Below, in pieces: positions 1 through 64,000 of a DNA stretch of 64,000 nucleotides. Source of the DNA: Proteinivorax tanatarense. GTDB taxonomy: Bacteria; Bacillota; Proteinivoracia; Proteinivoracales; Proteinivoracaceae. The translations under genes and the position numbers were made by a program. Where the stretch lies: positions 930,001 through 994,000 of the forward strand of contig NZ_CP158367.1 in the NCBI RefSeq assembly GCF_040267685.1, read 5' to 3'. The notes below the pieces were generated by a model. It saw nothing but the letters and a program-made list of their open reading frames with translations, was not told where the DNA came from and ran no database searches. The stretch's first letter is position 1, and every line of letters starts with the position of its first letter.

Positions 1-1
1 A

Positions 2-760
2 TTAAATGTGATATTTGATGACCAAGCTTTTAAAGATGGCAAGGATATTAAAACAGATAAAATGTATAAAATGGTTGAAGAAAAGGATAAACTACCTAAA
101 ACTTCTGGCACCCCTCCTAAAGATTTTGTTGATGCATTTAAACCGTATATAGAAGAAGGTTATGAAATTATATATATCGGTCTTTCTTCTGAGCTTTCTG
201 CCACTTATCAAAATGCAAAGTTAGCATCCCAGAGCCTTGATGGGAAAATACACGTTGTTGATTCAAAGAACCTTTGTGTAGGAATAGGAATATTGGTGTT
301 GAAAGCGGCAGATTTTATAAAAGAAGGTTATAGTTCCGAACAAGTAGTGGAGAATGTGGAGAATCTAGTTGAAAAAGTTGAAATGCAATTTGTAATTAAT
401 ACCCTTGACTATCTTCATAAAGGAGGAAGATGTACAGGAGTTCAAAACTTTGTTGGTACTATGTTAAAAATCCGTCCAGTGGTCAAGGTGGTTGACGGTG
501 GAATGATCTTAGCACAAAAAACCCGTGGAAAGTTTAAGAAAGCACTACAAAACATGTTAAAAAATGCATTAAAAGATAAAGAACAGATAAGGAAAGATAA
601 AATAGTTGTTGCACATTCTATGAATAAAGAGGGAGCAGATTATCTAAAAGAGCAATTAGAGAAGGAATTGGAAGGCGAGATTATCATGACTGAAGCTGAA
701 TGTGTAATTTCCAGTCATTGTGGCCCTAAAACTGTCGGATTGGCGTACCTTAAGAAATAA
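2..760 (+). CDS. DegV family fatty-acid-binding protein (5' truncated by window edge)
   Basis: The DegV/FakB fold binds a fatty acid; FakB homologues present it to the kinase FakA for phospholipid synthesis. The reading frame is open from the window edge, and the first visible residues (LNVIFDDQAFKDG) match the region about 25-35 residues into DegV proteins, so the start lies outside the window. The GTG at 8 is internal. Other family signs are KLPKTSGTPP, the IGLSSELSATYQN segment and the C-terminal SSHCGPKTVGLAYLKK. A rho-independent terminator follows directly, so it ends its transcription unit. The ligand is unknown. Confidence 0.9.
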   Translation, partial: LNVIFDDQAFKDGKDIKTDKMYKMVEEKDKLPKTSGTPPKDFVDAFKPYIEEGYEIIYIGLSSELSATYQNAKLASQSLDGKIHVVDSKNLCVGIGILVLKAADFIKEGYSSEQVVENVENLVEKVEMQFVINTLDYLHKGGRCTGVQNFVGTMLKIRPVVKVVDGGMILAQKTRGKFKKALQNMLKNALKDKEQIRKDKIVVAHSMNKEGADYLKEQLEKELEGEIIMTEAECVISSHCGPKTVGLAYLKK

Positions 761-788
761 TTTACACTTATATAGATTTTTTGGAAAT

Positions 789-821
789 AAACTAGTCGCT
801 TTACAGCTAGTTTATTTTTTT
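789..821 (+). terminator. Rho-independent terminator of the degV gene
   Basis: The arms AAACTAG (789-795) and CTAGTTT (807-813) enclose an 11-nt loop and are followed by a T-rich tract. Confidence 0.8.
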
Positions 822-880
822 GCATTTTTTAAATTAAATAAGAGAAAATATAAATGATAATATTTTTTAGGGGGAATTAC

Positions 881-1459
881 ATGAAAAGGCTTAGCTACTT
901 AATGGGTATGCCACTTTTAGCGATAGATAAAGGAGAAAAAGTGGGAGAGTTGTGTGAAGGTTACCTAAATACTCAAGAACACAGTATTGGAGGATTTATT
1001 TTAAAGAAAGGAACAATTATTACGCAGCCATTTGGTGTATTTCCCAACCAAGTTAACGTCGGGGAAAGTGCTATAGTCTTGAAAGAAAAAGAACAACCGC
1101 AGGTTTTAGATTTACCCCAACACTGCTTTCCTTACACAAAGATAAAAGAAAAACCCATTTACACAAAAAATGGAGAAAACCTTGGCAATATACAGGATAT
1201 TTTGTTTTTAAAGGAAAATGGAAAAATTCTGGGGTTCGAAGTTTCTGACGGTATTATTAACGATATTTTAAATGGAAGAGGTATAATTCCAGTCCCATCG
1301 TCAACAATATATGGAAAAGATACCATTGTGGTACCCAATGAGGTAATAGATATGGCAAATAAACAACTAGCTTTAGAAGATTTAAAAATTCATTTAGAGA
1401 ATTTAGATAAAAACACTTCTTTGGATAATAATAGCTGGGATACAGTGGAACAATATTAA
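881..1459 (+). CDS. PRC-barrel domain protein
   Basis: The protein has 192 residues and two PRC-barrel-like halves. The first begins at the N-terminus (YLMGMPLLAIDKGEKVGEL) and the second around residue 85 (KEKPIYTKNGENLGNIQDI). PRC barrels are small beta-barrels found in RNA-processing factors, photosynthetic reaction centres and sporulation proteins of the YlmC/YrrD type, where they mediate protein contacts. The ATG at 881 is chosen because GGGGG lies 6 nt upstream; an ATG at 854 lacks a site. The stop codon sits just before the AAGGAGG of the next gene, so the two are co-transcribed. The arrangement is like B. subtilis YrrD. The exact role is unknown. Confidence 0.75.
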   Translation: MKRLSYLMGMPLLAIDKGEKVGELCEGYLNTQEHSIGGFILKKGTIITQPFGVFPNQVNVGESAIVLKEKEQPQVLDLPQHCFPYTKIKEKPIYTKNGENLGNIQDILFLKENGKILGFEVSDGIINDILNGRGIIPVPSSTIYGKDTIVVPNEVIDMANKQLALEDLKIHLENLDKNTSLDNNSWDTVEQY

Positions 1460-1471
1460 GGAGGATTGCCT

Positions 1472-1648
1472 ATGAATTGTCCAGTTTGTCAGGGGAGAGA
1501 TGTGGGACAGATAGCTAACGAACAGTTTTATTGCTGGAACTGCTTTGTAGTTTATCAAAAAACAAATGACAAACTAAAGGTTTATGAGGTGGACGATGAA
1601 GGATCATTAATTGCCTTAGATAGTGATGAGTATGACGATGAACTCTAA
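1472..1648 (+). CDS. Small zinc-ribbon protein
   Basis: The protein has 58 residues and opens with CPVC (residues 3-6), followed by CWNC about 15 residues later. These four cysteines form a plausible zinc ribbon. The C-terminal half is strongly acidic (DSDEYDDEL). The start at 1472 follows AAGGAGG (1458-1464) at a good distance. It lies between the PRC-barrel gene and a YtxH-like gene in one operon. No function can be assigned; a nucleic-acid or protein adaptor is possible. Confidence 0.7.
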   Translation: MNCPVCQGRDVGQIANEQFYCWNCFVVYQKTNDKLKVYEVDDEGSLIALDSDEYDDEL

Positions 1649-1664
1649 TTAACCGGAGGTGCTT

Positions 1665-1985
1665 ATGAGACGCGGATATATTCAAGGGTTGATTGTAGGA
1701 GGATTATTAGGACTGGCAGTAGGAAAGTTAATGAGAAAAGGTAGTTTTAATAAAATAAAAGAAGGATTTTATTCACATGTTGATGATGCTTTTCAGTACC
1801 TTGATGATGAAAATGATAATTCATTTGGTTACGCTACTAATGGTAAGTACGAGGATCAGGTTGAGAACTTTATAGATGATTCTGTAGATAAAGCAGAGGA
1901 TGTGGTAGAGGATATAAAAGATGAGTATAAAGGTAAAAATAGAAAAACTCAGCCTAAACGTCTAATGAGAAGAAAAAGGACATAG
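1665..1985 (+). CDS. YtxH-like small membrane-anchored acidic protein
   Basis: The protein has 106 residues. It starts with a glycine-rich transmembrane helix (residues 5-20, IQGLIVGGLLGLAVGKLM), continues with an acidic helical region (DDSVDKAEDVVEDIKDEYKG) and ends in a basic tail (KRLMRRKRT). This layout is that of YtxH/gas-vesicle-like proteins, which are membrane-tethered and stress related in Bacilli. The start at 1665 follows CCGGAGGT. A strong terminator follows, so this gene closes the 881-1985 unit. The function is not known. Confidence 0.6.
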   Translation: MRRGYIQGLIVGGLLGLAVGKLMRKGSFNKIKEGFYSHVDDAFQYLDDENDNSFGYATNGKYEDQVENFIDDSVDKAEDVVEDIKDEYKGKNRKTQPKRLMRRKRT

Positions 1986-1990
1986 AATAA

Positions 1991-2026
1991 GGCAGATGTG
2001 ACTTTAAAATCACGTCTGCCTTTTTA
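1991..2026 (+). terminator. Rho-independent terminator
   Basis: An 11-bp stem (GGCAGATGTGA with TCACGTCTGCC, one G-T pair) with an 8-nt loop is followed by TTTTTATT. Confidence 0.9.
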
Positions 2027-2087
2027 TTAAAAAAAGGTTTTATTTTGCTAAGTAGGGTGATAGAATGTAGAGAGGAGGTTATGAAAA

Positions 2088-3185
2088 TTGAATATAAAAA
2101 AATACTTTGAAAATAAAAGCGTCAGATTAGCAATGAAAATTACTCTAGCAGTGCTACTAGTTGTATTTATTTTTTCATTAGTTACATTTTCTGCAATTTC
2201 GTTTATTATGGTTTCTGGTCGAACAGTTATATCTCTTTTAGCTCCACTGTTTATAGCATTGATTATTGCCTATATTCTTAATCCAATAGTGGTTTACTTT
2301 CAACAAAAAAAAGTTCCGCGGGGAATTTCGGTATTAGTTATATATATAATAATTTTCACTGCTCTTTATATTTTAGTTGCTAGAATGATACCTATTGTAA
2401 GCCATGAAATAACCCGGTTAAATCAGAATTTGCCAAATTATACTGAGGATATAAATCAGTTTATTATAGATTTTAATGAACAAACAGAGCGTATAGAAAT
2501 GCCAAAAGGGTTAGAAGATAGTATTGAAGAAGGTTTGGATGTATTTCAAGAAGCTCTATTAAACACCTTTGCAAAACTTCCTGAATTTGGTCTTAATTTA
2601 GCTATGGGATTATTTCAGTTTTTTATGGTGTTAGTGTTAACCTTCTATTGTTTGCGGGATTACTATCTGTTTCAAAGAGCTTTTTTCAAGTTGGTGCCAG
2701 CTAAGAAAAAGGCTAGTTTTGCCAAAGTGGCCCATGAGATTGATGAATCTTTAGGAAACTACATAAGAGGCATCATAATAGTTTGTACTATGATAGGTAT
2801 AACCACTTATTTAGGACTATTATTTTTAGGAGTAGAGTACTCTTTGACCTTAGGTATTTTTGCAGGTATAACAAACGTGATACCATATTTTGGACCTTGG
2901 ATTGGAGCTGTGCCAGCTACTATTGTTGCGTTTTTCCAAGAACCCATACTTGCTGTAAAGGTAGTTATCGTTGTAACTATTATACAGCAAATAGAAAGTC
3001 AACTAGTAGCACCACAGGTTTTAGGCAAAAAGTTAAACTTACATCCTGTTGCAGTTATCCTATCACTTATAGCAGGGGGAACATTTTTTGGAGTTAAAGG
3101 TATGATTTTAGCTGTTCCAGTTGTTGCAGTTTCAAGGATAATATTTAGAAATATAATAGCTTATATAGTGAGTAAGCAAAAATAA
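2088..3185 (+). CDS. AI-2E family transporter (TqsA/YdiK-like permease)
   Basis: This is a 365-residue polytopic membrane protein of the AI-2 exporter superfamily. Members include the autoinducer-2 exporter TqsA and Na+/H+ antiporter-like proteins. Visible features are N-terminal helix pairs (residues 17-40, 47-70 and 77-97), a soluble segment of about 60 residues after them, and the conserved C-terminal half with TNVIPYFGPWIGAVPA and QQIESQLVAPQVLGK. The TTG at 2088 is preferred because the ATG at 2081 is in another frame and closes within nine codons; GAGGAGG lies at 2072-2078. The gene stands alone just before the alaS promoter. The substrate is unknown. Confidence 0.85.
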   Translation: MNIKKYFENKSVRLAMKITLAVLLVVFIFSLVTFSAISFIMVSGRTVISLLAPLFIALIIAYILNPIVVYFQQKKVPRGISVLVIYIIIFTALYILVARMIPIVSHEITRLNQNLPNYTEDINQFIIDFNEQTERIEMPKGLEDSIEEGLDVFQEALLNTFAKLPEFGLNLAMGLFQFFMVLVLTFYCLRDYYLFQRAFFKLVPAKKKASFAKVAHEIDESLGNYIRGIIIVCTMIGITTYLGLLFLGVEYSLTLGIFAGITNVIPYFGPWIGAVPATIVAFFQEPILAVKVVIVVTIIQQIESQLVAPQVLGKKLNLHPVAVILSLIAGGTFFGVKGMILAVPVVAVSRIIFRNIIAYIVSKQK

Positions 3186-3186
3186 A

Positions 3187-3215
3187 TTGACATAAATTAG
3201 ATAAAACAATATAAT
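3187..3215 (+). promoter_or_regulatory. Sigma-A promoter of the alaS operon
   Basis: There is a perfect consensus: TTGACA (3187-3192), a 17-nt spacer, and TATAAT (3210-3215). Transcription should begin near 3222, just upstream of the T-box leader. Confidence 0.85.
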
Positions 3216-3239
3216 AAAAACATAATTAATAATTAAAAA

Positions 3240-3457
3240 CCGTGAAAGGGAATGAGTACACAAAACTGCTTTTTAAAGAGAAAAGGATCCTTGGCTGAAA
3301 GATTCTTTATAAGCTATTGTGGAAGCTGTCCTGGAGGTGTTTGGCTAAAGCCAAACCGGTGAGAACCGTTAAAGTGTAAGAGCGATTCTAACTATAGAAT
3401 AAATTGGGTGGTACCGCGGCCTGTTCGTCCCTGTTGTATTTCAACAGGGACTTTTTT
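3240..3457 (+). ncRNA. T-box leader (tRNA-Ala sensing) of alaS
   Basis: The T-box sequence GGGTGGTACCGCG lies at 3406-3418. It is followed by a terminator with a 10-bp stem (GTCCCTGTTG at 3427-3436, CAACAGGGAC at 3442-3451) and a T run. Upstream, an AGAGA motif and a GGCTG distal-loop-like segment mark stem I. Two GCT (alanine) triplets, at 3313-3315 and 3325-3327, are candidates for the specifier codon; I cannot decide between them by eye. Uncharged tRNA-Ala should bind and favour antitermination, raising alaS expression. Confidence 0.93.
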
Positions 3458-3500
3458 GTCAAATTATTGTTTAAATTGATTGCTAAAAGGAGTGTAATTT

Positions 3501-6101
3501 ATGAAAACCAATGAAATAAGAAGTAATTTTTTAAAGTTTTTTGAAACCAAAGACCATGATATATTAGACAGTGCACCCTTGATTCCTAAAAATGACCCTA
3601 CTTTGCTATTGATTGGTGCAGGAATGGCACCTTTTAAGGATTATTTTACGGGAAATAAGACTAGAAATAATCCTAAAGTAGTTACGTCGCAAAAATGTAT
3701 CAGAACTGGCGATATAGAAAATGTAGGCGTTACTGCTAGACATCATACATTTTTTGAAATGTTGGGCAATTTTTCTTTTGGTGATTACTTTAAGGAAGAA
3801 GCTATAAAGTGGGCTTGGGAATTTTTAACTAAATGGTTAAAGTTAAACAAAGATAATTTGTATATATCTGTATATCATGAAGATGAAGAAGCTTATAAAA
3901 TCTGGCAAGAAAAGATAGGTGTCAACAAAGATAGAATAGTAAAATTAGGGAAAGAAGATAATTTTTGGGAAATAGGTGTTGGTCCATGTGGACCATCATC
4001 AGAGATTTATTATGATCAAGGGGAGGAACTTGGATGCGATAATCCTGATTGTAAACCAGGATGCGAATGTGATCGGTATCTTGAAATTTGGAATTTGGTA
4101 TTTACCCAGTTTAACAAAGATGAAAATGGTAACTATACCCCATTAGAATCAAAAAATATAGATACAGGTATGGGCTTAGAAAGAATAGCCGCAGTCATGC
4201 AGGGTGTTAAAACCAATTATGAAATTGATGCAATCATGCCCATCATTCAAAAAACTGCCGCTTTAGGCGATGAAAATTATGGTCATAATGCTAAAATAGA
4301 TACTTCCTTAAAAGTCATTGCAGACCATGTAAGGGCTATTGCCTTTATGATTACTGATGGTGTTATGCCTTCAAATGAAGGCAGGGGATATGTTTTAAGA
4401 AGATTGATAAGAAAAGCGGCAAGGCATGGAATAATTTTAGGAATCAAAGGGAACTTTTTGTCTGAGTTAATAGATGTAGTTGAAGAAATAATGGGGCATC
4501 ATTATTCGGAGTTAACCGATAAAAAAGATTATATTACAAAGGTCGTTTCCATAGAAGAAGAGCGCTTTGCTCAAACCTTAGATCAGGGACTTGAATTGCT
4601 AAATGAAGAGTTAGAAAAACAAAATGATGGCAACTTTGATGGTGAAACTGCTTTTAAGTTATATGATACCTATGGGTTTCCACTGGATATGACAAAAGAG
4701 ATCTTAAAAGAGCAGGGTATAACTGTGGATGAAGAACAGTTTTATAAATCCTTAGAGGAACAACGAAATCGTGCTCGCATGGCAAGGCAGGAGGATGGGA
4801 ATTTTGGTGTGGATAATTTATCGTTTTTAAAAGAAGTTCCTGCTACAAAATTTGTAGGTTACAATAATCTAAACATAAATACCACTTTAGATGTATTGTT
4901 CAATGATATAAGTATCGACACAGCTTATAAGAATGATGAAATAAAGGTTTTAGTATCTGAAACTCCACTTTATCCTGAAGGTGGCGGCCAAGTAGGAGAT
5001 AAGGGTAAAATAATCACAGAAACAGGAACTGTAAAAATTTTAGATACAATAAAAAAAGGTGACCATATTATTTCTATTGGAAAAGTAGAAAGTGGCAGTG
5101 TTAAGGTAGGGCAAAAGGCAAAGGTTCAAGTTACTTCTTCCACTAGGCGGGAAACTGAAATAAACCATACAGCAACTCATGTGCTTCATAAAGTGTTAAA
5201 AGAAGTTCTAGGTACTCAGGTTAAGCAAGGGGGATCTTATGTGGACTCCCAAAGACTTAGATTTGATTTTACCCATTTTGAACCTTTGACAGATGAGCAA
5301 TTACAGATGATTGAAAGTAAAGTAAATGAGATTATAGATTCAGGTAAAGAGGTTATAACAGAGCATAAATCCTTACAAGAAGCACAATCAGAAGGAGCAG
5401 AAGCTCTATTTGGAGAAAAATACGAAGAAAATGTGAGGGTTGTATCGGTAGGAGATTATAGCAAAGAACTGTGTGGCGGAACCCATGTTTCTAATACACT
5501 GCAAATAAGATTGTTTAAAATTGTTTCAGAAAGTTCTGTTGGATCTGGGCTAAGAAGAATTGAAGCTTTAGCTGGTCAAAATGCTTTAAACTATTTTATG
5601 GAAAAAGACAAATTAGTTCAGGACTTGGCTCAACAGTTAAAGTGTAATCCAAATGACTTGCATCAAAAAGTTATGGATTTAAACAATAATATTAAAGAGC
5701 TTAAAGATGAATTGAAAACAGCTCAAAGTAAGCTAGCTGGTTCAGCTATCGATGATATACTTGAAAATGGTAAAAAGTGTGGGGAAACTAAAGTTTATAC
5801 AGCTAAAGTCGATGTTAAAAATCCGGGACAAATGAGAGAAATAACAGATAAAGTTGTGGCCAATCAAGATAATGCAGTTGTTGTGTTAGCAGCTGAAATT
5901 GATGGCAAAGTGAACTTTGCCGCAAAAGCAACTAAAAACGCTGTTTCATCTGGTGTTCATTGCGGCAAAATAATAAAAGAAGTAGCTTCAATTTGCTCAG
6001 GGGGTGGTGGTGGCAAACCTAATATGGCACAAGCAGGAGGTAAGGAGCCTGAGAAAATTAATGAGGCCCTTAAAGAAGTTTTAAACCTATTGGAAGAATA
6101 G
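3501..6101 (+). CDS. alaS: Alanine--tRNA ligase
   Basis: This 866-residue class II synthetase charges tRNA-Ala. The catalytic core is at the N-terminus (RSNFLKFFETKDH, TSQKCIRTGDIENVG, then the FFEMLGNFSFGDYFK motif). The editing domain carries the HxxxH metal site (NHTATHVLH, about residue 555) and the distal CGGTH (about 658). The C-Ala domain ends with SGGGGGKPNMAQAGG. Length and motifs are complete. The ATG follows AAAGGAGTG. It is under T-box control and heads the operon with ireB and ruvX, the same order as B. subtilis alaS-yrzL-yrrK. Confidence 0.98.
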   Translation: MKTNEIRSNFLKFFETKDHDILDSAPLIPKNDPTLLLIGAGMAPFKDYFTGNKTRNNPKVVTSQKCIRTGDIENVGVTARHHTFFEMLGNFSFGDYFKEEAIKWAWEFLTKWLKLNKDNLYISVYHEDEEAYKIWQEKIGVNKDRIVKLGKEDNFWEIGVGPCGPSSEIYYDQGEELGCDNPDCKPGCECDRYLEIWNLVFTQFNKDENGNYTPLESKNIDTGMGLERIAAVMQGVKTNYEIDAIMPIIQKTAALGDENYGHNAKIDTSLKVIADHVRAIAFMITDGVMPSNEGRGYVLRRLIRKAARHGIILGIKGNFLSELIDVVEEIMGHHYSELTDKKDYITKVVSIEEERFAQTLDQGLELLNEELEKQNDGNFDGETAFKLYDTYGFPLDMTKEILKEQGITVDEEQFYKSLEEQRNRARMARQEDGNFGVDNLSFLKEVPATKFVGYNNLNINTTLDVLFNDISIDTAYKNDEIKVLVSETPLYPEGGGQVGDKGKIITETGTVKILDTIKKGDHIISIGKVESGSVKVGQKAKVQVTSSTRRETEINHTATHVLHKVLKEVLGTQVKQGGSYVDSQRLRFDFTHFEPLTDEQLQMIESKVNEIIDSGKEVITEHKSLQEAQSEGAEALFGEKYEENVRVVSVGDYSKELCGGTHVSNTLQIRLFKIVSESSVGSGLRRIEALAGQNALNYFMEKDKLVQDLAQQLKCNPNDLHQKVMDLNNNIKELKDELKTAQSKLAGSAIDDILENGKKCGETKVYTAKVDVKNPGQMREITDKVVANQDNAVVVLAAEIDGKVNFAAKATKNAVSSGVHCGKIIKEVASICSGGGGGKPNMAQAGGKEPEKINEALKEVLNLLEE

Positions 6102-6210
6102 TACAGGAATAATTGGGTAAGTTTATTTATATACCCAACTTTTGCAGGAAATTTTGCTAATTGTGTCGAATAAACTTATAACGAAAAAAAATTTAAAGGG
6201 GGTTGGAATT

Positions 6211-6465
6211 ATGACTAATTCCCAACATACTATGAAATTTCAAGCTCAAAAAGAGGAAAAGGATGTAAAATCTACTTTAGCAGAGGTTTTTGAAAGTTTA
6301 GAAGAAAAAGGATATAGCCCTATCAATCAAATTGTTGGTTATTTGTTATCTGGAGATCCAGCATACATCACCAGTCACAACAATGCTAGGGTTAAGATAA
6401 GAAAATTAGAGCGGGATGAAATTTTAGAAGAATTAGTAAAGAATTATATTAATGCTATTAAATAA
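6211..6465 (+). CDS. ireB: IreB family regulatory phosphoprotein (UPF0297)
   Basis: The protein has 84 residues. IreB is a small dimeric protein phosphorylated by the Ser/Thr kinase IreK in Enterococcus and affects cephalosporin tolerance; B. subtilis YrzL is the homologue. The family core is visible ([38 protein letters not shown], then [10 protein letters not shown]). The ATG at 6211 follows AAAGGGGG; an in-frame ATG at 6142 has no ribosome site and would add a non-conserved tail. The position between alaS and ruvX is the conserved one. It overlaps the next gene by 14 nt. Confidence 0.93.
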
Positions 6466-7408
6466 AAACTACCACAAACTGGGAAACACCGAACTGGAAG
6501 TTTCCCCAATATGCTTTGGCACCCTCACTATGGGACCCCTACAGAGAAATCTTACTCCCCTAGAGGGTGCCAAACTTTTGTCCTACGGCTATGAAAAAGG
6601 GATTAACTTTATAGACACAGCAGAAATATATGATAACTATGCCCATATTAAAAAAAGTATGGAAATGTCTAGATATCGTCCTATTATAAGCACAAAGTCC
6701 TATTGTTTTAACAAAAAAACAGCTCAGGTTAGTGTGGAAAAAGCATTAACAGAGCTTGGTGTGGAATATTTAGATGTATTTTTACTGCATGAGCAGTCAT
6801 CATATCATTCTATTAGAGGTCATTATGAAGCTGTAGAAACATTGCTAAAGTATAAAGAGAGAGGATTAATAAAGCATGTAGGAGTTTCAACTCACCATAT
6901 ACAATGTGTGCGAGATGTTAATTCTTTTCCAGAGATTGATGTCATCCATCCTATTTTTAATGTAAAGGGACTGGGAATAGTAGATGGTAACTTTACAGAT
7001 ATGGCACAAGCTATTGATACAGCTTTTCAAATGGGAAAAGGGATTTATGTCATGAAGGCTTTGGGTGGAGGACATTTGATTAGAGACAGTAAAATGGCTT
7101 TAGAATATGTTTTTTCTAAAAAAGAGGTGGATTCTGTGGCCATTGGTATGCAATCTAGCTTGGAAATTGACTTTAATATACAGCTTTTTAACGGAGTTTA
7201 CAATCATGGTTTAGCTGAAAAGTTATCCAACAAAAATAGAGAGCTTATCATACATAACTGGTGTCAAAAATGTGGGAAATGTGTTGAAACTTGCCCGCAG
7301 AATGCTTTGACTATAGAAGAAAAAAAAGTTAAAGTAATAAGAGGAAAATGTGTTTTCTGTGGGTATTGTAGTAGGGTGTGTTCGGATTTTTGCATTAAGG
7401 TAATTTAG
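6452..7408 (+). CDS. Aldo/keto reductase with C-terminal 2x[4Fe-4S] ferredoxin domain
   Basis: The protein has 318 residues. The N-terminal 255 form an aldo/keto reductase barrel ([15 protein letters not shown], then [11 protein letters not shown] with the catalytic D and Y, and GVSTHH). The last 50 residues hold two ferredoxin clusters ([12 protein letters not shown] and [15 protein letters not shown]). Such proteins are common in anaerobes; electrons would pass from ferredoxin or the clusters to the barrel, but substrates are unknown. The start ATG overlaps the end of ireB by 14 nt and has a weak ribosome site, which suggests translational coupling. It interrupts the usual ireB-ruvX adjacency. 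Confidence 0.88.
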
Positions 7409-7427
7409 TAATAAGAGGTGTATTTAT

Positions 7428-7841
7428 TTGAGAATAATGGGGCTAGACTTAGGAGAAAAAACTATCGGTGTGGCTGTTTCAGATGCTTTAAAGTTAACAG
7501 CTCAGGGAATTACAGTTATTTCTAGAGCAGGGAAAAAAAATGACTTTGCTAAACTTAAGCAAATTATAGATGAGTATGAGGTCAGCACTGTTGTAATTGG
7601 GCTGCCTAAAAACATGGATAATTCCATAGGTGATAGGGGAGAACTATCCATAAAATTTAAAGATAGAATGGAAAAAAAATTTCCTCATTTAGAATATAAG
7701 TTAGAGGACGAGCGCTTGACTACAGCTCAAGCACAAAGGCAGTTAATCGAAGCTGATGTTAGTAGAAAAACAAGAAAAAAAGTGATTGACAAACAAGCAG
7801 CGGTGCTAATTTTACAAAATTATTTAGCTAAGCTAAAATAA
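7428..7841 (+). CDS. ruvX: Holliday junction resolvase-like protein / pre-16S rRNA nuclease
   Basis: This is the 137-residue YqgF/RuvX family with an RNase H-like fold. It processes the 16S rRNA 5' end in E. coli and is essential in B. subtilis (YrrK). Seen: MGLDLGEKTIGVAVSD with the first catalytic Asp at residue 6, VIGLPKNMDNSIGDRG, and EDERLTTAQAQ with the acidic C-terminal motif. The TTG at 7428 follows AAGAGGTG. Part of the alaS-ireB-ruvX operon. Confidence 0.95.
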   Translation: MRIMGLDLGEKTIGVAVSDALKLTAQGITVISRAGKKNDFAKLKQIIDEYEVSTVVIGLPKNMDNSIGDRGELSIKFKDRMEKKFPHLEYKLEDERLTTAQAQRQLIEADVSRKTRKKVIDKQAAVLILQNYLAKLK

Positions 7842-7891
7842 AAATAAAAGTTTTAATGCCTACAAACTATCATATTAGGAGGTTTACTATA

Positions 7892-8155
7892 ATGGATCAA
7901 GAAAAAGAGAACATTCGTATTGCTTTAGTGGATGATGAGGGAAATGAACATCTTTTTAATGAATATGACAGAGTTTCTTATGATGGAGAGGAATATGTTT
8001 TTTTGATTCCCGAAGGAACTATAGAACCAGAAACGGCTCATGTATTTAAGGTTGAAGAAAAAGACGGTGAACTTGTCTATAACGTAGTTGAGGATTCAGA
8101 TCTTTTAGATAAGATTGAAGAGACTTGGCATAACGAGTTAAAAGAAGAGGACTAG
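7892..8155 (+). CDS. DUF1292 domain protein (YrzB family)
   Basis: This 87-residue acidic protein has the DUF1292 signature (IALVDDEGNEHLFNEYDRV, then EYVFLIPEG). The family almost always follows ruvX in Firmicutes, as here, but its role is unknown. The ATG at 7892 follows AGGAGGT and is preferred to an in-frame ATG at 7856. Downstream, mltG begins 22 nt later. Confidence 0.88.
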   Translation: MDQEKENIRIALVDDEGNEHLFNEYDRVSYDGEEYVFLIPEGTIEPETAHVFKVEEKDGELVYNVVEDSDLLDKIEETWHNELKEED

Positions 8156-8177
8156 GTATTGAGGGAGGGGAGAGAGC

Positions 8178-9293
8178 TTGAAATTGAATATATGGGACAA
8201 GCTAAAAAAAACTAAAGATTATTTATCCCCAACAGTGTTAAAAAAGAAGTTTAAATCTTCTCTGCATAATTGGTCTAAGAAAAAAACAGTAATAACGATA
8301 CTGAGTACTATAGTGTTGTTTTTTTTAATCGGAGGTTTGGCTATTTTAAATTTAACTGCCCCACCCGGAGATGGAAATCAAGTCATTCATGTTGAAGTTC
8401 CTTTGGGGACTTCAACTCAGGAAATTGCTCAAATGCTGAAAAAAGAAGGTGTAATTAAAAATAAGAATCTTTTTTTAGCCTATGCCCACTTAAATAATTT
8501 AAACGGTAGCTTCCAAGCAGGGGACTATACTTTAACCGATGGACTTAGTTATGAAGAGTTGGGGGAGTTGCTAACAGAAGGTAGAGTTGCCAGAGAAACT
8601 GTTAGGTTTACCATACCTGAAGGCTTTACTGTGGAGCAGATTGCTATTCGATTAGAAGAACAGGGATTAGCTGAGAGGGATAAATTTCTTCAGCTTGTAC
8701 AAGATGGGGAGTTTGAATATGATTTTATAGAGCGGTTAGAGGATGTGCAACACGATTATAGGTTGGAAGGGTATCTTTTTCCAAATACCTATGAAGTGTA
8801 TCCAGACATCACAGAATGGCAGTTAATCGATATGATGCTCAGTTCTTTTGATGAAGTGTTAACTGAAAGCAAAATAGACCAGATGGAAGAACTGGACTTA
8901 ACTGTCCATGAAGCGGTTACCTTAGCGTCGTTAATTGAAAGGGAAGCTAAACATGACAGTGAAAAGACCAAGATAGCTAGCGTGATTTACAACAGGTTGG
9001 AAAAGGGGATGTTACTTCAAATAGATGCTACTGTGCTTTATGCCATTGGGCATAGAGAGAGAGTTACTTATGAAGATTTGGAAGTTGACTCACCTTATAA
9101 TACCTACAAATATAAGGGTATTCCACCGACACCAATCGCCAGTCCAGGTAAAGCATCGATAGATGCAGTTTTGCAACCTAAAGACACAAATTATCTTTAC
9201 TATGTTGCTGACCGGGAGACAGGTTACCATCACTTTGCCCAGACCTACGAAGAACACCAAGAAAATGCTGATAGATACTGGCACACAGATTAA
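8178..9293 (+). CDS. mltG: Endolytic murein transglycosylase MltG (YceG-like)
   Basis: The protein has 371 residues. MltG cleaves nascent glycan strands near the membrane and is thought to set strand length. It has a cytoplasmic N-terminus of about 38 residues, one transmembrane helix (residues 39-58), then a LysM-like domain and the YceG catalytic domain. The catalytic Glu lies in TLASLIEREAK, and the family signature YNTYKYKGIPPTPIASPG is intact. The TTG start at 8178 follows GGGAGGGGAGAGAG. This position after ruvX/DUF1292 is conserved in Bacilli and Clostridia. Confidence 0.95.
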   Translation: MKLNIWDKLKKTKDYLSPTVLKKKFKSSLHNWSKKKTVITILSTIVLFFLIGGLAILNLTAPPGDGNQVIHVEVPLGTSTQEIAQMLKKEGVIKNKNLFLAYAHLNNLNGSFQAGDYTLTDGLSYEELGELLTEGRVARETVRFTIPEGFTVEQIAIRLEEQGLAERDKFLQLVQDGEFEYDFIERLEDVQHDYRLEGYLFPNTYEVYPDITEWQLIDMMLSSFDEVLTESKIDQMEELDLTVHEAVTLASLIEREAKHDSEKTKIASVIYNRLEKGMLLQIDATVLYAIGHRERVTYEDLEVDSPYNTYKYKGIPPTPIASPGKASIDAVLQPKDTNYLYYVADRETGYHHFAQTYEEHQENADRYWHTD

Positions 9294-9346
9294 GTAAAGG
9301 GGACGTAAAATTTACGTTCCCATTCTTACGTACATGAGGTGATAAA

Positions 9347-10561
9347 ATGAACAGAAAACCAGAACTTTTGGCGCCAGCTGGAAGTTTAGAAAAACTAAAA
9401 ATAGCAGTAGAATATGGGGCTGATGCAGTTTATCTTGCAGGAAAAAGCTTTGGACTAAGAGCGAGAGCAACTAATTTTTCTGAAAGTGAACTTTTAGAAG
9501 GGTTACATTATGCACATGTAAAAGGTGTAAAGGTTTATGTAACGGTAAATATACTAGCTCATAATTCCGATATAGAAAAGTTGCCTCCGTATTTAAAATG
9601 GTTACAGGCGGTTGGTGTTGATGCAGTTATTGTTGCTGATATAGGAGTAATTACTTTAGTTAAAGAGCTTGCTCCAGGTCTGGAAGTTCACGTAAGTACT
9701 CAAGCTAATGTCACTAACTATAAGTCAGCTGAGGTTATGAAAAAACTAGGGGCTTCTAGGGTGGTTGTGGCAAGAGAATTATCAATAAATGAAATAGCTC
9801 AACTTAAAGAAAAAGCTGATATAGAAGTAGAGTCATTTATCCATGGAGCTATGTGTATGGCATATTCTGGCCGTTGTTTACTAAGCTCCTATATGGCTGG
9901 TAGAAGCGCAAATAAAGGCGACTGTGCTCAACCTTGTAGATGGTCATATCATTTGGTAGAAGAACAGCGACCGGGAGAGTACATGCCAGTTGAAATCGAC
10001 GAAAGAGGGACCTATATTATGAGCTCTAAAGATTTGATGGCTATGGAATTTTTAGATAAGCTTGTTTATGCTGGTATTGATAGTTTGAAAATAGAAGGAA
10101 GGATGAAGAGTGTTCATTATATTGCCACAGTTGTCAATGCCTATAGGCAAGCCTTAGATTTAATTGACAATAATGTTAAGTTTGACAGTAGCAAATGGGT
10201 AGAAGAATTAAAAAAAGCTTCAAATCGAGAATTTACATCTGGTTTTTATCATCGGCAAGCTGACCAGAGCGCTCAGAATATTTATAGCACTAAAAGTAAT
10301 ACTGAGTTTGACTTTGTGGGGATAGTTCGAAAAAAAGGAGACCAAAATAACATAGCTTTGATAGAACAAAGAAATCATTTTGCAAAAGGTGAGGAAGTTG
10401 AAGTTTTAATGCCTGGAGGGGCAGTCAAAAAGGCTAAAATTAATAACATTTGGGATGAGTATGACGTAGAAATGGAAAAAGCCCCTCATCCTCAACAACT
10501 TGTTAAAGTGGCCTTAGATATCCAAGTGGTAGATTTTGCAATTCTTAGAAGGGAGAAGTAA
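9347..10561 (+). CDS. U32 family peptidase / tRNA 5-hydroxyuridine synthesis protein (TrhP-like)
   Basis: The protein has 404 residues. It contains the U32 core ([20 protein letters not shown] at the N-terminus, [29 protein letters not shown]). Cysteines in GDCAQPCRW and CLLSSY are positioned as iron-sulfur ligands in homologues. TrhP proteins hydroxylate U34 of tRNAs; older names are collagenase or protease. B. subtilis has two tandem copies (yrrN, yrrO); only one is present here. A short hairpin precedes it at 9299-9321. It is co-directional with udk, whose start follows after 1 nt. Confidence 0.9.
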
Positions 10562-10562
10562 A

Positions 10563-11186
10563 ATGACAGTACCAGTAATTATTGGAATAGCAGGAGGAAC
10601 AGGTTCCGGGAAAACAACTGTAGCACAAAAAGTAGTAGAAAAAATTGATCATAGTAAAATAACGGTTATAGAACACGACTCTTATTATAAAGACCAATCC
10701 CACATATCTTTTGAAGAACGGCTAAAGACTAATTATGATCATCCTTTTGCTTTTGATACAGATTTGTTGTTAGACCACTTAACAAAATTAAGGGCAGGTC
10801 AATCTATTCAAAGACCTGTTTATTCTTTTAAATCTCACACTAGATTAAAAGAAAGCGTTATAGTAGAATCCAAAAAGATAATTATTTTAGAAGGGATTTT
10901 GATTTTAGAGGACAAAAAAATACGAGATCTTATGGACATAAAAGTGTATGTAGACACAGATGCAGACGTAAGAATTATACGAAGAGTTATTAGAGATATA
11001 AAAGAAAGAGAAAGAACGTTAGACTCAGTGGTAGACCAATATCTCTCAGTGGTTAGACCTATGCATTTACAGTTTGTAGAGCCCTCAAAGAAACATGCCG
11101 ATATAATCATACCAGAGGGTGGGGAAAATAAGGTAGCTATAGATATTTTGGCAGCTAAAATAGTTTCGCTTGTAAATAACCATTGA
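10563..11186 (+). CDS. udk: Uridine kinase
   Basis: The protein has 207 residues. It phosphorylates uridine and cytidine in pyrimidine salvage. The P-loop [15 protein letters not shown] lies at residues 7-21, followed by [21 protein letters not shown] and the family motif [11 protein letters not shown]. The ATG at 10563 follows AGAAGGGAGAAG at the end of the preceding gene. It is the last gene of the alaS operon and is followed by a perfect terminator. Confidence 0.96.
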
Positions 11187-11191
11187 ATCAT

Positions 11192-11232
11192 AAAAAACCC
11201 TCCTGGAAATAATATTTCCAGGAGGGTTTTTT
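11192..11232 (+). terminator. Terminator of the alaS operon that also contains the ribosome site of the next gene
   Basis: A perfect 19-bp stem is formed by 11192-11210 and 11214-11232 with a 3-nt loop; the 3' arm ends in six T. The same arm holds AGGAGGG (11220-11226), and the ATG of the next gene is at 11233, immediately after the T run. The site is correctly spaced from that ATG, so the hairpin that ends one operon would hide the ribosome site of the next gene on any read-through transcript. Confidence 0.9.
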
Positions 11233-12666
11233 ATGTATAAAAGAATTCATATATTACTTATAATCTTTTTGGCTATTTTTTTAGCTTTAATTTTAAGGGT
11301 GGGCTATATATCAATTTTTAAACATGTTGAGTACAGCCAATTAAGTGTAAATCAAAGGGTAAAAGCTTTAGTTTATGATTGTAATAGAGGAGATATTTTA
11401 GATCGCAATCTGGAACCTCTTTTAACTAAAGAAAGCAGCCTGGGTTGGTATAGATATTGTGATGAAAAAAATGACATAGTGTTTCAGCAAAGCGAGTGTG
11501 AAGGTTCAATTCCGGTAAAGTTTAATGAAAGAAAATCTGATATAGCCCACCATGTAATTGGTTTAACAAACCATCACAAACTTTATAATATTTACGGATA
11601 TCAAGGTGTTAGCGGTCTAGAGTATCAGTATAATGATAAGCTAAGAGCAGCTCCTTCTAGGATTATTGCTATCACTGATGTTTATGGTAAATTAACTTCT
11701 TCTGAACATTTTTATGATATCAATAATTCAACAAATGACACCAGTGTGGTTGTTACGTTGGATAAAAACCTACAAAAAGTAGTAGAAGATACACTAACAC
11801 ATACGCTAGAACAAGGAGCAATTATAATAATGGATCCTAACACTGGCGAAATATTATCGATGGCTAGTCGACCAATTTATAACTTTAATCAAGTTGATGA
11901 CGGAAGTCACATTAACAAAGCTATAACCACACATAAGCAGACCAGTCCTGCTTCTTTATTTAAGCTTGTCATTACAATTGTGGCCCTAGAAGAAGGATAT
12001 CAAAAAGAAGATAAGTTTCAGTGCAGTGGAGATAACTGTTTAGTTAATCATGGAAGCTTAACATTGGAAGAGGCATTGGCACATTCCTGTAATGAGGTGT
12101 TCCATAAAATAGTTTATGATGTGGGAGCAGATACCATACTCCAACGGGCTTCTGACCTTGGTTTAGGTAACCCAACAAATGTTGGGCTTTTACAGGAGAG
12201 TTCCGGAAGATTACCTGATATAGAGACTGTTTCAGGATGCCAAGGAAGTAAGCTTCTTGCCTTAGGACAAGGCCAGTTGGAGACTACGCCTATACAGATA
12301 GCAAAGTTAACTTCTGTAATTGCAAATGGAGGATATCAAGTGCAACCGAATATAATTCATTATGTGGGACCAAGGCCTACCAGTCCGATGTCTATAGATC
12401 CTTTTAATCAGCGGTTAATAAGTAATGGAGTTGCTAAAGATATCCAAAAAATGATGAATTCTACAATTCTGTACGGAACAGCTCGACAATTATCTTATGG
12501 TGGAGGGGTTAAAACTGGGACAAGTGACAACGGTAATCGTTGGATTTCTGGTTTTTTCCCTTATAATAGACCTAAATATGTAATAACAATTATTGTGGAA
12601 GAAGGGGATAACCCTGTAGGTATTTTAGAAGAAATATTAAGTAAGATTGATTATGACAAAAGGTGA
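11233..12666 (+). CDS. Penicillin-binding transpeptidase (class B-like PBP)
   Basis: The protein has 477 residues: one N-terminal membrane helix (residues 5-26), a short dimerisation region (RGDILDRNLEPLLT) and a transpeptidase domain. Active-site motifs are complete: SLFK (Ser 241, Lys 244), SCN near residue 284 and KTGT near 427. It would cross-link peptidoglycan. It is shorter than FtsI or PBP2. It lies directly upstream of sigK, which makes a spore-related role possible but not shown. The ribosome site is inside the preceding terminator stem. Confidence 0.88.
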   Translation: MYKRIHILLIIFLAIFLALILRVGYISIFKHVEYSQLSVNQRVKALVYDCNRGDILDRNLEPLLTKESSLGWYRYCDEKNDIVFQQSECEGSIPVKFNERKSDIAHHVIGLTNHHKLYNIYGYQGVSGLEYQYNDKLRAAPSRIIAITDVYGKLTSSEHFYDINNSTNDTSVVVTLDKNLQKVVEDTLTHTLEQGAIIIMDPNTGEILSMASRPIYNFNQVDDGSHINKAITTHKQTSPASLFKLVITIVALEEGYQKEDKFQCSGDNCLVNHGSLTLEEALAHSCNEVFHKIVYDVGADTILQRASDLGLGNPTNVGLLQESSGRLPDIETVSGCQGSKLLALGQGQLETTPIQIAKLTSVIANGGYQVQPNIIHYVGPRPTSPMSIDPFNQRLISNGVAKDIQKMMNSTILYGTARQLSYGGGVKTGTSDNGNRWISGFFPYNRPKYVITIIVEEGDNPVGILEEILSKIDYDKR

Positions 12667-12672
12667 AAATTG

Positions 12673-12701
12673 TCGTAATTCCCCCTGGTTACACATATAA
12701 T
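12673..12701 (+). promoter_or_regulatory. Possible sigma-E-type promoter of sigK
   Basis: CATATAAT (12694-12701) fits the sigma-E -10 consensus, and GTAATT-like bases lie at a suitable distance upstream for a weak -35. sigK is transcribed by sigma-E in Bacillus. The match is by eye only. Confidence 0.35.
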
Positions 12702-12733
12702 GTTTAACACAATTAAAAAAAGGGGGACTTGAA

Positions 12734-13429
12734 TTGTCTATTTTACTAGCTCTTGCTTACGCAATGAAAGAGCTGTCACTTTTAGTTTCATATGTAAAAA
12801 ACAATACATTTCCACAACCTCTATCTCCTGAAGAAGAAGAAAAATATTTAAAGAAGATGGAAAAGGGCGATAAACAAGCTCGCCAAAAATTAATTGAACA
12901 CAACCTACGTTTAGTTGCTCATATTGTTAAAAAATATGATAGCACAGCAATTGAACATGATGATCTAATTTCTTTGGGATCATGTGGGTTAATGAAGGCT
13001 ATAGATAGCTTTGATAGAAACAAAGGTATTAAACTTGCCACTTACGCTGCCCGGTGCATTGAAAATGAGATACTTATGGAGTTAAGAGCTAACAAAAAAA
13101 GTAGGGACGATAAATCACTAGAAGAACCGTTAGGAATTGATGGCGAGGGAAATGAACTAACTTTAATGGATATACTAGGTATAGAGAGTGATTTATTTGA
13201 AAAGGTAGATACAAAGCTTAATGTAGTTAGACTCAATGAGGTCCTTTATAAACTTACCCAAAAAGAAAGATTTGTTATAGTGAAAAGATTTGGTTTAGGT
13301 TCACATGATATTTTAACTCAAAGAGAGATAGCGAAGGAATTGGGAATTTCTAGGTCTTATGTTTCCAGAATTGAAAAAAAAGCGACCACCAAGCTTTTAA
13401 AAGAACTAAAAGTTCAAAATTTAATTTAA
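12734..13429 (+). CDS. sigK: RNA polymerase sporulation sigma factor SigK (pro-sigma-K)
   Basis: The protein has 231 residues. Sigma-K directs late mother-cell gene expression in sporulation. The first ~20 residues form a hydrophobic pro-sequence (LALAYAMKELSLLVSYVKNN), followed by the well-conserved FPQPLSPEEEEKY. Region 2 (LIEHNLRLVAHIVKKYD, GIKLATYAARCIENEI) and region 4 (LTQREIAKELGISRSYVSR) are complete. The presence of the pro-sequence implies processing by a SpoIVFB-type protease, unlike Clostridioides difficile. The gene is uninterrupted, with no skin-type element. The TTG start follows GGGGG. Confidence 0.96.
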   Translation: MSILLALAYAMKELSLLVSYVKNNTFPQPLSPEEEEKYLKKMEKGDKQARQKLIEHNLRLVAHIVKKYDSTAIEHDDLISLGSCGLMKAIDSFDRNKGIKLATYAARCIENEILMELRANKKSRDDKSLEEPLGIDGEGNELTLMDILGIESDLFEKVDTKLNVVRLNEVLYKLTQKERFVIVKRFGLGSHDILTQREIAKELGISRSYVSRIEKKATTKLLKELKVQNLI

Positions 13430-13476
13430 AATCTTTCAAAAAAATGCTATAATGTTTTTATCTAGGAGGTGGTACT

Positions 13477-13986
13477 ATTTCTATCTTAAAAAAATTAACT
13501 CCCAATTTATATTTAGATTCAATATATGAATTAGATTTAGAGAAGTTGAAAAAAAATGATATTGACACAATAATAACCGACTTAGACAATACATTAGTTG
13601 GCTGGAATGAACCTTCACCAAACTCAAAGCTTATGAACTGGTTTGAGAACTTAACAAAGCAGGGCTTCAAAGTTGTCATTGTTTCAAATAATAGTGAAAA
13701 TAGAGTAGCTTCTTTTGCCAAAGAAGTGGGTTTACCTTTTATTTCGAAGGCTAATAAACCAAGAAGAAGTCCATTTTCTAGAGCTATTGAATTGACTGGC
13801 AGTAAAAAGACTTCTACTGCGGTAATAGGTGATCAAATTTTCACTGATGTGTTAGGAGGAAATCGGTCAGGGCTATTTACAATATTAGTAATTCCTATAA
13901 ACGAAAAAGAGTTTATTGGAACTAAAATTGTTAGGCAGGGAGAGAAGATGGTGCTTAGGTCGCTAAGCAAAAAAGGACTTATTTAG
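13477..13986 (+). CDS. yqeG: YqeG family HAD-IIIA phosphatase, probable ATT start
   Basis: The protein has 169 residues. It is a haloacid dehalogenase-type phosphatase of the YqeG family, often linked in Bacilli with the ribosome GTPase YqeH. The catalytic motif DLDNTLVGW is near residue 45, motif II is VIVSNNSENR, and motif III/IV is VIGDQIFTDVLGGNR. The upstream frame is closed by a stop at 13450, and between it and the TTG at 13546 there is no ATG, GTG or TTG. AGGAGGT (13464-13470) sits 6 nt before ATT at 13477, and the encoded ILKKLTPNLY aligns with the N-terminus of B. subtilis YqeG. The TTG at 13546 would delete 23 conserved residues and lacks a strong site. Confidence 0.85.
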   Translation: MSILKKLTPNLYLDSIYELDLEKLKKNDIDTIITDLDNTLVGWNEPSPNSKLMNWFENLTKQGFKVVIVSNNSENRVASFAKEVGLPFISKANKPRRSPFSRAIELTGSKKTSTAVIGDQIFTDVLGGNRSGLFTILVIPINEKEFIGTKIVRQGEKMVLRSLSKKGLI

Positions 13987-14011
13987 AATAAAGGTAAATA
14001 GAATGTATAAA

Positions 14012-14051
14012 TTGGCACCTTTTTGAATAGATTATTTTTAGGAGGTGCCAA
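14012..14051 (+). promoter_or_regulatory. Inverted repeat that can hide the ribosome site of the next gene
   Basis: TTGGCACCT (14012-14020) is an exact inverted repeat of AGGTGCCAA (14043-14051), with a 22-nt loop. The 3' arm overlaps GGAGGT, the ribosome site of the gene starting at 14054. An mRNA hairpin would restrict translation. Confidence 0.5.
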
Positions 14052-14053
14052 AT

Positions 14054-14272
14054 ATGGAAAGAATTGTAACTGTATTTAAGAAAATAAACTGGGATGAAGT
14101 TGATGTGCTTAATATGTTGAAAGACTTAGTAAACGAAGTAAAAGAAGGTAATCCAGAGCTTAAGGATATGTCTCTCGGTGATATAGGTATTAAAAGAATA
14201 GGTCAACATATACAAGTTAATTTGAAATTTGTAGACTCTTCGAAGTATGTTAAGGATAATTTAAAAGTTTAA
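14054..14272 (+). CDS. Small protein of unknown function
   Basis: The protein has 72 residues and I do not recognise it. The sequence is mixed helix and strand, with an acidic middle (VNEVKEGNPELKDMSLGDIG) and no membrane segment or cysteine. The ATG at 14054 follows GGAGGT. A terminator follows at once, so it may be a single-gene unit between yqeG and aroE. The coding character is good (standard start and ribosome site). No function is proposed. Confidence 0.65.
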   Translation: MERIVTVFKKINWDEVDVLNMLKDLVNEVKEGNPELKDMSLGDIGIKRIGQHIQVNLKFVDSSKYVKDNLKV

Positions 14273-14279
14273 AAGCTAT

Positions 14280-14315
14280 ACAGCTATCGTTTCTTTGTGA
14301 TAGCTGTTGTTTTTT
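14280..14315 (+). terminator. Rho-independent terminator
   Basis: ACAGCTATC (14280-14288) pairs with GATAGCTGT (14299-14307) and is followed by a T-rich tract. Confidence 0.9.
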
Positions 14316-14332
14316 ACAAGAGAGGTGATTTC

Positions 14333-15103
14333 ATGGATAAATATTGTGTGATCGGAGATCCGATAGATCACAGTCTATCGCCTAAAATACATAATTGTTT
14401 GTTTAAACATTATGGCTTAAATGCTTGTTATACAAAATTTAGAGTATCCACAGATAATTTAAAAGAAAAGGTGGATTGCCTTATAAAGGAAGGGTACAAA
14501 GGTTTTAATGTAACTTACCCACTAAAAGCAGCTATAAAAGAACACATAGACCAAATATCATATCATGGAAAAAATATTGCTAGTGTTAATACCGTAGCAT
14601 TGTCCAATGGAAAATTACTGGGTGATAACACTGACTTTAGAGGGATGCAGCTTGTGTTAGATCCCTTTAGAAGTGAAGAAATTTATATTTTGGGAAGTGG
14701 GAATATGGCGCATACAACAATTTATGCCCTTAAGGAATTTACCAACAGAAATATTACTGTTGTTTGCCGTAATAAAAAGGCAGGTGAAAATCTAAAGAAG
14801 CAATATCCTTGGATTAACTTAATGTCTATAGAGTTTTTTAAAAAGGAAAATATTAGCGGAGGCGTTACTGTAAATACACTGCCATTAAACTTAGATATTA
14901 GCCACTTATTTGAAAACAAAATAGCTCAAGTACTTTTAGATTGTAACTACAATCAAACTGTATCTTTGTCTAATGATTTGCAGTACATTTCTGGTTTGGA
15001 GCTACTTTATGCCCAAGCAATAAAATCATTTGAAATTTGGACTGGTTATCAGCCAACATTAGAGACATTAAAAGAACTATTGAAAAAGTATCAGCAAAGC
15101 TGA
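14333..15103 (+). CDS. aroE: Shikimate dehydrogenase
   Basis: The protein has 256 residues. It reduces 3-dehydroshikimate to shikimate with NADPH. The N-terminal substrate domain shows IGDPIDHSLSPKIHN and GFNVTYPLK (catalytic Lys); NTDF binds substrate; ILGSGNMAHTT is the nucleotide-binding turn. The C-terminal part is shorter than in E. coli (about 272 residues), within the family range. The ATG at 14333 follows AGAGGTGA. The gene's stop overlaps its terminator. The other shikimate genes in the window (aroK, aroQ) are far away. Confidence 0.93.
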   Translation: MDKYCVIGDPIDHSLSPKIHNCLFKHYGLNACYTKFRVSTDNLKEKVDCLIKEGYKGFNVTYPLKAAIKEHIDQISYHGKNIASVNTVALSNGKLLGDNTDFRGMQLVLDPFRSEEIYILGSGNMAHTTIYALKEFTNRNITVVCRNKKAGENLKKQYPWINLMSIEFFKKENISGGVTVNTLPLNLDISHLFENKIAQVLLDCNYNQTVSLSNDLQYISGLELLYAQAIKSFEIWTGYQPTLETLKELLKKYQQS

Positions 15104-15113
15104 TACTTTTTTT
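15087..15113 (+). terminator. Terminator overlapping the aroE stop codon
   Basis: AGTATCAGC (15087-15095), loop AAA, GCTGATACT (15099-15107) and a T run. The TGA stop of aroE lies within the 3' arm. Confidence 0.92.
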
Positions 15114-15117
15114 ATCT

Positions 15118-15225
15118 GTGCCTAGCATGTGCGTTAAATTGACGGTGAAAGTCCGCTGTGGACTTGGTAGTGGGAATCACTAGCCGAAGGCAAGGGTGTT
15201 TAGCGTTAGGTGGATATTTTCCAAT
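15118..15225 (+). mobile_element. 5' remnant of a bacterial group II intron
   Basis: The stretch starts GTGCCTAGCATGTGCG and contains GGTGAAAGTCCGC, CTTGGTAGTGGGAA and CACTAGCCGAAGGCAAGGG. These are the characteristic conserved words of domain I of clostridial group II introns. No reverse transcriptase gene and no domain V are seen. The similarity ends near 15225, where the tandem repeats begin, so this is a truncated relic. Confidence 0.75.
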
Positions 15226-15249
15226 GGAAGGAAAAGTCAAAATAATAAC

Positions 15250-15495
15250 TGGCCACGAAAACGTCGATACTTGCTCATTCTGCTGGGACAAAGAGCAGGA
15301 CTTGAAAGTAGATATGATGCTTGGTCTGGAGGTATTCACGACCTTGTAGGTAATAAAAACTAATTGAAATTTGTAGATGCCCGACAAATAACATTGGATA
15401 TATAGTTAAATATTTAATTACTGACCAAGCATGTAGCTTATTTGGAAAAAGAATTTTGTCCCAGCATGTAGCTAATTTATACGTTTTCGTGGCCA
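15250..15495 (+). repeat. Repeat family A, copy 1 (246 bp, MITE-like)
   Basis: The left end TGGCCACGAAAACGT is the inverse of the right end ACGTTTTCGTGGCCA. The similarity extends, imperfectly, about 50 bp inward (GCTGGGACAAA on the left, TTTTGTCCCAGC on the right). Confidence 0.9.
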
Positions 15496-15588
15496 ATCAT
15501 AGTTTTTATTCTATTTTGATTTATGCAGTGGTTGATAGTATGTGATTAGATGTATATGCCATTGGGAAGGAAAAGTCAAAATAATAAC

Positions 15589-15834
15589 TGGCCACGAAAA
15601 CGTCGATATTTGCTCATTCTGCTGGGACAAAGAGCAGGGTTTGAAAGTAGAATTGATGCTGGGTCTGTAAGGTGTTCACGACCTTGTAGGTATTAAAAGA
15701 CTTATTAAATTTGTAGATGCTAAACAATAGCATTGGATATATAGTTAAATATTTAATTACTGACCAAGCATGTAGCTTATTTGGAAAAAGAATTTTGTCC
15801 CAGCATGTAGCTAATTTATACGTTTTCGTGGCTA
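15589..15834 (+). repeat. Repeat family A, copy 2
   Basis: It is nearly identical to copy 1 over the whole length. The right end reads CGTGGCTA in place of CGTGGCCA. Confidence 0.9.
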
Positions 15835-15930
15835 ATCAAAGGTTTTAGATCTATTTTGATTTATGTAGCAGTTGACGTATGAAATTATTAGATGTATATG
15901 CCATTGGGAAGGAAAAGTCAAAATAATAAC

Positions 15931-16176
15931 TGGCCACGAAAACGTCGATATTTGCTCATTCTGCTGGGACAAAGAGCAGGGTTTGAAAGTAGAATTGATG
16001 CTGGGTCTGTAAGGTATTCACAACCTTGAAGGTAATAAAAGACTTACTAAATTTGTAGATGCTAAACAATAGCATTGGATATATAGTTAAATATTTAATT
16101 ACTGACCAAGCATGTAGCTTATTTGGAAAAAGAATTTTGTCCCAGCATGTAGCTAATTTATACGTTTTCGTGGCTA
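15931..16176 (+). repeat. Repeat family A, copy 3
   Basis: It is nearly identical to copy 2, including the CGTGGCTA right end, which marks copies 2 and 3 as the most recent duplication. Confidence 0.9.
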
Positions 16177-16272
16177 ATCAATGGTTTTAGATCTATTTTG
16201 ATTTATGTAGCAGTTGACGTATGAAATTATTAGATGTATATGCTATTGAGGAAAGAAAGTGAAAATCTTAAT

Positions 16273-16318
16273 TGGCCACGAAAACGTCGATATTTGCTCA
16301 TTCTGCTATGGACTTGGA
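16273..16318 (+). repeat. Repeat family A, partial copy 4
   Basis: Only the left end is present (TGGCCACGAAAACGTCGATA through CATTCTGCT). The sequence then diverges into the leader of the comGA-like gene. Confidence 0.85.
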
Positions 16319-16439
16319 TGTTGATGTGGGAGGAGGAAATTAAATAAATTTTGTTTTCTAACCATTTTTTTGATTAATTTAGAGGGATTTAATCAAAAAA
16401 TATAGAATATTGTCACAAATGAGGGTTGGGGGGATTAGT

Positions 16440-17474
16440 TTGGATGCTAAAAAGTATTTGGACGAAATATTATTTAGAGGGTTTGAAGCGAAAAGCAGTG
16501 ATATTCACTTTCATCCATCAGACGAGGGTATAAAGGTCTTTTATCGCATTGATGGGATGCTAAAAAAATATTACAACTTAGCAAAAGAGGATGCGACAAA
16601 GATATATTCTAGGATCAAAGTTTTGAGCAACCTAGATATAACTAAAAGCCGACAACCTCAACAAGGAAGTTTTAAAGTTAATAGTACACCGCCTATGGAT
16701 ATAAGGGTGTCAACTATAAATACTGTTTGGGGAGAAAAACTGGTACTTAGATTATTTCCCTACTTGCCAGAGTTTAGCACATTTACCTCGTTGGGTATGG
16801 AACCTTTTCAAGTTCAACAGCTAAAAAAATTATTAAACTTAAAGGGAGGACTTATTTTAGTTTGTGGCCCTACAGGGAGCGGTAAAACAACCACTTTGTA
16901 CACAATGGCTAATTATTTGTATGATGAAAGCGTTAATATAGTTACAATCGAAGACCCTGTGGAGTATAAAATTCCTAATTTTACCCAAATAGAGGTGATA
17001 GAAGAGTTGGGCCTAGACTATTCATATCTTTTAACCTCTGTTTTAAGACAAGACCCCAATGTGATTATTATTGGTGAGGTTAGAAGCGAAAAAACTGCTC
17101 ATATAGCTTTAAGAGCAGCTCTCACAGGTCATACGGTGTTAGCCAGTGTTCATACAGAAAATAGCATTTCATCTATTGATAGATTTATAAACTTAGGAGT
17201 CAATCCAGCAATTTTCTCAGAAGCTTTTAAGGGAGCAGTAGCTCAGCGGCTTGTTAGGAAAATAGAGTGCTCTAATAAATATAGTGGAAGAACTGGTATA
17301 TTTGAAATTCTTTCCAAAGACGATAACTTAAAAAGCTATATTTTACATAGAGGTGCTAAATTTAAAAATATAGTTATTAACAAAATGTTTACATTAAATG
17401 ATTCAGCAGAGCAAAAGAAGGCCCGTAAAATTACTGATAAAAAAGAACTCAACAGAGTGCTAGGGGAACATTAA
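16440..17474 (+). CDS. comGA: ComGA-like type II/IV secretion ATPase
   Basis: The protein has 344 residues. It is a hexameric traffic ATPase that would power assembly of a transformation pseudopilus. Seen: Walker A GPTGSGKTTT, IEDPVEY, the Asp box with RQDPNVIIIGEVR, and the His box ASVHTENS. As in ComGA, the long N-terminal domain of PilB is missing, and the tetracysteine zinc site is absent (IECSNKYSGRTG). The TTG at 16440 follows GGGGGGAT; TTG 16410 or ATG 16419 would add a tail without a ribosome site. First gene of a seven- or eight-gene operon. Confidence 0.9.
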   Translation: MDAKKYLDEILFRGFEAKSSDIHFHPSDEGIKVFYRIDGMLKKYYNLAKEDATKIYSRIKVLSNLDITKSRQPQQGSFKVNSTPPMDIRVSTINTVWGEKLVLRLFPYLPEFSTFTSLGMEPFQVQQLKKLLNLKGGLILVCGPTGSGKTTTLYTMANYLYDESVNIVTIEDPVEYKIPNFTQIEVIEELGLDYSYLLTSVLRQDPNVIIIGEVRSEKTAHIALRAALTGHTVLASVHTENSISSIDRFINLGVNPAIFSEAFKGAVAQRLVRKIECSNKYSGRTGIFEILSKDDNLKSYILHRGAKFKNIVINKMFTLNDSAEQKKARKITDKKELNRVLGEH

Positions 17475-18452
17475 ATGAAAGAAAAACAAACTATCCAATT
17501 TTTAGATAATCTGTTCTATCTGCTTAAGGGCAAGATTTCACTATCACAAGCTTTTGAAATGATGGAAAAAATAGGTGATGAAACGCAAAAGAAAACCGCA
17601 ATTCACATATCCTCTAACTTAAAGAAAGGGCATAATTTATATTACAGCATGGATGCCACACAAAAGTTTCCTAAATATGTACTAGAATTAATTAAGGTAG
17701 GGGAAGAAGGTGAGATGCTTGTAAAAACTCTAGAAGAAATATCTTTGTTTTTAAAGCAGAAAAAAGAACTAAAAGAAAATGTTATTACATCCTTGATTTA
17801 TCCTTGTATACTTTTGACAATAGTTTTGTTTACAATTATTCTTACATTTGTTTGGTTAATTCCATCAATGGAAGCAGTATACTTAACCCTTGGTATAAAC
17901 AAAAACATCTTATTAAAAATTATTTTAGCCCTACCTTTTCCCCAGATAATGTTAGCCACCGCCTTAGGATTAACTATAGCAGTTTTGTTAAAAACAAAAA
18001 AGAAAGGAATTCGGGGTATTCCGCTTTTGGGTAGAATTCTTTGGGATATAGAAAAAATGACATATTATGAAATTTTATATAACACTTTAAAGCAGGGAAT
18101 ATCTTTATATAAAAGCTTAGATTTAATTCAGCACTATCCATCTAAAGAAATAAAAAAAATAGCACACAAACAACAACAGGAATTACAGGAAGGGAACAGT
18201 TTCACTAATGCCTTAAAGTTGCTTGAAAAAAACATAATACCGTTAGGTTTTATTGAAGTAGGTGAAAAATCCTCTAATTTGACCGATGCTGTTAGTAGAG
18301 CGAAAGATTTTTATAAAAAAGAATTGCAAATAAAAACTGAAGGATTTGCCAAGGCATTTGAACCTTTAATAATGGTCATTGTTGCAGCAATAGTCTTTTT
18401 AATTGTTGTAGTCCTTTTATATCCTATATATAATCTTTTGCAAAATATATAG
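17475..18452 (+). CDS. comGB: ComGB-like pseudopilus platform protein
   Basis: The protein has 325 residues of the GspF/PilC family, the inner-membrane platform of pilus machines. The family repeat is visible twice (LFYLLKGKISLSQAFEMM with VGEEGEM, and LYKSLDLI with EVGEKSSNL). There are three membrane helices (about residues 112-137, 152-170 and 293-320). It begins right after the comGA stop. It is shorter than PilC at 32226, consistent with ComGB. Confidence 0.9.
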   Translation: MKEKQTIQFLDNLFYLLKGKISLSQAFEMMEKIGDETQKKTAIHISSNLKKGHNLYYSMDATQKFPKYVLELIKVGEEGEMLVKTLEEISLFLKQKKELKENVITSLIYPCILLTIVLFTIILTFVWLIPSMEAVYLTLGINKNILLKIILALPFPQIMLATALGLTIAVLLKTKKKGIRGIPLLGRILWDIEKMTYYEILYNTLKQGISLYKSLDLIQHYPSKEIKKIAHKQQQELQEGNSFTNALKLLEKNIIPLGFIEVGEKSSNLTDAVSRAKDFYKKELQIKTEGFAKAFEPLIMVIVAAIVFLIVVVLLYPIYNLLQNI

Positions 18453-18462
18453 TATAAAGGCG

Positions 18463-18927
18463 GTGGTTAAGTTTAAAAACAATAACTCTTTGGGTTTTAC
18501 TTTGTTGGAACTTTTGGTTGTAGTTTCAATTTTGGGGATGACAATGTTAATAGCGACATCCTTTGTTTTAAATGTTACTGATAACACTTCTTTAAATTTA
18601 GAAATTTACGCACAAAAAGCATTAGCGGACCTCCAATACGCTCAACAACAGGCTATGAGCTCCGGAACAGCTGTGTTTATTACTTTTCCTTCAGGATGCT
18701 CTGAAAGTTATATAATACATAAGAGGAATAATGTCATACGTACTTTTGAACTCCCCCATAACTTGAAAATGACTAATAATTTTTTTTCAACTATGGTTAT
18801 CCACAGGACAGGCCTTTCTCAGCAAGGGGGACGAATCGTTATTAGAGATGAATATAATAATCAGGCTATAATTCTTTTCGACGTAATAGGGGGTAGGTTA
18901 AGATTGGAGATGAACTATAATGATTAA
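18463..18927 (+). CDS. ComGD/GspH-like minor prepilin
   Basis: The protein has 154 residues with a class III signal, cleaved within SLG|FTLLELLVVVS (Glu at +5). The following helix and the FimT/GspH-like tail identify a minor pseudopilin. The start is a GTG after AAAGGCG. It takes the position usually held by the major pseudopilin comGC, which is not found in this operon. It overlaps the next gene by 8 nt. Confidence 0.8.
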   Translation: MVKFKNNNSLGFTLLELLVVVSILGMTMLIATSFVLNVTDNTSLNLEIYAQKALADLQYAQQQAMSSGTAVFITFPSGCSESYIIHKRNNVIRTFELPHNLKMTNNFFSTMVIHRTGLSQQGGRIVIRDEYNNQAIILFDVIGGRLRLEMNYND

Positions 18928-19270
18928 AAAAGAAGGAACTATACTTTTAAATGTTTTAGTTTCTGCTTTTCTTATAACCTTTGTTGCTACTACATTTGTA
19001 GCGGGTATAATTATTATATGGGAGTCGGAAATTTATAGTGAAAACTATGTTCATGCAACCTTGATGGCTAATAGTATATTAGAATATTATTCCAAAGAGC
19101 AAAGTAAAAAGCTACCTTATTACCTAAATTTTGCAGGAGATGATGACTTTGATGTAGAAATAGAAATTACGTCATCATCACAATTCTATGTTGTAAATGT
19201 TACGGTACTTTGGGAACAAAAACTTGGTAAGCATACTGTTGAAATGCAAGGATATTACTATGAAGAATAA
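18920..19270 (+). CDS. ComGE-like pseudopilin-like protein without Glu5
   Basis: The protein has 116 residues. The N-terminus KKEG|TILLNVLVSAFLI resembles a prepilin, but the residue after the glycine is not Phe and position +5 is Asn, not Glu. One hydrophobic helix is followed by a small, mostly beta domain. The position in the operon and size suggest ComGE. Lack of Glu5 is typical of tip-like minor pseudopilins. Confidence 0.65.
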   Translation: MIKKEGTILLNVLVSAFLITFVATTFVAGIIIIWESEIYSENYVHATLMANSILEYYSKEQSKKLPYYLNFAGDDDFDVEIEITSSSQFYVVNVTVLWEQKLGKHTVEMQGYYYEE

Positions 19271-19712
19271 AGGATTTACTCTACTGGAGCTCTTAGTGGC
19301 TATTCCTATGCTAGTTTTTATAATGATAATTTTGACACAATTAATTTTTTTTGCAGTAAACCTATCATACAATACCAAAGAATTAACAGAATATCAGTAC
19401 AACATCAGGACGATACATCAAAGGTTAACACGAGATCTCAACAGAGCCATTCACAAAGATGATGTATTTATAAATAGATTAGGACAGCTAGAAATTCAGT
19501 ATCAAGACGGAGATAGTATAAAATACTATCATAATGTAAATACCCGAAGTATTATAAGAAATTCTTCTCATGGAATATATCCAATAAGTGAAAATATCAC
19601 AAATTTTAACTATACAATAACTCCCTGTAAATCTTACCTGGAGGTAGAGGTTGTATGGAACAGAAAGAAGGAGTTTGCATTTATTTTAAAAATTCCTCAA
19701 AGGGAAATATAA
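19260..19712 (+). CDS. ComGF/PilW-like minor prepilin
   Basis: The protein has 150 residues with signal NKG|FTLLELLVAIPML (Glu at +5). The C-terminal domain holds IRTIHQRLTRDLNRAI, as in ComGF/PilW minor pilins. The ATG at 19260 overlaps the end of the preceding gene by 11 nt; an in-frame TTG at 19197 has no prepilin sense. It overlaps the next gene by 58 nt. Confidence 0.8.
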   Translation: MKNKGFTLLELLVAIPMLVFIMIILTQLIFFAVNLSYNTKELTEYQYNIRTIHQRLTRDLNRAIHKDDVFINRLGQLEIQYQDGDSIKYYHNVNTRSIIRNSSHGIYPISENITNFNYTITPCKSYLEVEVVWNRKKEFAFILKIPQREI

Positions 19713-20041
19713 CGCTGTTAGCATTAGTTGTAATATTTAGTTGTTTAACTGTTTTAACTATCCTATTTTCAACTACAGAAAAAATCATGGATAGTAATAA
19801 GCTTTATAAAGAAAAAATGCAAGCACGATATATAGCTGTTGGAGTAGCTGATAAAGTTTTAGCAGACGTTGAAAATTTATCAAAAGAAAGTTCTTCAGAA
19901 GGAACTTTGGGTTTGGGAACTTATAATTGGAGTTATGTTAATAATCAACTTAAAATAACTGCCCAGTACAAAAATTCTATATATAATTTACAAATTGAAG
20001 TGGACAGCTCTGGAACAATATTTAGATGGATTGAATACTAG
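19655..20041 (+). CDS. ComGG/PilX-like pseudopilin-like protein
   Basis: The protein has 128 residues. The N-terminus SSKG|NITLLALVVIF is a prepilin-like segment without Glu5, followed by a helical region (KEKMQARYIAVGVADKVL) and a small beta domain. This matches ComGG/PilX/GspK-like subunits that sit at pilus tips. The ATG follows GAGGTAGAGG inside the previous gene. Last pilin of the operon. Confidence 0.7.
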   Translation: MEQKEGVCIYFKNSSKGNITLLALVVIFSCLTVLTILFSTTEKIMDSNKLYKEKMQARYIAVGVADKVLADVENLSKESSSEGTLGLGTYNWSYVNNQLKITAQYKNSIYNLQIEVDSSGTIFRWIEY

Positions 20042-20053
20042 GGGGGATAACCG

Positions 20054-21466
20054 ATGTCAGTAGCAAACATTATGAGCAAAGAGTTTTCGACTGCTTACAA
20101 AGATGAATCAATAAGAAGTGTAGTTAGAAAAATGAAAAAAAACGGACATTCAATTGCTTTTGTTTTAAAGAAAGATCATAAGCTGTATGGAATGGTAACA
20201 AACAGTACAATAAAAGAAGTAATAGAGAAGAACATATCTCATGAAGAGCCAATCAGTAAAATAACAATTGATAAAGATAATATAGATGCTTTAGGCACTA
20301 ACAACACTATAAAAGAAGCAATAAGAACTTTTAAGGAAAAAGATATTCGCTTTATCCCCGTTTTGGACAGAGAAAAGATCATAGGTGTTATAAGCCAGAG
20401 AAAAGCTATGAGGCATTTAATCAAAGAACAACTTCAGGTGGAACTTGAAACTAAAAAAGAAGAGAAAGCCCGTTTGATTGTAGAATCTCTTAACGAAGGT
20501 TTAATAGTAGTTGATAAAAATCTTATTGTTATTGAGTTTAACCCTGCAGCAGAAAAAATGTTAGGTTTTAAAGCCGAAGATAGGATTGGCAAGAAGTCGG
20601 AAAATAGGTCTCAGGAACCTTCGATTGTTGACATGGTATTAAAAGATGGGCGCCCACGTTATAACCAAGAAGTTAAGATGAAAGATGGTAAAACTCTTTT
20701 GGTTAACTATGTTCCGCTGAAGCAGAATGGGCATATTGAAGGAGTTGTGCAAAGCTTTAGCGATATCACTGAATATAAAAAACTTCAAGATCAGGTCTCT
20801 AAAACCAAAGAGGAGCTAGACAAAGCCTTTGCCCTTACACTCCCCAACTCAAAAGTTGAATATAAGTTAAAGTCGACACCAGAATATATAGATGTTTACG
20901 ATTCCAGCTCAAATACTATAAGAATAACTGATGTTATCAAATCCGGTGGTTATGTTCATGTGGTAAACTCTCTAAAGGTTGCAGCTGATTTTAATGAAAT
21001 GGGGTTGATGAAGTTAATTGGCATAGACAAGGATACTTTAGTAGAGTCAATAATTTTTCATGATTTAGGTAAATCTCAGCCTGATTTACAAATTGGAGAT
21101 GTGGTAACCCCCAGCGAAGCTTTTGAATTCGGTATGATGCACGCAGCACGAAGCGCTGATATGGCGGAAAAATATTATAATAAAAGCAAAGATGTTGTAA
21201 CTATAATAAGATATCACCATCATCCAGAAGAGAAATTGCCCAATGATTTTCCCACTCACTTGCTGCCGTTACTTAGGCTTTTTAAAATCATCGATGGATT
21301 GTCAGCTGCTATAACAAGGCGCAATGCCAAAGTAATATATGAAGTGGACGGATCTAAATTGAGAGTTGTAGAAAAGAATGAACATCCTAAGTATAATAGA
21401 GAGCTGTCTATTGACCTTTATACTGGCAATGCAGTTGAAACTCCATTAAATCGAGGAGATGAATAA
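20054..21466 (+). CDS. Signalling protein with two CBS domains, a PAS domain and an HD phosphohydrolase-type domain
   Basis: The protein has 470 residues. Residues 1-130 hold two CBS motifs (VANIMSKEFSTAYKDESI and EPISKITIDKDN), which bind adenosyl nucleotides. Residues 135-245 are a PAS domain (LIVESLNEGLIVVDKNLIV, FNPAAEKMLGF). The C-terminal part is an HD domain with FHDLGKSQPDL and later HAARSAD and YHHHPEE histidines as likely metal ligands. Cleavage of a nucleotide second messenger is possible but not shown. The gene lies 12 nt after the pilins and 5 nt before comFB, so it probably controls this machine. Confidence 0.82.
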   Translation: MSVANIMSKEFSTAYKDESIRSVVRKMKKNGHSIAFVLKKDHKLYGMVTNSTIKEVIEKNISHEEPISKITIDKDNIDALGTNNTIKEAIRTFKEKDIRFIPVLDREKIIGVISQRKAMRHLIKEQLQVELETKKEEKARLIVESLNEGLIVVDKNLIVIEFNPAAEKMLGFKAEDRIGKKSENRSQEPSIVDMVLKDGRPRYNQEVKMKDGKTLLVNYVPLKQNGHIEGVVQSFSDITEYKKLQDQVSKTKEELDKAFALTLPNSKVEYKLKSTPEYIDVYDSSSNTIRITDVIKSGGYVHVVNSLKVAADFNEMGLMKLIGIDKDTLVESIIFHDLGKSQPDLQIGDVVTPSEAFEFGMMHAARSADMAEKYYNKSKDVVTIIRYHHHPEEKLPNDFPTHLLPLLRLFKIIDGLSAAITRRNAKVIYEVDGSKLRVVEKNEHPKYNRELSIDLYTGNAVETPLNRGDE

Positions 21467-21471
21467 CTAGC

Positions 21472-21735
21472 ATGGAAATATTAAATTATAACGAGATTTT
21501 AGTTAAAGAAAAACTAAATGAAATGTGGAAAGAGCAAAAATTACTATGTAAATGTAAAAAGTGTAGGCTGGACGTTATGGCTTTGGCACTAAATCAACTT
21601 CCCCCCAAATATGTTGTTTCAGAAAAAGGAGAACTTTACCTAAAAGCTAATAGTTTCAACTTACAGGCCAGTACTGATGTAACAAAAGCTATAGTAGACG
21701 CTATGGGAAAAGTAGAAAGGAAACCTAATCATTAA
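21472..21735 (+). CDS. comFB: Late competence development protein ComFB
   Basis: The protein has 87 residues. The family core is VKEKLNEMWKEQKLLCKCKK followed by LDVMALALNQLPPKYV and VTKAIVDAM, with CKCKKC as a likely zinc site. In Bacillus comFB lies in the comF operon; in cyanobacteria ComFB proteins bind cyclic di-GMP. Here it closes a comG-like operon, with the HD/PAS protein upstream, suggesting nucleotide-signal input. The ribosome site is weak and translation may be coupled (5-nt gap). Confidence 0.92.
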   Translation: MEILNYNEILVKEKLNEMWKEQKLLCKCKKCRLDVMALALNQLPPKYVVSEKGELYLKANSFNLQASTDVTKAIVDAMGKVERKPNH

Positions 21736-22228
21736 CAGCATAGCGTTGATAGGCTTTATGGGTGCTGGCAAAACCACTGTAGGAAAGGTTCTATCAAAAA
21801 GGACTTCATATGACATTTATTCACTAGATGAAATGATAACTATAAGAGAAAATGCAACTATACCTAGTATATTTAAGCATAAAGGGGAGGCATATTTTCG
21901 GCATAAAGAATATGAGGTTGTTAAGGAAGTTGTTTTCAAGCAAAACAAAAAAATTTTAGATTGTGGTGGAGGTATAGTTGAAAAAGAAGATAGTATGAAA
22001 CTTCTCAAAAAGAGCAGTACGATAATTTGGTTAAATTGTTCGTTGGAAAACATTACAAGCAGGATTAATGGTGACAATAGGCCGTTATTTACACCAAATA
22101 AAAACGTGATAACCAATCTTTATAAAAGAAGGTGTACTCTTTACGAAAAATGGGCTGACATTCGGGTAAATGCAGATCAGGACCCACTAAAAGTAGCTTC
22201 AGAAATCCTGTTTCAACTACAAATATAG
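21731..22228 (+). CDS. aroK: Shikimate kinase, probable ATT (or ATC) start
   Basis: The protein has 165 residues from ATT 21731. It phosphorylates shikimate. Seen: P-loop GFMGAGKTTVG, the DEMI motif for shikimate binding, CGGGIV, and NGDNRPLF in the lid. A TTG at 21746 would begin only one residue before the P-loop strand and has no ribosome site, whereas AAAGGA (21716-21721) is well placed for ATT 21731 or ATC 21728, restoring the usual strand (NSIALIGFMG). It would overlap the comFB stop by 5 nt. Confidence 0.88.
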   Translation: MNSIALIGFMGAGKTTVGKVLSKRTSYDIYSLDEMITIRENATIPSIFKHKGEAYFRHKEYEVVKEVVFKQNKKILDCGGGIVEKEDSMKLLKKSSTIIWLNCSLENITSRINGDNRPLFTPNKNVITNLYKRRCTLYEKWADIRVNADQDPLKVASEILFQLQI

Positions 22229-22233
22229 TAATA

Positions 22234-22262
22234 AAAACATCCAAAAATGGGTGTTTTTTTTG
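22234..22262 (+). terminator. Terminator of the comG-like/aroK operon
   Basis: AAAACATCC (22234-22242) pairs with GGGTGTTTT (22249-22257, one G-T pair) and is followed by T residues. Confidence 0.85.
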
Positions 22263-22363
22263 TGTGCTCAAAGTATGTGTTGGCTTAAAGATACAAGGAT
22301 TAATTTATGGACAGTTTGGATTCGTAGGTGGGTATGCCTTGGGGAGAAAAGTTAAAATCTTAA

Positions 22364-22547
22364 TTGATCGCAAAAATGTCGATACTTGCTTATTCTGCTG
22401 GGCCTAAAAACTAGATTGCTGTTGTGTCTAAAAGATCTTCACGACCTTGAAGGTGAAAAGACTAATTTGTAGATGCCAAATAAATAGTAGGGGACAAAAT
22501 TAGTTAGTTATCGACCAAGCATGTAGCTAACTTATAGGTTTTCGCCG
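22364..22547 (+). repeat. Repeat family A, decayed copy
   Basis: It shares ATGTCGATACTTGCTTATTC and CTGCTGGG on the left, CACGACCTTGAAGGT in the middle, and GACCAAGCATGTAGCTAA plus TTTTCGCCG on the right with the 15-16 kb copies. The ends have lost the exact inverted repeat. The remaining gap 22263-22697 shows nothing else besides the ribosome site of the next gene. Confidence 0.8.
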
Positions 22548-22697
22548 TAAAACGAAAAATTATAAATGAATTTATTCTGTATCATTAACAGAGCTATAAC
22601 ACAAACTAATGGAAGATTTTATCGCAGAATAACAGATAGTAAAAAAACTAACAAGCATACACTGCTGAAAGGGTTTTACTTTACTGGAGGGAAAAAA

Positions 22698-25600
22698 ATG
22701 ACCATTGGTGATATAGCTGTTAAAAGGCCTATTGCAATGTTTATGCTTATGGCTTTTGTTTTACTATTAGGTTTTGTAGCCTATACAAATTTACAAATGG
22801 ATTTATTACCTAATTTTTCGCCTCCTGTTTTGGCAGTAATAACAACTATGCCTGATACAGCACCTAAAGAAATGGCTACATTAGTTACTGAATCGTTGGA
22901 AAGTGTTATAGGAACAACAGCGGGGTTAAAAAAGATGACTTCTTACTCCTCTCAACAAAACTCTCTTATAATTTTAGAGTTTGACTGGAAAACAAACCTA
23001 GACACTGTCAGAGATGAGATTAAAGAAAAGACAGAATTAGCTCCAATTCACCCAGATGCAAGTTCCCCGATAATATTAAAGTTTGATCCCACTAGCATGC
23101 CAATAATGGATGTTTCAATAATCGGTGATGATGATATTAATAAAACCCATAAATTTGTACAAAATGAAGTGATACCAAAATTAGAAACCATTGATGGAGT
23201 GGCATCTGTTGACGTGACAGGTTTGCCTGATTCACAGGTCCACATTTATCCTAAATTAGAAAAACTTGAAGAACATAATATTTCTTTAAAACAGTTAGGC
23301 ATAGTAGTAGGGGGCAGTAATGTTAATTTGCCGGCCCATACTGTAGTTAAAGATGATAAACGTCTTCCAGTTAGGGTCTTAAGTGAGGTAAATAGCATAA
23401 ATCAGCTGGAAGAGTTTGTTGTAGGTATGGACCCAAATGAAGTATTGCATCCCATTTTATTAAAAGATGTTGCTGATATAACTTTATATGCAGATAGATC
23501 CCAAGGGATTAGTAGAACTAATTTAAAACCAAGTGTAAACCTTTCCATTCAACAGGAAGGAGACGCTAACATAATATCAGTAAGAAATGGTATCTTAGAG
23601 CAGTTAGATGAAATCGATTTTGATTTCTTCGACTATATTATTACTCAAGATCAAGGGGAACTGGTAAAACTTTCGATTAACACTGTAGCTCAAAGTCTGT
23701 TAATAGGGGCGGTATTAGCACTTATTGTACTGTATATTTTTTTGCGCAGCCCAATAAGCACTCTAATAATAGCCATATCCATCCCTTTTTCCATAGTCGC
23801 TACTTTTGTGTTAATGCACTTTGGTGGGCTTTCTCTTAATTTAATGACATTTGGAGGACTAGCTTTAGGTGTTGGGATGCTAGTAGATAACTCGATAGTA
23901 GTAATTGAAAATATATTTCGCCATAGACAACAGGGAGAAAACCCTAAAGAAAGCGCAAAAAAAGGTGTAAATGAAGTGGCTAGCCCAATTGCTTCATCTA
24001 CCTTTACAACAATGGCAGTTTTTTTACCTGTGGTTTTTGTAGGTGGGTTTACCGGTGAATTATTTAAAGAGTTGGCATGGACTGTAGCTTTTGCATTATT
24101 GGCTTCGCTTTTAGTCGCTTTAACTGTTATACCAATGCTGGCATCTAAACTATTATTGGTGCAAAAAAATAATAGCTCCTTTGGTGCCCCTAAGATTTAT
24201 TCTAAAATCTTAAATAAAGTAATAAACAGACCTATCGTTTTAATTTTAATTACTTTATTTATATTTGTAATATCTGTGCTCCAGTTCAACAGTATAGGTA
24301 AAGAGTTTATGCCACCGATAGATGATGGGATGTTATCTGTAGCTATTACAACCCCTGTTGGGACAACTTTAGAAGCAACTGATGAGGTGGTAAAGCAAGG
24401 AGAAGAAATAGTTGGGCAAATGGAGAATATAGATGCATTTTCCACAAATGTTGGACAGTCAAGTGGGATGTTTTCAACTGGTGATAAGAACAATAGAGGT
24501 AGATTAAACATTAAGTTGGTTCAACGCAATGAAAGGACTCAACCCACAACTGAGATTATCGAAGAGATAGAGCAAAAATTAGCACACCTTGATGCTAATG
24601 TTAATGTAAGCAAACAAAATCAGATACAATCTATGACAGGTGGAGATAGCATAGCCTTATCCCTAAAAGGGGCTACCTTTGAAGAAGTAAAGAAATATCA
24701 ACAAAAAATCATAGGGGCTTTGGAACAACAAGCATTTATTGGGGAAGTGAGATCCAATTTAGATGAAACTAAACCTGAGTTACAGATAGCTATAAAGCAA
24801 CATGAAAGCACAATGATGGGATTGACGGCATTGAACATAGCTGAGCAAATCAACAATAAGTTACGTGGACAGCAGGTCAGCTTTTTAAGGCAGGATGGAA
24901 TGCGTATCCCAATTATGCTGACTTTGCCCTCAGAACAAAAAAACTATTCTAGTCTTATAAAAGGTAATGTAACATCTTTTTCTGGAATGGAAATTCCGCT
25001 TACATCAGTTGCTGATGTTAATGAGGAAAAAGGCCCTAGACAAATTTACCGAGAGGATCAGAGGCTTACGGCAAGCATAGAAGGGCAAATAATTGATAAA
25101 GACTTGGGAACAGTACAAGATCATGTTGTACAAATTATTGAGGACTTGGATTTGCCTTCCACGCTAACTGTAGAGTTTGATAGGGCTGCCCAGCTTATGG
25201 AAGAAGGTTTTAGCGAATTAAAGATGGCTCTACTATTGGCTATAGCTTTAGTTTATATAATAATGGCAGCACAACTAGAATCAATTATAAACCCTTTTAT
25301 TATAATTTTGACGTTACCGTTAGGGTTTATCGGTGTAGTGTGGAGTTTGAAATTAACTTCAACCAACTTTGGAATCACGGCATTTATTGGGATGATAGTT
25401 TTAGCAGGCATAGTTGTAAATAACGCTATAGTTTTAGTTGATTATATTAGCTTGTTAAAAAATAAAGGTTTAGATAAAGAAAAAGCAATTTTAGAAGGAG
25501 CCCAAACAAGATTTAGACCAATTATAATGACTGCATTAACTACAATGTTAGCGATGGTTCCTTTGGCATTAAAATTAGGAGAAGGGTCGGAACTACAAGC

Positions 25601-25700
25601 ACCAATGGCCATAGCGGTAATGGGGGGATTGGTGACTTCCACAACTTTAACCTTGTTTTTAATACCAGCTCTGTATAAGTTAATTTCAAAATCACTATAA
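22698..25700 (+). CDS. RND family efflux transporter (AcrB/SwrC-like)
   Basis: The protein has 1000 residues and the two-fold RND layout: a first helix (MFMLMAFVLLLGFVAY), a large outer loop, a helix bundle (about residues 330-500, with GGLALGVGMLVDNSIVVIE holding the proton-relay Asp), a second loop, and a C-terminal bundle. In Gram-positives the nearest known type is SwrC/YerP, exporting surfactin-like or lipid compounds. The ATG at 22698 follows CTGGAGGG; an in-frame ATG at 22566 would add a non-conserved tail. No membrane-fusion protein gene is adjacent. Confidence 0.93.
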   Translation: MTIGDIAVKRPIAMFMLMAFVLLLGFVAYTNLQMDLLPNFSPPVLAVITTMPDTAPKEMATLVTESLESVIGTTAGLKKMTSYSSQQNSLIILEFDWKTNLDTVRDEIKEKTELAPIHPDASSPIILKFDPTSMPIMDVSIIGDDDINKTHKFVQNEVIPKLETIDGVASVDVTGLPDSQVHIYPKLEKLEEHNISLKQLGIVVGGSNVNLPAHTVVKDDKRLPVRVLSEVNSINQLEEFVVGMDPNEVLHPILLKDVADITLYADRSQGISRTNLKPSVNLSIQQEGDANIISVRNGILEQLDEIDFDFFDYIITQDQGELVKLSINTVAQSLLIGAVLALIVLYIFLRSPISTLIIAISIPFSIVATFVLMHFGGLSLNLMTFGGLALGVGMLVDNSIVVIENIFRHRQQGENPKESAKKGVNEVASPIASSTFTTMAVFLPVVFVGGFTGELFKELAWTVAFALLASLLVALTVIPMLASKLLLVQKNNSSFGAPKIYSKILNKVINRPIVLILITLFIFVISVLQFNSIGKEFMPPIDDGMLSVAITTPVGTTLEATDEVVKQGEEIVGQMENIDAFSTNVGQSSGMFSTGDKNNRGRLNIKLVQRNERTQPTTEIIEEIEQKLAHLDANVNVSKQNQIQSMTGGDSIALSLKGATFEEVKKYQQKIIGALEQQAFIGEVRSNLDETKPELQIAIKQHESTMMGLTALNIAEQINNKLRGQQVSFLRQDGMRIPIMLTLPSEQKNYSSLIKGNVTSFSGMEIPLTSVADVNEEKGPRQIYREDQRLTASIEGQIIDKDLGTVQDHVVQIIEDLDLPSTLTVEFDRAAQLMEEGFSELKMALLLAIALVYIIMAAQLESIINPFIIILTLPLGFIGVVWSLKLTSTNFGITAFIGMIVLAGIVVNNAIVLVDYISLLKNKGLDKEKAILEGAQTRFRPIIMTALTTMLAMVPLALKLGEGSELQAPMAIAVMGGLVTSTTLTLFLIPALYKLISKSL

Positions 25701-25766
25701 ATTTTTAACAATTATATATTGTATAACTTTAACATTTGGAGTATTGATAAAAATCTAAACAATCTA

Positions 25767-25784
25767 TTGGCATGATATTTGCAA
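25767..25784 (+). promoter_or_regulatory. Sigma-54 (RpoN) promoter
   Basis: TTGGCATGATATTTGCAA matches the -24/-12 consensus TTGGCACGNNNNTTGCW: the GG (25769-25770) and GC (25781-25782) are separated by exactly 10 nt. Transcription should start near 25794. A short dyad ACAAT-N5-ATTGT (25708-25722) about 45-60 bp upstream of the -24 box could be an activator site. The activator gene of this class is in the same gene cluster (27942). Confidence 0.85.
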
Positions 25785-25820
25785 GTAATATAGCTAATAA
25801 ATAGGAAAGGAGTGTTTAGC

Positions 25821-25940
25821 ATTTTTGCTTGGCTAAAAAAACTATTAAATTTTATTGCTAAAGAGAATGAAAAAGAGATGGGCAATAAAGGTTTAGACTG
25901 TTGTGAGTTAAATCAAGATAAGAAAAAAAGGAGGAAATAA
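25821..25940 (+). CDS. LDCC-motif putative metal-binding protein, probable ATT start
   Basis: The protein has 39 residues. It begins FAWLKKLLNFIAKENEKE, contains GLDCCELN, and ends in a basic tail. This is the pattern of the small LDCC-motif putative metal-binding proteins of Firmicutes; their function is not known. AAAGGAG (25805-25811) is 9 nt before ATT 25821. The only in-frame standard start is the GTG at 25812, which overlaps that site and is badly placed. First gene behind the sigma-54 promoter; the next gene starts 1 nt after its stop. Confidence 0.7.
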   Translation: MFAWLKKLLNFIAKENEKEMGNKGLDCCELNQDKKKRRK

Positions 25941-25941
25941 C

Positions 25942-26154
25942 ATGTTTAAAAGCAAAAAATCTATGATATGCTGCTTAATTCCAATCCTACTATTAGTATT
26001 ATTTTTAGCTCGGGGTGGAACTGAATCCAATGCTAGTTTTATGCCATACCTATTTCTTATAATTTGCCCTTTGATGCATATAGGAATGTTTTTCTTTATG
26101 TTTAAAGGAGATAATGGACAAAACAAAACACCGGACACAACTATTGATAAATAA
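25942..26154 (+). CDS. DUF2933-like small membrane protein
   Basis: The protein has 70 residues and two membrane helices (about 8-24 and 34-55). The CC before the first helix (MICCLIPILLL) and the CPLMHIGMFFFM in the second are signs of the DUF2933 family, which is often found near heavy-metal genes. The cysteines, Met and His in the membrane could bind a soft metal such as copper; this is inference. The ribosome site AAGGAGG lies in the end of the LDCC gene. Confidence 0.75.
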   Translation: MFKSKKSMICCLIPILLLVLFLARGGTESNASFMPYLFLIICPLMHIGMFFFMFKGDNGQNKTPDTTIDK

Positions 26155-26161
26155 TAATAAA

Positions 26162-26204
26162 AGGTGTATGATATTCCACAGAAACTGTGGGATATCATAC
26201 ACCT
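26162..26204 (+). promoter_or_regulatory. Long intercistronic hairpin
   Basis: A 20-bp stem (26162-26181 with 26185-26204, one G-T pair) and an AAA loop. No T run follows; instead AAAGGAG for the next small gene is 2 nt away. It may be an mRNA processing or stability element that separates the small genes from the kinase genes. Confidence 0.8.
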
Positions 26205-26221
26205 ACAAAGGAGAATTCTAA

Positions 26222-26305
26222 ATGGATTATATAATTATTGCAATTTTTGTAGCATGGGTAATATTTATGTTTAAAAAAGGGGGATGTTGCGGCGGTAAAC
26301 ACTAA
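26222..26305 (+). CDS. 27-residue membrane peptide with Gly-Cys-Cys-Gly-Gly tail
   Basis: A short open frame with an ATG 8 nt after AAAGGAG. One membrane helix (YIIIAIFVAWVIFMF) is followed by KKGGCCGGKH. The layout resembles the very small FeoB-associated cysteine-rich membrane proteins. The CC and terminal His suggest metal binding on the cytoplasmic face. It is in the same unit as the LDCC and DUF2933 genes. Confidence 0.65.
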   Translation: MDYIIIAIFVAWVIFMFKKGGCCGGKH

Positions 26306-26337
26306 TACAAAACGGTTATAGACAAAGGGGTGCTAAC

Positions 26338-26589
26338 ATGCCAGTGATACTTTGTATAGTAATGGGCGTTTTTATGTATTTATTATTTCTCATTATTGGT
26401 GGGATTGGCAGCGACGATATTAGTAAACAGACGATCTATTGTAAAAACTGTGGTGAACATATAGTCGGTGATAGTTGTTCAATTTGTGAGCAAGCTGAAG
26501 TAAGCGAATGTGAATGTTGTAGTAAATCAATAAAAAAGTCATGGCGGTACTGCCCATTCTGTGGTGAGGTGAAAGAAAATAAGAGATAA
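26338..26589 (+). CDS. Membrane-anchored double zinc-ribbon protein
   Basis: The protein has 83 residues. An N-terminal membrane helix (residues 2-22) is followed by two four-cysteine clusters: CKNC with CSIC, and CECC with CPFC. These are double-zinc-ribbon-like knuckles facing the cytoplasm. The ATG follows AAAGGGGTG. The end overlaps the probable start of the kinase by 11 nt, so the two are probably translated together. Role unknown; a metal sensor or adaptor for the kinase is possible. Confidence 0.75.
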   Translation: MPVILCIVMGVFMYLLFLIIGGIGSDDISKQTIYCKNCGEHIVGDSCSICEQAEVSECECCSKSIKKSWRYCPFCGEVKENKR

Positions 26590-27949
26590 CTTTTATAATA
26601 AACCTTTTTATATTATAGCCGTTTTGATGACAGCAATTACAATAATTCATTACTCTTTAATGTATCTAGATCTGGCGTACCACCAGTTGCTTAGGACTTT
26701 TTATTATATTCCCCTTTTATATGGTGCATACCATTATAGGCTGAAGGGGGGGCTCATTTTATCATTACTTATAGTAGTACTTTACGCTCCTCATTTGTTA
26801 TTTTATTTTGGTGATTTTACTGTAGAAATTATTAACCAATCTTTAGAGTTGTTGTTGTTTATCATTATCGGTTTATTTGTAGGATTTTTATCGCAAAAAG
26901 AGTTTGACAGACGAAAGGCTTTGGAACATCAAATAATAAAGCTTGCTAATCTTGAAACATATATGCACGATTTAATAGATAGCTTAGATACGGGAATAGT
27001 AGCGTTCGACCATTCCAATCAAATATCTTTTAAAAATCAAGGAGTTCAAAGTTTCTTTAAAAAAGATCAAGAAGTATTTGATTTTATCAATGAATACAGA
27101 CTGAATAACGATTTAAAATCTGCATTAACTGGTCAAATAACAAGTAAGAATCTAAACTATAATTTTTGTCACCTCTATATAAAACTTCAACCTATTAAAA
27201 GTTTTGACGGCAGAAACCAAGGGGCTATTTTAATAATTAGAGATAAAACTGCTATAAAAGTTTTGCAGGACCAAATACAAAGAAGTGAAAAACTTGCTTC
27301 ACTGGGAAATTTATCAGCTGGGGTAGCTCATGAGATAAGAAATCCATTGGGAATAATAAAAACAATAAGTCAGGGGATAAGAGATGAGGTGACTTCTCCA
27401 GATGCAATCGAAGGTCTGGGAATAATAGAGCAAGAAACCGATAGAGCAAACGACGTAATCCAGTGGTTATTAGATTTTGCAAAACCACATAAATACCAAT
27501 TTACAATGGTTAACTTAAAGACAATACTTATAGACTTAGAAAAAATTATTTCCACCTATATAAAAGGAAAGTGCATAACCTTGGATTTAGAAATTTACCC
27601 ACAGAACCCTACTATTTACGGTGATGCAGAAAAGTTAAAACAGGCATTTCTTAATATTTTGCTAAACGGAATTCAAGCAATGGAGTGCGGGAAACTTACT
27701 GTCTATTTAAAGGAAGATAATAACGATTATAAGATTTTTTTGAAGGATGAAGGTGTTGGAATAACCCAGGAAAAACTTAAAAATATATTTACCCCTTTTT
27801 ATACTACTAAAGATCAAGGAACAGGGTTGGGGCTTGCAATAACTCACCGAATAATAGAGGAACATAATGGTATGATTGACATTAAAAGCAAATGGGGTCA
27901 AGGTACTATAGTAACAGTTTCTTTGCCAAAGGAAGTGAAACATGATTAA
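26579..27949 (+). CDS. Membrane sensor histidine kinase (PAS plus HisKA/HATPase), probable ATA start
   Basis: The protein has 456 residues from ATA 26579. The N-terminal membrane part has several helices (YIIAVLMTAITIIHYSL, then RTFYYIPLLYGAYHY). A PAS-like domain starts near residue 125. HisKA has GVAHEIRNPLG; HATPase has LNILLNGIQAM (N box), DEGVGI and GTGLGLAI. The frame is closed upstream by TGA at 26570, and only AAG, AAA and ATA precede the conserved first helix. GAGGTG at 26566-26571 is 7 nt before the ATA. The TTG 26624 and ATG 26627 lie inside helix 1 without a site. It overlaps the regulator by 8 nt. Confidence 0.85.
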   Translation: MRDNFYNKPFYIIAVLMTAITIIHYSLMYLDLAYHQLLRTFYYIPLLYGAYHYRLKGGLILSLLIVVLYAPHLLFYFGDFTVEIINQSLELLLFIIIGLFVGFLSQKEFDRRKALEHQIIKLANLETYMHDLIDSLDTGIVAFDHSNQISFKNQGVQSFFKKDQEVFDFINEYRLNNDLKSALTGQITSKNLNYNFCHLYIKLQPIKSFDGRNQGAILIIRDKTAIKVLQDQIQRSEKLASLGNLSAGVAHEIRNPLGIIKTISQGIRDEVTSPDAIEGLGIIEQETDRANDVIQWLLDFAKPHKYQFTMVNLKTILIDLEKIISTYIKGKCITLDLEIYPQNPTIYGDAEKLKQAFLNILLNGIQAMECGKLTVYLKEDNNDYKIFLKDEGVGITQEKLKNIFTPFYTTKDQGTGLGLAITHRIIEEHNGMIDIKSKWGQGTIVTVSLPKEVKHD

Positions 27950-29294
27950 AAAAGTTTTAATAGCAGATGATGAAAAAAATATGCGTTGGGCTATAAATAA
28001 AACATTAAAGAAAGTAGGTTATCAAGTAATAGAAGCATCGAATGGGGAGGAGTGTCTTAAGTTATATAATCAAGTATCGCCAGATCTAATTTTACTGGAC
28101 TATAAAATGCCTATCGTTGATGGAATGTCTGTGTTAGAAAAAATAAAGAAAACCGATAGCCAAGTACCCGTAATAATGATTACCGCATTTGGAGATACAA
28201 AGTCAGCAATAAAAGCTATGAAATTAGGGGCCTTTGATTATATAACCAAACCTTTTGATCTTGAAAAGCTTAAAACCTTAATTAAAAATGCTCTAAATAT
28301 TGACGATTTAAAAGAACAGGTAAATACCTTAAAAACAGAATTAAAGGAAAAGTCTAATAGTGAAATAATAGGAAAAAGTCCTCAGCTTCAAAAATTACTT
28401 ACTACAATAAAAAAAGTAGCTCCTACCGTTGCTACAGTATTGATAACTGGGGAAAGTGGTACAGGCAAAGAAGTGTTGGCCAACGCTATACATTATAATA
28501 GTGCAAGACAAGATATGCCTTTTATAAAGGTAAACTGTGGAGCTATACCAGAAAACCTTATAGAGAGCGAGCTTTTTGGTCATGAAAAGGGAGCTTTCAC
28601 TGGAGCAACAACTCGCAAAAAAGGTAAGTTTGAACTGGCTCATGGTGGTACAATTTTTTTAGATGAAATAGGAGAACTCCCTAAAAATTTACAGGTGAAA
28701 TTATTGAGGGTTATACAACAGCAGGAGATAGAAAGAGTTGGAGGGGAAGAAACAATTGAAATAGATACCCGAATAATAGCAGCCACTAATAAGAATTTAG
28801 CGGAACAAATGAGCAAAGGACTTTTTAGAGAAGACCTTTATTACCGTTTAAATGTTGTGCCAATATATCTTCCACCTTTAAGAAAGCGCAAAGAAGATAT
28901 ACCACTACTGATAGGCCATTTCCTAGAGAAAATGTCCAATGAACTAGGAAGGGGCAAGTTGGAAATTGACGAACAAGCCCTTCAGTTGTTACTAAATTAT
29001 CGGTGGAAAGGCAACATTCGAGAATTACAAAACCTGATAGAGCGGATAGTCATAATGAGTGATAGCAACTTAATAACGGTAAAAGATATTCCTCAAGATC
29101 TTACGCAAGATCAAGACCAACAACCAAGAAGGTGGCAGCTACCTTCAGAGGGTATTTCGTTAGAAAAATTGGAAAAGGATTTAATTCAACAGGCATTAAG
29201 TAAAGCAAGCAACAATAAAACACAAGCAGCAAAACTGCTAAACATATCCCGCCAGGCCTTGCTTTACAGAATAGAAAAGCATAAATTAACCTAA
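27942..29294 (+). CDS. NtrC-family sigma-54-dependent response regulator
   Basis: The protein has 450 residues: receiver domain (residues 1-118; phosphoacceptor Asp in LILLDYKMP, Lys in YITKPFD), AAA+ domain (Walker A GESGTGKE, GAFTGA loop for sigma-54 contact, DEIGELP) and a Fis-type helix-turn-helix (TQAAKLLNISRQALLYRI). It would activate sigma-54 promoters on phosphorylation by the kinase encoded just before it. The obvious local target is the promoter at 25767, an autoregulated circuit like ZraSR. Followed by a terminator. Confidence 0.96.
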   Translation: MIKKVLIADDEKNMRWAINKTLKKVGYQVIEASNGEECLKLYNQVSPDLILLDYKMPIVDGMSVLEKIKKTDSQVPVIMITAFGDTKSAIKAMKLGAFDYITKPFDLEKLKTLIKNALNIDDLKEQVNTLKTELKEKSNSEIIGKSPQLQKLLTTIKKVAPTVATVLITGESGTGKEVLANAIHYNSARQDMPFIKVNCGAIPENLIESELFGHEKGAFTGATTRKKGKFELAHGGTIFLDEIGELPKNLQVKLLRVIQQQEIERVGGEETIEIDTRIIAATNKNLAEQMSKGLFREDLYYRLNVVPIYLPPLRKRKEDIPLLIGHFLEKMSNELGRGKLEIDEQALQLLLNYRWKGNIRELQNLIERIVIMSDSNLITVKDIPQDLTQDQDQQPRRWQLPSEGISLEKLEKDLIQQALSKASNNKTQAAKLLNISRQALLYRIEKHKLT

Positions 29295-29327
29295 AAATCC
29301 AACGTAAAGGTTGGATTTTTTTAGGTT
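29288..29327 (+). terminator. Terminator of the two-component operon
   Basis: A 16-bp stem with a 6-nt loop (29288-29303 with 29310-29327), the T run inside the 3' arm. It overlaps the stop of the regulator gene. Confidence 0.88.
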
Positions 29328-29503
29328 AACATACCATTAATATCTAGGAAATCCAATTACGCATCTTTTAAAAACCTCACACAAGCTGAAACAATTTCGT
29401 TTGTAGAAGTGGTATCAATACAGAGGAATTGTCTCTAAAAAATTAGTCAATTCTTCTATAATCAATTATTATAAAAAAACTAGACTAAAGACCAAAAAAA
29501 ATG

Positions 29504-29537
29504 ACTACATAGCAGGACTATAGTCCCGCTATGTAGT
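29504..29537. promoter_or_regulatory. Perfect-arm hairpin upstream of pilB
   Basis: ACTACATAGC (29504-29513) is inverted as GCTATGTAGT (29528-29537), and the centre GGACTATAGTCC is itself a palindrome. No T run follows. It lies 65 bp before pilB. It may be a protein-binding site or mRNA leader structure. The rest of the gap 29328-29601 shows a possible -10 (TATAAT, 29457-29462) but no clear -35. Confidence 0.6.
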
Positions 29538-29601
29538 ATTATACTTATTAACCCATTTTAACAATAACAGATTTTATTTTTTAGAAAGGGGGAGTGGTTT
29601 T

Positions 29602-31221
29602 ATGAATTCAAAGCTAAGATTGGGGGACCTTTTAGTTGATACGGGAAAAATAACACAAGAGCAACTTACACAAGCATTAACCTATCAAAAGCAAAAAGAT
29701 GTGCGGTTAGGATCAGCTTTAGTAGAACTAGAAATACTTACGGAAAATGAGCTTATAGAAGTACTGGAGTTTCAACTGGGGATACCTCATATAAGCTTGT
29801 ATAAATACCCCGTAGATGAAAAAGTGATTAATATTATAAATTCTTCTATGGCTAAAAATTTTTCTGCAATACCGATACGGCTTCAGGACAACAGATTAAC
29901 TTTAGCCATGGCAGATCCATTAGATGTAGTAGCTATAGACGAAATAAGCGATAGTACAGGGTATGAAGTGGACCCTGTTATAGCGACGCCAGACGAGATT
30001 AAACAGGCTATAGATAATCACTATGGCATTAAAGAAACCGTTGACAAAGCCATGGAAAACCTCAAGTCTCAACAACAGAATGTAAGTGATGATATGCTTG
30101 AGATAGACACTTTAAAGGACATGGTTGATGATGCTCCTATAGTACGTGCTGTAAACTCCATCTTAGAACAAGCTGTTACAGAAGGAGCAAGTGATATTCA
30201 TATAGAGCCTAGGGAAGATAATTTACAGGTTAGGTTTCGAATAGATGGAGTACTTCATGATATTATGACTTCAGCTAAAAACACCCAAGCTGTAATAATT
30301 TCAAGGCTTAAAATAATGGCCAATATGGATATAGCAGAGCGTAGACTACCCCAAGATAATAGATTTCAAACAGAAATTAAGGGAAAACAGATTGACATTA
30401 GAGTGTCAACTTTGCCAACTATTTATGGTGAAAAAATTGCACTTAGAATATTAGATACCGACTCGCTAATTTTAGACATAAATAACTTAGGTATGAGTGC
30501 ACCAAACTTAAATAAATTTAAAAAAGTACTCAACTATAGCACCGGTATTTTTTTAGTGACAGGACCAACCGGGTGTGGAAAGACCACAACTTTGTATTCT
30601 ATTTTAAATCAGATTAATTCTAGCGACCAAAATATTATAACTATCGAAGACCCTGTGGAGTATAGACTAGACGGCATAAATCAGGTAAATGTAAACACCA
30701 AAATAGGGCTGGATTTCGCTAGAGGACTCCGTTCTGTGCTAAGGCAGGACCCTAATGTAATTATGGTAGGGGAAATAAGAGATAAAGAAACTGGAGAAAT
30801 AGCTTTGCGAGCTGCTATGACTGGTCACCTTGTACTATCCACATTACATACAAATGATGCTGTATCAACTTTAAACAGGTTGGCAGATATGGGTCTACCT
30901 CCGTTTTTAATATCTTCAACTATAAACGGAGTTCTAGCGCAACGTCTAGTGCGAAAGCTTTGCCAACAGTGTGAAGGCATAGGGTGTAAACAATGTAATG
31001 AGACAGGGTATAAAGGTAGGGTGGCAATCCAAGAAATGTTGGTGATGGACGACTCCCTAAGAGAGGCACTACAAAATAATGCAAGTACTTCAAAACTTAA
31101 GGAAATAGCATTGCAAAATGGATTAATAACTCTATATAACGATGGAATGGATAAAGTATCTCAGGGTCTCACTTCAAAGGAAGAAGTGTTAAGAGTTGCT
31201 TATGGGGAGGGAGTAAATTGA
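29602..31221 (+). CDS. pilB: Type IV pilus assembly ATPase PilB
   Basis: The protein has 539 residues. The N-terminal GspE-N (MshEN-like) region (LRLGDLLVDTGKITQEQLTQ) may bind cyclic di-GMP in some homologues. The ATPase core has Walker A GPTGCGKTTT, EDPVEYR, RQDPNVIMVGEIRD and STLHTND. The zinc tetracysteine motif is present (CQQC, then GCKQC), unlike the ComGA-like ATPase at 16440. The ATG follows AAAGGGGGAG. Heads the pil operon; overlaps pilT by 4 nt. Confidence 0.95.
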   Translation: MNSKLRLGDLLVDTGKITQEQLTQALTYQKQKDVRLGSALVELEILTENELIEVLEFQLGIPHISLYKYPVDEKVINIINSSMAKNFSAIPIRLQDNRLTLAMADPLDVVAIDEISDSTGYEVDPVIATPDEIKQAIDNHYGIKETVDKAMENLKSQQQNVSDDMLEIDTLKDMVDDAPIVRAVNSILEQAVTEGASDIHIEPREDNLQVRFRIDGVLHDIMTSAKNTQAVIISRLKIMANMDIAERRLPQDNRFQTEIKGKQIDIRVSTLPTIYGEKIALRILDTDSLILDINNLGMSAPNLNKFKKVLNYSTGIFLVTGPTGCGKTTTLYSILNQINSSDQNIITIEDPVEYRLDGINQVNVNTKIGLDFARGLRSVLRQDPNVIMVGEIRDKETGEIALRAAMTGHLVLSTLHTNDAVSTLNRLADMGLPPFLISSTINGVLAQRLVRKLCQQCEGIGCKQCNETGYKGRVAIQEMLVMDDSLREALQNNASTSKLKEIALQNGLITLYNDGMDKVSQGLTSKEEVLRVAYGEGVN

Positions 31222-32222
31222 AAGAGTTTCATAAGCTTCTTGAGACAGCAGTAGAGAAAGAAGCCTCTGATTTGCATATAAGAGAAGGATTGCCGGCGGT
31301 CTATCGTATAGATGGGACAATCAAAAAAAATGGTGATGTCATCAAAAAAGAGCAAATTATTAAATGGTGCCGAAGTTTAACTGGAGACATCAATAATCTT
31401 TACCAAAAGGACTTTTCTTACGAAATAGAAAAAGTAGCTCGTTTTCGCATAAATGTGTACAAACAAATGAATAGCTTTAGCATGGCTGTAAGAATTATTC
31501 CATCTCAAATCCCACCGCTAAGCACCTTAAATCTCCCTGATACAATGGAGAAGTTATGCAAGCTAAAGCAAGGATTGGTGTTGGTTACAGGAATTACAGG
31601 TTCTGGTAAATCTACCACCCTAGCATCTATGGTTAATGAAGTAAACAAAACAGCTAAAAACCATATCATTACCTTAGAAGACCCTATTGAATATATACAT
31701 GAATGTAACCTCTCCCTTATAAATCAAAGAGAAAAAGGAGCACATTTTCAAAAATTTAGCGAAGGTTTATCAGCTGCAATGCGACAAGATCCCGATGTGA
31801 TTTTGGTAGGTGAGATGCGAGATTTAGAGACAATCAGTACCGCCTTAACAGCAGCGGAAACAGGGCATTTAGTGTTAGCCACCCTTCATACACAACGGGC
31901 TCACCAAAGCATCGATAGGATTATAGACGTCTTTCCGCCACATCAGCAAGGACAGATAAGAATCCAGCTAGCCTCAACCTTAAAAGCGGTGCTAACCCAA
32001 CAACTAGTTCCTAAAACATATGGAGGAAGAGCAGCGGTTGCAGAGCTTATGGAATGCAACACAGCTATTAAAACACTTATAAGAGAAGGTAAAACACATC
32101 AAATCCCCTCAATTATTCAAACAAATAGCACCATGATAACCTACGAAAAATCTCTAGAAAATTTATATAATCAAGGGGAAATAGACGAACAAACCTTCCA
32201 CATGTTCTCCGTAGGAGGCTAA
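31218..32222 (+). CDS. pilT: Type IV pilus retraction ATPase PilT
   Basis: The protein has 334 residues. It depolymerises pili for twitching and retraction. Seen: N-terminal ASDLHIREGLPAVYRIDG, Walker A GITGSGKSTT, EDPIEYIH, RQDPDVILVGEMRD, the His box ATLHTQRAHQSIDR and GGRAAVAELM. The TTG start overlaps the pilB stop and follows GGGGAGGGAG. The C-terminal AIRAGK-like motif is degenerate. Confidence 0.94.
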   Translation: MKEFHKLLETAVEKEASDLHIREGLPAVYRIDGTIKKNGDVIKKEQIIKWCRSLTGDINNLYQKDFSYEIEKVARFRINVYKQMNSFSMAVRIIPSQIPPLSTLNLPDTMEKLCKLKQGLVLVTGITGSGKSTTLASMVNEVNKTAKNHIITLEDPIEYIHECNLSLINQREKGAHFQKFSEGLSAAMRQDPDVILVGEMRDLETISTALTAAETGHLVLATLHTQRAHQSIDRIIDVFPPHQQGQIRIQLASTLKAVLTQQLVPKTYGGRAAVAELMECNTAIKTLIREGKTHQIPSIIQTNSTMITYEKSLENLYNQGEIDEQTFHMFSVGG

Positions 32223-32225
32223 AAA

Positions 32226-33425
32226 ATGAACTATAGATATATAGGCAAAGACACTTTAGGAAATGTAGTCAAAGGCAATATCGAAGCGGAAAACCAGCAA
32301 AGAGCCCTTTGGCTGCTAAAGGAAAAAGAAGTATTTGTAACTAAAATTAAAGAAGTTGAGCAAACCCAAAGCATAGGTCAAAAAGGCCGTATAAAACTAA
32401 AAGACATGGCGATATTTTGCAATCAACTTTCCGCTATGGTGGAAAGCGGAGTGCCAGTAGCTAAGGCGTTAAAAAGCCTACAGCAACAAACTGAAAGTAA
32501 AGTTCTAAAAAGAAATTTAGTGGAAGTTGTAAAGGATATAGAAGGCGGCAAATCTTTATCAGAAAGTTTAAAGGAGCGAGAAGGTGCTTTTCCACAAATT
32601 TTTATAAGCTTAATAGAAGTTGGCGAAATGGGTGGAGTGTTAGATGTAACCCTTAAAAGGTTGGCAGAGTTTTTTGAACGGGAAAAAGAGATTAACGATA
32701 AAGTAAAGTCAGCCCTAACCTACCCCGCATTTATTATGGCATTTTCTGGTATTGCAATTATTTTTCTCCTCGTTTTTGTAGTTCCAAACTTTGTACAAAT
32801 GTTTGTGGATATGGGTGTAGAGGATGAACTGCCAACTATTACTGTGGTTTTAATAAGTATAACCGATCTTTTAAGACAAAACTTTATAACTCTTATAATT
32901 ATTGTTTTGGCTGCATTTATATTGGCGAAATACCTTTGGGTAAACGAAAAGATTGCAAAATACATCGATGGCAAAAAAATACACCTGCCTATATTTGGAA
33001 GTTTATTGCGTAAGGTTGCACTTTCTAAATTTACAAAAACTTTGGCAATAATGGTACAAAGTGGCGTTGATATAGTTACTGCTTTAAGCTTAGTTTCAAA
33101 AACCGTTGAAAATAGAGATTTCGAAGAAAGAATACTAGAAGCCCGTGAACACCTTAGGGAGGGAACAGGTTTAGTTGAGCAACTTAAGGCCAACCCTTTT
33201 ATAGACACGATGGCGATACAGATGATTGAAGTAGGTGAAGAAACAGGAAGCCTAGATAAAATGTTAGATAAAGTTGCAAAGTTTAATGAAGACGAAGTAA
33301 AGCATACCACCGATAGGGTGTCATCACTAATCGAGCCAATAATGATAGTGGTACTCGCCGTTATCGTGGCAGTTATTTTGCTGGCAGTGCTTCTGCCGAT
33401 GTTTGACTTACTTCATGTTATTTAG
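32226..33425 (+). CDS. pilC: Type IV pilus platform protein PilC
   Basis: The protein has 399 residues of full-length GspF/PilC type. The two GspF repeats are visible (FCNQLSAMVESGVPVAKALK with IEVGEMGGVL, and FTKTLAIMVQSGVDIVTALS with IEVGEETGSLD), and membrane helices are at about residues 170-195, 215-235 and 370-395. It begins 3 nt after the pilT stop with GTAGGAGG. Confidence 0.95.
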   Translation: MNYRYIGKDTLGNVVKGNIEAENQQRALWLLKEKEVFVTKIKEVEQTQSIGQKGRIKLKDMAIFCNQLSAMVESGVPVAKALKSLQQQTESKVLKRNLVEVVKDIEGGKSLSESLKEREGAFPQIFISLIEVGEMGGVLDVTLKRLAEFFEREKEINDKVKSALTYPAFIMAFSGIAIIFLLVFVVPNFVQMFVDMGVEDELPTITVVLISITDLLRQNFITLIIIVLAAFILAKYLWVNEKIAKYIDGKKIHLPIFGSLLRKVALSKFTKTLAIMVQSGVDIVTALSLVSKTVENRDFEERILEAREHLREGTGLVEQLKANPFIDTMAIQMIEVGEETGSLDKMLDKVAKFNEDEVKHTTDRVSSLIEPIMIVVLAVIVAVILLAVLLPMFDLLHVI

Positions 33426-33437
33426 GAGGGGGAAAAA

Positions 33438-34382
33438 TTGTTCTTTTTATCCCAAAAAAATTTAGTTGGAATAGATATAGGTCAAATGATGACCAAGATT
33501 GCTTATAAAAACAAAGAATACGCTGTTGAAACACCGGAAGGTGCAGTCGGAAGGGGAGGAGCTCCTAATCCCTCTATATTAGGGGAGAGGCTAAAGCAGG
33601 CAGTTTCAAATAATGGATTAGCTAAAAAGTTTGCTGTGATATCTTATAACGGACAAGGGGTTTTTACAAAATCTATCCAAGTGCCTAAAAATCTAAAATT
33701 AGGCGAAATAAACAACTACATCAAGCTACAAAAGGACAATATTTTACCATTTGGTACAGAAGACAGTGTTATGGATTTTATTCAGCTTGGTAGCGACGAT
33801 AACCATCAAAATATACTTGTGTTAGCACTTAAACAAAAATCTGTATATCCATATTATGAAGCTGCTAAAATAGCAGGGTTAAGACCAAAAGCCGTAGACA
33901 TTCCCGCCCTTGCCTTAAAAAGAAAATATTTTGACAAAGAAAAGCTAAAAGGATTGCAGTTAATTGTCGATGTGGGTGAGCGTTCAACTAATATTCACAT
34001 ATACAAAGAAAAACAATTTAGATTTTCTAGAAGTATTTCTGTAGGAGGCGGAGATTTTGGAGCGGTGGCTTCTGCAGCAAAAGAGATGACAGCAAAAGAG
34101 GGGAAAGATGAAAAAGTTCCGCTAACTTCACCGGCATTAGCCGATGTATTTTATCATTTACAAAGAGAGCTTAACAGGTCTATAGAATATTTTAGATATA
34201 GAAATGGAAAACAGGAATTAAGCAGCTTTACACTGGCTTATATAACCGGAGGATATGGCAAAACACCGGGGATAGACAAGGTTTTTGCCCAGTCTTTAGA
34301 TATTTCGTTAGAAAGTATAATTAGCGATGACTCAAAATATAGCCTTGCACAAGGGTTAACGATGTGGGGTGATGGAAAATGA
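33438..34382 (+). CDS. pilM: Type IV pilus assembly protein PilM
   Basis: The protein has 314 residues with an actin-like ATPase fold. The N-terminal phosphate loop is LVGIDIGQMMTKIAY, and LIVDVGERSTNIHIY and ITGGYGKTPGI are the other nucleotide-binding segments. PilM binds the short cytoplasmic tail of PilN (the INLL motif). A TTG start follows GGAGGGGG. Overlaps pilN by 4 nt. Confidence 0.93.
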   Translation: MFFLSQKNLVGIDIGQMMTKIAYKNKEYAVETPEGAVGRGGAPNPSILGERLKQAVSNNGLAKKFAVISYNGQGVFTKSIQVPKNLKLGEINNYIKLQKDNILPFGTEDSVMDFIQLGSDDNHQNILVLALKQKSVYPYYEAAKIAGLRPKAVDIPALALKRKYFDKEKLKGLQLIVDVGERSTNIHIYKEKQFRFSRSISVGGGDFGAVASAAKEMTAKEGKDEKVPLTSPALADVFYHLQRELNRSIEYFRYRNGKQELSSFTLAYITGGYGKTPGIDKVFAQSLDISLESIISDDSKYSLAQGLTMWGDGK

Positions 34383-34909
34383 AACAAAATATAAATTTAC
34401 TACACACTTCGCTCCAACATCAAAGCTATATCGCAGGCAAAAAAGTCATTAAAACAACTATAGTAGTGATTGCTATGGCGTCAGTTTTGATATCAATAGC
34501 AGCTCTGTTTATCAATGTTCAGCGTCAGGAAAGCCTACTAGCTGATACACAGCAAAAACTTGCCGACAAACAGGCCTTAAAAGTAGAAATAGAGGAAGAA
34601 ATGAATAAACTTTCGGACATTAATAGCCTAAACGATACAGTTAGTACTCTTAAAGAAAACAGGCATAACAAACTTAAGGAAATAGAAAAACTAGAGTCGC
34701 TAACTCCTTCAGAAATCGATATTGAAACAATTTCTATAAGTGATCAACGGATAGTTATAGAAGGATCTAGCCCAAATAGAGAAAATGTCTCTGAAATGCT
34801 TCAAAATTTATATAGTTGGCAGGGTTACCAATTTACTGTAAGTTATATAGCTCCCCAAGGGCAGAACTATGGTTTTAATATAGAGGGAAGGGGGAGTGGA
34901 GATGAATAA
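34379..34909 (+). CDS. pilN: Type IV pilus assembly protein PilN
   Basis: The protein has 176 residues. The N-terminal INLLHTSL is the PilM-binding motif; a membrane helix follows (residues 24-46), then a coiled coil (about 50-105) and a small ferredoxin-like domain. It overlaps pilM by 4 nt and pilO by 8 nt, typical of tight coupling in this module. Confidence 0.9.
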   Translation: MKQNINLLHTSLQHQSYIAGKKVIKTTIVVIAMASVLISIAALFINVQRQESLLADTQQKLADKQALKVEIEEEMNKLSDINSLNDTVSTLKENRHNKLKEIEKLESLTPSEIDIETISISDQRIVIEGSSPNRENVSEMLQNLYSWQGYQFTVSYIAPQGQNYGFNIEGRGSGDE

Positions 34910-35444
34910 GTTTCTCAGCAATATGACAGAGAGAGAAAAAACTATGCTGATTATTTTAGCTCTGCTAATAGCGCTATATGGTTTTTATTCTTTTGTTATC
35001 GAATCGCAGATTGTACGACTAAATGAAATAGAAGATAAAATTGTTGATACAGAGCAGCAAATCCAAGAAATTGACATATATTTACAAACGCACGAAACAT
35101 GGAAAAAAAGATACGATCCAGAAACAATAGAAAAATTAAATAACAGCATACCACCCACCCTCCAAAAGCCTCAGATTATAGTGTGGCTTGAGGAAAATGT
35201 AGATGACACTTCCCTCAGCTTTAACATAGATCAAGATGAGCTAGCAAGCTTACAGGTGCAAGTCTCTTTTACAGGAACATATCAACAGGTAAAACAGTTT
35301 CTTAATGAGCTTTATGAAAATCAGCGGTTTGTTGATGTTTCAAACCTTAATGTAAGGCAGCATGAAGAAGCATGGCGGGTGGAGATGATGTTAACATATT
35401 ATGGACAGAACCACTATCCTAATAAGAATAGTGGTGACAATTAA
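34902..35444 (+). CDS. pilO: Type IV pilus assembly protein PilO
   Basis: The protein has 180 residues: a short cytoplasmic stretch (MNKFLSNMTEREKTM), one membrane helix (MLIILALLIALYGFYSFV), a coiled coil (EIEDKIVDTEQQIQEID) and a C-terminal alpha/beta domain. Together with PilN it forms the alignment ring. The ATG at 34902 has GGGAAGGGGGA upstream; a GTG at 34896 is less likely. It overlaps pilD by one base. Confidence 0.88.
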   Translation: MNKFLSNMTEREKTMLIILALLIALYGFYSFVIESQIVRLNEIEDKIVDTEQQIQEIDIYLQTHETWKKRYDPETIEKLNNSIPPTLQKPQIIVWLEENVDDTSLSFNIDQDELASLQVQVSFTGTYQQVKQFLNELYENQRFVDVSNLNVRQHEEAWRVEMMLTYYGQNHYPNKNSGDN

Positions 35445-36187
35445 TGATGCAGGCGATTGTGTTTATATTCGGTTTAATGGTGGGAAGTTTTTGTAACGTA
35501 TTGATATACCGTCTGCCTCTTAAAAAATCCATAGTTTTTCCTTCCTCCCACTGCATAAACTGCAAAAAAAGAATAAAAATAATACACTTAATCCCTCTTA
35601 TAGGCTTTTTGATATGTAAAGGGAAATGCCATAACTGTAACAGCCAAATATCTTTAAGATATCCACTGATAGAAATTATAATTGCAGCTCTTTTTTTACT
35701 CACATATAACTTATTAGGACTTAATATCGAAGCATTGTTTTTTCTTAATTTAGCGGTGGTCAGCCTTGTTATAGCATTTATAGATTTAAAACATCTGATA
35801 ATCCCAGATGAATTAAACATCTGGCTTACACTTACCGGTGCAGTGTACGTGGTTTATACAGCTACTTATCTAAATGTATTTGCTGCTATAGCATTCTTTA
35901 CTTTCTTTTATGCTGTTGCAATAATCTCAAAAGGTGGAATGGGCGGGGGAGATATAAAATATGTGTTTCCTCTAGGGTTACACCTAGGCATAATAAATGG
36001 AGCATTGATGCTGTTACTATCCTTTGTAATAGGTGGAATAGTCGGCATAATACTACTGAGCTTAGGGCGAGGGCGAAAAACAGCAGTGCCCTTTGGACCA
36101 TTTTTAGCAACAGCCACATTTATAACAATTTTTTGGGGTGAAAGCATAATAGATATTTATTTACGGCTAGTTATAAATGGCGGATAG
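35444..36187 (+). CDS. pilD: Prepilin peptidase / N-methyltransferase
   Basis: The protein has 247 residues of polytopic aspartyl protease. It has the methylase zinc site (CINCKKRI, then CKGKCHNC) and the two catalytic Asp, in DLKHLIIPDELN and GGGDIKY. It removes the leader of prepilins and methylates the new N-terminus. It is the only prepilin peptidase in the window, so it probably serves the comG-like prepilins at 18-20 kb as well. Confidence 0.95.
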   Translation: MMQAIVFIFGLMVGSFCNVLIYRLPLKKSIVFPSSHCINCKKRIKIIHLIPLIGFLICKGKCHNCNSQISLRYPLIEIIIAALFLLTYNLLGLNIEALFFLNLAVVSLVIAFIDLKHLIIPDELNIWLTLTGAVYVVYTATYLNVFAAIAFFTFFYAVAIISKGGMGGGDIKYVFPLGLHLGIINGALMLLLSFVIGGIVGIILLSLGRGRKTAVPFGPFLATATFITIFWGESIIDIYLRLVINGG

Positions 36188-36229
36188 CCGAAAAAATAAT
36201 GAAACAATAAAATTTGTGCTTAAATGCCT

Positions 36230-36358
36230 ATAAAGTTATACAGGGGAGATTATGTTGGGGCTAAAGAACTGTTAAAGACAAGCCAACAGGCTTTTACTCT
36301 AGCTACATAGCTAGAGTAAAAGGGCAAAACTCAAGTTATAAAAGGGATGTACCCCTTT
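36230..36358 (+). promoter_or_regulatory. Structured leader upstream of pilA
   Basis: The 202-nt gap before pilA can form three nested or serial stems: GTTGG-GGCT with AGCCAAC (36254-36287), a perfect 13-bp stem TTTTACTCTAGCT/AGCTAGAGTAAAA (36292-36304 and 36309-36321), and AAAGGG/CCCTTT (36341-36358). It does not match the conserved words of known cyclic di-GMP riboswitches that I can recall. It may stabilise the abundant pilA mRNA or be an unrecognised regulatory RNA. Confidence 0.5.
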
Positions 36359-36389
36359 AATATAAATAATAATTAGGAGGAGATAAAAA

Positions 36390-36731
36390 ATGTTTAAAAT
36401 GTTAGAAAAAAAAGAAGGCTTCACGTTAATTGAACTGATTGTTGTTATTGCAATTATTGGAATTTTAGCAGCGATAGCTGTACCTAGATTGGGTGGGTTT
36501 AGAGATGATGCGCAATCTTCAGCAGACCAAGCAACTGTACGTACTGTTGAAAGTGCCTATGCTACTTACTTAGCACGAGTTGGTGATGACAAAGCTGTTA
36601 AGTGGGACAGTAGCAATGACGCTGTATGGGGGGAATATCTTAATGAATGGCCAGAAAGGATTGAGGCTGTAGAGTTAGATTCAGAGGGTAAAATTAAAGT
36701 TACTGGTGATGCTGTTCCTGATGATGCATAA
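36390..36731 (+). CDS. pilA: Major type IV pilin PilA
   Basis: The protein has 113 residues with signal MFKMLEKKEG|FTLIELIVVI and Glu at +5 of the mature protein. The N-terminal helix has the classic IVVIAIIGILAAIAVPRL. The globular part is only ~65 residues and acidic, similar to short clostridial or Geobacter-type pilins. The ribosome site AGGAGGAG is strong, and it stands between pilD and the minor pilins with its own leader and distal hairpin, fitting high expression. Confidence 0.93.
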   Translation: MFKMLEKKEGFTLIELIVVIAIIGILAAIAVPRLGGFRDDAQSSADQATVRTVESAYATYLARVGDDKAVKWDSSNDAVWGEYLNEWPERIEAVELDSEGKIKVTGDAVPDDA

Positions 36732-36790
36732 AGCGAATCTGATCTTGGTGTTTAGATTGATGGGTTTGAGGCAACTTTATAAACCACCTG

Positions 36791-36848
36791 AAAACACTAC
36801 CACAAGAGTCAGCCTAGGCTGACTCTTGGCTATATTGATGGTGTTTTA
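36791..36848 (+). terminator. Palindromic hairpin after pilA, possible partial terminator
   Basis: A 26-nt perfect palindrome (36803-36828, CAAGAGTCAGCC and its inverse) nested within AAAACAC-ACCA and TGGTGTTTT arms. The T run is short. It could end most transcripts after pilA while letting some continue to the minor pilins. The rest of the gap 36849-37116 has no recognisable feature. Confidence 0.55.
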
Positions 36849-37116
36849 AAGATGCGGCATTAGTATTACTTGGATTATTTCTACTTCTTAACTTAATACA
36901 CGGTCAACTAAAATTTAATATGTTTTTTGCGGTTAAAATAAGGGTATTTGTGAATAGCATAACTCAGCGATCTAATACCGTTAGCAAAGTTAACTGATCC
37001 ATTAGGAAAATTATAAAATTAATATCGAAGCAATATGAAAGCTAATAACTAAAAACGGCTAAAATTGCAATGTGCTTTTAAATTTTTGGCTATGTAAGGT
37101 AGAAAGGGTGTTTTTC

Positions 37117-37587
37117 ATGATAAAGGGCGTTGGTGACATAAACAATAAAGGTTTTTCTCTACCAATGGTTTTAATGGTTATTATGGTGCTTTCTATACTT
37201 TTAGCTTCAGTATTTTCTTTGACACAATCGAATACAAAGCAAATTGTAGCCCAAGAAAACAATCTCAGAGCTTACTATTTGGCAAGATCGGGTATTGACA
37301 TTGCATATGCCGCTATGATGGAAGAAGATGAACCCTATGGGCAAAAAATCCATAGGTTAATTAAATATAATGATGAAATTGAGCATATCGGATTGGAGCT
37401 TCCTCAAAACGAACCTATAGGAAGTGTAAACCTTAGGGTTTATTATGACGAAGCTGCCAAAGAAGTGATTATTGAATCTAAGGCAAATTTAATCGACGCT
37501 TCTGGAGCCTCCAAACTTTCCTTACATATTAAGTATGATGAAAACAATCCTGGAGACTTTACTAAGACCAGATGGGTAAGAAATTAA
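37117..37587 (+). CDS. PilX/GspK-like minor pilin
   Basis: The protein has 156 residues. The N-terminus DINNKG|FSLPMVLMVIMVL is a class III signal in which the +5 residue is Met rather than Glu. ENNLRAYYLARSGIDIAYAAM is the typical helix of PilX/GspK proteins. The ATG at 37117 follows AGAAAGGGTG; an upstream in-frame ATG lacks a site. Subunits without Glu5 are thought to cap the pilus tip. Confidence 0.8.
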   Translation: MIKGVGDINNKGFSLPMVLMVIMVLSILLASVFSLTQSNTKQIVAQENNLRAYYLARSGIDIAYAAMMEEDEPYGQKIHRLIKYNDEIEHIGLELPQNEPIGSVNLRVYYDEAAKEVIIESKANLIDASGASKLSLHIKYDENNPGDFTKTRWVRN

Positions 37588-37609
37588 AGGCTTAGATAGG
37601 AGGGCGTTT

Positions 37610-39163
37610 ATGAGAGACGAAAAAGGTGTAACTCTAGTGGAAGTAGTGCTGGCTACAGCAATTGGTTTGGTTTTAATAACAGTAGCGTACAATATGCTCT
37701 TTGTGGGAGTGAAAAGTCACTCCACCTCTGTCAAAATCTTTGAAGAACAGTCGGATATGCGATATGCCGCTGAGACAATCAATAACACCTTGCGCTTTGC
37801 ATCTGTGGTCTTTGCTGTTCCTGAGGAGCAGTTTGCGCCCGACTTAGATCATAGAGGAAGAATTACTGGTTTAGCAAAGCCTTGGAACTATATAGGTCTA
37901 AGCCCAGACGGTGATGCGCTAGTGCATTATGAGTATAATGATGATACTGATTCTTATATAATGAATGTTCTCGCCCAACCTGAGGAAGATTTAACATATC
38001 AGCTCAACTTTAGCAAGAGTTCAGAGGCACAAGATGATAAGCTTATTAAGTATTTCTTAAGGGGATTTAAAGACGATTTAGAAAAATATGAGATTTCTAC
38101 AGAGGTAGAAGCCCTTAATGCTTTGCATGTTATCGACTGGGGAGATGAAAGCAATATGTCGGTGGCTCTAGCTTATAGAACAGAAGAGACCCCAGAAATT
38201 CATCAAAGGCCAGTGGCTGCAATGACCATGGTCTTAGATACCTCCGGAAGCATGGATTGGAATCTTGATGGTAATAGACCAAGGGGCCAAGAAAAATCGA
38301 GGATGCAAATTTTAAAAGAAACCCTGATAAGAATGTTTTCTGTAATGGAGGATAATGGTGGTGAAAACATATATGCAAGGTTAGTCCCTTTTCATAGCAA
38401 TGCAAACTCACCCCATCCTAATTATGGAGAAGATCCAGAAAAATTTCTCAAAGTACAAAATGATAACGTAGATTGGAATAGCTTGATTAATAGTTTGAGT
38501 GCAGATCGTGGTACCAATACTGGTGATGGTATAAGGCGGGGATATCACCATTTGCTGGATTTTAATAACAATTTAGGCAATTATGGATTGACTGATGATA
38601 CAGAAGTAGAAAACTATATGGTGATTATGGTAGACGGTGTATCAACCATGGCCAGTGCTGATGTTTGGGAACATTGGTGGCATGGCTATGGATATAGTGA
38701 TTACATTTTAGATGACAAAAATATTAGCTATAACGACAGAAACCATTGGGTGAGATTCCCCTCTCAAGAAAGTAATCCGTCAAATCGGTGGAACTATCAG
38801 GGCCGTTGGCATATTGGAGATGGAGGGGATTTGTGCGATTTGGCTACAGATTACGTTAATCAAATTGGAGAAGACTTAATTCAAGCAAAAGACCCCGCAG
38901 CTGAAGATTTAGGCCTAGATGGAAATGTTTTTGTTATTGGGTTTTCCAACTTGGATGAAGAGTTAGAAAGCGTAAAAGATATAGCAAAAGCAGTGGGTAT
39001 CGAAGTGGCGGAAGATGATTCAGATGTAGAAAATGATTTTATTGACAATGACCGAGTATTTATTGCTAGAGATGGCGATAAGCTTGATGAAATTTTTAAA
39101 AATATAGCTGGTTACATTTCAGAGGATTTATGGCAAATAGAGGGGCCTAGGATTACAGAGTAG
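37610..39163 (+). CDS. Modular minor pilin with von Willebrand factor A domain
   Basis: The protein has 517 residues. The N-terminus DEKG|VTLVEVVLATAIG is a prepilin signal with Glu at +5, followed by a PilW-like helix (SDMRYAAETINNTLRF). From about residue 200 a VWA domain begins: MTMVLDTSGSMDWN supplies the DxSxS of the MIDAS metal site, NTGDGIRRG has the Thr, and MVIMVDGVST the distal Asp. The end FIDNDRVFIARDGDKLDEIF is also typical of VWA folds. It is likely presented at the pilus tip as an adhesin, like the modular pilins of Streptococcus sanguinis. The ATG follows TAGGAGGG. Confidence 0.9.
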   Translation: MRDEKGVTLVEVVLATAIGLVLITVAYNMLFVGVKSHSTSVKIFEEQSDMRYAAETINNTLRFASVVFAVPEEQFAPDLDHRGRITGLAKPWNYIGLSPDGDALVHYEYNDDTDSYIMNVLAQPEEDLTYQLNFSKSSEAQDDKLIKYFLRGFKDDLEKYEISTEVEALNALHVIDWGDESNMSVALAYRTEETPEIHQRPVAAMTMVLDTSGSMDWNLDGNRPRGQEKSRMQILKETLIRMFSVMEDNGGENIYARLVPFHSNANSPHPNYGEDPEKFLKVQNDNVDWNSLINSLSADRGTNTGDGIRRGYHHLLDFNNNLGNYGLTDDTEVENYMVIMVDGVSTMASADVWEHWWHGYGYSDYILDDKNISYNDRNHWVRFPSQESNPSNRWNYQGRWHIGDGGDLCDLATDYVNQIGEDLIQAKDPAAEDLGLDGNVFVIGFSNLDEELESVKDIAKAVGIEVAEDDSDVENDFIDNDRVFIARDGDKLDEIFKNIAGYISEDLWQIEGPRITE

Positions 39164-39179
39164 GAAAGAGGGTGTAATT

Positions 39180-41066
39180 ATGCTGAATCGGAAAGGTTTG
39201 ACCTTAATTGAAGTTATTATCTCCATGGCGTTAATCAGCATTGCTTTAATAACTTTTCTGGGTGCATTCGGTCAAGGAATTTTGCTCATGAGTAGAGGGG
39301 CAGAGTTGACAAAAGAAACCTTTAGCCATCAGGGGAACATAGAAAATAAGATACTAAATATAAAGGACGATTTTGCTAATGAAGCTGAAAATTCTGCGCT
39401 GGATGATCCTGAAATAACCGTTTTTCAAGGAGAATATCAAAGTGATGTTAGAGTAAGGGAAATCAGTCAGCACATTAGGGGAGATCGATATTTTAAAGTG
39501 CTAGTTTCTAACGTACCCATAATGGAAGCAGAGGCACCCAAAGTAGATTTAGAAGTCAGTTTGTATCCAGAAGATCAATTCCCGTGGTATGATAATATCG
39601 AAAATATTAGGGGAAAATATAGAATTCATAGCAATCCCGTAGTTTTTCAAAATCGTATTCGCTGGTACAGATCAAAAGAAGAGCCAGAGAATACAAAAAC
39701 AATGTATACAAACCCTTCTTTTCCTGGCGGCTATGAATATTTCGGTGAAATAGAAGAGGAGCAGCCCAGTGATTTTTTAAGAATTCAAGATTTACCTCAA
39801 GGAGACAGTAACCTTATCGGCAATCGTTTTTATTATTTCGAAGTAAGGCCATATACACTTGCTGGAAGACTTGGGCATTTTAGAAATTCTGAACGTATGC
39901 TGATACTTAATAGGGCAGGAAGTAAAGAATGGCAAAAATTGATTGAGGATGTTTACTTTGAAAATGGAAAGATTAGTTTTAGAGAAAATGATACTATTTA
40001 TGCAGAAGTCATGCAAAACCCCAACCACCCTACTCTAAATCTTGACTGGAAAGAAAATAAAGATCCCCAAGGTCCGCTATTAACAACCCCATTACCACAG
40101 TATTCCGAAGACGCTTTCTCCCATACTACTAAGGTAAAATGGCAGATTGATCCAGAGGCCCTCTCAGCTGACCTAGAAGAACATGGAATGGGTGTTTTTC
40201 TAGGGGAAAATGATAACAAAGGCAGCATGATGACTTTTGATGTTCAAAATGAACAACTGAGAATTGATAGCATTACGAAAAATCAATATAGCGGTAAGAT
40301 TAAATCTATCGATCTTTTAAGCGATGAGAGGTTTGAACCGCTTAGAGACCAGGGCAAATTTGATTGGCATAAAAAATACCAGCTTGAGCTAATTTCTAGA
40401 GAAGTTACTGAAGGTACTGAAATTTTTGCAACGTTATCATATAAAGATGAAAGTGGAAGAGAAGTTAAGAGTGAGCCCATTGAATTTACCGTTGCCCACA
40501 AATTTAGCCATGTCGGTTTAAAAGCTTATTCAAGCAAAAACTATATTCCTAATTTCCATTCCGAGGTCCATAATCAATATGACCGAAACTATGCAGCACA
40601 TTTTTATGATATTAAAGTTCATGCCGAACACTGGGAAGATGGAGGAAGTCATGGATTTTATCAAGGTGAGGGGAAGAGTACGAATATTAGAGATGGGGCT
40701 ATTGCAGACGATAAGAACATCTTAATGGATAGAGAGAATACTAAAGCGACTGGTAACGTAACGACAATTAAGGCAAATAGCTTACAGTTTTCAAAGAAGA
40801 CTAATTTGGAAGTTAGCAATAACAACACATTAATAATAAAAGTAAATGAAGGAGTAATATTTGATACAAAAATTACTTTTGGAAACAATAATTCAAAGAT
40901 TATCATAGAACCAATTGAAGATAACCCTATTTTTGTCGATTTTAAAAGTATGGAGTCGATAAAATTAAAAGTTAATGGAACCTTGATAGAATCAGATGGA
41001 ATCAGTAGTATTACAATAGAGGATGATGAAACACTGGAGATTATGAAGGAAGGTGACAGTAACTAG
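39180..41066 (+). CDS. Very long PilV-like minor pilin
   Basis: The protein has 628 residues. The signal LNRKG|LTLIEVIISMALIS has Glu at +5; the rest is an exceptionally large ectodomain compared with ordinary 130-180-residue minor pilins. The C-terminal ~110 residues (NVTTIKANSLQF, then NLEVSNNNTLIIKVN) have alternating polar/hydrophobic strands like a beta-solenoid. I recognise no family in the middle. The location right after the VWA pilin suggests both are tip subunits. The ATG follows GAAAGAGGG. Confidence 0.8.
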   Translation: MLNRKGLTLIEVIISMALISIALITFLGAFGQGILLMSRGAELTKETFSHQGNIENKILNIKDDFANEAENSALDDPEITVFQGEYQSDVRVREISQHIRGDRYFKVLVSNVPIMEAEAPKVDLEVSLYPEDQFPWYDNIENIRGKYRIHSNPVVFQNRIRWYRSKEEPENTKTMYTNPSFPGGYEYFGEIEEEQPSDFLRIQDLPQGDSNLIGNRFYYFEVRPYTLAGRLGHFRNSERMLILNRAGSKEWQKLIEDVYFENGKISFRENDTIYAEVMQNPNHPTLNLDWKENKDPQGPLLTTPLPQYSEDAFSHTTKVKWQIDPEALSADLEEHGMGVFLGENDNKGSMMTFDVQNEQLRIDSITKNQYSGKIKSIDLLSDERFEPLRDQGKFDWHKKYQLELISREVTEGTEIFATLSYKDESGREVKSEPIEFTVAHKFSHVGLKAYSSKNYIPNFHSEVHNQYDRNYAAHFYDIKVHAEHWEDGGSHGFYQGEGKSTNIRDGAIADDKNILMDRENTKATGNVTTIKANSLQFSKKTNLEVSNNNTLIIKVNEGVIFDTKITFGNNNSKIIIEPIEDNPIFVDFKSMESIKLKVNGTLIESDGISSITIEDDETLEIMKEGDSN

Positions 41067-41089
41067 GCAATGCGACTTTTTTAACACTA

Positions 41090-41117
41090 GGGGCCAGTAT
41101 TTTTAGCTGGCTCCTTA
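41090..41117 (+). terminator. Possible terminator of the pilin operon
   Basis: GGGGCCAG (41090-41097) pairs with CTGGCTCC (41107-41114, one G-T pair) and is followed by TTAATAATTATT. The T run is weak. Confidence 0.55.
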
Positions 41118-41336
41118 ATAATTATTATTAGGAATTTATAGAGTATCAAAATGAACGGAGTTTAGAAACTAAATAGGAGACATATACTGGTGGCAATACA
41201 TATCACAATAGACTATTTTTTAGCTTTAAGAAGCTTCAAGAGTGGAGGACTAGTATAAAGTAAATAACAAAAGTAACATAGCGATTGAATACCTTAGTAG
41301 AGCGTCTTGAGGAAGAGGTTAACAAAATTTTGTTTC

Positions 41337-41386
41337 TAAAAAGGTTGTCTCAAATTGTTTAAAAGATAATTTGAGGCAGCCTTTTT
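41337..41386. terminator. Strong hairpin, bidirectional terminator type
   Basis: A 19-bp stem (from AAAAAGGTTGTCTCAAATT to the complementary arm ending AGCCTTTTT) with a short loop; A- and T-rich ends suit both strands. The rest of the gap 41118-41517 contains no recognisable gene; it may be decayed mobile DNA. Confidence 0.75.
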
Positions 41387-41517
41387 CTTAGATTCAAAAT
41401 TAAAATAGACATTTATATTTGTTTTTGGGGGAGTACAAATAACAATTCTAATAGTAAATTAGTCCCATTTAATGATTGTGAAATCCCTATAGTAAGCTAA
41501 TTTACAGTATTTGTGGA

Positions 41518-41547
41518 TTGACAGGAATTACTTTAATTGGCTAAAAT
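41518..41547 (+). promoter_or_regulatory. Sigma-A promoter of the chemoreceptor gene
   Basis: TTGACA (41518-41523), 18-nt spacer, TAAAAT (41542-41547). Confidence 0.6.
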
Positions 41548-41597
41548 AACACTGCATTTATAATTTCATAAAATTCTAAAGAAAGTTGGTGGTGTAT

Positions 41598-43559
41598 TTG
41601 AAGTTATCGATTAAATGGAAGGTAACATTTTTAGTTGTAATTCTAGTTTTAGTATCAGCTACATTACTAGGAGTCACCAATTATTACAACTCTAGACAAG
41701 TACTGGAGGAAGAGTTAAGGTCAAGCAGTGAAAATATGGTGGGAGTTGGTGTTACATTGCTTGATAACACTCTGCAAAGTGTTGAAGAGGATTTACAAAC
41801 CCTTGCAAATTTAGATGACTTTAGATCTGGTCATAATGAGGAGCTTATTCAAGGGATAACCTCCTATGTTGAGGCCACATCCAATATTCCCATGGCCTAC
41901 TTTGCTTCGTCAGATGGAAAAATAACCTCATATCCACATGTAGATTTAGATGAGGACTTTGACCCTACATCCAGAACATGGTACCAAGGTGCAGAAGATA
42001 ATACAGAAATATTTTGGACAGAACCTTATATTGATGAAAATGATGGTAACGTAGTTGTTACAGCCTCAACCTCCGTCTATGATGACGGTGGAGATTTTTT
42101 AGGAGTAATTGGAGTGGATTTAGATTTTGAAAGACTATCTGACTATATAGCTCAGGTTCAAATAGGAGAACAAGGGTATTTAGCGATAGCAAATACAGAA
42201 GGGATGCTTTTAACTCACCCTGACCCTAAGCTCTTGGGGGAGGTTGTCCCAGTGCCCGGGCTTTTAGAAGAGTTATCCAATACTCATGGGGGGTATGACT
42301 ATGAACATGAGGGAGACCGACGTTTTACTACATTTAATACACTGGATAGAGCAGGGTGGAAGGTTTTGGGAATTGTTTCTCATCAAGAAATTGTTGAAAA
42401 CACATCCTTTATTTTACTTAACTCTTTTACTTCAGGCGTGATAATTTTAACTATGGCCATAGCCATTGGCATAGGTTTTTCCTTTACTATTACAAAACCG
42501 TTGACACAGTTAGTAAAAGATGTTCAAAATTTTGGAGATGGTGACTTTACCGTCCGGTGTAAAGTTAACTCAAAAGATGAGGTAGGGGTGTTATCCTCAA
42601 CTATAAATGAAACTATCATAAAATTAGGCAACTTAATTAACAGCATTAAAAATGTTAGTGAAGAACTAAACCAATCATCAGAGAATTTAGCTGCTAATAG
42701 CGAAGAAACCACAGCATCTTCTCAAGAGGTAACTAAAGCAGTGGAGGAAATCGCCAAAGGGGCTAATGAACAAGCAGCTGACGGTCAACAAAGTGCTTCA
42801 CTTACTATGGGATTAGCCGAAAAGTTTGGGGATATGCAAAAAGCTAATGAAGAAATGCTGAAACTTACAGAAGACGTTAAGAAGGCAAATAAGCATGAAA
42901 ACTCAACTTTGGAAGGGCTAAACAAAACCACAGAAGATAGCAAAGTTGTAGTAGATAAAATATCTCATGCAATAGCTTCTTTAAATGAAAAAACAAACTC
43001 AATAGGCGATATATTAGAGGTAATTAACTCGATATCACAACAAACTAATCTTTTGGCTTTAAACGCTGCTATAGAAGCTGCTAGAGCGGGAGAGGCTGGC
43101 AAAGGTTTTGCTGTAGTGGCAGAGGAGATTAGAAAACTAGCAGATCAAACAGGGCAATCCACCGAAAAAATCCAACAAATTGTGCAGGACATCTCCACAG
43201 AAAGCAACAATTCCGTAGAAATCATGGAAGGTTTAAAAGAAGAATCACAACAACAAGCACAGGCAGTTATGGATATGGATGGTTCTGTACGCAGCATAAC
43301 TACAGCGGTAGACAGCATTTCTTCTAAGATAAATGAAATAGCAAGCTTTGCATCAGAAATGCAAAGTGACAACGAAGAAATCGTAGAAGTAATAGAAAAA
43401 ATATCCAGCGTATCCCAGCAAACAGCAGCATCAACGGAGGAAGTAAACGCATCAATGGAACAGACCTCTCAAGCAGTTGAAGAAGTAACAAAAGCTGCAG
43501 AGGGACTAAACACTCTAGCAGAACGCCTTCAAGGAGAAGTGAAAAAGTTTAGAGTATAG
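41598..43559 (+). CDS. Methyl-accepting chemotaxis protein (dCache type)
   Basis: The protein has 653 residues. A membrane helix (about 9-30), an extracellular dCache sensor (about 35-275; [12 protein letters not shown] and [24 protein letters not shown] are characteristic), a second helix, HAMP ([15 protein letters not shown]) and a cytoplasmic signalling domain with the hairpin [25 protein letters not shown] (tip). The ligand class is probably amino acids or similar small molecules, from dCache precedent only. The TTG at 41598 follows GGTGGTG; other in-frame starts at 41586-41592 are possible. It directly follows the pilin operon. Confidence 0.92.
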
Positions 43560-43602
43560 TGCTAGCAAAAAGAGGTTTAGGGCATATTTAGCCAAAACAA
43601 AT

Positions 43603-43643
43603 AAAAAAATGGTTCCGATCATCTATGATTGGAACCATTTTTT
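43603..43643 (+). terminator. Terminator of the chemoreceptor gene
   Basis: A 13-bp stem AAAAAATGGTTCC with GGAACCATTTTTT, plus an inner ATC/GAT pair. Confidence 0.92.
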
Positions 43644-43784
43644 AATGAACAACTTGATGCTAGAGGTCTTACTGAGTCGATAGTAAGGGGATTCGCCAAT
43701 GTAGAAAGTGAAAGGCAGAAGGTGGGATGGTTGACACAAAGTTTAACCCAAGTCTATGCAAGAGTGTGGTTCGTGATATGGGGG

Positions 43785-43830
43785 TTGTGCCCTTGCGGGC
43801 TAGAATCTTCGGCGTAGCGCAGGATGACGT
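43785..43830 (-). repeat. Dispersed repeat family B, inverted copy
   Basis: On the - strand it reads CGTCATCCTGCGCTACGCCG followed by AAGATTCTAGCCCGCAAGGGC, the same word found at 46554, 46945, 47486 and 54246. The gap 43644-44010 has no gene; the short open frame at 43629-43817 runs through the terminator and this repeat. Confidence 0.7.
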
Positions 43831-44010
43831 TTGGGGATACCTCTAAGGAGATGAGTTTTAACTTAACGCTCAAAAGCAGGAAATTTAATGCAGCAAGAAG
43901 AATAATAAATTGATGGAAAAATAAATGTATATATCAGTATTTTCACCTGACTACATAAAACATCAAACACATATACTAATTAGTAGTGATTATACAAGGA
44001 GGTTTATTGA

Positions 44011-45075
44011 ATGTTAAACGTTGCAGTTGTTTACGGAGGGCAATCCGGCGAACATGAGGTGTCTATTCAATCAGCTAAGTATGTACTTAAACTATTAAAA
44101 AATGGGAAATATAACCCCATTCCAGTAGCTATAGATAAACAGGGGAGATGGTTTGGAGATATAACCCCTGAGAAATTTGAACAAAATGGAAATGGAGGTA
44201 TACCCTTATTATTTAACCTAACAGACAAGACACTTATAAAAATTGAAGAAGGCAAACAAATATCTTTAGATATTGATGTATTTTTTCCTGTTCTTCATGG
44301 GCCATATGGAGAAGATGGCTCAATACAAGGGATGCTAGACATGCTCGACATACCATACGTTGGCAGCGAAGTGCTGGGATCAGCAGTTGCCATGGACAAA
44401 GCAGTTAGTAAAAACATTTTAGAAAACAAAGGGTTTCCAGTAGCTCCATACACCACTTTTAAATCTCACACATGGAATAACAAACAACAAATAATAATAG
44501 AGGAATGTGAAAAACTTGGATATCCATTATTTATTAAGCCAGCTAACCTGGGTTCCAGTGTAGGCATAACCAAAGCTAAAGATAAAAAACAATTAATAGA
44601 ATCAATAGAATTTGCCCTTCTTTACGATCACAAAATTGTAGTAGAAAAAGGACTTACTGCAAAAGAAATAGAAGTAAGTATTATAGGTAATGAAGAGCCA
44701 ATTGCGTCAACAACAGGAGAAATTATTCCTACTGGTGAGTTCTATGATTACGAAGCTAAGTATATTGAAAAATCTTCCACCACCATACCGGCTAACGTAG
44801 ATGATACGGTTACGAATCAAGCACAAAAGTTAGCAAAAGAGGCTTTTTTGGCGCTAGATCTTAAAGGAATTAGTCGAGTAGATTTTTTTTATGAAGAGAA
44901 AGCCGACAAGCTGTGGATTAATGAAATCAACACTATGCCGGGATTTACCCCAATCAGCATGTATCCAAAGCTACTAATAGCTAGTGGCTTTACAGAGGAC
45001 AAATTGGCTGACACCCTAGTTAAGCTAGCTTTGAAAAGACATAAAAGTAAAAAACAATTAAAAGGTGATAGATGA
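44011..45075 (+). CDS. ddl: D-alanine--D-alanine ligase
   Basis: The protein has 354 residues. It makes the D-Ala-D-Ala dipeptide for peptidoglycan. Seen: VVYGGQSGEHEVSIQSA at the N-terminus, HGPYGEDGSIQGMLD, the ATP-grasp FIKPANLGSSVGI, and the terminal WINEINTMPGFTPISMYP with metal ligands. The ATG follows AAGGAGGT. The histidine phosphatase gene starts one base after its stop. Confidence 0.97.
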   Translation: MLNVAVVYGGQSGEHEVSIQSAKYVLKLLKNGKYNPIPVAIDKQGRWFGDITPEKFEQNGNGGIPLLFNLTDKTLIKIEEGKQISLDIDVFFPVLHGPYGEDGSIQGMLDMLDIPYVGSEVLGSAVAMDKAVSKNILENKGFPVAPYTTFKSHTWNNKQQIIIEECEKLGYPLFIKPANLGSSVGITKAKDKKQLIESIEFALLYDHKIVVEKGLTAKEIEVSIIGNEEPIASTTGEIIPTGEFYDYEAKYIEKSSTTIPANVDDTVTNQAQKLAKEAFLALDLKGISRVDFFYEEKADKLWINEINTMPGFTPISMYPKLLIASGFTEDKLADTLVKLALKRHKSKKQLKGDR

Positions 45076-45076
45076 C

Positions 45077-45715
45077 ATGAGACTAATTCTAGTTCGTCAT
45101 GGTCAAACAGAGTGGAATATTAAAAAGAAAATCCAGGGTTCAACGGACACAGAGCTTAGCCCACAGGGAATAGAAGAGGGAAGGCTGGTGGCTAAACGTC
45201 TATCTAATTGGGACATAAACCATATATATTCTAGCGATTTAAAGCGGGCAGCAAAAACTGCACAATTTATTTCTCAGTATCATTCTAAACCTTTGTCAAT
45301 TGACTATGATATTCGCTTAAGAGAAAGTTGTTTTGGCAAGTGGGAAGGGTTAACCATGGAGCAGGTAAAAGAAAAATATTTTAAACAATATGCAAGCAGA
45401 GAGGAAACTCCCTATGTAGATATTCCAGAAGGTGAGAGTTTTAAACACTTTTCTCAACGGTTAGAAGAATTTATAACGGAAAAGCAAACTCAACATATAA
45501 ACTCTAATGTAGTAGCTGTAGCTCATTCAGCAGTAATAAAAACTATACTTCACAACTGTTTGGAATTAAGCTGGAAAATAACCAAAAATTCCATTTACCT
45601 TTCAAATTGTAGTATTTCTGTGCTAAAATTTATGCCTAACAAAGTGGTGCTGGAAAGACACAATGATACAGCCCATTTTGAAAATAAAGAATTAAAGGAA
45701 GTACCTAGACATTAA
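45077..45715 (+). CDS. Histidine phosphatase family protein
   Basis: The protein has 212 residues. The RHG motif (LILVRHGQTEWN, catalytic His near residue 8) and the second His in VAVAHSAVIKTI mark the phosphoglycerate mutase/alpha-ribazole phosphatase superfamily. YSSDLKRAAKTAQFI and RLRESCFGKWEGLT resemble CobC-type phosphatases. No cobalamin gene is near, so the substrate is open. The ATG at 45077 has AAAGGTG 9 nt upstream; a GTG at 45065 overlaps that site. Confidence 0.88.
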   Translation: MRLILVRHGQTEWNIKKKIQGSTDTELSPQGIEEGRLVAKRLSNWDINHIYSSDLKRAAKTAQFISQYHSKPLSIDYDIRLRESCFGKWEGLTMEQVKEKYFKQYASREETPYVDIPEGESFKHFSQRLEEFITEKQTQHINSNVVAVAHSAVIKTILHNCLELSWKITKNSIYLSNCSISVLKFMPNKVVLERHNDTAHFENKELKEVPRH

Positions 45716-45730
45716 AAGGAGGAGTTATGT

Positions 45731-46357
45731 ATGTTTAAAAATTTAACGGTGCAAGAGTTTGTTGACGAACTATCGTCAAAAAAAGCTACACCAGGAGGCG
45801 GTAGCGCCTCAGCAGTGGTTGGCTCAATTGGGGTTGGGCTAATATCAATGTATTGTGAAATCACAGCTAAAAGCAAAAAGTTTGTCGACGTTAAAGAGGA
45901 TATGGAACAGCAAATTGAATTTTTAACTGCCTTTAAAGAAAAATGTTTAGTCTTAGCAGATAAAGATACTGAAGCATTCAATGAAGTTATGGCAGCATTT
46001 AAACTACCTAAAGAAACAGACGATGAAAAAGCAGCAAGAAAGCAAGCCATACAAGATGCAACCAAACAAGCTACAGAAGTGCCATTAGAAATGGTAGCAG
46101 CTATGGTACCAGTATTACAACTAGTACCATCACTAATCAAAAAAGGAAATCCAAACGCATTAAGCGACTTACAAGTAGGCATGGAAATGTGCTACACAGC
46201 CATGTCCGGCGCAGCTGCCAACGTAGAAATCAACCTGCCATCTATAAAAGACACCCAATTTAAAGAAAGAGTAGAAGAAGAACTTTTACACCATAATGCT
46301 GCAGCTCAGAAGGCTATGGATGAAGCGAAGTCCCTCTTCTTTCCAGACAGCTTATAA
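45731..46357 (+). CDS. Cyclodeaminase/cyclohydrolase family protein (FchA-like)
   Basis: The protein has 208 residues. The FTCD-C fold begins LTVQEFVDELSSKKATPGGGSASAVVG and is all-helical. Relatives are methenyltetrahydrofolate cyclohydrolase FchA of acetogens and formiminotetrahydrofolate cyclodeaminase; a one-carbon folate step is likely, but which is not decided. The last codons (PDSL-stop) are supplied by the palindromic repeat that begins at 46343, so the original C-terminus may have been changed. The ATG follows AAAGGAGGAG. Confidence 0.87.
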   Translation: MFKNLTVQEFVDELSSKKATPGGGSASAVVGSIGVGLISMYCEITAKSKKFVDVKEDMEQQIEFLTAFKEKCLVLADKDTEAFNEVMAAFKLPKETDDEKAARKQAIQDATKQATEVPLEMVAAMVPVLQLVPSLIKKGNPNALSDLQVGMEMCYTAMSGAAANVEINLPSIKDTQFKERVEEELLHHNAAAQKAMDEAKSLFFPDSL

Positions 46358-46469
46358 GCACCTATCTTCGTTGTTGCAAAAAAATTCCCAGACCGGTCAC
46401 GTATTACATATACGCTCCCGCCCTGGGAATTTTTTGCGCCTCGAATCTGAGCACTTCTAAGCTGTCTGG
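46343..46469. repeat. Palindromic repeat family C, copy 1
   Basis: About 60-nt imperfect inverted arms: CCAGACAGCTTATAAGCACC on the left and its inverse around GAGCACTTCTAAGCTGTCTGG on the right, with GTTGTTGCAAAAAAATTCCC facing GGGAATTTTTTGCGCC. Shared internal words are TATCTTCGTTGTTGC, CACGTATTA and ATACGCTCCCGCCC. It overlaps the last 15 nt of the preceding gene. Confidence 0.85.
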
Positions 46470-46553
46470 GCGGGTCGGTAGCATTAAGTGCGAATTTACA
46501 ATGGACAATGGACAATTGACAATGAAAACCAAGGCTCCACACCCAATCAACTT

Positions 46554-46595
46554 CACGTCATCCTGAACACCGAAGGATCTAGCCCACAAGGGCGC
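46554..46595 (+). repeat. Dispersed repeat family B, copy
   Basis: CACGTCATCCTGAACACCGA followed by AGGATCTAGCCCACAAGGGC. Variants of this kind (CGTCATCCTGAGC..GAAGGATC) occur in many unrelated bacterial genomes. Confidence 0.75.
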
Positions 46596-46611
46596 TAACT
46601 TCAAACCCTAA

Positions 46612-46864
46612 TTGGCCACGGTAAACATTACGAAACAAGCTACATGCTTGGTCCAACCCCATTCATAATAGATAATCATATAGGCAAAACCCTGTTTTAA
46701 ACAGCAAATGAGAAATAGACACTGTTTTTTAAAGTGTATATTATTAGCAAAACTTTCTGCAGTTTAACAAAAACCGTTTATTTGTAGACCAAGCAGAATA
46801 AGCAGATTTAAATCCTGCCCTTTGGCCCAGCAGAATAAGCAAATTTATACGTTTTCGCGGCCAA
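46612..46864 (+). repeat. Repeat family A, variant copy (253 bp)
   Basis: The left end TTGGCCACG and right end CGCGGCCAA are inverted. The left inner word is AGCTACATGCTTGGTCC, while the right side carries GACCAAGCAGAATAAGC and CCCAGCAGAATAAGCAAATT in place of the GCATGTAGC words of the 15-16 kb copies. Confidence 0.8.
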
Positions 46865-46944
46865 TTGCTTTTAGTAATGGTAACCAGTAGTATGAGGTCA
46901 GATGTTAGTAAAAGCCACGATAACAAAATAGGGGGAGAGCTATC

Positions 46945-46998
46945 CCGAAAGTCATCCTGAGGGACACCGAAGGATCTGGCCCACAAGGGCGCAGGACC
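46945..46998 (+). repeat. Dispersed repeat family B, copy
   Basis: CCGAAAGTCATCCTGAGGGA followed by CACCGAAGGATCTGGCCCAC and AAGGGCGCAGGACC. It follows a 60-bp segment (46858-46917) that is repeated at 47421-47482 before another family B copy. Confidence 0.75.
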
Positions 46999-47074
46999 CA
47001 CCCAAAACCCAAACCCATGCCTGGGTCAGTTCAGGGTTTGTCATTTGCCTCTGGGCTACGGAGTTCCTCTGCTG

Positions 47075-47202
47075 CAGACAGCTTATCAGCACCTATCTTC
47101 GTTGTTGCAATTGCTAGCCCAGACCAGTCACGTATTAGAAGATACGCTCCCGCCCTGGTCCATCAATTGCGCCTAGAATCTAGGCACTTCTAAGCAGTCT
47201 GG
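47075..47202. repeat. Palindromic repeat family C, copy 2
   Basis: CAGACAGCTTATCAGCACCT on the left, TAAGCAGTCTGG on the right, with shared TATCTTCGTTGTTGC, CACGTATTA and ATACGCTCCCGCCC words. Confidence 0.85.
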
Positions 47203-47353
47203 CCATTTGGGTCTCCTTATATGGTTACCAAAGTTGAAATCCAACTTCTAACTTCCCACTTCTCACTACTACTACAATACGCCCTGCCAGTAAATGACAA
47301 ACCCATCAGTAAGTTCAAGCGGTAAAATCTATAGAACCAACTACTGTATCTAT

Positions 47354-47534
47354 GACCAAGCAGAATAAGCAAATTTGGAGTGAGTTTCAGACCCAGCATG
47401 TAGCTAATTTATACGTTTTCGCGGCCAATTGCTTTTAGTAATGGTAACCAGTAGTATGAGGTTAGATGTTAGTAAAAACCACCAATCCCGAAAGTCATCC
47501 TGAAGAACGCCGAAGGATCTAGCCCACAAGGGCG
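47354..47534 (+). repeat. Right end of family A joined to a family B copy
   Basis: 47354-47429 is a family A right end (GACCAAGCAGAATAAGC, then CCCAGCATGTAGCTAATTT and ACGTTTTCGCGGCCAA). A duplicated 60-bp segment follows and then family B (47486-47534). The left end of this A copy is missing. The remaining gene-free DNA 46865-47845 shows only fragments of the same repeats, including an inverted family D tract at 47649-47690. Confidence 0.7.
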
Positions 47535-47845
47535 GCAAAAACGTACCAAGCATTTTACCAACCTCTAACTTCTCACCTCTCACTACCATTACCCCATATT
47601 TTATCGGAGTGTTACCTATGTTCTGACTGAACACTGAACACAACCAGGTTTTAATTGTCAATTGTCCATTGTAAATTAGCCCTTGACCTCCTGCCCAAAT
47701 CATACTTGCTTTCCCACTATCATTTGCGCAAGTTCTTTAATTCACTTTCAAAATCTTGCAGGATTTTTTCCCTACTTATAGAATAATAAATTAAAATAAC
47801 TGTAATATATATTAAACATATAATAACAGAAAAATTAAGAGTGAA

Positions 47846-48035
47846 TGATCCTGCGGGGAGAGATTTGCGTATTTTATGCAAACGCCGAAGAAGAAAGCTG
47901 CCCTTGGCGAAGGGTGGTGAAACTTTCAGGTAAACAGACCCAAGGGGGACACGTCTCTGGAGAGCATAATGCACCAAAGGGGAAAAATCTCTCAGGTATA
48001 AGGACAGAGGAAAGCCACCTAGGCTTTCCTCTTTT
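47846..48035 (+). ncRNA. Tandem glycine riboswitch of the gcv operon
   Basis: Aptamer 1 has GGGGAGAGA, CGCCGAAGAAG and CTTTCAGGTAAACAGACCC; aptamer 2 has CTGGAGAGC, GCACCAAAGGGG and CTCTCAGGTATAAGGACAG. These are the conserved words of both halves of the glycine riboswitch. The expression platform is an 11-bp terminator (AGAGGAAAGCC at 48006-48016 with GGCTTTCCTCT at 48022-48032, then T). Its 5' arm overlaps the end of aptamer 2, so glycine binding should prevent termination. Confidence 0.96.
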
Positions 48036-48114
48036 ATGTTGTTGAGAAAAAAATCTCAAGACATTAAGACATATAAATTCATCTAATCCAAAAAATAATA
48101 ACGGAGGTGCTTTA

Positions 48115-49212
48115 ATGGAACAAGTGAGAAAAACTCCCCTACATCAACAACACATCGATTTAGGGGGGAAGATGGTAAACTTTTTTGGTTGGGAATTGCC
48201 AGTCCAATACTCTGGCATTATTGATGAAGTAAAATCTGTGAGAAATACAGCAGGAATCTTTGATGTATCCCATATGGGAGAATTCATGGTAGAAGGAGAA
48301 GGTAGCTTAGAGTTTCTTCAGCATATGCTGACAAATAACGTGGCAAAAATTAAAGAAAATGGTGTTCAATACACCATGATGTGCAATGAACAAGGTGGTG
48401 TAGTGGATGATCTATTAGTTTATTTATTATCAAAAAATAGATATTTGCTTGTAGTTAACGCCTCAAATTTAGAAAAAGATTTTAATTGGCTAAACAAACA
48501 TAAACCAGAAAATGTAAAACTTACAAATGTTTCAGATCAAATAGCACAAATTGCCCTACAGGGTCCTAAAGCACAAGAAGTTCTACAAAAACTAACAGAC
48601 TTTGACTTAGGAGAGATTAAGTTTTTCCGTCATAGAGAAAACTTAAATATAGATGGGCACGAAGTGTTAGTTTCTCGTACAGGTTATACTGGCGAGGACG
48701 GTTTTGAAATTTACGGACAGCACAAATCCATAACATCTTTGTGGGACAGAATACTTTCTGTTGGAGAAAAAGAGGTTGTTCCTGCCGGTCTTGGTTCTAG
48801 GGATACATTGCGATTTGAGGCAAGATTGCCTTTATACGGTAACGAAATTACCGAAGAAATTTCACCTATCGAGGCAGGTCTAGGTTTTGCTGTGAAATTT
48901 AAAAAGCCTGAATACAAGGGTATGAAAGTGCTAGAGGACCACAAACAAAATCCACCAAGAAAGACCGTGGGCTTTAAGATGAAGGGCAAAGGGATACCCC
49001 GTTCTCAATATAAGGTTTTAAGTCAAGATGAAGAGGAATTAGGTTTTGTAACCACAGGAGCTTTTTCGCCAACGCTAGATGAAACAATAGGAACCGCCCT
49101 CGTGTCAGACAAAGACTTAGATATTGGCGATGAAATTCTAGTAGCAGTACGCAAACGCCGTATACCGGCGGAAATTATATCACTACCATTTTTAAAAAAG
49201 GAGGACAAGTAA
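48115..49212 (+). CDS. gcvT: Glycine cleavage system T protein (aminomethyltransferase)
   Basis: The protein has 365 residues. It transfers the methylene group from the H-protein arm to tetrahydrofolate, releasing ammonia. Seen: HQQHIDLGGKMVNFFGWELPVQY, FDVSHMGEF, GVQYTMMCNEQGG, SRTGYTGEDGFEIY and GLGSRDTLRFEARLPLYGNE. The ATG follows CGGAGGTG. First gene of a complete gcv operon under the glycine riboswitch; gcvH starts one base after the stop. Confidence 0.97.
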   Translation: MEQVRKTPLHQQHIDLGGKMVNFFGWELPVQYSGIIDEVKSVRNTAGIFDVSHMGEFMVEGEGSLEFLQHMLTNNVAKIKENGVQYTMMCNEQGGVVDDLLVYLLSKNRYLLVVNASNLEKDFNWLNKHKPENVKLTNVSDQIAQIALQGPKAQEVLQKLTDFDLGEIKFFRHRENLNIDGHEVLVSRTGYTGEDGFEIYGQHKSITSLWDRILSVGEKEVVPAGLGSRDTLRFEARLPLYGNEITEEISPIEAGLGFAVKFKKPEYKGMKVLEDHKQNPPRKTVGFKMKGKGIPRSQYKVLSQDEEELGFVTTGAFSPTLDETIGTALVSDKDLDIGDEILVAVRKRRIPAEIISLPFLKKEDK

Positions 49213-49213
49213 A

Positions 49214-49591
49214 ATGTCGAAATTAATGTACACAAAAGAACATGAATGGGTAAAAGTAGAGGGAAATAAGGTGACTGTAGGAATCACAAACCACGCTCAA
49301 GACCAGCTAGGTGACATCGTATTTGTGGAGCTTCCAGAAGTAGATGAAGAGGTAGAAAAAGGAGATGATTTTGTTGTAATTGAATCAGTAAAAGCAGCTG
49401 CTGATGTTTACTCTCCAGTTGAAGGAACAATTGTCGAAGTAAATGAAGAGCTTGAAGATAGTCCGGAACTAATCAATGAAGATGCAGAAGAAAACGCTTG
49501 GATTGCAAAATTTGAAATTGAAGATACAGATCAATTTGAAGAAGGTTTTATGACGTTAGAGGAATATCAAGCACTTATCGAGGAGGAGTAA
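49214..49591 (+). CDS. gcvH: Glycine cleavage system H protein
   Basis: The protein has 125 residues. It carries the lipoyl arm; the attachment Lys is in VVIESVKAAADVYSPVEG. The N-terminus YTKEHEWVKVEGNKVTVGIT and the acidic C-terminus are standard. Length is normal for the family. The ATG follows AAGGAGGACAAG at the end of gcvT. No lipoate ligase gene is visible in the window. Confidence 0.97.
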   Translation: MSKLMYTKEHEWVKVEGNKVTVGITNHAQDQLGDIVFVELPEVDEEVEKGDDFVVIESVKAAADVYSPVEGTIVEVNEELEDSPELINEDAEENAWIAKFEIEDTDQFEEGFMTLEEYQALIEEE

Positions 49592-49594
49592 GTT

Positions 49595-50941
49595 ATGAAT
49601 CATCGCTTCATTCCTAAAACCCACGAAGAGCGCAAAGAAATGCTTTCGGAAATTGGTAAGTCAAGTGTAGAAGAACTTTTTTCTCAAATCCCTAAAAGCT
49701 TGAAAATGGAGAAACAACTCGACATAAAAGGTCCAATGTCGGAGCTAGAACTAACTAAACACATAAATACACTGGCTTCAAAAAACAAGATTGATGATAA
49801 CACTATCAGCTTTTTAGGCGGGGGGAGCTACGATCATTATATTCCGTCTGTGATAAAACACATCACCGGTCGCTCAGAATTCTACACCGCCTACACTCCT
49901 TATCAAGCAGAAATTAGTCAGGGAGTGCTTCAATCAATATTTGAATTTCAAACAATGATCAGCCGCTTGACCAACATGGAGGTTTCCAACGCTTCTATGT
50001 ATGATGGGGCAACAGCTGCTGCAGAAGCTATGCTTATGGCAAAAAACAAAAACAAAAAAGGATCTGTGTTAATATCAAAAGCCATAAATCCTAATTATCG
50101 TAAAGTACTGAAAACATATGCAGCGCAGCTAGGCATAGAACTTGAAGAAATTGACTTTGATAGAGAAACAGGGCAGACCAATATAGCCGGGCTAGAATCT
50201 AAGTTAGAGAGCAAAATTGCTGGAGTTATTATTCAAAGCCCTAACTATTTTGGAGTTATCGAAGAAATGGAAAAAATAGGTGAAATACTAAAAGATCACA
50301 AGGCTCTTTTTATCGCTGTTGTAGATCCAATATCTTTAGCAGTGCTAAAAAGACCTGGAGATTATTATGCCGATATCGCAGTAGGCGAAGGTCAAAGCTT
50401 AGGCATTGCTCAGTCCTATGGTGGACCTTATCTTGGTTTTTTCTCCACCACCAAAAAGTTGATGAGAAAAATGCCAGGAAGAGTAGTTGGCAAGACTAGA
50501 GACAAAGATGGCGATACAGGATTTGTGTTAACTCTTCAAACGCGGGAACAGCATATACGCAGAGATAAAGCCACATCTAATATCTGTTCTAATCAAGCGC
50601 TATGTGCTTTGGCTGCCACAGTTTACATGTCAACCATGGGGAAACAAGGGCTCAAAGAAGTAGCAGCACAATCACTGCAAAAGGCACATTATGCTAAGCA
50701 GAAATTTTCTGGTATCGAGGGCGTCACCCCTCTTTTTACAGGGCCAACCTTTAAAGAGTTTGCTCTAAAACTTGAAAAGCCAGAAGTTACTAAAGATCTA
50801 GAAAAACACAACATCTATATCGGTGTTTCTTTAGAGAATGACTACCCAGAGCTATCTAATAGTATTATTTCCGCAGTTACAGAAAAAAGAACCAGTACGG
50901 AAATAGAAAAAACTGTTAAAAAGTGGGGTGAGATGGCATAA
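49595..50941 (+). CDS. gcvPA: Glycine dehydrogenase (decarboxylating) subunit 1
   Basis: The protein has 448 residues and is the N-terminal half of P-protein, split in two genes as usual in Firmicutes. Seen: [49 protein letters not shown] and [18 protein letters not shown]. It forms the alpha subunit of the PLP enzyme that decarboxylates glycine. Overlaps gcvPB by one base. Confidence 0.96.
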
Positions 50942-52389
50942 TGAATTCAGCTAAAACTATTTTTGAAAAATCCAAACCTGGTCATATAGCATATTCGTTG
51001 CCTAAAATAGATGTAGAAGCAAAGTCTGCTGACGAAATTCTTCCTAAGCATTTACTAGCAGATAGCGATGTAAATCTGCCGGAGCTAAGTGAAGGTGAGG
51101 TAGTTCGCCATTTTACAGAGCTATCAACTAAAAGTCACGGCGTTGATTCTGGGTTTTACCCATTAGGCTCATGTACCATGAAGTATAACGTTAAAGTTAA
51201 CGAGGATATAGCCCAGATTTCAAACTTTGCTAACTTACATCCACATATGCCAGAAGGTGCTAGTCAAGGTGCTTTAGAACTTCAGTACAACTTACAACAA
51301 CAGTTAGCAGAAATAACAGGTATGGATGCCATAACATTGCAGCCAGTGGCAGGTGCCCACGGAGAACTAACAGGTATAATGCTAATTGATGCTTATCACA
51401 AAAACAAAGGAAACAACAAAAAGACCATCTTAGTTCCAGACTCTGCTCACGGCACAAACCCAGCTACAGCAAGCATGGTAGGGTATGACGTTGTTCAAGT
51501 ATCGTCTAACGAGCGAGGTTTAGTAGATATTAATTCCTTAAAAGAGGCTTTAAATGATGATGTTGCTGCACTAATGCTTACTAACCCTAACACACTAGGC
51601 CTTTTTGAAGAGGACATCTTGGAAATTGCAGAGCTTGTTCATGAAGTAGGTGGCCTTTTATACTATGATGGTGCCAACACTAATGCAATTATGGGAATTT
51701 CAAGACCGGGAGATATGGGGTTTGACGTAGTACATCTTAACCTTCACAAAACTTTCGGAACTCCTCACGGTGGCGGAGGACCTGGTTCAGGACCAGTTGG
51801 GGTAAAAGAAGAACTGGTAGAATTTATGCCCACCCCCACCGTAATCAAAGAAAATGGACAATTTAAGCTAGATTACAACAGACCTAAAACAATTGGCAAG
51901 GTTCATTCCTTCTATGGTAACTTTGGAGTAAACCTAAGAGCTTACTCATATATTTTAGCCTTAGGAGGAGAAGGACTAAAACAAGTTAGCGAAGACGCAG
52001 TTCTTAATGCTAACTATCTTATGGAGAGGCTAAAGAAACACTTTACACTACCATTTGACAGAGTTTGTATGCACGAGTTTGTACTGTCAGGAAAAGATCT
52101 TAAAGATTATGGGGTAAAGACACTAGATATTGCCAAAGGACTCCTTGACTATGGGTATCATCCCCCTACAGTGTACTTCCCGTTAATAGTGGAAGAGGCG
52201 CTGATGGTAGAACCTACAGAAACCGAAAGCAAACAAACCTTAGATAACTTTGCTGATGCTATGGGGGAGCTAGTAGAAATATCTAAAAATAATAACGAAC
52301 AGGTGTTAACAGCACCTCACACCACTGTGGTAGGCAGACTAGATGAAGCAAGTGCAGCCCGCAAGCCGGTGGTAGTTCACGAAGAATAA
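50941..52389 (+). CDS. gcvPB: Glycine dehydrogenase (decarboxylating) subunit 2
   Basis: The protein has 482 residues and is the PLP-binding half. The Schiff-base Lys is in [18 protein letters not shown]. Other signs: [45 protein letters not shown] and [11 protein letters not shown]. The start ATG overlaps the gcvPA stop (TAATG). Confidence 0.97.
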
Positions 52390-52402
52390 AGGGGGGCTAG
52401 AC

Positions 52403-53794
52403 ATGTACGATATTTTAGTGCTAGGCGGTGGACCTGGAGGCTACGTTGCAGCTATTAAAGCGGCTCACCTGGGTAAAAAAGTTGCGCTAATCGAAGATAA
52501 AGGGTTGGGTGGTACCTGTTTAAATAGAGGTTGTATCCCAACGAAAGCCCTTTATAGAAGTGGATATGTAGCGAAGTTAATTAAAAACGCTAGCGATTTT
52601 GGCATCGATGTTACCGACTATACGATAAACTACTCTAAAGTAAAAGAAAGAAAAGACAACATAGTAAGGCAGCTAGTCCAAGGTGTACAAGAGCTAGTAG
52701 AAAGCAACAACATAGACTATTATCAAGGAAAAGGACATTGTAAAGATAAAAACACTGTGGTAGTTAATGAACAAGAGCTTAAAACTCAAAAACTTATAAT
52801 AGCTACGGGATCTGTACCCTTTGTACCTCCTGCATTCGATCCTACAAATCCTAATGTCATAACCTCAGACGAAGCTTTAGAACTTGCAGAGCTACCTAAA
52901 AGCATGACAATCATCGGTGGAGGAGTTGTAGGTACAGAGTTTGCCGCTATCTTTGCGGCTCTAGGTGTAGAAGTAACGCTAATAGAAATGTTGGATCGCC
53001 TTCTTATGCCTTTTGACAAGGAAATGACGAAAAGACTTACGGTATTTTTAAAAAAATCAGGAGTCAACGTTATGACCAAAGCAAAGGTGACAAACATTGA
53101 ATTAGACGGCGATAAAGGCATAGTAACAGCGGAGCAAAAAGGCAAAGAAAAGCAAATCGAAACCGATAAAGTCCTTGTATCCTCTGGTAGAAAACCCAAC
53201 CTTTCAGGAACGGAAGATCTTGGGTTAGAGATTAAAGACAACGGCGGAATTAAAGTTAATGATAAACTAGAAACAAACATCCCCGGCGTTTACGCCATCG
53301 GAGATTGCACCGCAAACATCATGCTTGCCCACGTAGCAACCCATGAAGGCCTAGCGGCAGTGTCCAATGCTCTAGGAAAAGAAGCTAAAATGGATTACAA
53401 AGCAGTTCCCAACTGTGTATTCACCTACCCAGAGCTATCATCAGTAGGTGTTACAGAGGACCACTGCAAAGAATCAGACTATGACTACAACGTAAGCAAG
53501 TTTAACTTTATAGCCAACGGTAAAGCCTTAGCAGAAGGTGACCCAGAAGGCATGGTAAAAATAATAACAGACAAAGACGATGTGGTAATTGGCGCCCACA
53601 TCCTAGGCCCACACAGCAGCGACCTAATAGCAGAACTGACACTAGCTGTGGAAAATGGCATAACAGCAAGCCAAGTAAGCCACACAATCCACGCCCACCC
53701 AACCTTAGCAGAAACAGTAGCAGAAGCGGCAGAGGGGATAATGGGAACCATAATCCACGCTAAGCCTAAGGCCAGCAGAAAAAAGAAAAAGTAG
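52403..53794 (+). CDS. lpdA: Dihydrolipoyl dehydrogenase (L protein)
   Basis: The protein has 463 residues. It reoxidises the lipoyl arm with NAD+. Seen: FAD motif LGGGPGGYVAAIKAA, redox CLNRGC (Cys about 40 and 45), NAD motif IIGGGVVGTEFAAIF, the second FAD motif YAIGDCT and the catalytic HAHPTLAE. The C-terminal extension is short and basic (ASRKKKK). Last gene of the gcv operon; a family C palindrome starts 2 nt after the stop and may act as terminator. Confidence 0.96.
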   Translation: MYDILVLGGGPGGYVAAIKAAHLGKKVALIEDKGLGGTCLNRGCIPTKALYRSGYVAKLIKNASDFGIDVTDYTINYSKVKERKDNIVRQLVQGVQELVESNNIDYYQGKGHCKDKNTVVVNEQELKTQKLIIATGSVPFVPPAFDPTNPNVITSDEALELAELPKSMTIIGGGVVGTEFAAIFAALGVEVTLIEMLDRLLMPFDKEMTKRLTVFLKKSGVNVMTKAKVTNIELDGDKGIVTAEQKGKEKQIETDKVLVSSGRKPNLSGTEDLGLEIKDNGGIKVNDKLETNIPGVYAIGDCTANIMLAHVATHEGLAAVSNALGKEAKMDYKAVPNCVFTYPELSSVGVTEDHCKESDYDYNVSKFNFIANGKALAEGDPEGMVKIITDKDDVVIGAHILGPHSSDLIAELTLAVENGITASQVSHTIHAHPTLAETVAEAAEGIMGTIIHAKPKASRKKKK

Positions 53795-53795
53795 G

Positions 53796-53922
53796 CCAGA
53801 CCGCTTATAAGCACTCACCTTCGTTGTTGCAAAAGAAGTCCAGACTACTCCTCACGTATTAATTATACGCTGTGCCTGGGCTTCTTTTACGCCTAGAATC
53901 TGAGCACTTTTAAGCAGTCTGG
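53796..53922. repeat. Palindromic repeat family C, copy 3
   Basis: CCAGACCGCTTATAAGCACT on the left, TTTTAAGCAGTCTGG on the right, with internal CCTTCGTTGTTGC, CACGTATTA and ACGCTGTGCCTGGGC. The internal AAGAAGTCCAG faces CTGGGCTTCTTT. Confidence 0.85.
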
Positions 53923-54228
53923 GCGGGTCGGTAATATTAAGGGCGAATTTACAATTTACAATGGACAATTGACAATGGAAATCAAGGCCTCCACACTCCA
54001 ATCTACAACTTCACGTCGTCCTGAGAGCGATTGAGCGCTTCTAAGCAGTTTGGTGGGGCGGTAATATTAAGGGCGAATTTACAATTTACAATGGACAATT
54101 GACAATGGAAATCAAGGCCTCCACACCTCGCCTAGAATCTGAGCACTTTTAAGCAGTCTGGTGGGGTGGTAATATAAGGGCGAATTTACAATTTACAATG
54201 GACAATTGACAATGAAAACCAAGTCATC
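53902..54228 (+). repeat. Tandem array of ~110-130-bp unit, three copies (family D)
   Basis: Units begin at 53902, 54033 and 54141 with GAGC(A/G)CTT(T/C)TAAGCAG, then GGTAAT-ATAAGGGCGAATT and TACAATTTACAATGGACAAT followed by TGACAATG. The unit therefore joins the right arm of family C to the octamer-like TTACAAT/GGACAAT/TGACAAT tract. Single D tracts also lie at 46475-46540, 56232-56275 and 56691-56720. Confidence 0.85.
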
Positions 54229-54245
54229 CACACCACAATCTCCAA

Positions 54246-54397
54246 CCGCACGTCATCCTGAGCTCGCCGAAGGATCCAGCCCACAAGGGCGCAGGACCTA
54301 CGAAACGGACAAAAACGACCCAAGTGCCTGCTCAATCCTCCAACTTCTCATCTCCCATGCTCCCAACTGTAGGGGGGAATCTCTGTGTCCACCCTGA
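54246..54397 (+). repeat. Family B copy followed by a ~100-bp duplicated segment (family F)
   Basis: 54246-54299 is family B (CACGTCATCCTGAGCTCGCC, then GAAGGATCCAGCCCACAAGG). 54294-54397 (AACGGACAAAAACG, CTCCCATGCTCCCAACTGTA, GGGGGAA, TCTCTGTGTCCACCCT) recurs at 56340-56432. From 54398 to 54773 only a CTAAGGTTTACAGC duplicate (54557, 54698) and a TTATAATAATAT stretch likely serving as -10 of the MATE gene (about 54744) are seen. Confidence 0.65.
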
Positions 54398-54785
54398 CCC
54401 AAACAGCAAGAAACAGCAGACAGGAGGCAGAAATTAAAATATTTATACTTACAGTTTTTCCCTCAAAGAGGGTAGGGAGGCTACCTCTGTGTCGCCCCGT
54501 CCCATATGGCTAAGCAACTTAAATAAGTTTTCTTTAAATGTGCTTTTCCATTCTAACTAAGGTTTACAGCGATTTTCCGTGAGGTCTATCAAACGCCTTT
54601 CAGCGCTTTTCCGTGCGAGATAGCATTTGATCTTTAAACCCTAAGTTTTCCTTAATGTACTTTTCCCATCCAACAATCCAACCATCTTCTATCTAACTAA
54701 GGTTTACAGCAGAATGCCTATTACCACCATCCCAAAAAGATGTTATAATAATATTTAGAGCGCAAAAATAAATGAGGTGAATAAT

Positions 54786-56174
54786 ATGTCCGCAAATACA
54801 ATTGCTGGAAAACGTGACCTTACCGTTGGCAGCATACCTAAAAAAATAATAAACCTATCACTACCGATTATGGGTGGTATGTTTCTGCAAACAATATTTA
54901 ATTTTGTAGACACCCTTTTTGTCAGTAGGCTAGGAGACAATGCCGTTGGTGCTGTAGGTATGAATTTACCTCTTTTATTTGTACTAATAGCTGTAGGCAA
55001 TGCAGTGGCCGTAGGAGCCAGCTCATATATAGCTAGAAGCATAGGAGCTGAAGATTATGATAGCGCTTCAAAAACAGCATCCCAGGCAATTACTTTGGCC
55101 ATCATTTTAGGAATTGTAACTACTGTTTTTGGAGTTATTTTCGCCCCTAAGATATTATCTATGCTAGGAGCTTCCGGCGAGCAGTTTTCTATGTCGGTGG
55201 AATATACCAGAATTATCTTTTGGGGTAACCTAATATTCTTCTTATTCTTAGCTTTAGACGGTATACTCCGCGGCGAAGGTGACATGAAAACGTCTATGAT
55301 GAAACAAGTAGTAGCCGTCGGGTTTAATATAATTTTAGACCCCATACTGATATTTGGCGTGGGGCCAATCCCAGCAATGGGGGTTGGAGGAGCTGCTTTA
55401 GCCACAGTGCTAAGTAGATTTTTAGGTTTGGTATTTTTGGTATGGCATTTTTACACCGGCAAGTCCACCATTAAATTCAACATGACCAAACTAATATACG
55501 ACAGCAAAATTGTACGGGAAATTATGAAGGTAGGATTACCTGCTTCAGCATCCCAAGCAATGATGTCGCTGACACTTTTTGTATTTTACTATTTAGCAAA
55601 TGACTTTGGTGAAGAGGCAGTAACTGCACTGAGTTTGGGTTTTAGAATAGATTCGCTAGCAATCCTACCGGGTATGGCAATAGGAATTAGCACAGTTACC
55701 ATGATAGGGCAAAACTTTGGTGCAGGGAAATTTGAGCGAGTCAGAAAATCATATTGGACAGCACAAATTATGGCGGTAGGGTTTATGGCGTCTGTCGGTA
55801 TAATAATTTTTTCCTTCCCAGGCTTTTTTATTAGAATATTCTCCGATAACCCAAAGGTAATAGAATATACCACAAGCTACTTAAGGATATTACCGGTATT
55901 TTATCCATTTTTAGCAAGTGGATTTATATCAGCCCATGCATTCCAAGGTCTAGGCAAGGCTGTGCCAGGCTTAGTAATTGGGCTTATAAGGGTGGTTTTT
56001 GTGGGAGTCCCCCTATCGTTTTTATTAACAAGACATACAGACCTTGGCCCAACTGGAATATGGCTATCCCTAGGACTATCAGACTTCACCTTCTGCACAG
56101 TAGGAATGCTATGGTACAAATCAACCTTTAAAAACATACAATACACCCAACCACAGATTAAAAAAACAGCTTAA
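54786..56174 (+). CDS. MATE family efflux transporter
   Basis: The protein has 462 residues and twelve predicted membrane helices. The N-terminal NLSLPIMGGMFLQTIFNFVD-type segment (LSLPIMGGMFLQTIF, DTLFVSRLGDNAVGAVG) and GVGGAALATVLSRFLGLVF are typical of the NorM/DinF group. It exports cationic drugs or metabolites using a cation gradient; the substrate is unknown. The ATG at 54786 follows GAGGTGAAT; a GTG at 54777 overlaps that site. It is flanked by repeat-rich gaps and forms its own unit. Confidence 0.93.
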   Translation: MSANTIAGKRDLTVGSIPKKIINLSLPIMGGMFLQTIFNFVDTLFVSRLGDNAVGAVGMNLPLLFVLIAVGNAVAVGASSYIARSIGAEDYDSASKTASQAITLAIILGIVTTVFGVIFAPKILSMLGASGEQFSMSVEYTRIIFWGNLIFFLFLALDGILRGEGDMKTSMMKQVVAVGFNIILDPILIFGVGPIPAMGVGGAALATVLSRFLGLVFLVWHFYTGKSTIKFNMTKLIYDSKIVREIMKVGLPASASQAMMSLTLFVFYYLANDFGEEAVTALSLGFRIDSLAILPGMAIGISTVTMIGQNFGAGKFERVRKSYWTAQIMAVGFMASVGIIIFSFPGFFIRIFSDNPKVIEYTTSYLRILPVFYPFLASGFISAHAFQGLGKAVPGLVIGLIRVVFVGVPLSFLLTRHTDLGPTGIWLSLGLSDFTFCTVGMLWYKSTFKNIQYTQPQIKKTA

Positions 56175-56178
56175 AAAC

Positions 56179-56210
56179 AAAGGACTACACTTTCAATGGT
56201 GGTCCTTTTT
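56179..56210 (+). terminator. Terminator of the MATE gene
   Basis: AAAGGACTAC (56179-56188) pairs with GTGGTCCTTT (56199-56208, one G-T pair) and is followed by T. Confidence 0.88.
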
Positions 56211-57007
56211 ATATATGATATGAATAAAAGGGGAATTTACAATGGACAATTGACAGTTAAAATCAAGGCCTAAAATGCCCCAATCCACCACCGATCGTCA
56301 ATCCTGAGTTTGCTGAAGGAACCATCTCATAAGGGCGCAGGACCCACAAAACGGACAGAAATGCCAACTACCTGTCCCCACTTTCCAATCTCCCATGCCT
56401 AACTGTAGGGGGATCTCTGTGTCCACCCTTGATTGGAGATTAAAATCCACTCCCCAATTAGCATCCATTTACTGATGTGGTCGGCAAAAAGACCGCCCAT
56501 TACCTCTTCGAGAGGATACCTTTACCAACCTCTGGCCTACTAATACCTATCACCACTACCGCCCAGCAGATAAGCACCAGCCAGTTCCAAAACCGCTCGT
56601 TTCACAGTGGCCAATTGCATTTGGACTTTTGGTATTAAATGAGTTTTTCTTTTAGGGCCCATTTATAGCAGATAGGAGAAAGTCCAAAGGCGAATTTACA
56701 ATTTACAATGAACAATTAAGATATGGTAACGGAATCCAATCTCAGACTTCTTATTACCTATCACTACCGACCCAGCATGTAGCTAATTTCAAAATCCGTG
56801 GGCATTACCATTAAAGACTTACGCTTTTCCTATCCAACAACCCAACCATCTTCTATCCAACTAAACCTTTAAAGGTTTCACCCCACAATTACCAAATTTT
56901 TAATAAAAAAGAAGGGATATTGTGCCATAGTCTTGAAATAAAATATATAGAAGTGGGTAAATCTTCTTGATTAAGTAAAAAATAAAAGTAAATGGTGGGA
57001 TTGTATT
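56211..57007. repeat. Gene-free stretch made of decayed repeat fragments
   Basis: It contains a family D tract (56232-56275), a decayed family B copy (56295-56345), the family F duplicate (56340-56432), another D tract (56691-56720), a family A right-end fragment (CGACCCAGCATGTAGCTAAT at about 56763) and a CCAACCATCTTCTATC word shared with 54676-54693. No gene is supported. The aroQ promoter must lie near the right edge (TTGAAA near 56933), but no good -10 pairs with it. Confidence 0.6.
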
Positions 57008-58519
57008 ATGAGATTTTTAGTTATTCACGGCCCAAATCTTAACATGTTAGAAAAACGACCCCAGGAAATTTACGGAAAAAAGTCCCTTGAGGAAATAAAC
57101 AACATTATAAAAGATTGGTGCATAAAAAATAATATTCAGGTTGATATAATACAATCAAATTATGAGGGAGAAATAATTGATTATTTGCATAAGTTTCAGA
57201 GTTATAACGGAATTATCATAAATCCTGGTGCTTATACCCACTATTCTTATGCCATAGCCGATGCGGTGGAGCTGGTCACTGTCCCTGTTATAGAAGTTCA
57301 CCTATCAGATATTAAAAGTCGTGAAGACTTTAGGCGTAAATCTGTAATTGCTAATCACTGCTATAAACAAATTTCAGGGTTTGGATATCAAAGTTATATT
57401 TTGGCTTTGCAAGCAATTATTCATAAAATTGAGGAGGTAGATTCCATGTCTTACTATAGAACTGCGGAACTTAAAAAAGCTATGAAAGAAAAAGATTTAG
57501 ATTCCATGTTAATAACCCAGCCACAAAATCGTCAATACATAACTGGCTTTACTGGCAGTAGTGGCTATGTTTTGCTTACCCAGCAAAAAGACTACTTTTT
57601 TACAGACTTTAGGTATGTAGAGCAGGCTAAAGAGCAAATTGAAAACTTTGAAATCATCAAACATGGTTTTCAGCCATTAGAAGAAATTTTTGAGTATATA
57701 AAAAATGCTGATGTCAACAAAATTGGGTTTGAGGAGCAATTTTCTACCTACCATGTGTATCAAAGGTATAAAGAGACTTTTAAAGGTGTTGAATTAGTTC
57801 CCTCTGGTCCTTTAGTTGAAGAAATAAGGAAAGTTAAGGATAAGACAGAAATTGAAAAAATGGAAAAATCTATAGATATTGCTGTATCTGCTTTTGAGCA
57901 TATTCTAGGGTTTTTAAAGCCGGGAATTAAAGAAATTGACGTGGCTTTAGAACTAGAGTTTTTTATGAGGAAAAAAGGAGCTAGTGGCTTAGCTTTTGAC
58001 ACAATAGTTGCATCGGGTCATAGGTCAGCACTACCCCACGGCATAGCTTCTGATAAAGTTTTGGAGCAAGGTGATTTTGTAAAAATGGACTTTGGTTGCG
58101 TCTTTAATGGATACTGTTCAGATATAAGTAGAACAGTGGTGTTAGGCAAAGCAACCGATAAACAAAAGAAAATTTATGATACAGCTCTTAAAGCTCAGCT
58201 AGCAGCTATAGAAAATATTAAATCAGGAGTAAGTGGAAAAAAAGCAGATGACTTCGCAAGGCATATCATTACTGAAGCTGGTTATGGTGATAAGTTTGGG
58301 CATGGACTTGGACATGGAATTGGAATGGTAGTGCACGAAAATCCTAGAGTATCTCCAAATAGCGAAGATATCTTAAAAACAGGTAATGTAGTTACAGTAG
58401 AGCCGGGTATTTATATACCTGAGTATGGCGGAGTTAGAATTGAAGATATGCTGGTTATCACTGAAGATGGGAATAAAAACTTAACAAAAGCTACAAAAGA
58501 ATTTATAGAAATAACTTAA
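57008..58519 (+). CDS. AroQ-PepP fusion: type II 3-dehydroquinase joined in frame to Xaa-Pro aminopeptidase
   Basis: The frame has 503 residues. Residues 1-146 are a complete type II dehydroquinase (VIHGPNLNMLEKRPQEIYG, QSNYEGEIIDYLH, NPGAYTHYSYAIADAVE with the active-site His, EVHLSDIKSREDFR). Residues 147-503 are a complete M24 aminopeptidase P (MSYYRTAELKKAMKEKDLDS; metal ligands in MDFGCVFNGYCSDISR, GHGLGHGIG and VEPGIYIPEYGGVRIED). In most Firmicutes these are separate neighbours, aroQ-pepP-efp. Here no stop separates them, but GAGGAGGT plus ATG (57446) remain at the junction, so PepP may also be made alone. Confidence 0.9.
   Translation: MRFLVIHGPNLNMLEKRPQEIYGKKSLEEINNIIKDWCIKNNIQVDIIQSNYEGEIIDYLHKFQSYNGIIINPGAYTHYSYAIADAVELVTVPVIEVHLSDIKSREDFRRKSVIANHCYKQISGFGYQSYILALQAIIHKIEEVDSMSYYRTAELKKAMKEKDLDSMLITQPQNRQYITGFTGSSGYVLLTQQKDYFFTDFRYVEQAKEQIENFEIIKHGFQPLEEIFEYIKNADVNKIGFEEQFSTYHVYQRYKETFKGVELVPSGPLVEEIRKVKDKTEIEKMEKSIDIAVSAFEHILGFLKPGIKEIDVALELEFFMRKKGASGLAFDTIVASGHRSALPHGIASDKVLEQGDFVKMDFGCVFNGYCSDISRTVVLGKATDKQKKIYDTALKAQLAAIENIKSGVSGKKADDFARHIITEAGYGDKFGHGLGHGIGMVVHENPRVSPNSEDILKTGNVVTVEPGIYIPEYGGVRIEDMLVITEDGNKNLTKATKEFIEIT
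57431..57448 (+). promoter_or_regulatory. pepP: Internal ribosome site and ATG of pepP within the fusion
   Basis: GAGGAGGT (57431-57438) is 7 nt before ATG (57446-57448), which is in the same frame as aroQ (438 nt = 146 codons from the aroQ start). This is a normal strong initiation site, retained although the upstream stop is missing. Confidence 0.8.
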
Positions 58520-58540
58520 CCCTAAGGAGGAACAAAGGAA

Positions 58541-59098
58541 ATGATTTCACCAAACGACTTTAAAACAGGACTGACAATAGAGTATGAAGGATCAATATAT
58601 ACAGTTGTAGATTTTCAGCATGTTAAGCCAGGAAAGGGGGCAGCATTTGTAAGAACAAAACTAAAGAATGTTGAAACTGGTGCTATAATGGAAAAAACGT
58701 TTAATCCTAAAGAAAAAGTAGGAAAAGCACATATCGAGCGTACTGAGATGCAGTTCTTATATGCTTCCGATGAAGACTATATTTTCATGGATACCCAAAC
58801 CTACGAACAATTAACTTTATCTAAGGATTACCTAGGTGATGCAACAAAATATTTAATTGAAAATATGAACATAACAGTGCTAATTTATAAAGATAAACCT
58901 ATAGGTGTTGATTTACCCAATTTCGTAATTTTAGAGGTGAGGGAGACAGAACCAGGGATTAAAGGTGATACTGCTTCAGGAGGTTCTAAACCTGCTACTA
59001 TGCAAACTGGCTTGATAGTTAATGTCCCATTTTTCGTAAACGAAGGTGATAAATTAAAAATTGATACTAGAACTGGGGCATATATAGAAAGAGCTTAA
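58541..59098 (+). CDS. efp: Translation elongation factor P
   Basis: The protein has 185 residues and three beta-barrel domains. It relieves stalling at polyproline. The modified-Lys loop is [15 protein letters not shown]; the C-terminal barrel has [25 protein letters not shown]. The ATG follows AAGGAGG. It follows pepP at 21 nt, the conserved Firmicute order, so the three activities form one operon. Confidence 0.97.
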
Positions 59099-59170
59099 TT
59101 TTTTAAATAAAGTTTATATTTTTGGGTAACTTAATTGGTAGTATATAAAATTTTAAAGGAGGAATGAATA

Positions 59171-59623
59171 ATGACTGACTTAAAAGAAAAAATAGCATAT
59201 ATTAAAGGTTTGGCGGAAGGAATGAAGTTGGATCATAGTTCCAATGAAGGGAAAATACTAGAAAAGGTTTTAGATGTACTAGGGGATATGTCTGAAGATA
59301 TTGAGGACTTATATATAGGTCAAGGAGAGCTTGAAGAATATGTAGAAGCTGTTGACCATGATTTAGCAGAGCTTGAAGCTGACTTTATCGGTGCAGACGA
59401 GATTTATGAAGACGAATTGGTTGATGATTATGATGGAGAAGGAATAGACCAAGTTTCAGAATATGAATTAACCGAAGATGATATAGAAGTAGAATGTCCT
59501 AGTTGTGGAGAAGCTTTTCACGTTGATGAAGATGAACTGGCCGATGAAGATTTAGAAATACTTTGTCCAGGATGCCAAGATGTGGTATTTGCAACATCAA
59601 ATGAAGAAGAGGTAGAAGTATAA
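59171..59623 (+). CDS. CD1247-domain protein with C-terminal zinc ribbon
   Basis: The protein has 150 residues and is very acidic. The N-terminal helical part (LKEKIAYIKGLAEGMKLD, then EGKILEKVLDVLGDMSEDI) fits the CD1247 N-terminal domain of Clostridia, usually found after efp. The C-terminus has CPSCGEAF and CPGCQDVV, a zinc ribbon. The function is unknown. The ATG follows AAAGGAGG. A perfect terminator ends the operon. Confidence 0.85.
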   Translation: MTDLKEKIAYIKGLAEGMKLDHSSNEGKILEKVLDVLGDMSEDIEDLYIGQGELEEYVEAVDHDLAELEADFIGADEIYEDELVDDYDGEGIDQVSEYELTEDDIEVECPSCGEAFHVDEDELADEDLEILCPGCQDVVFATSNEEEVEV

Positions 59624-59627
59624 GAAG

Positions 59628-59666
59628 AAAGAGGTCTGCTGACAAAATTGTCAGCAGACCTCTTTT
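59628..59666 (+). terminator. Terminator after the CD1247 gene
   Basis: A 17-bp stem (59628-59644 with 59649-59665) and an AAAT loop followed by T. Confidence 0.95.
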
Positions 59667-59760
59667 GTATCTAAAGTAAGCTGTGGGAAGTTTCTATGAA
59701 TATTTTCTTCTGTTAATACTTATTATAATAAAGTATTTAAAAAATAAAGGAGGAGAAATA

Positions 59761-60657
59761 TTGAATAAAAATTTGGTTAGAACTCTGACTTTAATAACAA
59801 TTTTATCTTTACTTTTACTGGTTTCATGTATTCCAGAAGAAGCATCTAAAGGTTTATTCTATGAAATAGAATCTAAAAATACAACTATGTACTTATTTGG
59901 CTCAGTTCACGTAGGAAAAGAAGAAATGTATCCTTTAGATAGTGAAGTGGAAAAAGCTTTTGAACAAGCACAAGTTCTAGGTATGGAACTAAATCCTAAG
60001 GAACTAGATGAAAGGGATATTGCAGAGCAAGTTTTGTACTATGCCAAATTTCATGATGGCACCTTAGCAACAGATCTCATTGATGATGAGAAATTTTACA
60101 AAGCTTCAGATATAACTGGTGTTCAACCTGAGGTTTTGAATCAATTTAAGCCATGGTACATAAGTATGACTTTATCAAATATCGCAGTAGATGAAGCAGG
60201 GTATTCTTCCAACTATGGAGTAGAAGAATATTTCATCAATAAAGGGCAAGATAAAGAAATTATAGGACTAGAAACGGTGGTAGATCAAATAGCTACTTAC
60301 GAGCTTTTATCTGAAGAATCCCAGGTAATCTATTTTGAAGAAACCCTTGAGAATATAAAAAATACAAAAGATCAGATGGATGAACTTATAACCTTTTGGC
60401 GTCAAGGAAATAGCGATGCCTTTACAGAAATGCGAGAAAAAGCATTAGAGCAAGCTCCAACCCCTTCATTAGAAATGCATCACCGAGCTATGTTAGATGA
60501 AAGAGATAAAAAAATGGCAGAAACTCTGCACCAAATTCTAGAAGAAGATAGCGGTCAAAACTATTTTATCGTAGTGGGGTCCATGCACCTAGTAGGTGAA
60601 AATAGTATAGTTGACCATTTGAGCCAAAAAGGATATAAAGTAAATGAAATTTATTAA
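59761..60657 (+). CDS. TraB/GumN family lipoprotein
   Basis: The protein has 298 residues. The N-terminus is a lipoprotein signal (LITILSLLLLVSC, Cys near residue 23). TraB/GumN motifs: YLFGSVHVGKEEM, VLGMELNP, IIGLETVVDQI and YFIVVGSMHLVG. Some family members are metalloproteases of the Tiki type. The TTG at 59761 follows AAGGAGGAG; an in-frame ATG at 59683 would give a double helix without sense. Surface-attached; substrate unknown. Confidence 0.88.
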   Translation: MNKNLVRTLTLITILSLLLLVSCIPEEASKGLFYEIESKNTTMYLFGSVHVGKEEMYPLDSEVEKAFEQAQVLGMELNPKELDERDIAEQVLYYAKFHDGTLATDLIDDEKFYKASDITGVQPEVLNQFKPWYISMTLSNIAVDEAGYSSNYGVEEYFINKGQDKEIIGLETVVDQIATYELLSEESQVIYFEETLENIKNTKDQMDELITFWRQGNSDAFTEMREKALEQAPTPSLEMHHRAMLDERDKKMAETLHQILEEDSGQNYFIVVGSMHLVGENSIVDHLSQKGYKVNEIY

Positions 60658-60703
60658 AAAAATAACCTCCGCTGAATTTAATCAGCCAAGGAGGTTATTT
60701 TTT
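60655..60703. terminator. Bidirectional terminator between convergent genes
   Basis: AAAATAACCTCC and GGAGGTTATTTTTT arms enclose a second small stem (GCTGA/TCAGC). A- and T-rich ends serve both the TraB gene (+) and carB (-). Confidence 0.92.
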
Positions 60704-60710
60704 AGTTTTC

Positions 60711-63700
60711 TTATAGATTTGTTAATTTATAGGAAATGGTTTTTAGTACCTCCAGCACTGCTCTTGCCGTATCCATAGAAGTTACACAATGAACTCCAGA
60801 CTCCACAGCAGCTCTACGTATTCTAAAACCATCTCTTTTAGGCTGCTTACCTTTAGCTGGTGTATTTATAACTAAATGGATTTTCTCCTGCTGTATCAAG
60901 TCTAAAAGATTAGGGGATTTTTCATTAATTTTCGATACCTGGGTGACTAAAACGCCTGCCCTCTTTAAAGCATTAGCTGTCCCTTCAGTTGCAAAGATAG
61001 AATAACCAAGTTCCCATAATTCCCTAATTACAGGAATAGCCTCGTCTTTATCTTTATCGGCAATAGTTACCAGGATGTTGCCGTCGGCAGGAATAGCTAA
61101 ACCAGAGGAAACTAGTCCCTTATAAAGAGCTTTAGGATAAGATTCATCCAAACCTATAGTCTCCCCTGTAGATTTCATCTCCGGTCCTAGGGATGTTTCT
61201 ACCTCAATAAGTTTTGAAAAAGAAAACACCGGTACTTTAACTGCATACATATCAGATCTTGGCATGAAATCACACCTAACACCTTGCTCCCATAAAGTTT
61301 TGCCCATAGCAGCTTCGGTGGCAATCTGAACCATAGGAGTTTTTGTTACCTTGCTGAGAAAAGGGACAGTACGACTTGATCGAGGATTTACTTCAATTAG
61401 GTACACGCAATTGTTCTGGATGACGAACTGAAGGTTAATCATACCTTTTATTTTTAGAGCTTTTGCTAACCTCTTGGTATAACCTAACACCGTTTGCTTC
61501 ATATGGTTATTTAGATTTATAGGGGGAGTAACTGCAATACTATCTCCGGAATGAACTCCAGCCCGTTCAACATGCTCCATAATCCCAGGAACTAATATTT
61601 CAGTTCCATCGGAAATCGCATCAATTTCAACCTCCATCCCCTGCAAGTATTTATCTAATAGTACGGGGTGTTTAGCTGAAATCATAGTGGCATTTGTGAT
61701 ATACTCTTCTAACTCCTCGAAGGAGTTGAGAATCTCCATATCCCGTCCTCCTATTACATAAGAGGGGCGTACAACCAAAGGAAATCCAAGCTCACCTGCT
61801 AACGTCAAGGCTTCTTTTTCTGAGCGGGCAGTTTTGCCTAGTGGCATGGGAATCCCCAGCTCTTCAACTAGTTTATTGCACCTGTCTCTATCCTCAGCAG
61901 CATCGATGCTATCTACGGAAGTTCCTATAACGTTTACACCCTCAGCTTCTAAACCCTTGGCAAGGTTTATGGCAGTTTGGCCACCAAACTGAACAATGAC
62001 TCCTTCGGGCTGCTCTATTTCTATGACATTTAATACATCCTCCAAAGTTAGGGGGTCAAAATACAAACGGTCAGAAGTGTTAAAGTCTGTACTAACAGTT
62101 TCGGGGTTGTTGTTAATCACAATAGACTCAATTCCCATTTTCTTCAAAGCCCATATAGAATGGACTGTACAATAGTCAAATTCTACTCCCTGTCCTATAC
62201 GTATAGGGCCAGAACCTAGTATCAACACTTTTCTTCTGCTAGAGGGACTTACCTTATTTGTTCCCTCATAACTTCCATAAAAATAAGGGGCCAACGCCTT
62301 AGCATCTCCTGAACATGTATCCACCATATGATAGGCCGGCAGAATTGATTTTTCTTTTCTATAATTTCGAACGTCCTGCTCACTTACGCCTAACAAAACC
62401 GCTATTTGAGCATCTGGAATGTTTATCTGTTTTGCTTTTATAAGTAAATCATCGGACAAAGTAGTAATGCTCTTTTTCTTTAACTGATTTTCAATTTGCA
62501 CGATAGATAATATTTTTGATAGAAAGAACATATCCATACCAGTTAACTCATTGATTCTAGCAGGCTTTACTCCTTTAGCTAAAGCGGTAGCTATATAAAA
62601 AATTCGATTGTCGTCTTTAAGCGCAATTTGCTCTATGATTTCATCTTCTGATAGCTTTAGAATATCTTCCATAACTAGGCTGTTTCGGGTTAGCTCCAAC
62701 GAGCGCACACCCTTCATCAGCGCACCTTCAAAACTTCTATCTAAAGACATAATTTCTCCTGTAGCTTTCATTTGAGTTCCCAAGGTTCGATCGGCTAACC
62801 CAAACTTATCAAAAGGCCAGCGAGGTATTTTAATAACCACATAATCCAAGCTAGGCTCCATAGCTGCATGGCCAAAGCCGGTAATAGGGTTTGGTATTTC
62901 ATCTAAATGAAGTCCAACAGCTATTTTAGAAGATATTCGAGCGATGGGAAATCCTGTAGCTTTAGAAGCTAAGGCGCTAGAACGGCTAACTCTAGGGTTA
63001 ACCTCAATGACAATATAGTCCATGCTATTAGGATCTAAAGCAAACTGAACATTACACCCACCTTCCACACCAAGGGCGCTGATAATCTTTAGGGAGGAGG
63101 AGCGTAACATTTCATATTCTTCTTTTGTTAAAGTCTGATTAGGAGCAGCAACAATACTGTCGCCAGTATGAATGCCAACAGGGTCTACATTTTCCATATC
63201 ACATATAGCTATGCAAGTATCATTGGCATCACGCATAACTTCAAACTCAATTTCCTTCCAACCAGCCACACTTTTCTCCACCAAAACCTCGTTAACTCGA
63301 CTGCTTTTTAGACCCATACGGGTAATTTCGCAAAGCTCGTCTTTGTTAGATGCAATGCCACCGCCGGTACCACCCATGGTATAAGCTGGGCGGATAATTA
63401 ATGGGTAACCAACAGACTCAGCAAAAGAAACCGCATCATCTACCGACCCCACAACCTCACTTTTGGCAATGGGCTCGCCGATACTATTTAGCAACTGGTT
63501 AAATAGATCTCGATCTTCTGCCTTTTGGATAGCCTCAACTGATGTCCCCAAAAGCCTTACATCCTCAGCTTGCAAAAAACCTTCCTCTGCAAGTTCCACT
63601 GCTAGATTTAGACCTACCTGACCGCCCAAGGTAGGAAGGAGACCATCAGGCTTTTCCTTGCGGATAACCTTTTTAATAAAGTCTGTAGTCAACGGCTCCA

Positions 63701-63896
63701 TATAAATATGATCTGCGATACCTGGGTCGGTCATTATTGTTGCTGGGTTGTTATTTACCAAAACCACCTCGATACCTTCTTCCTTTAGAGCAAGGCAAGC
63801 CTGAGTGCCTGCATAGTCAAACTCAGCAGCTTGACCGATAATAATAGGGCCAGACCCTATAACCATAACTTTCTTAAGTGTTTTATTCAGTGGCAT
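60711..63896 (-). CDS. carB: Carbamoyl-phosphate synthase large chain
   Basis: The protein has 1061 residues. It makes carbamoyl phosphate for pyrimidines and arginine. Two homologous ATP-grasp halves are seen ([18 protein letters not shown] near the N-terminus; [20 protein letters not shown] near 550), with [13 protein letters not shown] in the second. The C-terminal methylglyoxal-synthase-like domain (about 930-1061; [19 protein letters not shown]) is the allosteric site. The ATG at 63896 is preceded by AAGGAGGAAT; an in-frame ATG at 63920 is unlikely. carA is not in the window and should lie beyond the right edge, if present. Confidence 0.97.
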   Translation of the reverse strand: [1061 protein letters not shown]

Positions 63897-63938
63897 AAAA
63901 ATTCCTCCTTTTTTTAACAAGAGGTCAAAAAGGCGTAT

Positions 63939-63973
63939 AAAAAAATCCTTGCCGTTTTATGACAGCAAGGATT
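63939..63973 (-). terminator. Rho-independent terminator or attenuator upstream of carB
   Basis: On the - strand AATCCTTGC pairs with GCAAGGATT (12-nt loop) and is followed by TTTTT. It lies 40-75 nt before the carB start. It either ends the upstream gene or attenuates carB; the window ends too soon to tell. Confidence 0.75.
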
Positions 63974-64000
63974 GGCCACCACGACGACACAGATATCCTG

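Follow-up and report, generated by a model that had tools for sequence, protein, structure and literature searches.

The window analysed here, a 64,000-nt stretch covering positions 930001–994000 of the 3.09-Mb single-contig genome of Proteinivorax tanatarense (G000), carries a fused aroQ-pepP gene at 57008–58519 on the forward strand. Read directly, the gene is a single open frame of 503 codons followed by TAA, as the first-pass annotation had described it. Its first half (57008–57436, +; residues 1–143) is a type II 3-dehydroquinate dehydratase (AroQ), in which DHquinase_II (PF01220) covers residues 3–137 (1.3e-53) and the match to the aroQ model TIGR01088 exceeds the curated cut-off. The second half (57446–58519, +; residues 147–503) is an M24B Xaa-Pro peptidase composed of Creatinase_N (PF01321, residues 151–276) and Peptidase_M24 (PF00557, residues 283–486), and would measure 357 aa if translated from the internal start described below. 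All three Pfam matches lie far over their cut-offs. The next gene after the fusion, in a conserved neighbourhood, is efp, encoding elongation factor P (58541–59098, +).

Both halves retain their catalytic residues, another feature on which the first reading proved correct, with every checked position invariant relative to homologues: N10, R17, Y22, N72, H78, E96, H98, R105 and R109 in the AroQ half (alignment with 30 relatives), and H344, D361, D372, H436, H443, E465 and E479 in the peptidase half, where the five metal ligands (D361, D372, H436, E465 and E479) are invariant in 34 relatives. The proposed identity of the peptidase needs a narrower wording: an Xaa-Pro peptidase it is, but its closest counterparts are of the YqhT/PepQ type and not the 440-residue PepP of E. 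coli. The nearest solved relative is the Xaa-Pro/proline dipeptidase of B. anthracis (3q6d; 48% identity, TM 0.97), and this half hits NCBIfam equivalogs of three kinds (PepQ, YpdF-like and PepP), each below its own cut-off. On these alignments, YqhT/PepQ-type Xaa-Pro peptidase appears the safer label, and PepP is used below as shorthand. When phage records were searched with the fusion, matches were confined to the peptidase half, at <60% identity, with none spanning 80% of the query.

The AlphaFold model of the fusion (mean pLDDT 94.8) consists of two confident domains, with the C-terminal helix of AroQ (residues 128–144) and the N-terminal helix of PepP (residues 147–161) separated by two residues; confidence dips, to 66, in the block 141–150 alone. 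Calculated masses are 57.0 kDa for the long form and 40.1 kDa for the internally started form.

The junction preserves what looks like a complete translation start. An internal Shine-Dalgarno (SD) sequence, GAGGAGGT (57431–57438, +), lies within codons 142–144 (E-E-V) and is followed after a spacer of 7 nt by an in-frame ATG (Met147; 57446–57448, +), so the intact motif, spacer and start codon reported at first reading are indeed present. In alignments, this ATG coincides with the position at which PepP begins in unfused relatives, the modelled N-terminal helix of PepP begins there, and it is the inferred start of free PepP. SD strength was scored against the standard anti-SD, which was assumed and not read from the organism's own 16S rRNA, in 464 kb of the genome (the window and 20 further sampled stretches; ORFs of ≥200 codons). 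On this scale the junction SD, at −12.9 kcal/mol, is the best among 1717 interior in-frame ATGs, and it would rank among the best 11% of gene starts (stronger than 89%), a start set that is generous in taking the best site per gene. The SD of the long form, GGTGGGATTGT (56994–57004, +), reaches −6.0 kcal/mol, is weaker than ~94% of scored gene starts, and remains weaker than the internal SD with each of four anti-SD lengths. In the one other genome of the genus in our collection (G001), the internal SD is identical and the sequence GGTGGGATTG of the aroQ SD is preserved, with pairing energies of −13.5 and −8.5 kcal/mol, respectively, again on the assumption of the standard anti-SD.

The strength of this SD, together with its unchanged sequence in G001, supports translation of free PepP from the internal start, which we predict with good confidence. 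The five SD and spacer codons, for which synonymous alternatives exist (GAAGAAGTA is a synonymous version of GAGGAGGT), are synonymously identical in the two species; at the gene's own synonymous rate such identity has a probability of ~0.07, which is not significant. RNA folding gave no sign of special accessibility at the internal SD (unpaired 0.45 vs 0.47 for the rest of the ORF). Elsewhere in the genome, a minus-strand gene (L131; C1:557307–558281) also holds a strong internal SD (−12.2 kcal/mol) with an in-frame ATG (AAAAAGGAGGACAGTGTAATG), the ATG preceding the last 53 residues of a 325-aa protein. We considered this locus as another start retained after fusion and rejected it, as the protein is family-wide and involves no fusion; it is possibly a second dual-start gene, and it indicates that strong internal SDs occur elsewhere in this genome too.

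Upstream of the fused gene, a non-coding element, GATATTGTGCCATNGTCTTGAAAT (56916–56939, +), is near-identical in G001 while the flanking DNA differs, and among the loci examined it was found solely upstream of the fused gene in these two genomes; it is possibly a promoter or regulatory element. A candidate internal promoter (TTGGCT-17-TAAAAT, 57401–57429) was discarded, such matches being no commoner than in shuffled sequence. The window additionally contains a T-box leader at 3234–3435 (Rfam, 112 bits) and tandem glycine riboswitch aptamers at 47845–48009 (Rfam).

The same fusion, sought in related genomes, is present in G001 as an identical 503-codon frame with no stop and 83% protein identity. 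Over the fused gene, dN between the two species is 0.11 and dS 2.3, which is saturated (NG86), with dN of 0.13 for the AroQ half and 0.10 for the PepP half. Low dN against saturated dS indicates that both halves, and the frame joining them, have been kept over a long divergence. From the codon for Lys140 to the internal ATG, a single third-position base differs, and the peptide IIHKIEEVDSM is identical. These data bear directly on whether the open frame could be a sequencing or assembly artefact masking a frameshift or stop. A one-base change near 57430–57440 would indeed split the genes, the +1 frame having a TAG within GGAGGTAG, and an error hiding a stop near 57440 had been raised from the outset as a way in which the fusion might prove spurious. 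Yet G001, an independent sequence differing at 17% of amino acids, matches it precisely in both frame and length, which excludes such an error and leaves the artefact with a negligible chance of being the explanation.

How the fusion may have arisen is suggested by the remaining three genomes of the family (G002, G003 and G004), in all of which aroQ and pepP are unfused. Measured from the ALxA anchor of AroQ, the pepP ATG lies 28 nt away in the unfused family members and 30 nt away in the two species with the fusion. The aroQ frame of G003 and G004 reads through the pepP ATG to a stop at ATG+12, and that of G002 ends at a stop starting 4 nt upstream of this ATG; in all three genomes the pepP SD lies within or touches the 3′ end of aroQ. 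Direct reading of both fused species revealed an out-of-frame TAG at ATG+12, the position of the aroQ stop in G003 and G004. The ancestor of the genus would thus have had adjacent aroQ and pepP genes, tightly coupled or overlapping, with the pepP SD in or against the aroQ 3′ end, and a net change of +2 nt (or −1) in the segment linking the AroQ domain to the pepP SD and ATG would have placed both in a shared frame, with loss of the aroQ stop. On the evidence of five genomes, such a minor frame adjustment in closely packed or overlapping genes seems the simplest origin of the fusion. The internal start would then have survived because its SD was already part of the last stretch of aroQ or abutted it. 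The claim that a fusion rarely keeps a strong internal start consequently needs qualifying: given the ancestral arrangement its retention is less surprising than first suggested, since joining such a pair in frame tends to keep the SD, and the resulting layout is documented (PMC11005335, PMC11899642).

The fusion itself is rare. Among the matches listed for 398 genomes sampled across the phylum, a full-length stop-free match occurred only in G000, G001 and a member of another class, G099, in a survey that registers fusions aligning as one match and that very long linkers could escape; within the 83 genomes of the class of G099, G099 alone had a full-length fusion match. Four other candidates (G015, G024, G057 and G409), picked up by equal open-frame lengths for both halves, were rejected on direct reading, which found stops in the aroQ frame. 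The G099 fusion (L074; C1:510368–511912) resembles that of Proteinivorax in joining the same two domains in frame, with efp downstream. It differs in its longer, GC-rich linker and in a junction with no in-frame ATG, GTG or TTG, a reading from one genome in which a sequencing error is possible, and in the congeneric G326 and G400 the two genes are separate. By these differences, the sequences identify the G099 fusion as independent.

Gene content indicates that the long form is probably required. Neither a second aroQ nor a type I dehydroquinase was detected in the P. tanatarense genome, the search for the latter having matched in 7 of 14 control genomes, and the genes for chorismate synthase (aroC), dehydroquinate synthase (aroB) and EPSP synthase (aroA) are present side by side at ~1.3256–1.3291 Mb. 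With no stop between the domains, a single dehydroquinase, and aroB, aroA and aroC in place, the cell probably depends on producing a functional long form; by the same gene content, the AroQ domain must function within the fusion, barring cleavage or reliance on aromatics taken up from outside. The first-pass annotation had proposed a bifunctional AroQ-PepP protein together with free PepP. Its first component is strongly supported by the uninterrupted frame and the sole dehydroquinase, while free PepP is likely, with the caveat that conservation of the SD codons taken alone does not reach significance.

Taken together, we consider it likely that reframing of a tightly spaced pair produced a fusion from which two starts yield the fused protein plus free PepP. 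Ribosomes initiating at the weak aroQ site would make the 57-kDa AroQ-PepP, the sole dehydroquinase of the cell, with the two domains folding and working as beads across a join of about two residues, while ribosomes at the strong internal site would give rise to free 40-kDa PepP, probably as the more abundant product. AroQ on its own would appear only if released by cleavage. What the sequence itself shows is the fusion, its conservation, the strength of the SD and the lack of a further dehydroquinase; that two products arise, in what ratio, and that both enzymes are active, we infer. The principal competing view is that the gene yields the fusion protein alone and that its internal SD and ATG are a relic of the unfused state whose EEVDSM residues are simply tolerated. 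The modest statistics of SD-codon conservation are compatible with it, as is the G099 fusion, which implies that a fused pair can be viable without free PepP. However, the junction SD outranks most scored gene starts and is identical in the two species despite synonymous saturation, and a site of such strength should initiate unless masked, for which no special structure was found; we therefore regard a relic as unlikely.

Two further alternatives concern the fate of AroQ. Were the long protein cleaved at the junction, AroQ and PepP would act apart and the fusion would be functionally silent; the roughly two residues between the helices are the sole low-confidence spot of the model, which speaks for cleavage, but the linker is very short, no protease site was recognised, and the junction is unchanged between the species with no evident cleavage motif, making this quite improbable. 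Internal SDs can promote programmed frameshifting, as in prfB and dnaX, and the TAG at ATG+12, found in both species, would provide a terminator for AroQ freed in this way. Inspection by eye, though, found neither a slippery heptamer nor a stop-codon-assisted slip site at the junction, and we give frameshifting hardly any weight. A more speculative extension of the two-start reading, which we hold to be doubtful, is that the starts set a long-to-short ratio for the assembly of mixed particles. Type II dehydroquinases form an AroQ dodecamer, which in the case of fused chains would have to accommodate twelve PepP domains. In the mixed particles, AroQ oligomers would bear PepP dimers in which free PepP supplies the missing partner. 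If so, the genus would keep this layout because chains that were all long could not build both oligomers together.

In-frame internal starts are a documented gene layout (PMC11005335, PMC11899642). In Salmonella, 26 confident N-terminal proteoform pairs have been described, in which the alternative start has a stronger SD than the annotated one and which are enriched in oligomeric proteins (PMC11005335). Pairs such as those of infB, clpB and mrcB (PMC11005335) share with aroQ-pepP one gene and frame with two starts, a stronger internal SD and oligomer-forming products; in the fused gene, by contrast, the boundary separates two whole enzymes of unrelated function that a fusion event has brought together, and the short form exists in other organisms as an ordinary enzyme in its own right. 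Cas11b, translated from within cas8b (PMC11899642), likewise has an in-frame internal start that frees a C-terminal domain as a separate protein, but both Cas products join one complex, whereas for AroQ and PepP a common complex is a possibility. Compared with the separate aroQ-pepP(yqhT)-efp genes of Bacillota, the enzymes, their order, their position before efp and the SD between them are alike, and the difference lies in a fused gene lacking the aroQ stop, with one shared frame. We found no report of an AroQ-PepP fusion in the open-access library that was searched, a scope outside which most subscription journals fall. What is described here is hence a rare fusion with a known type of dual-start layout: operon neighbours have fused with an internal start retained, dual in-frame starts being already established.

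The aroQ-pepP fusion does not open a long-standing question. It does carry a warning for annotation, as gene callers report one 503-aa protein and miss a probable free peptidase, the single gene probably yielding a two-enzyme protein plus that peptidase. The Proteinivorax fusion and the G099 fusion, which has no internal start, offer a natural comparison for learning whether a fused gene depends on also making its downstream protein in free form. In Proteinivorax, the case suggests that a tight or overlapping operon pair can fuse and yet keep its downstream protein, because the SD of the downstream gene was already in or against the upstream one.
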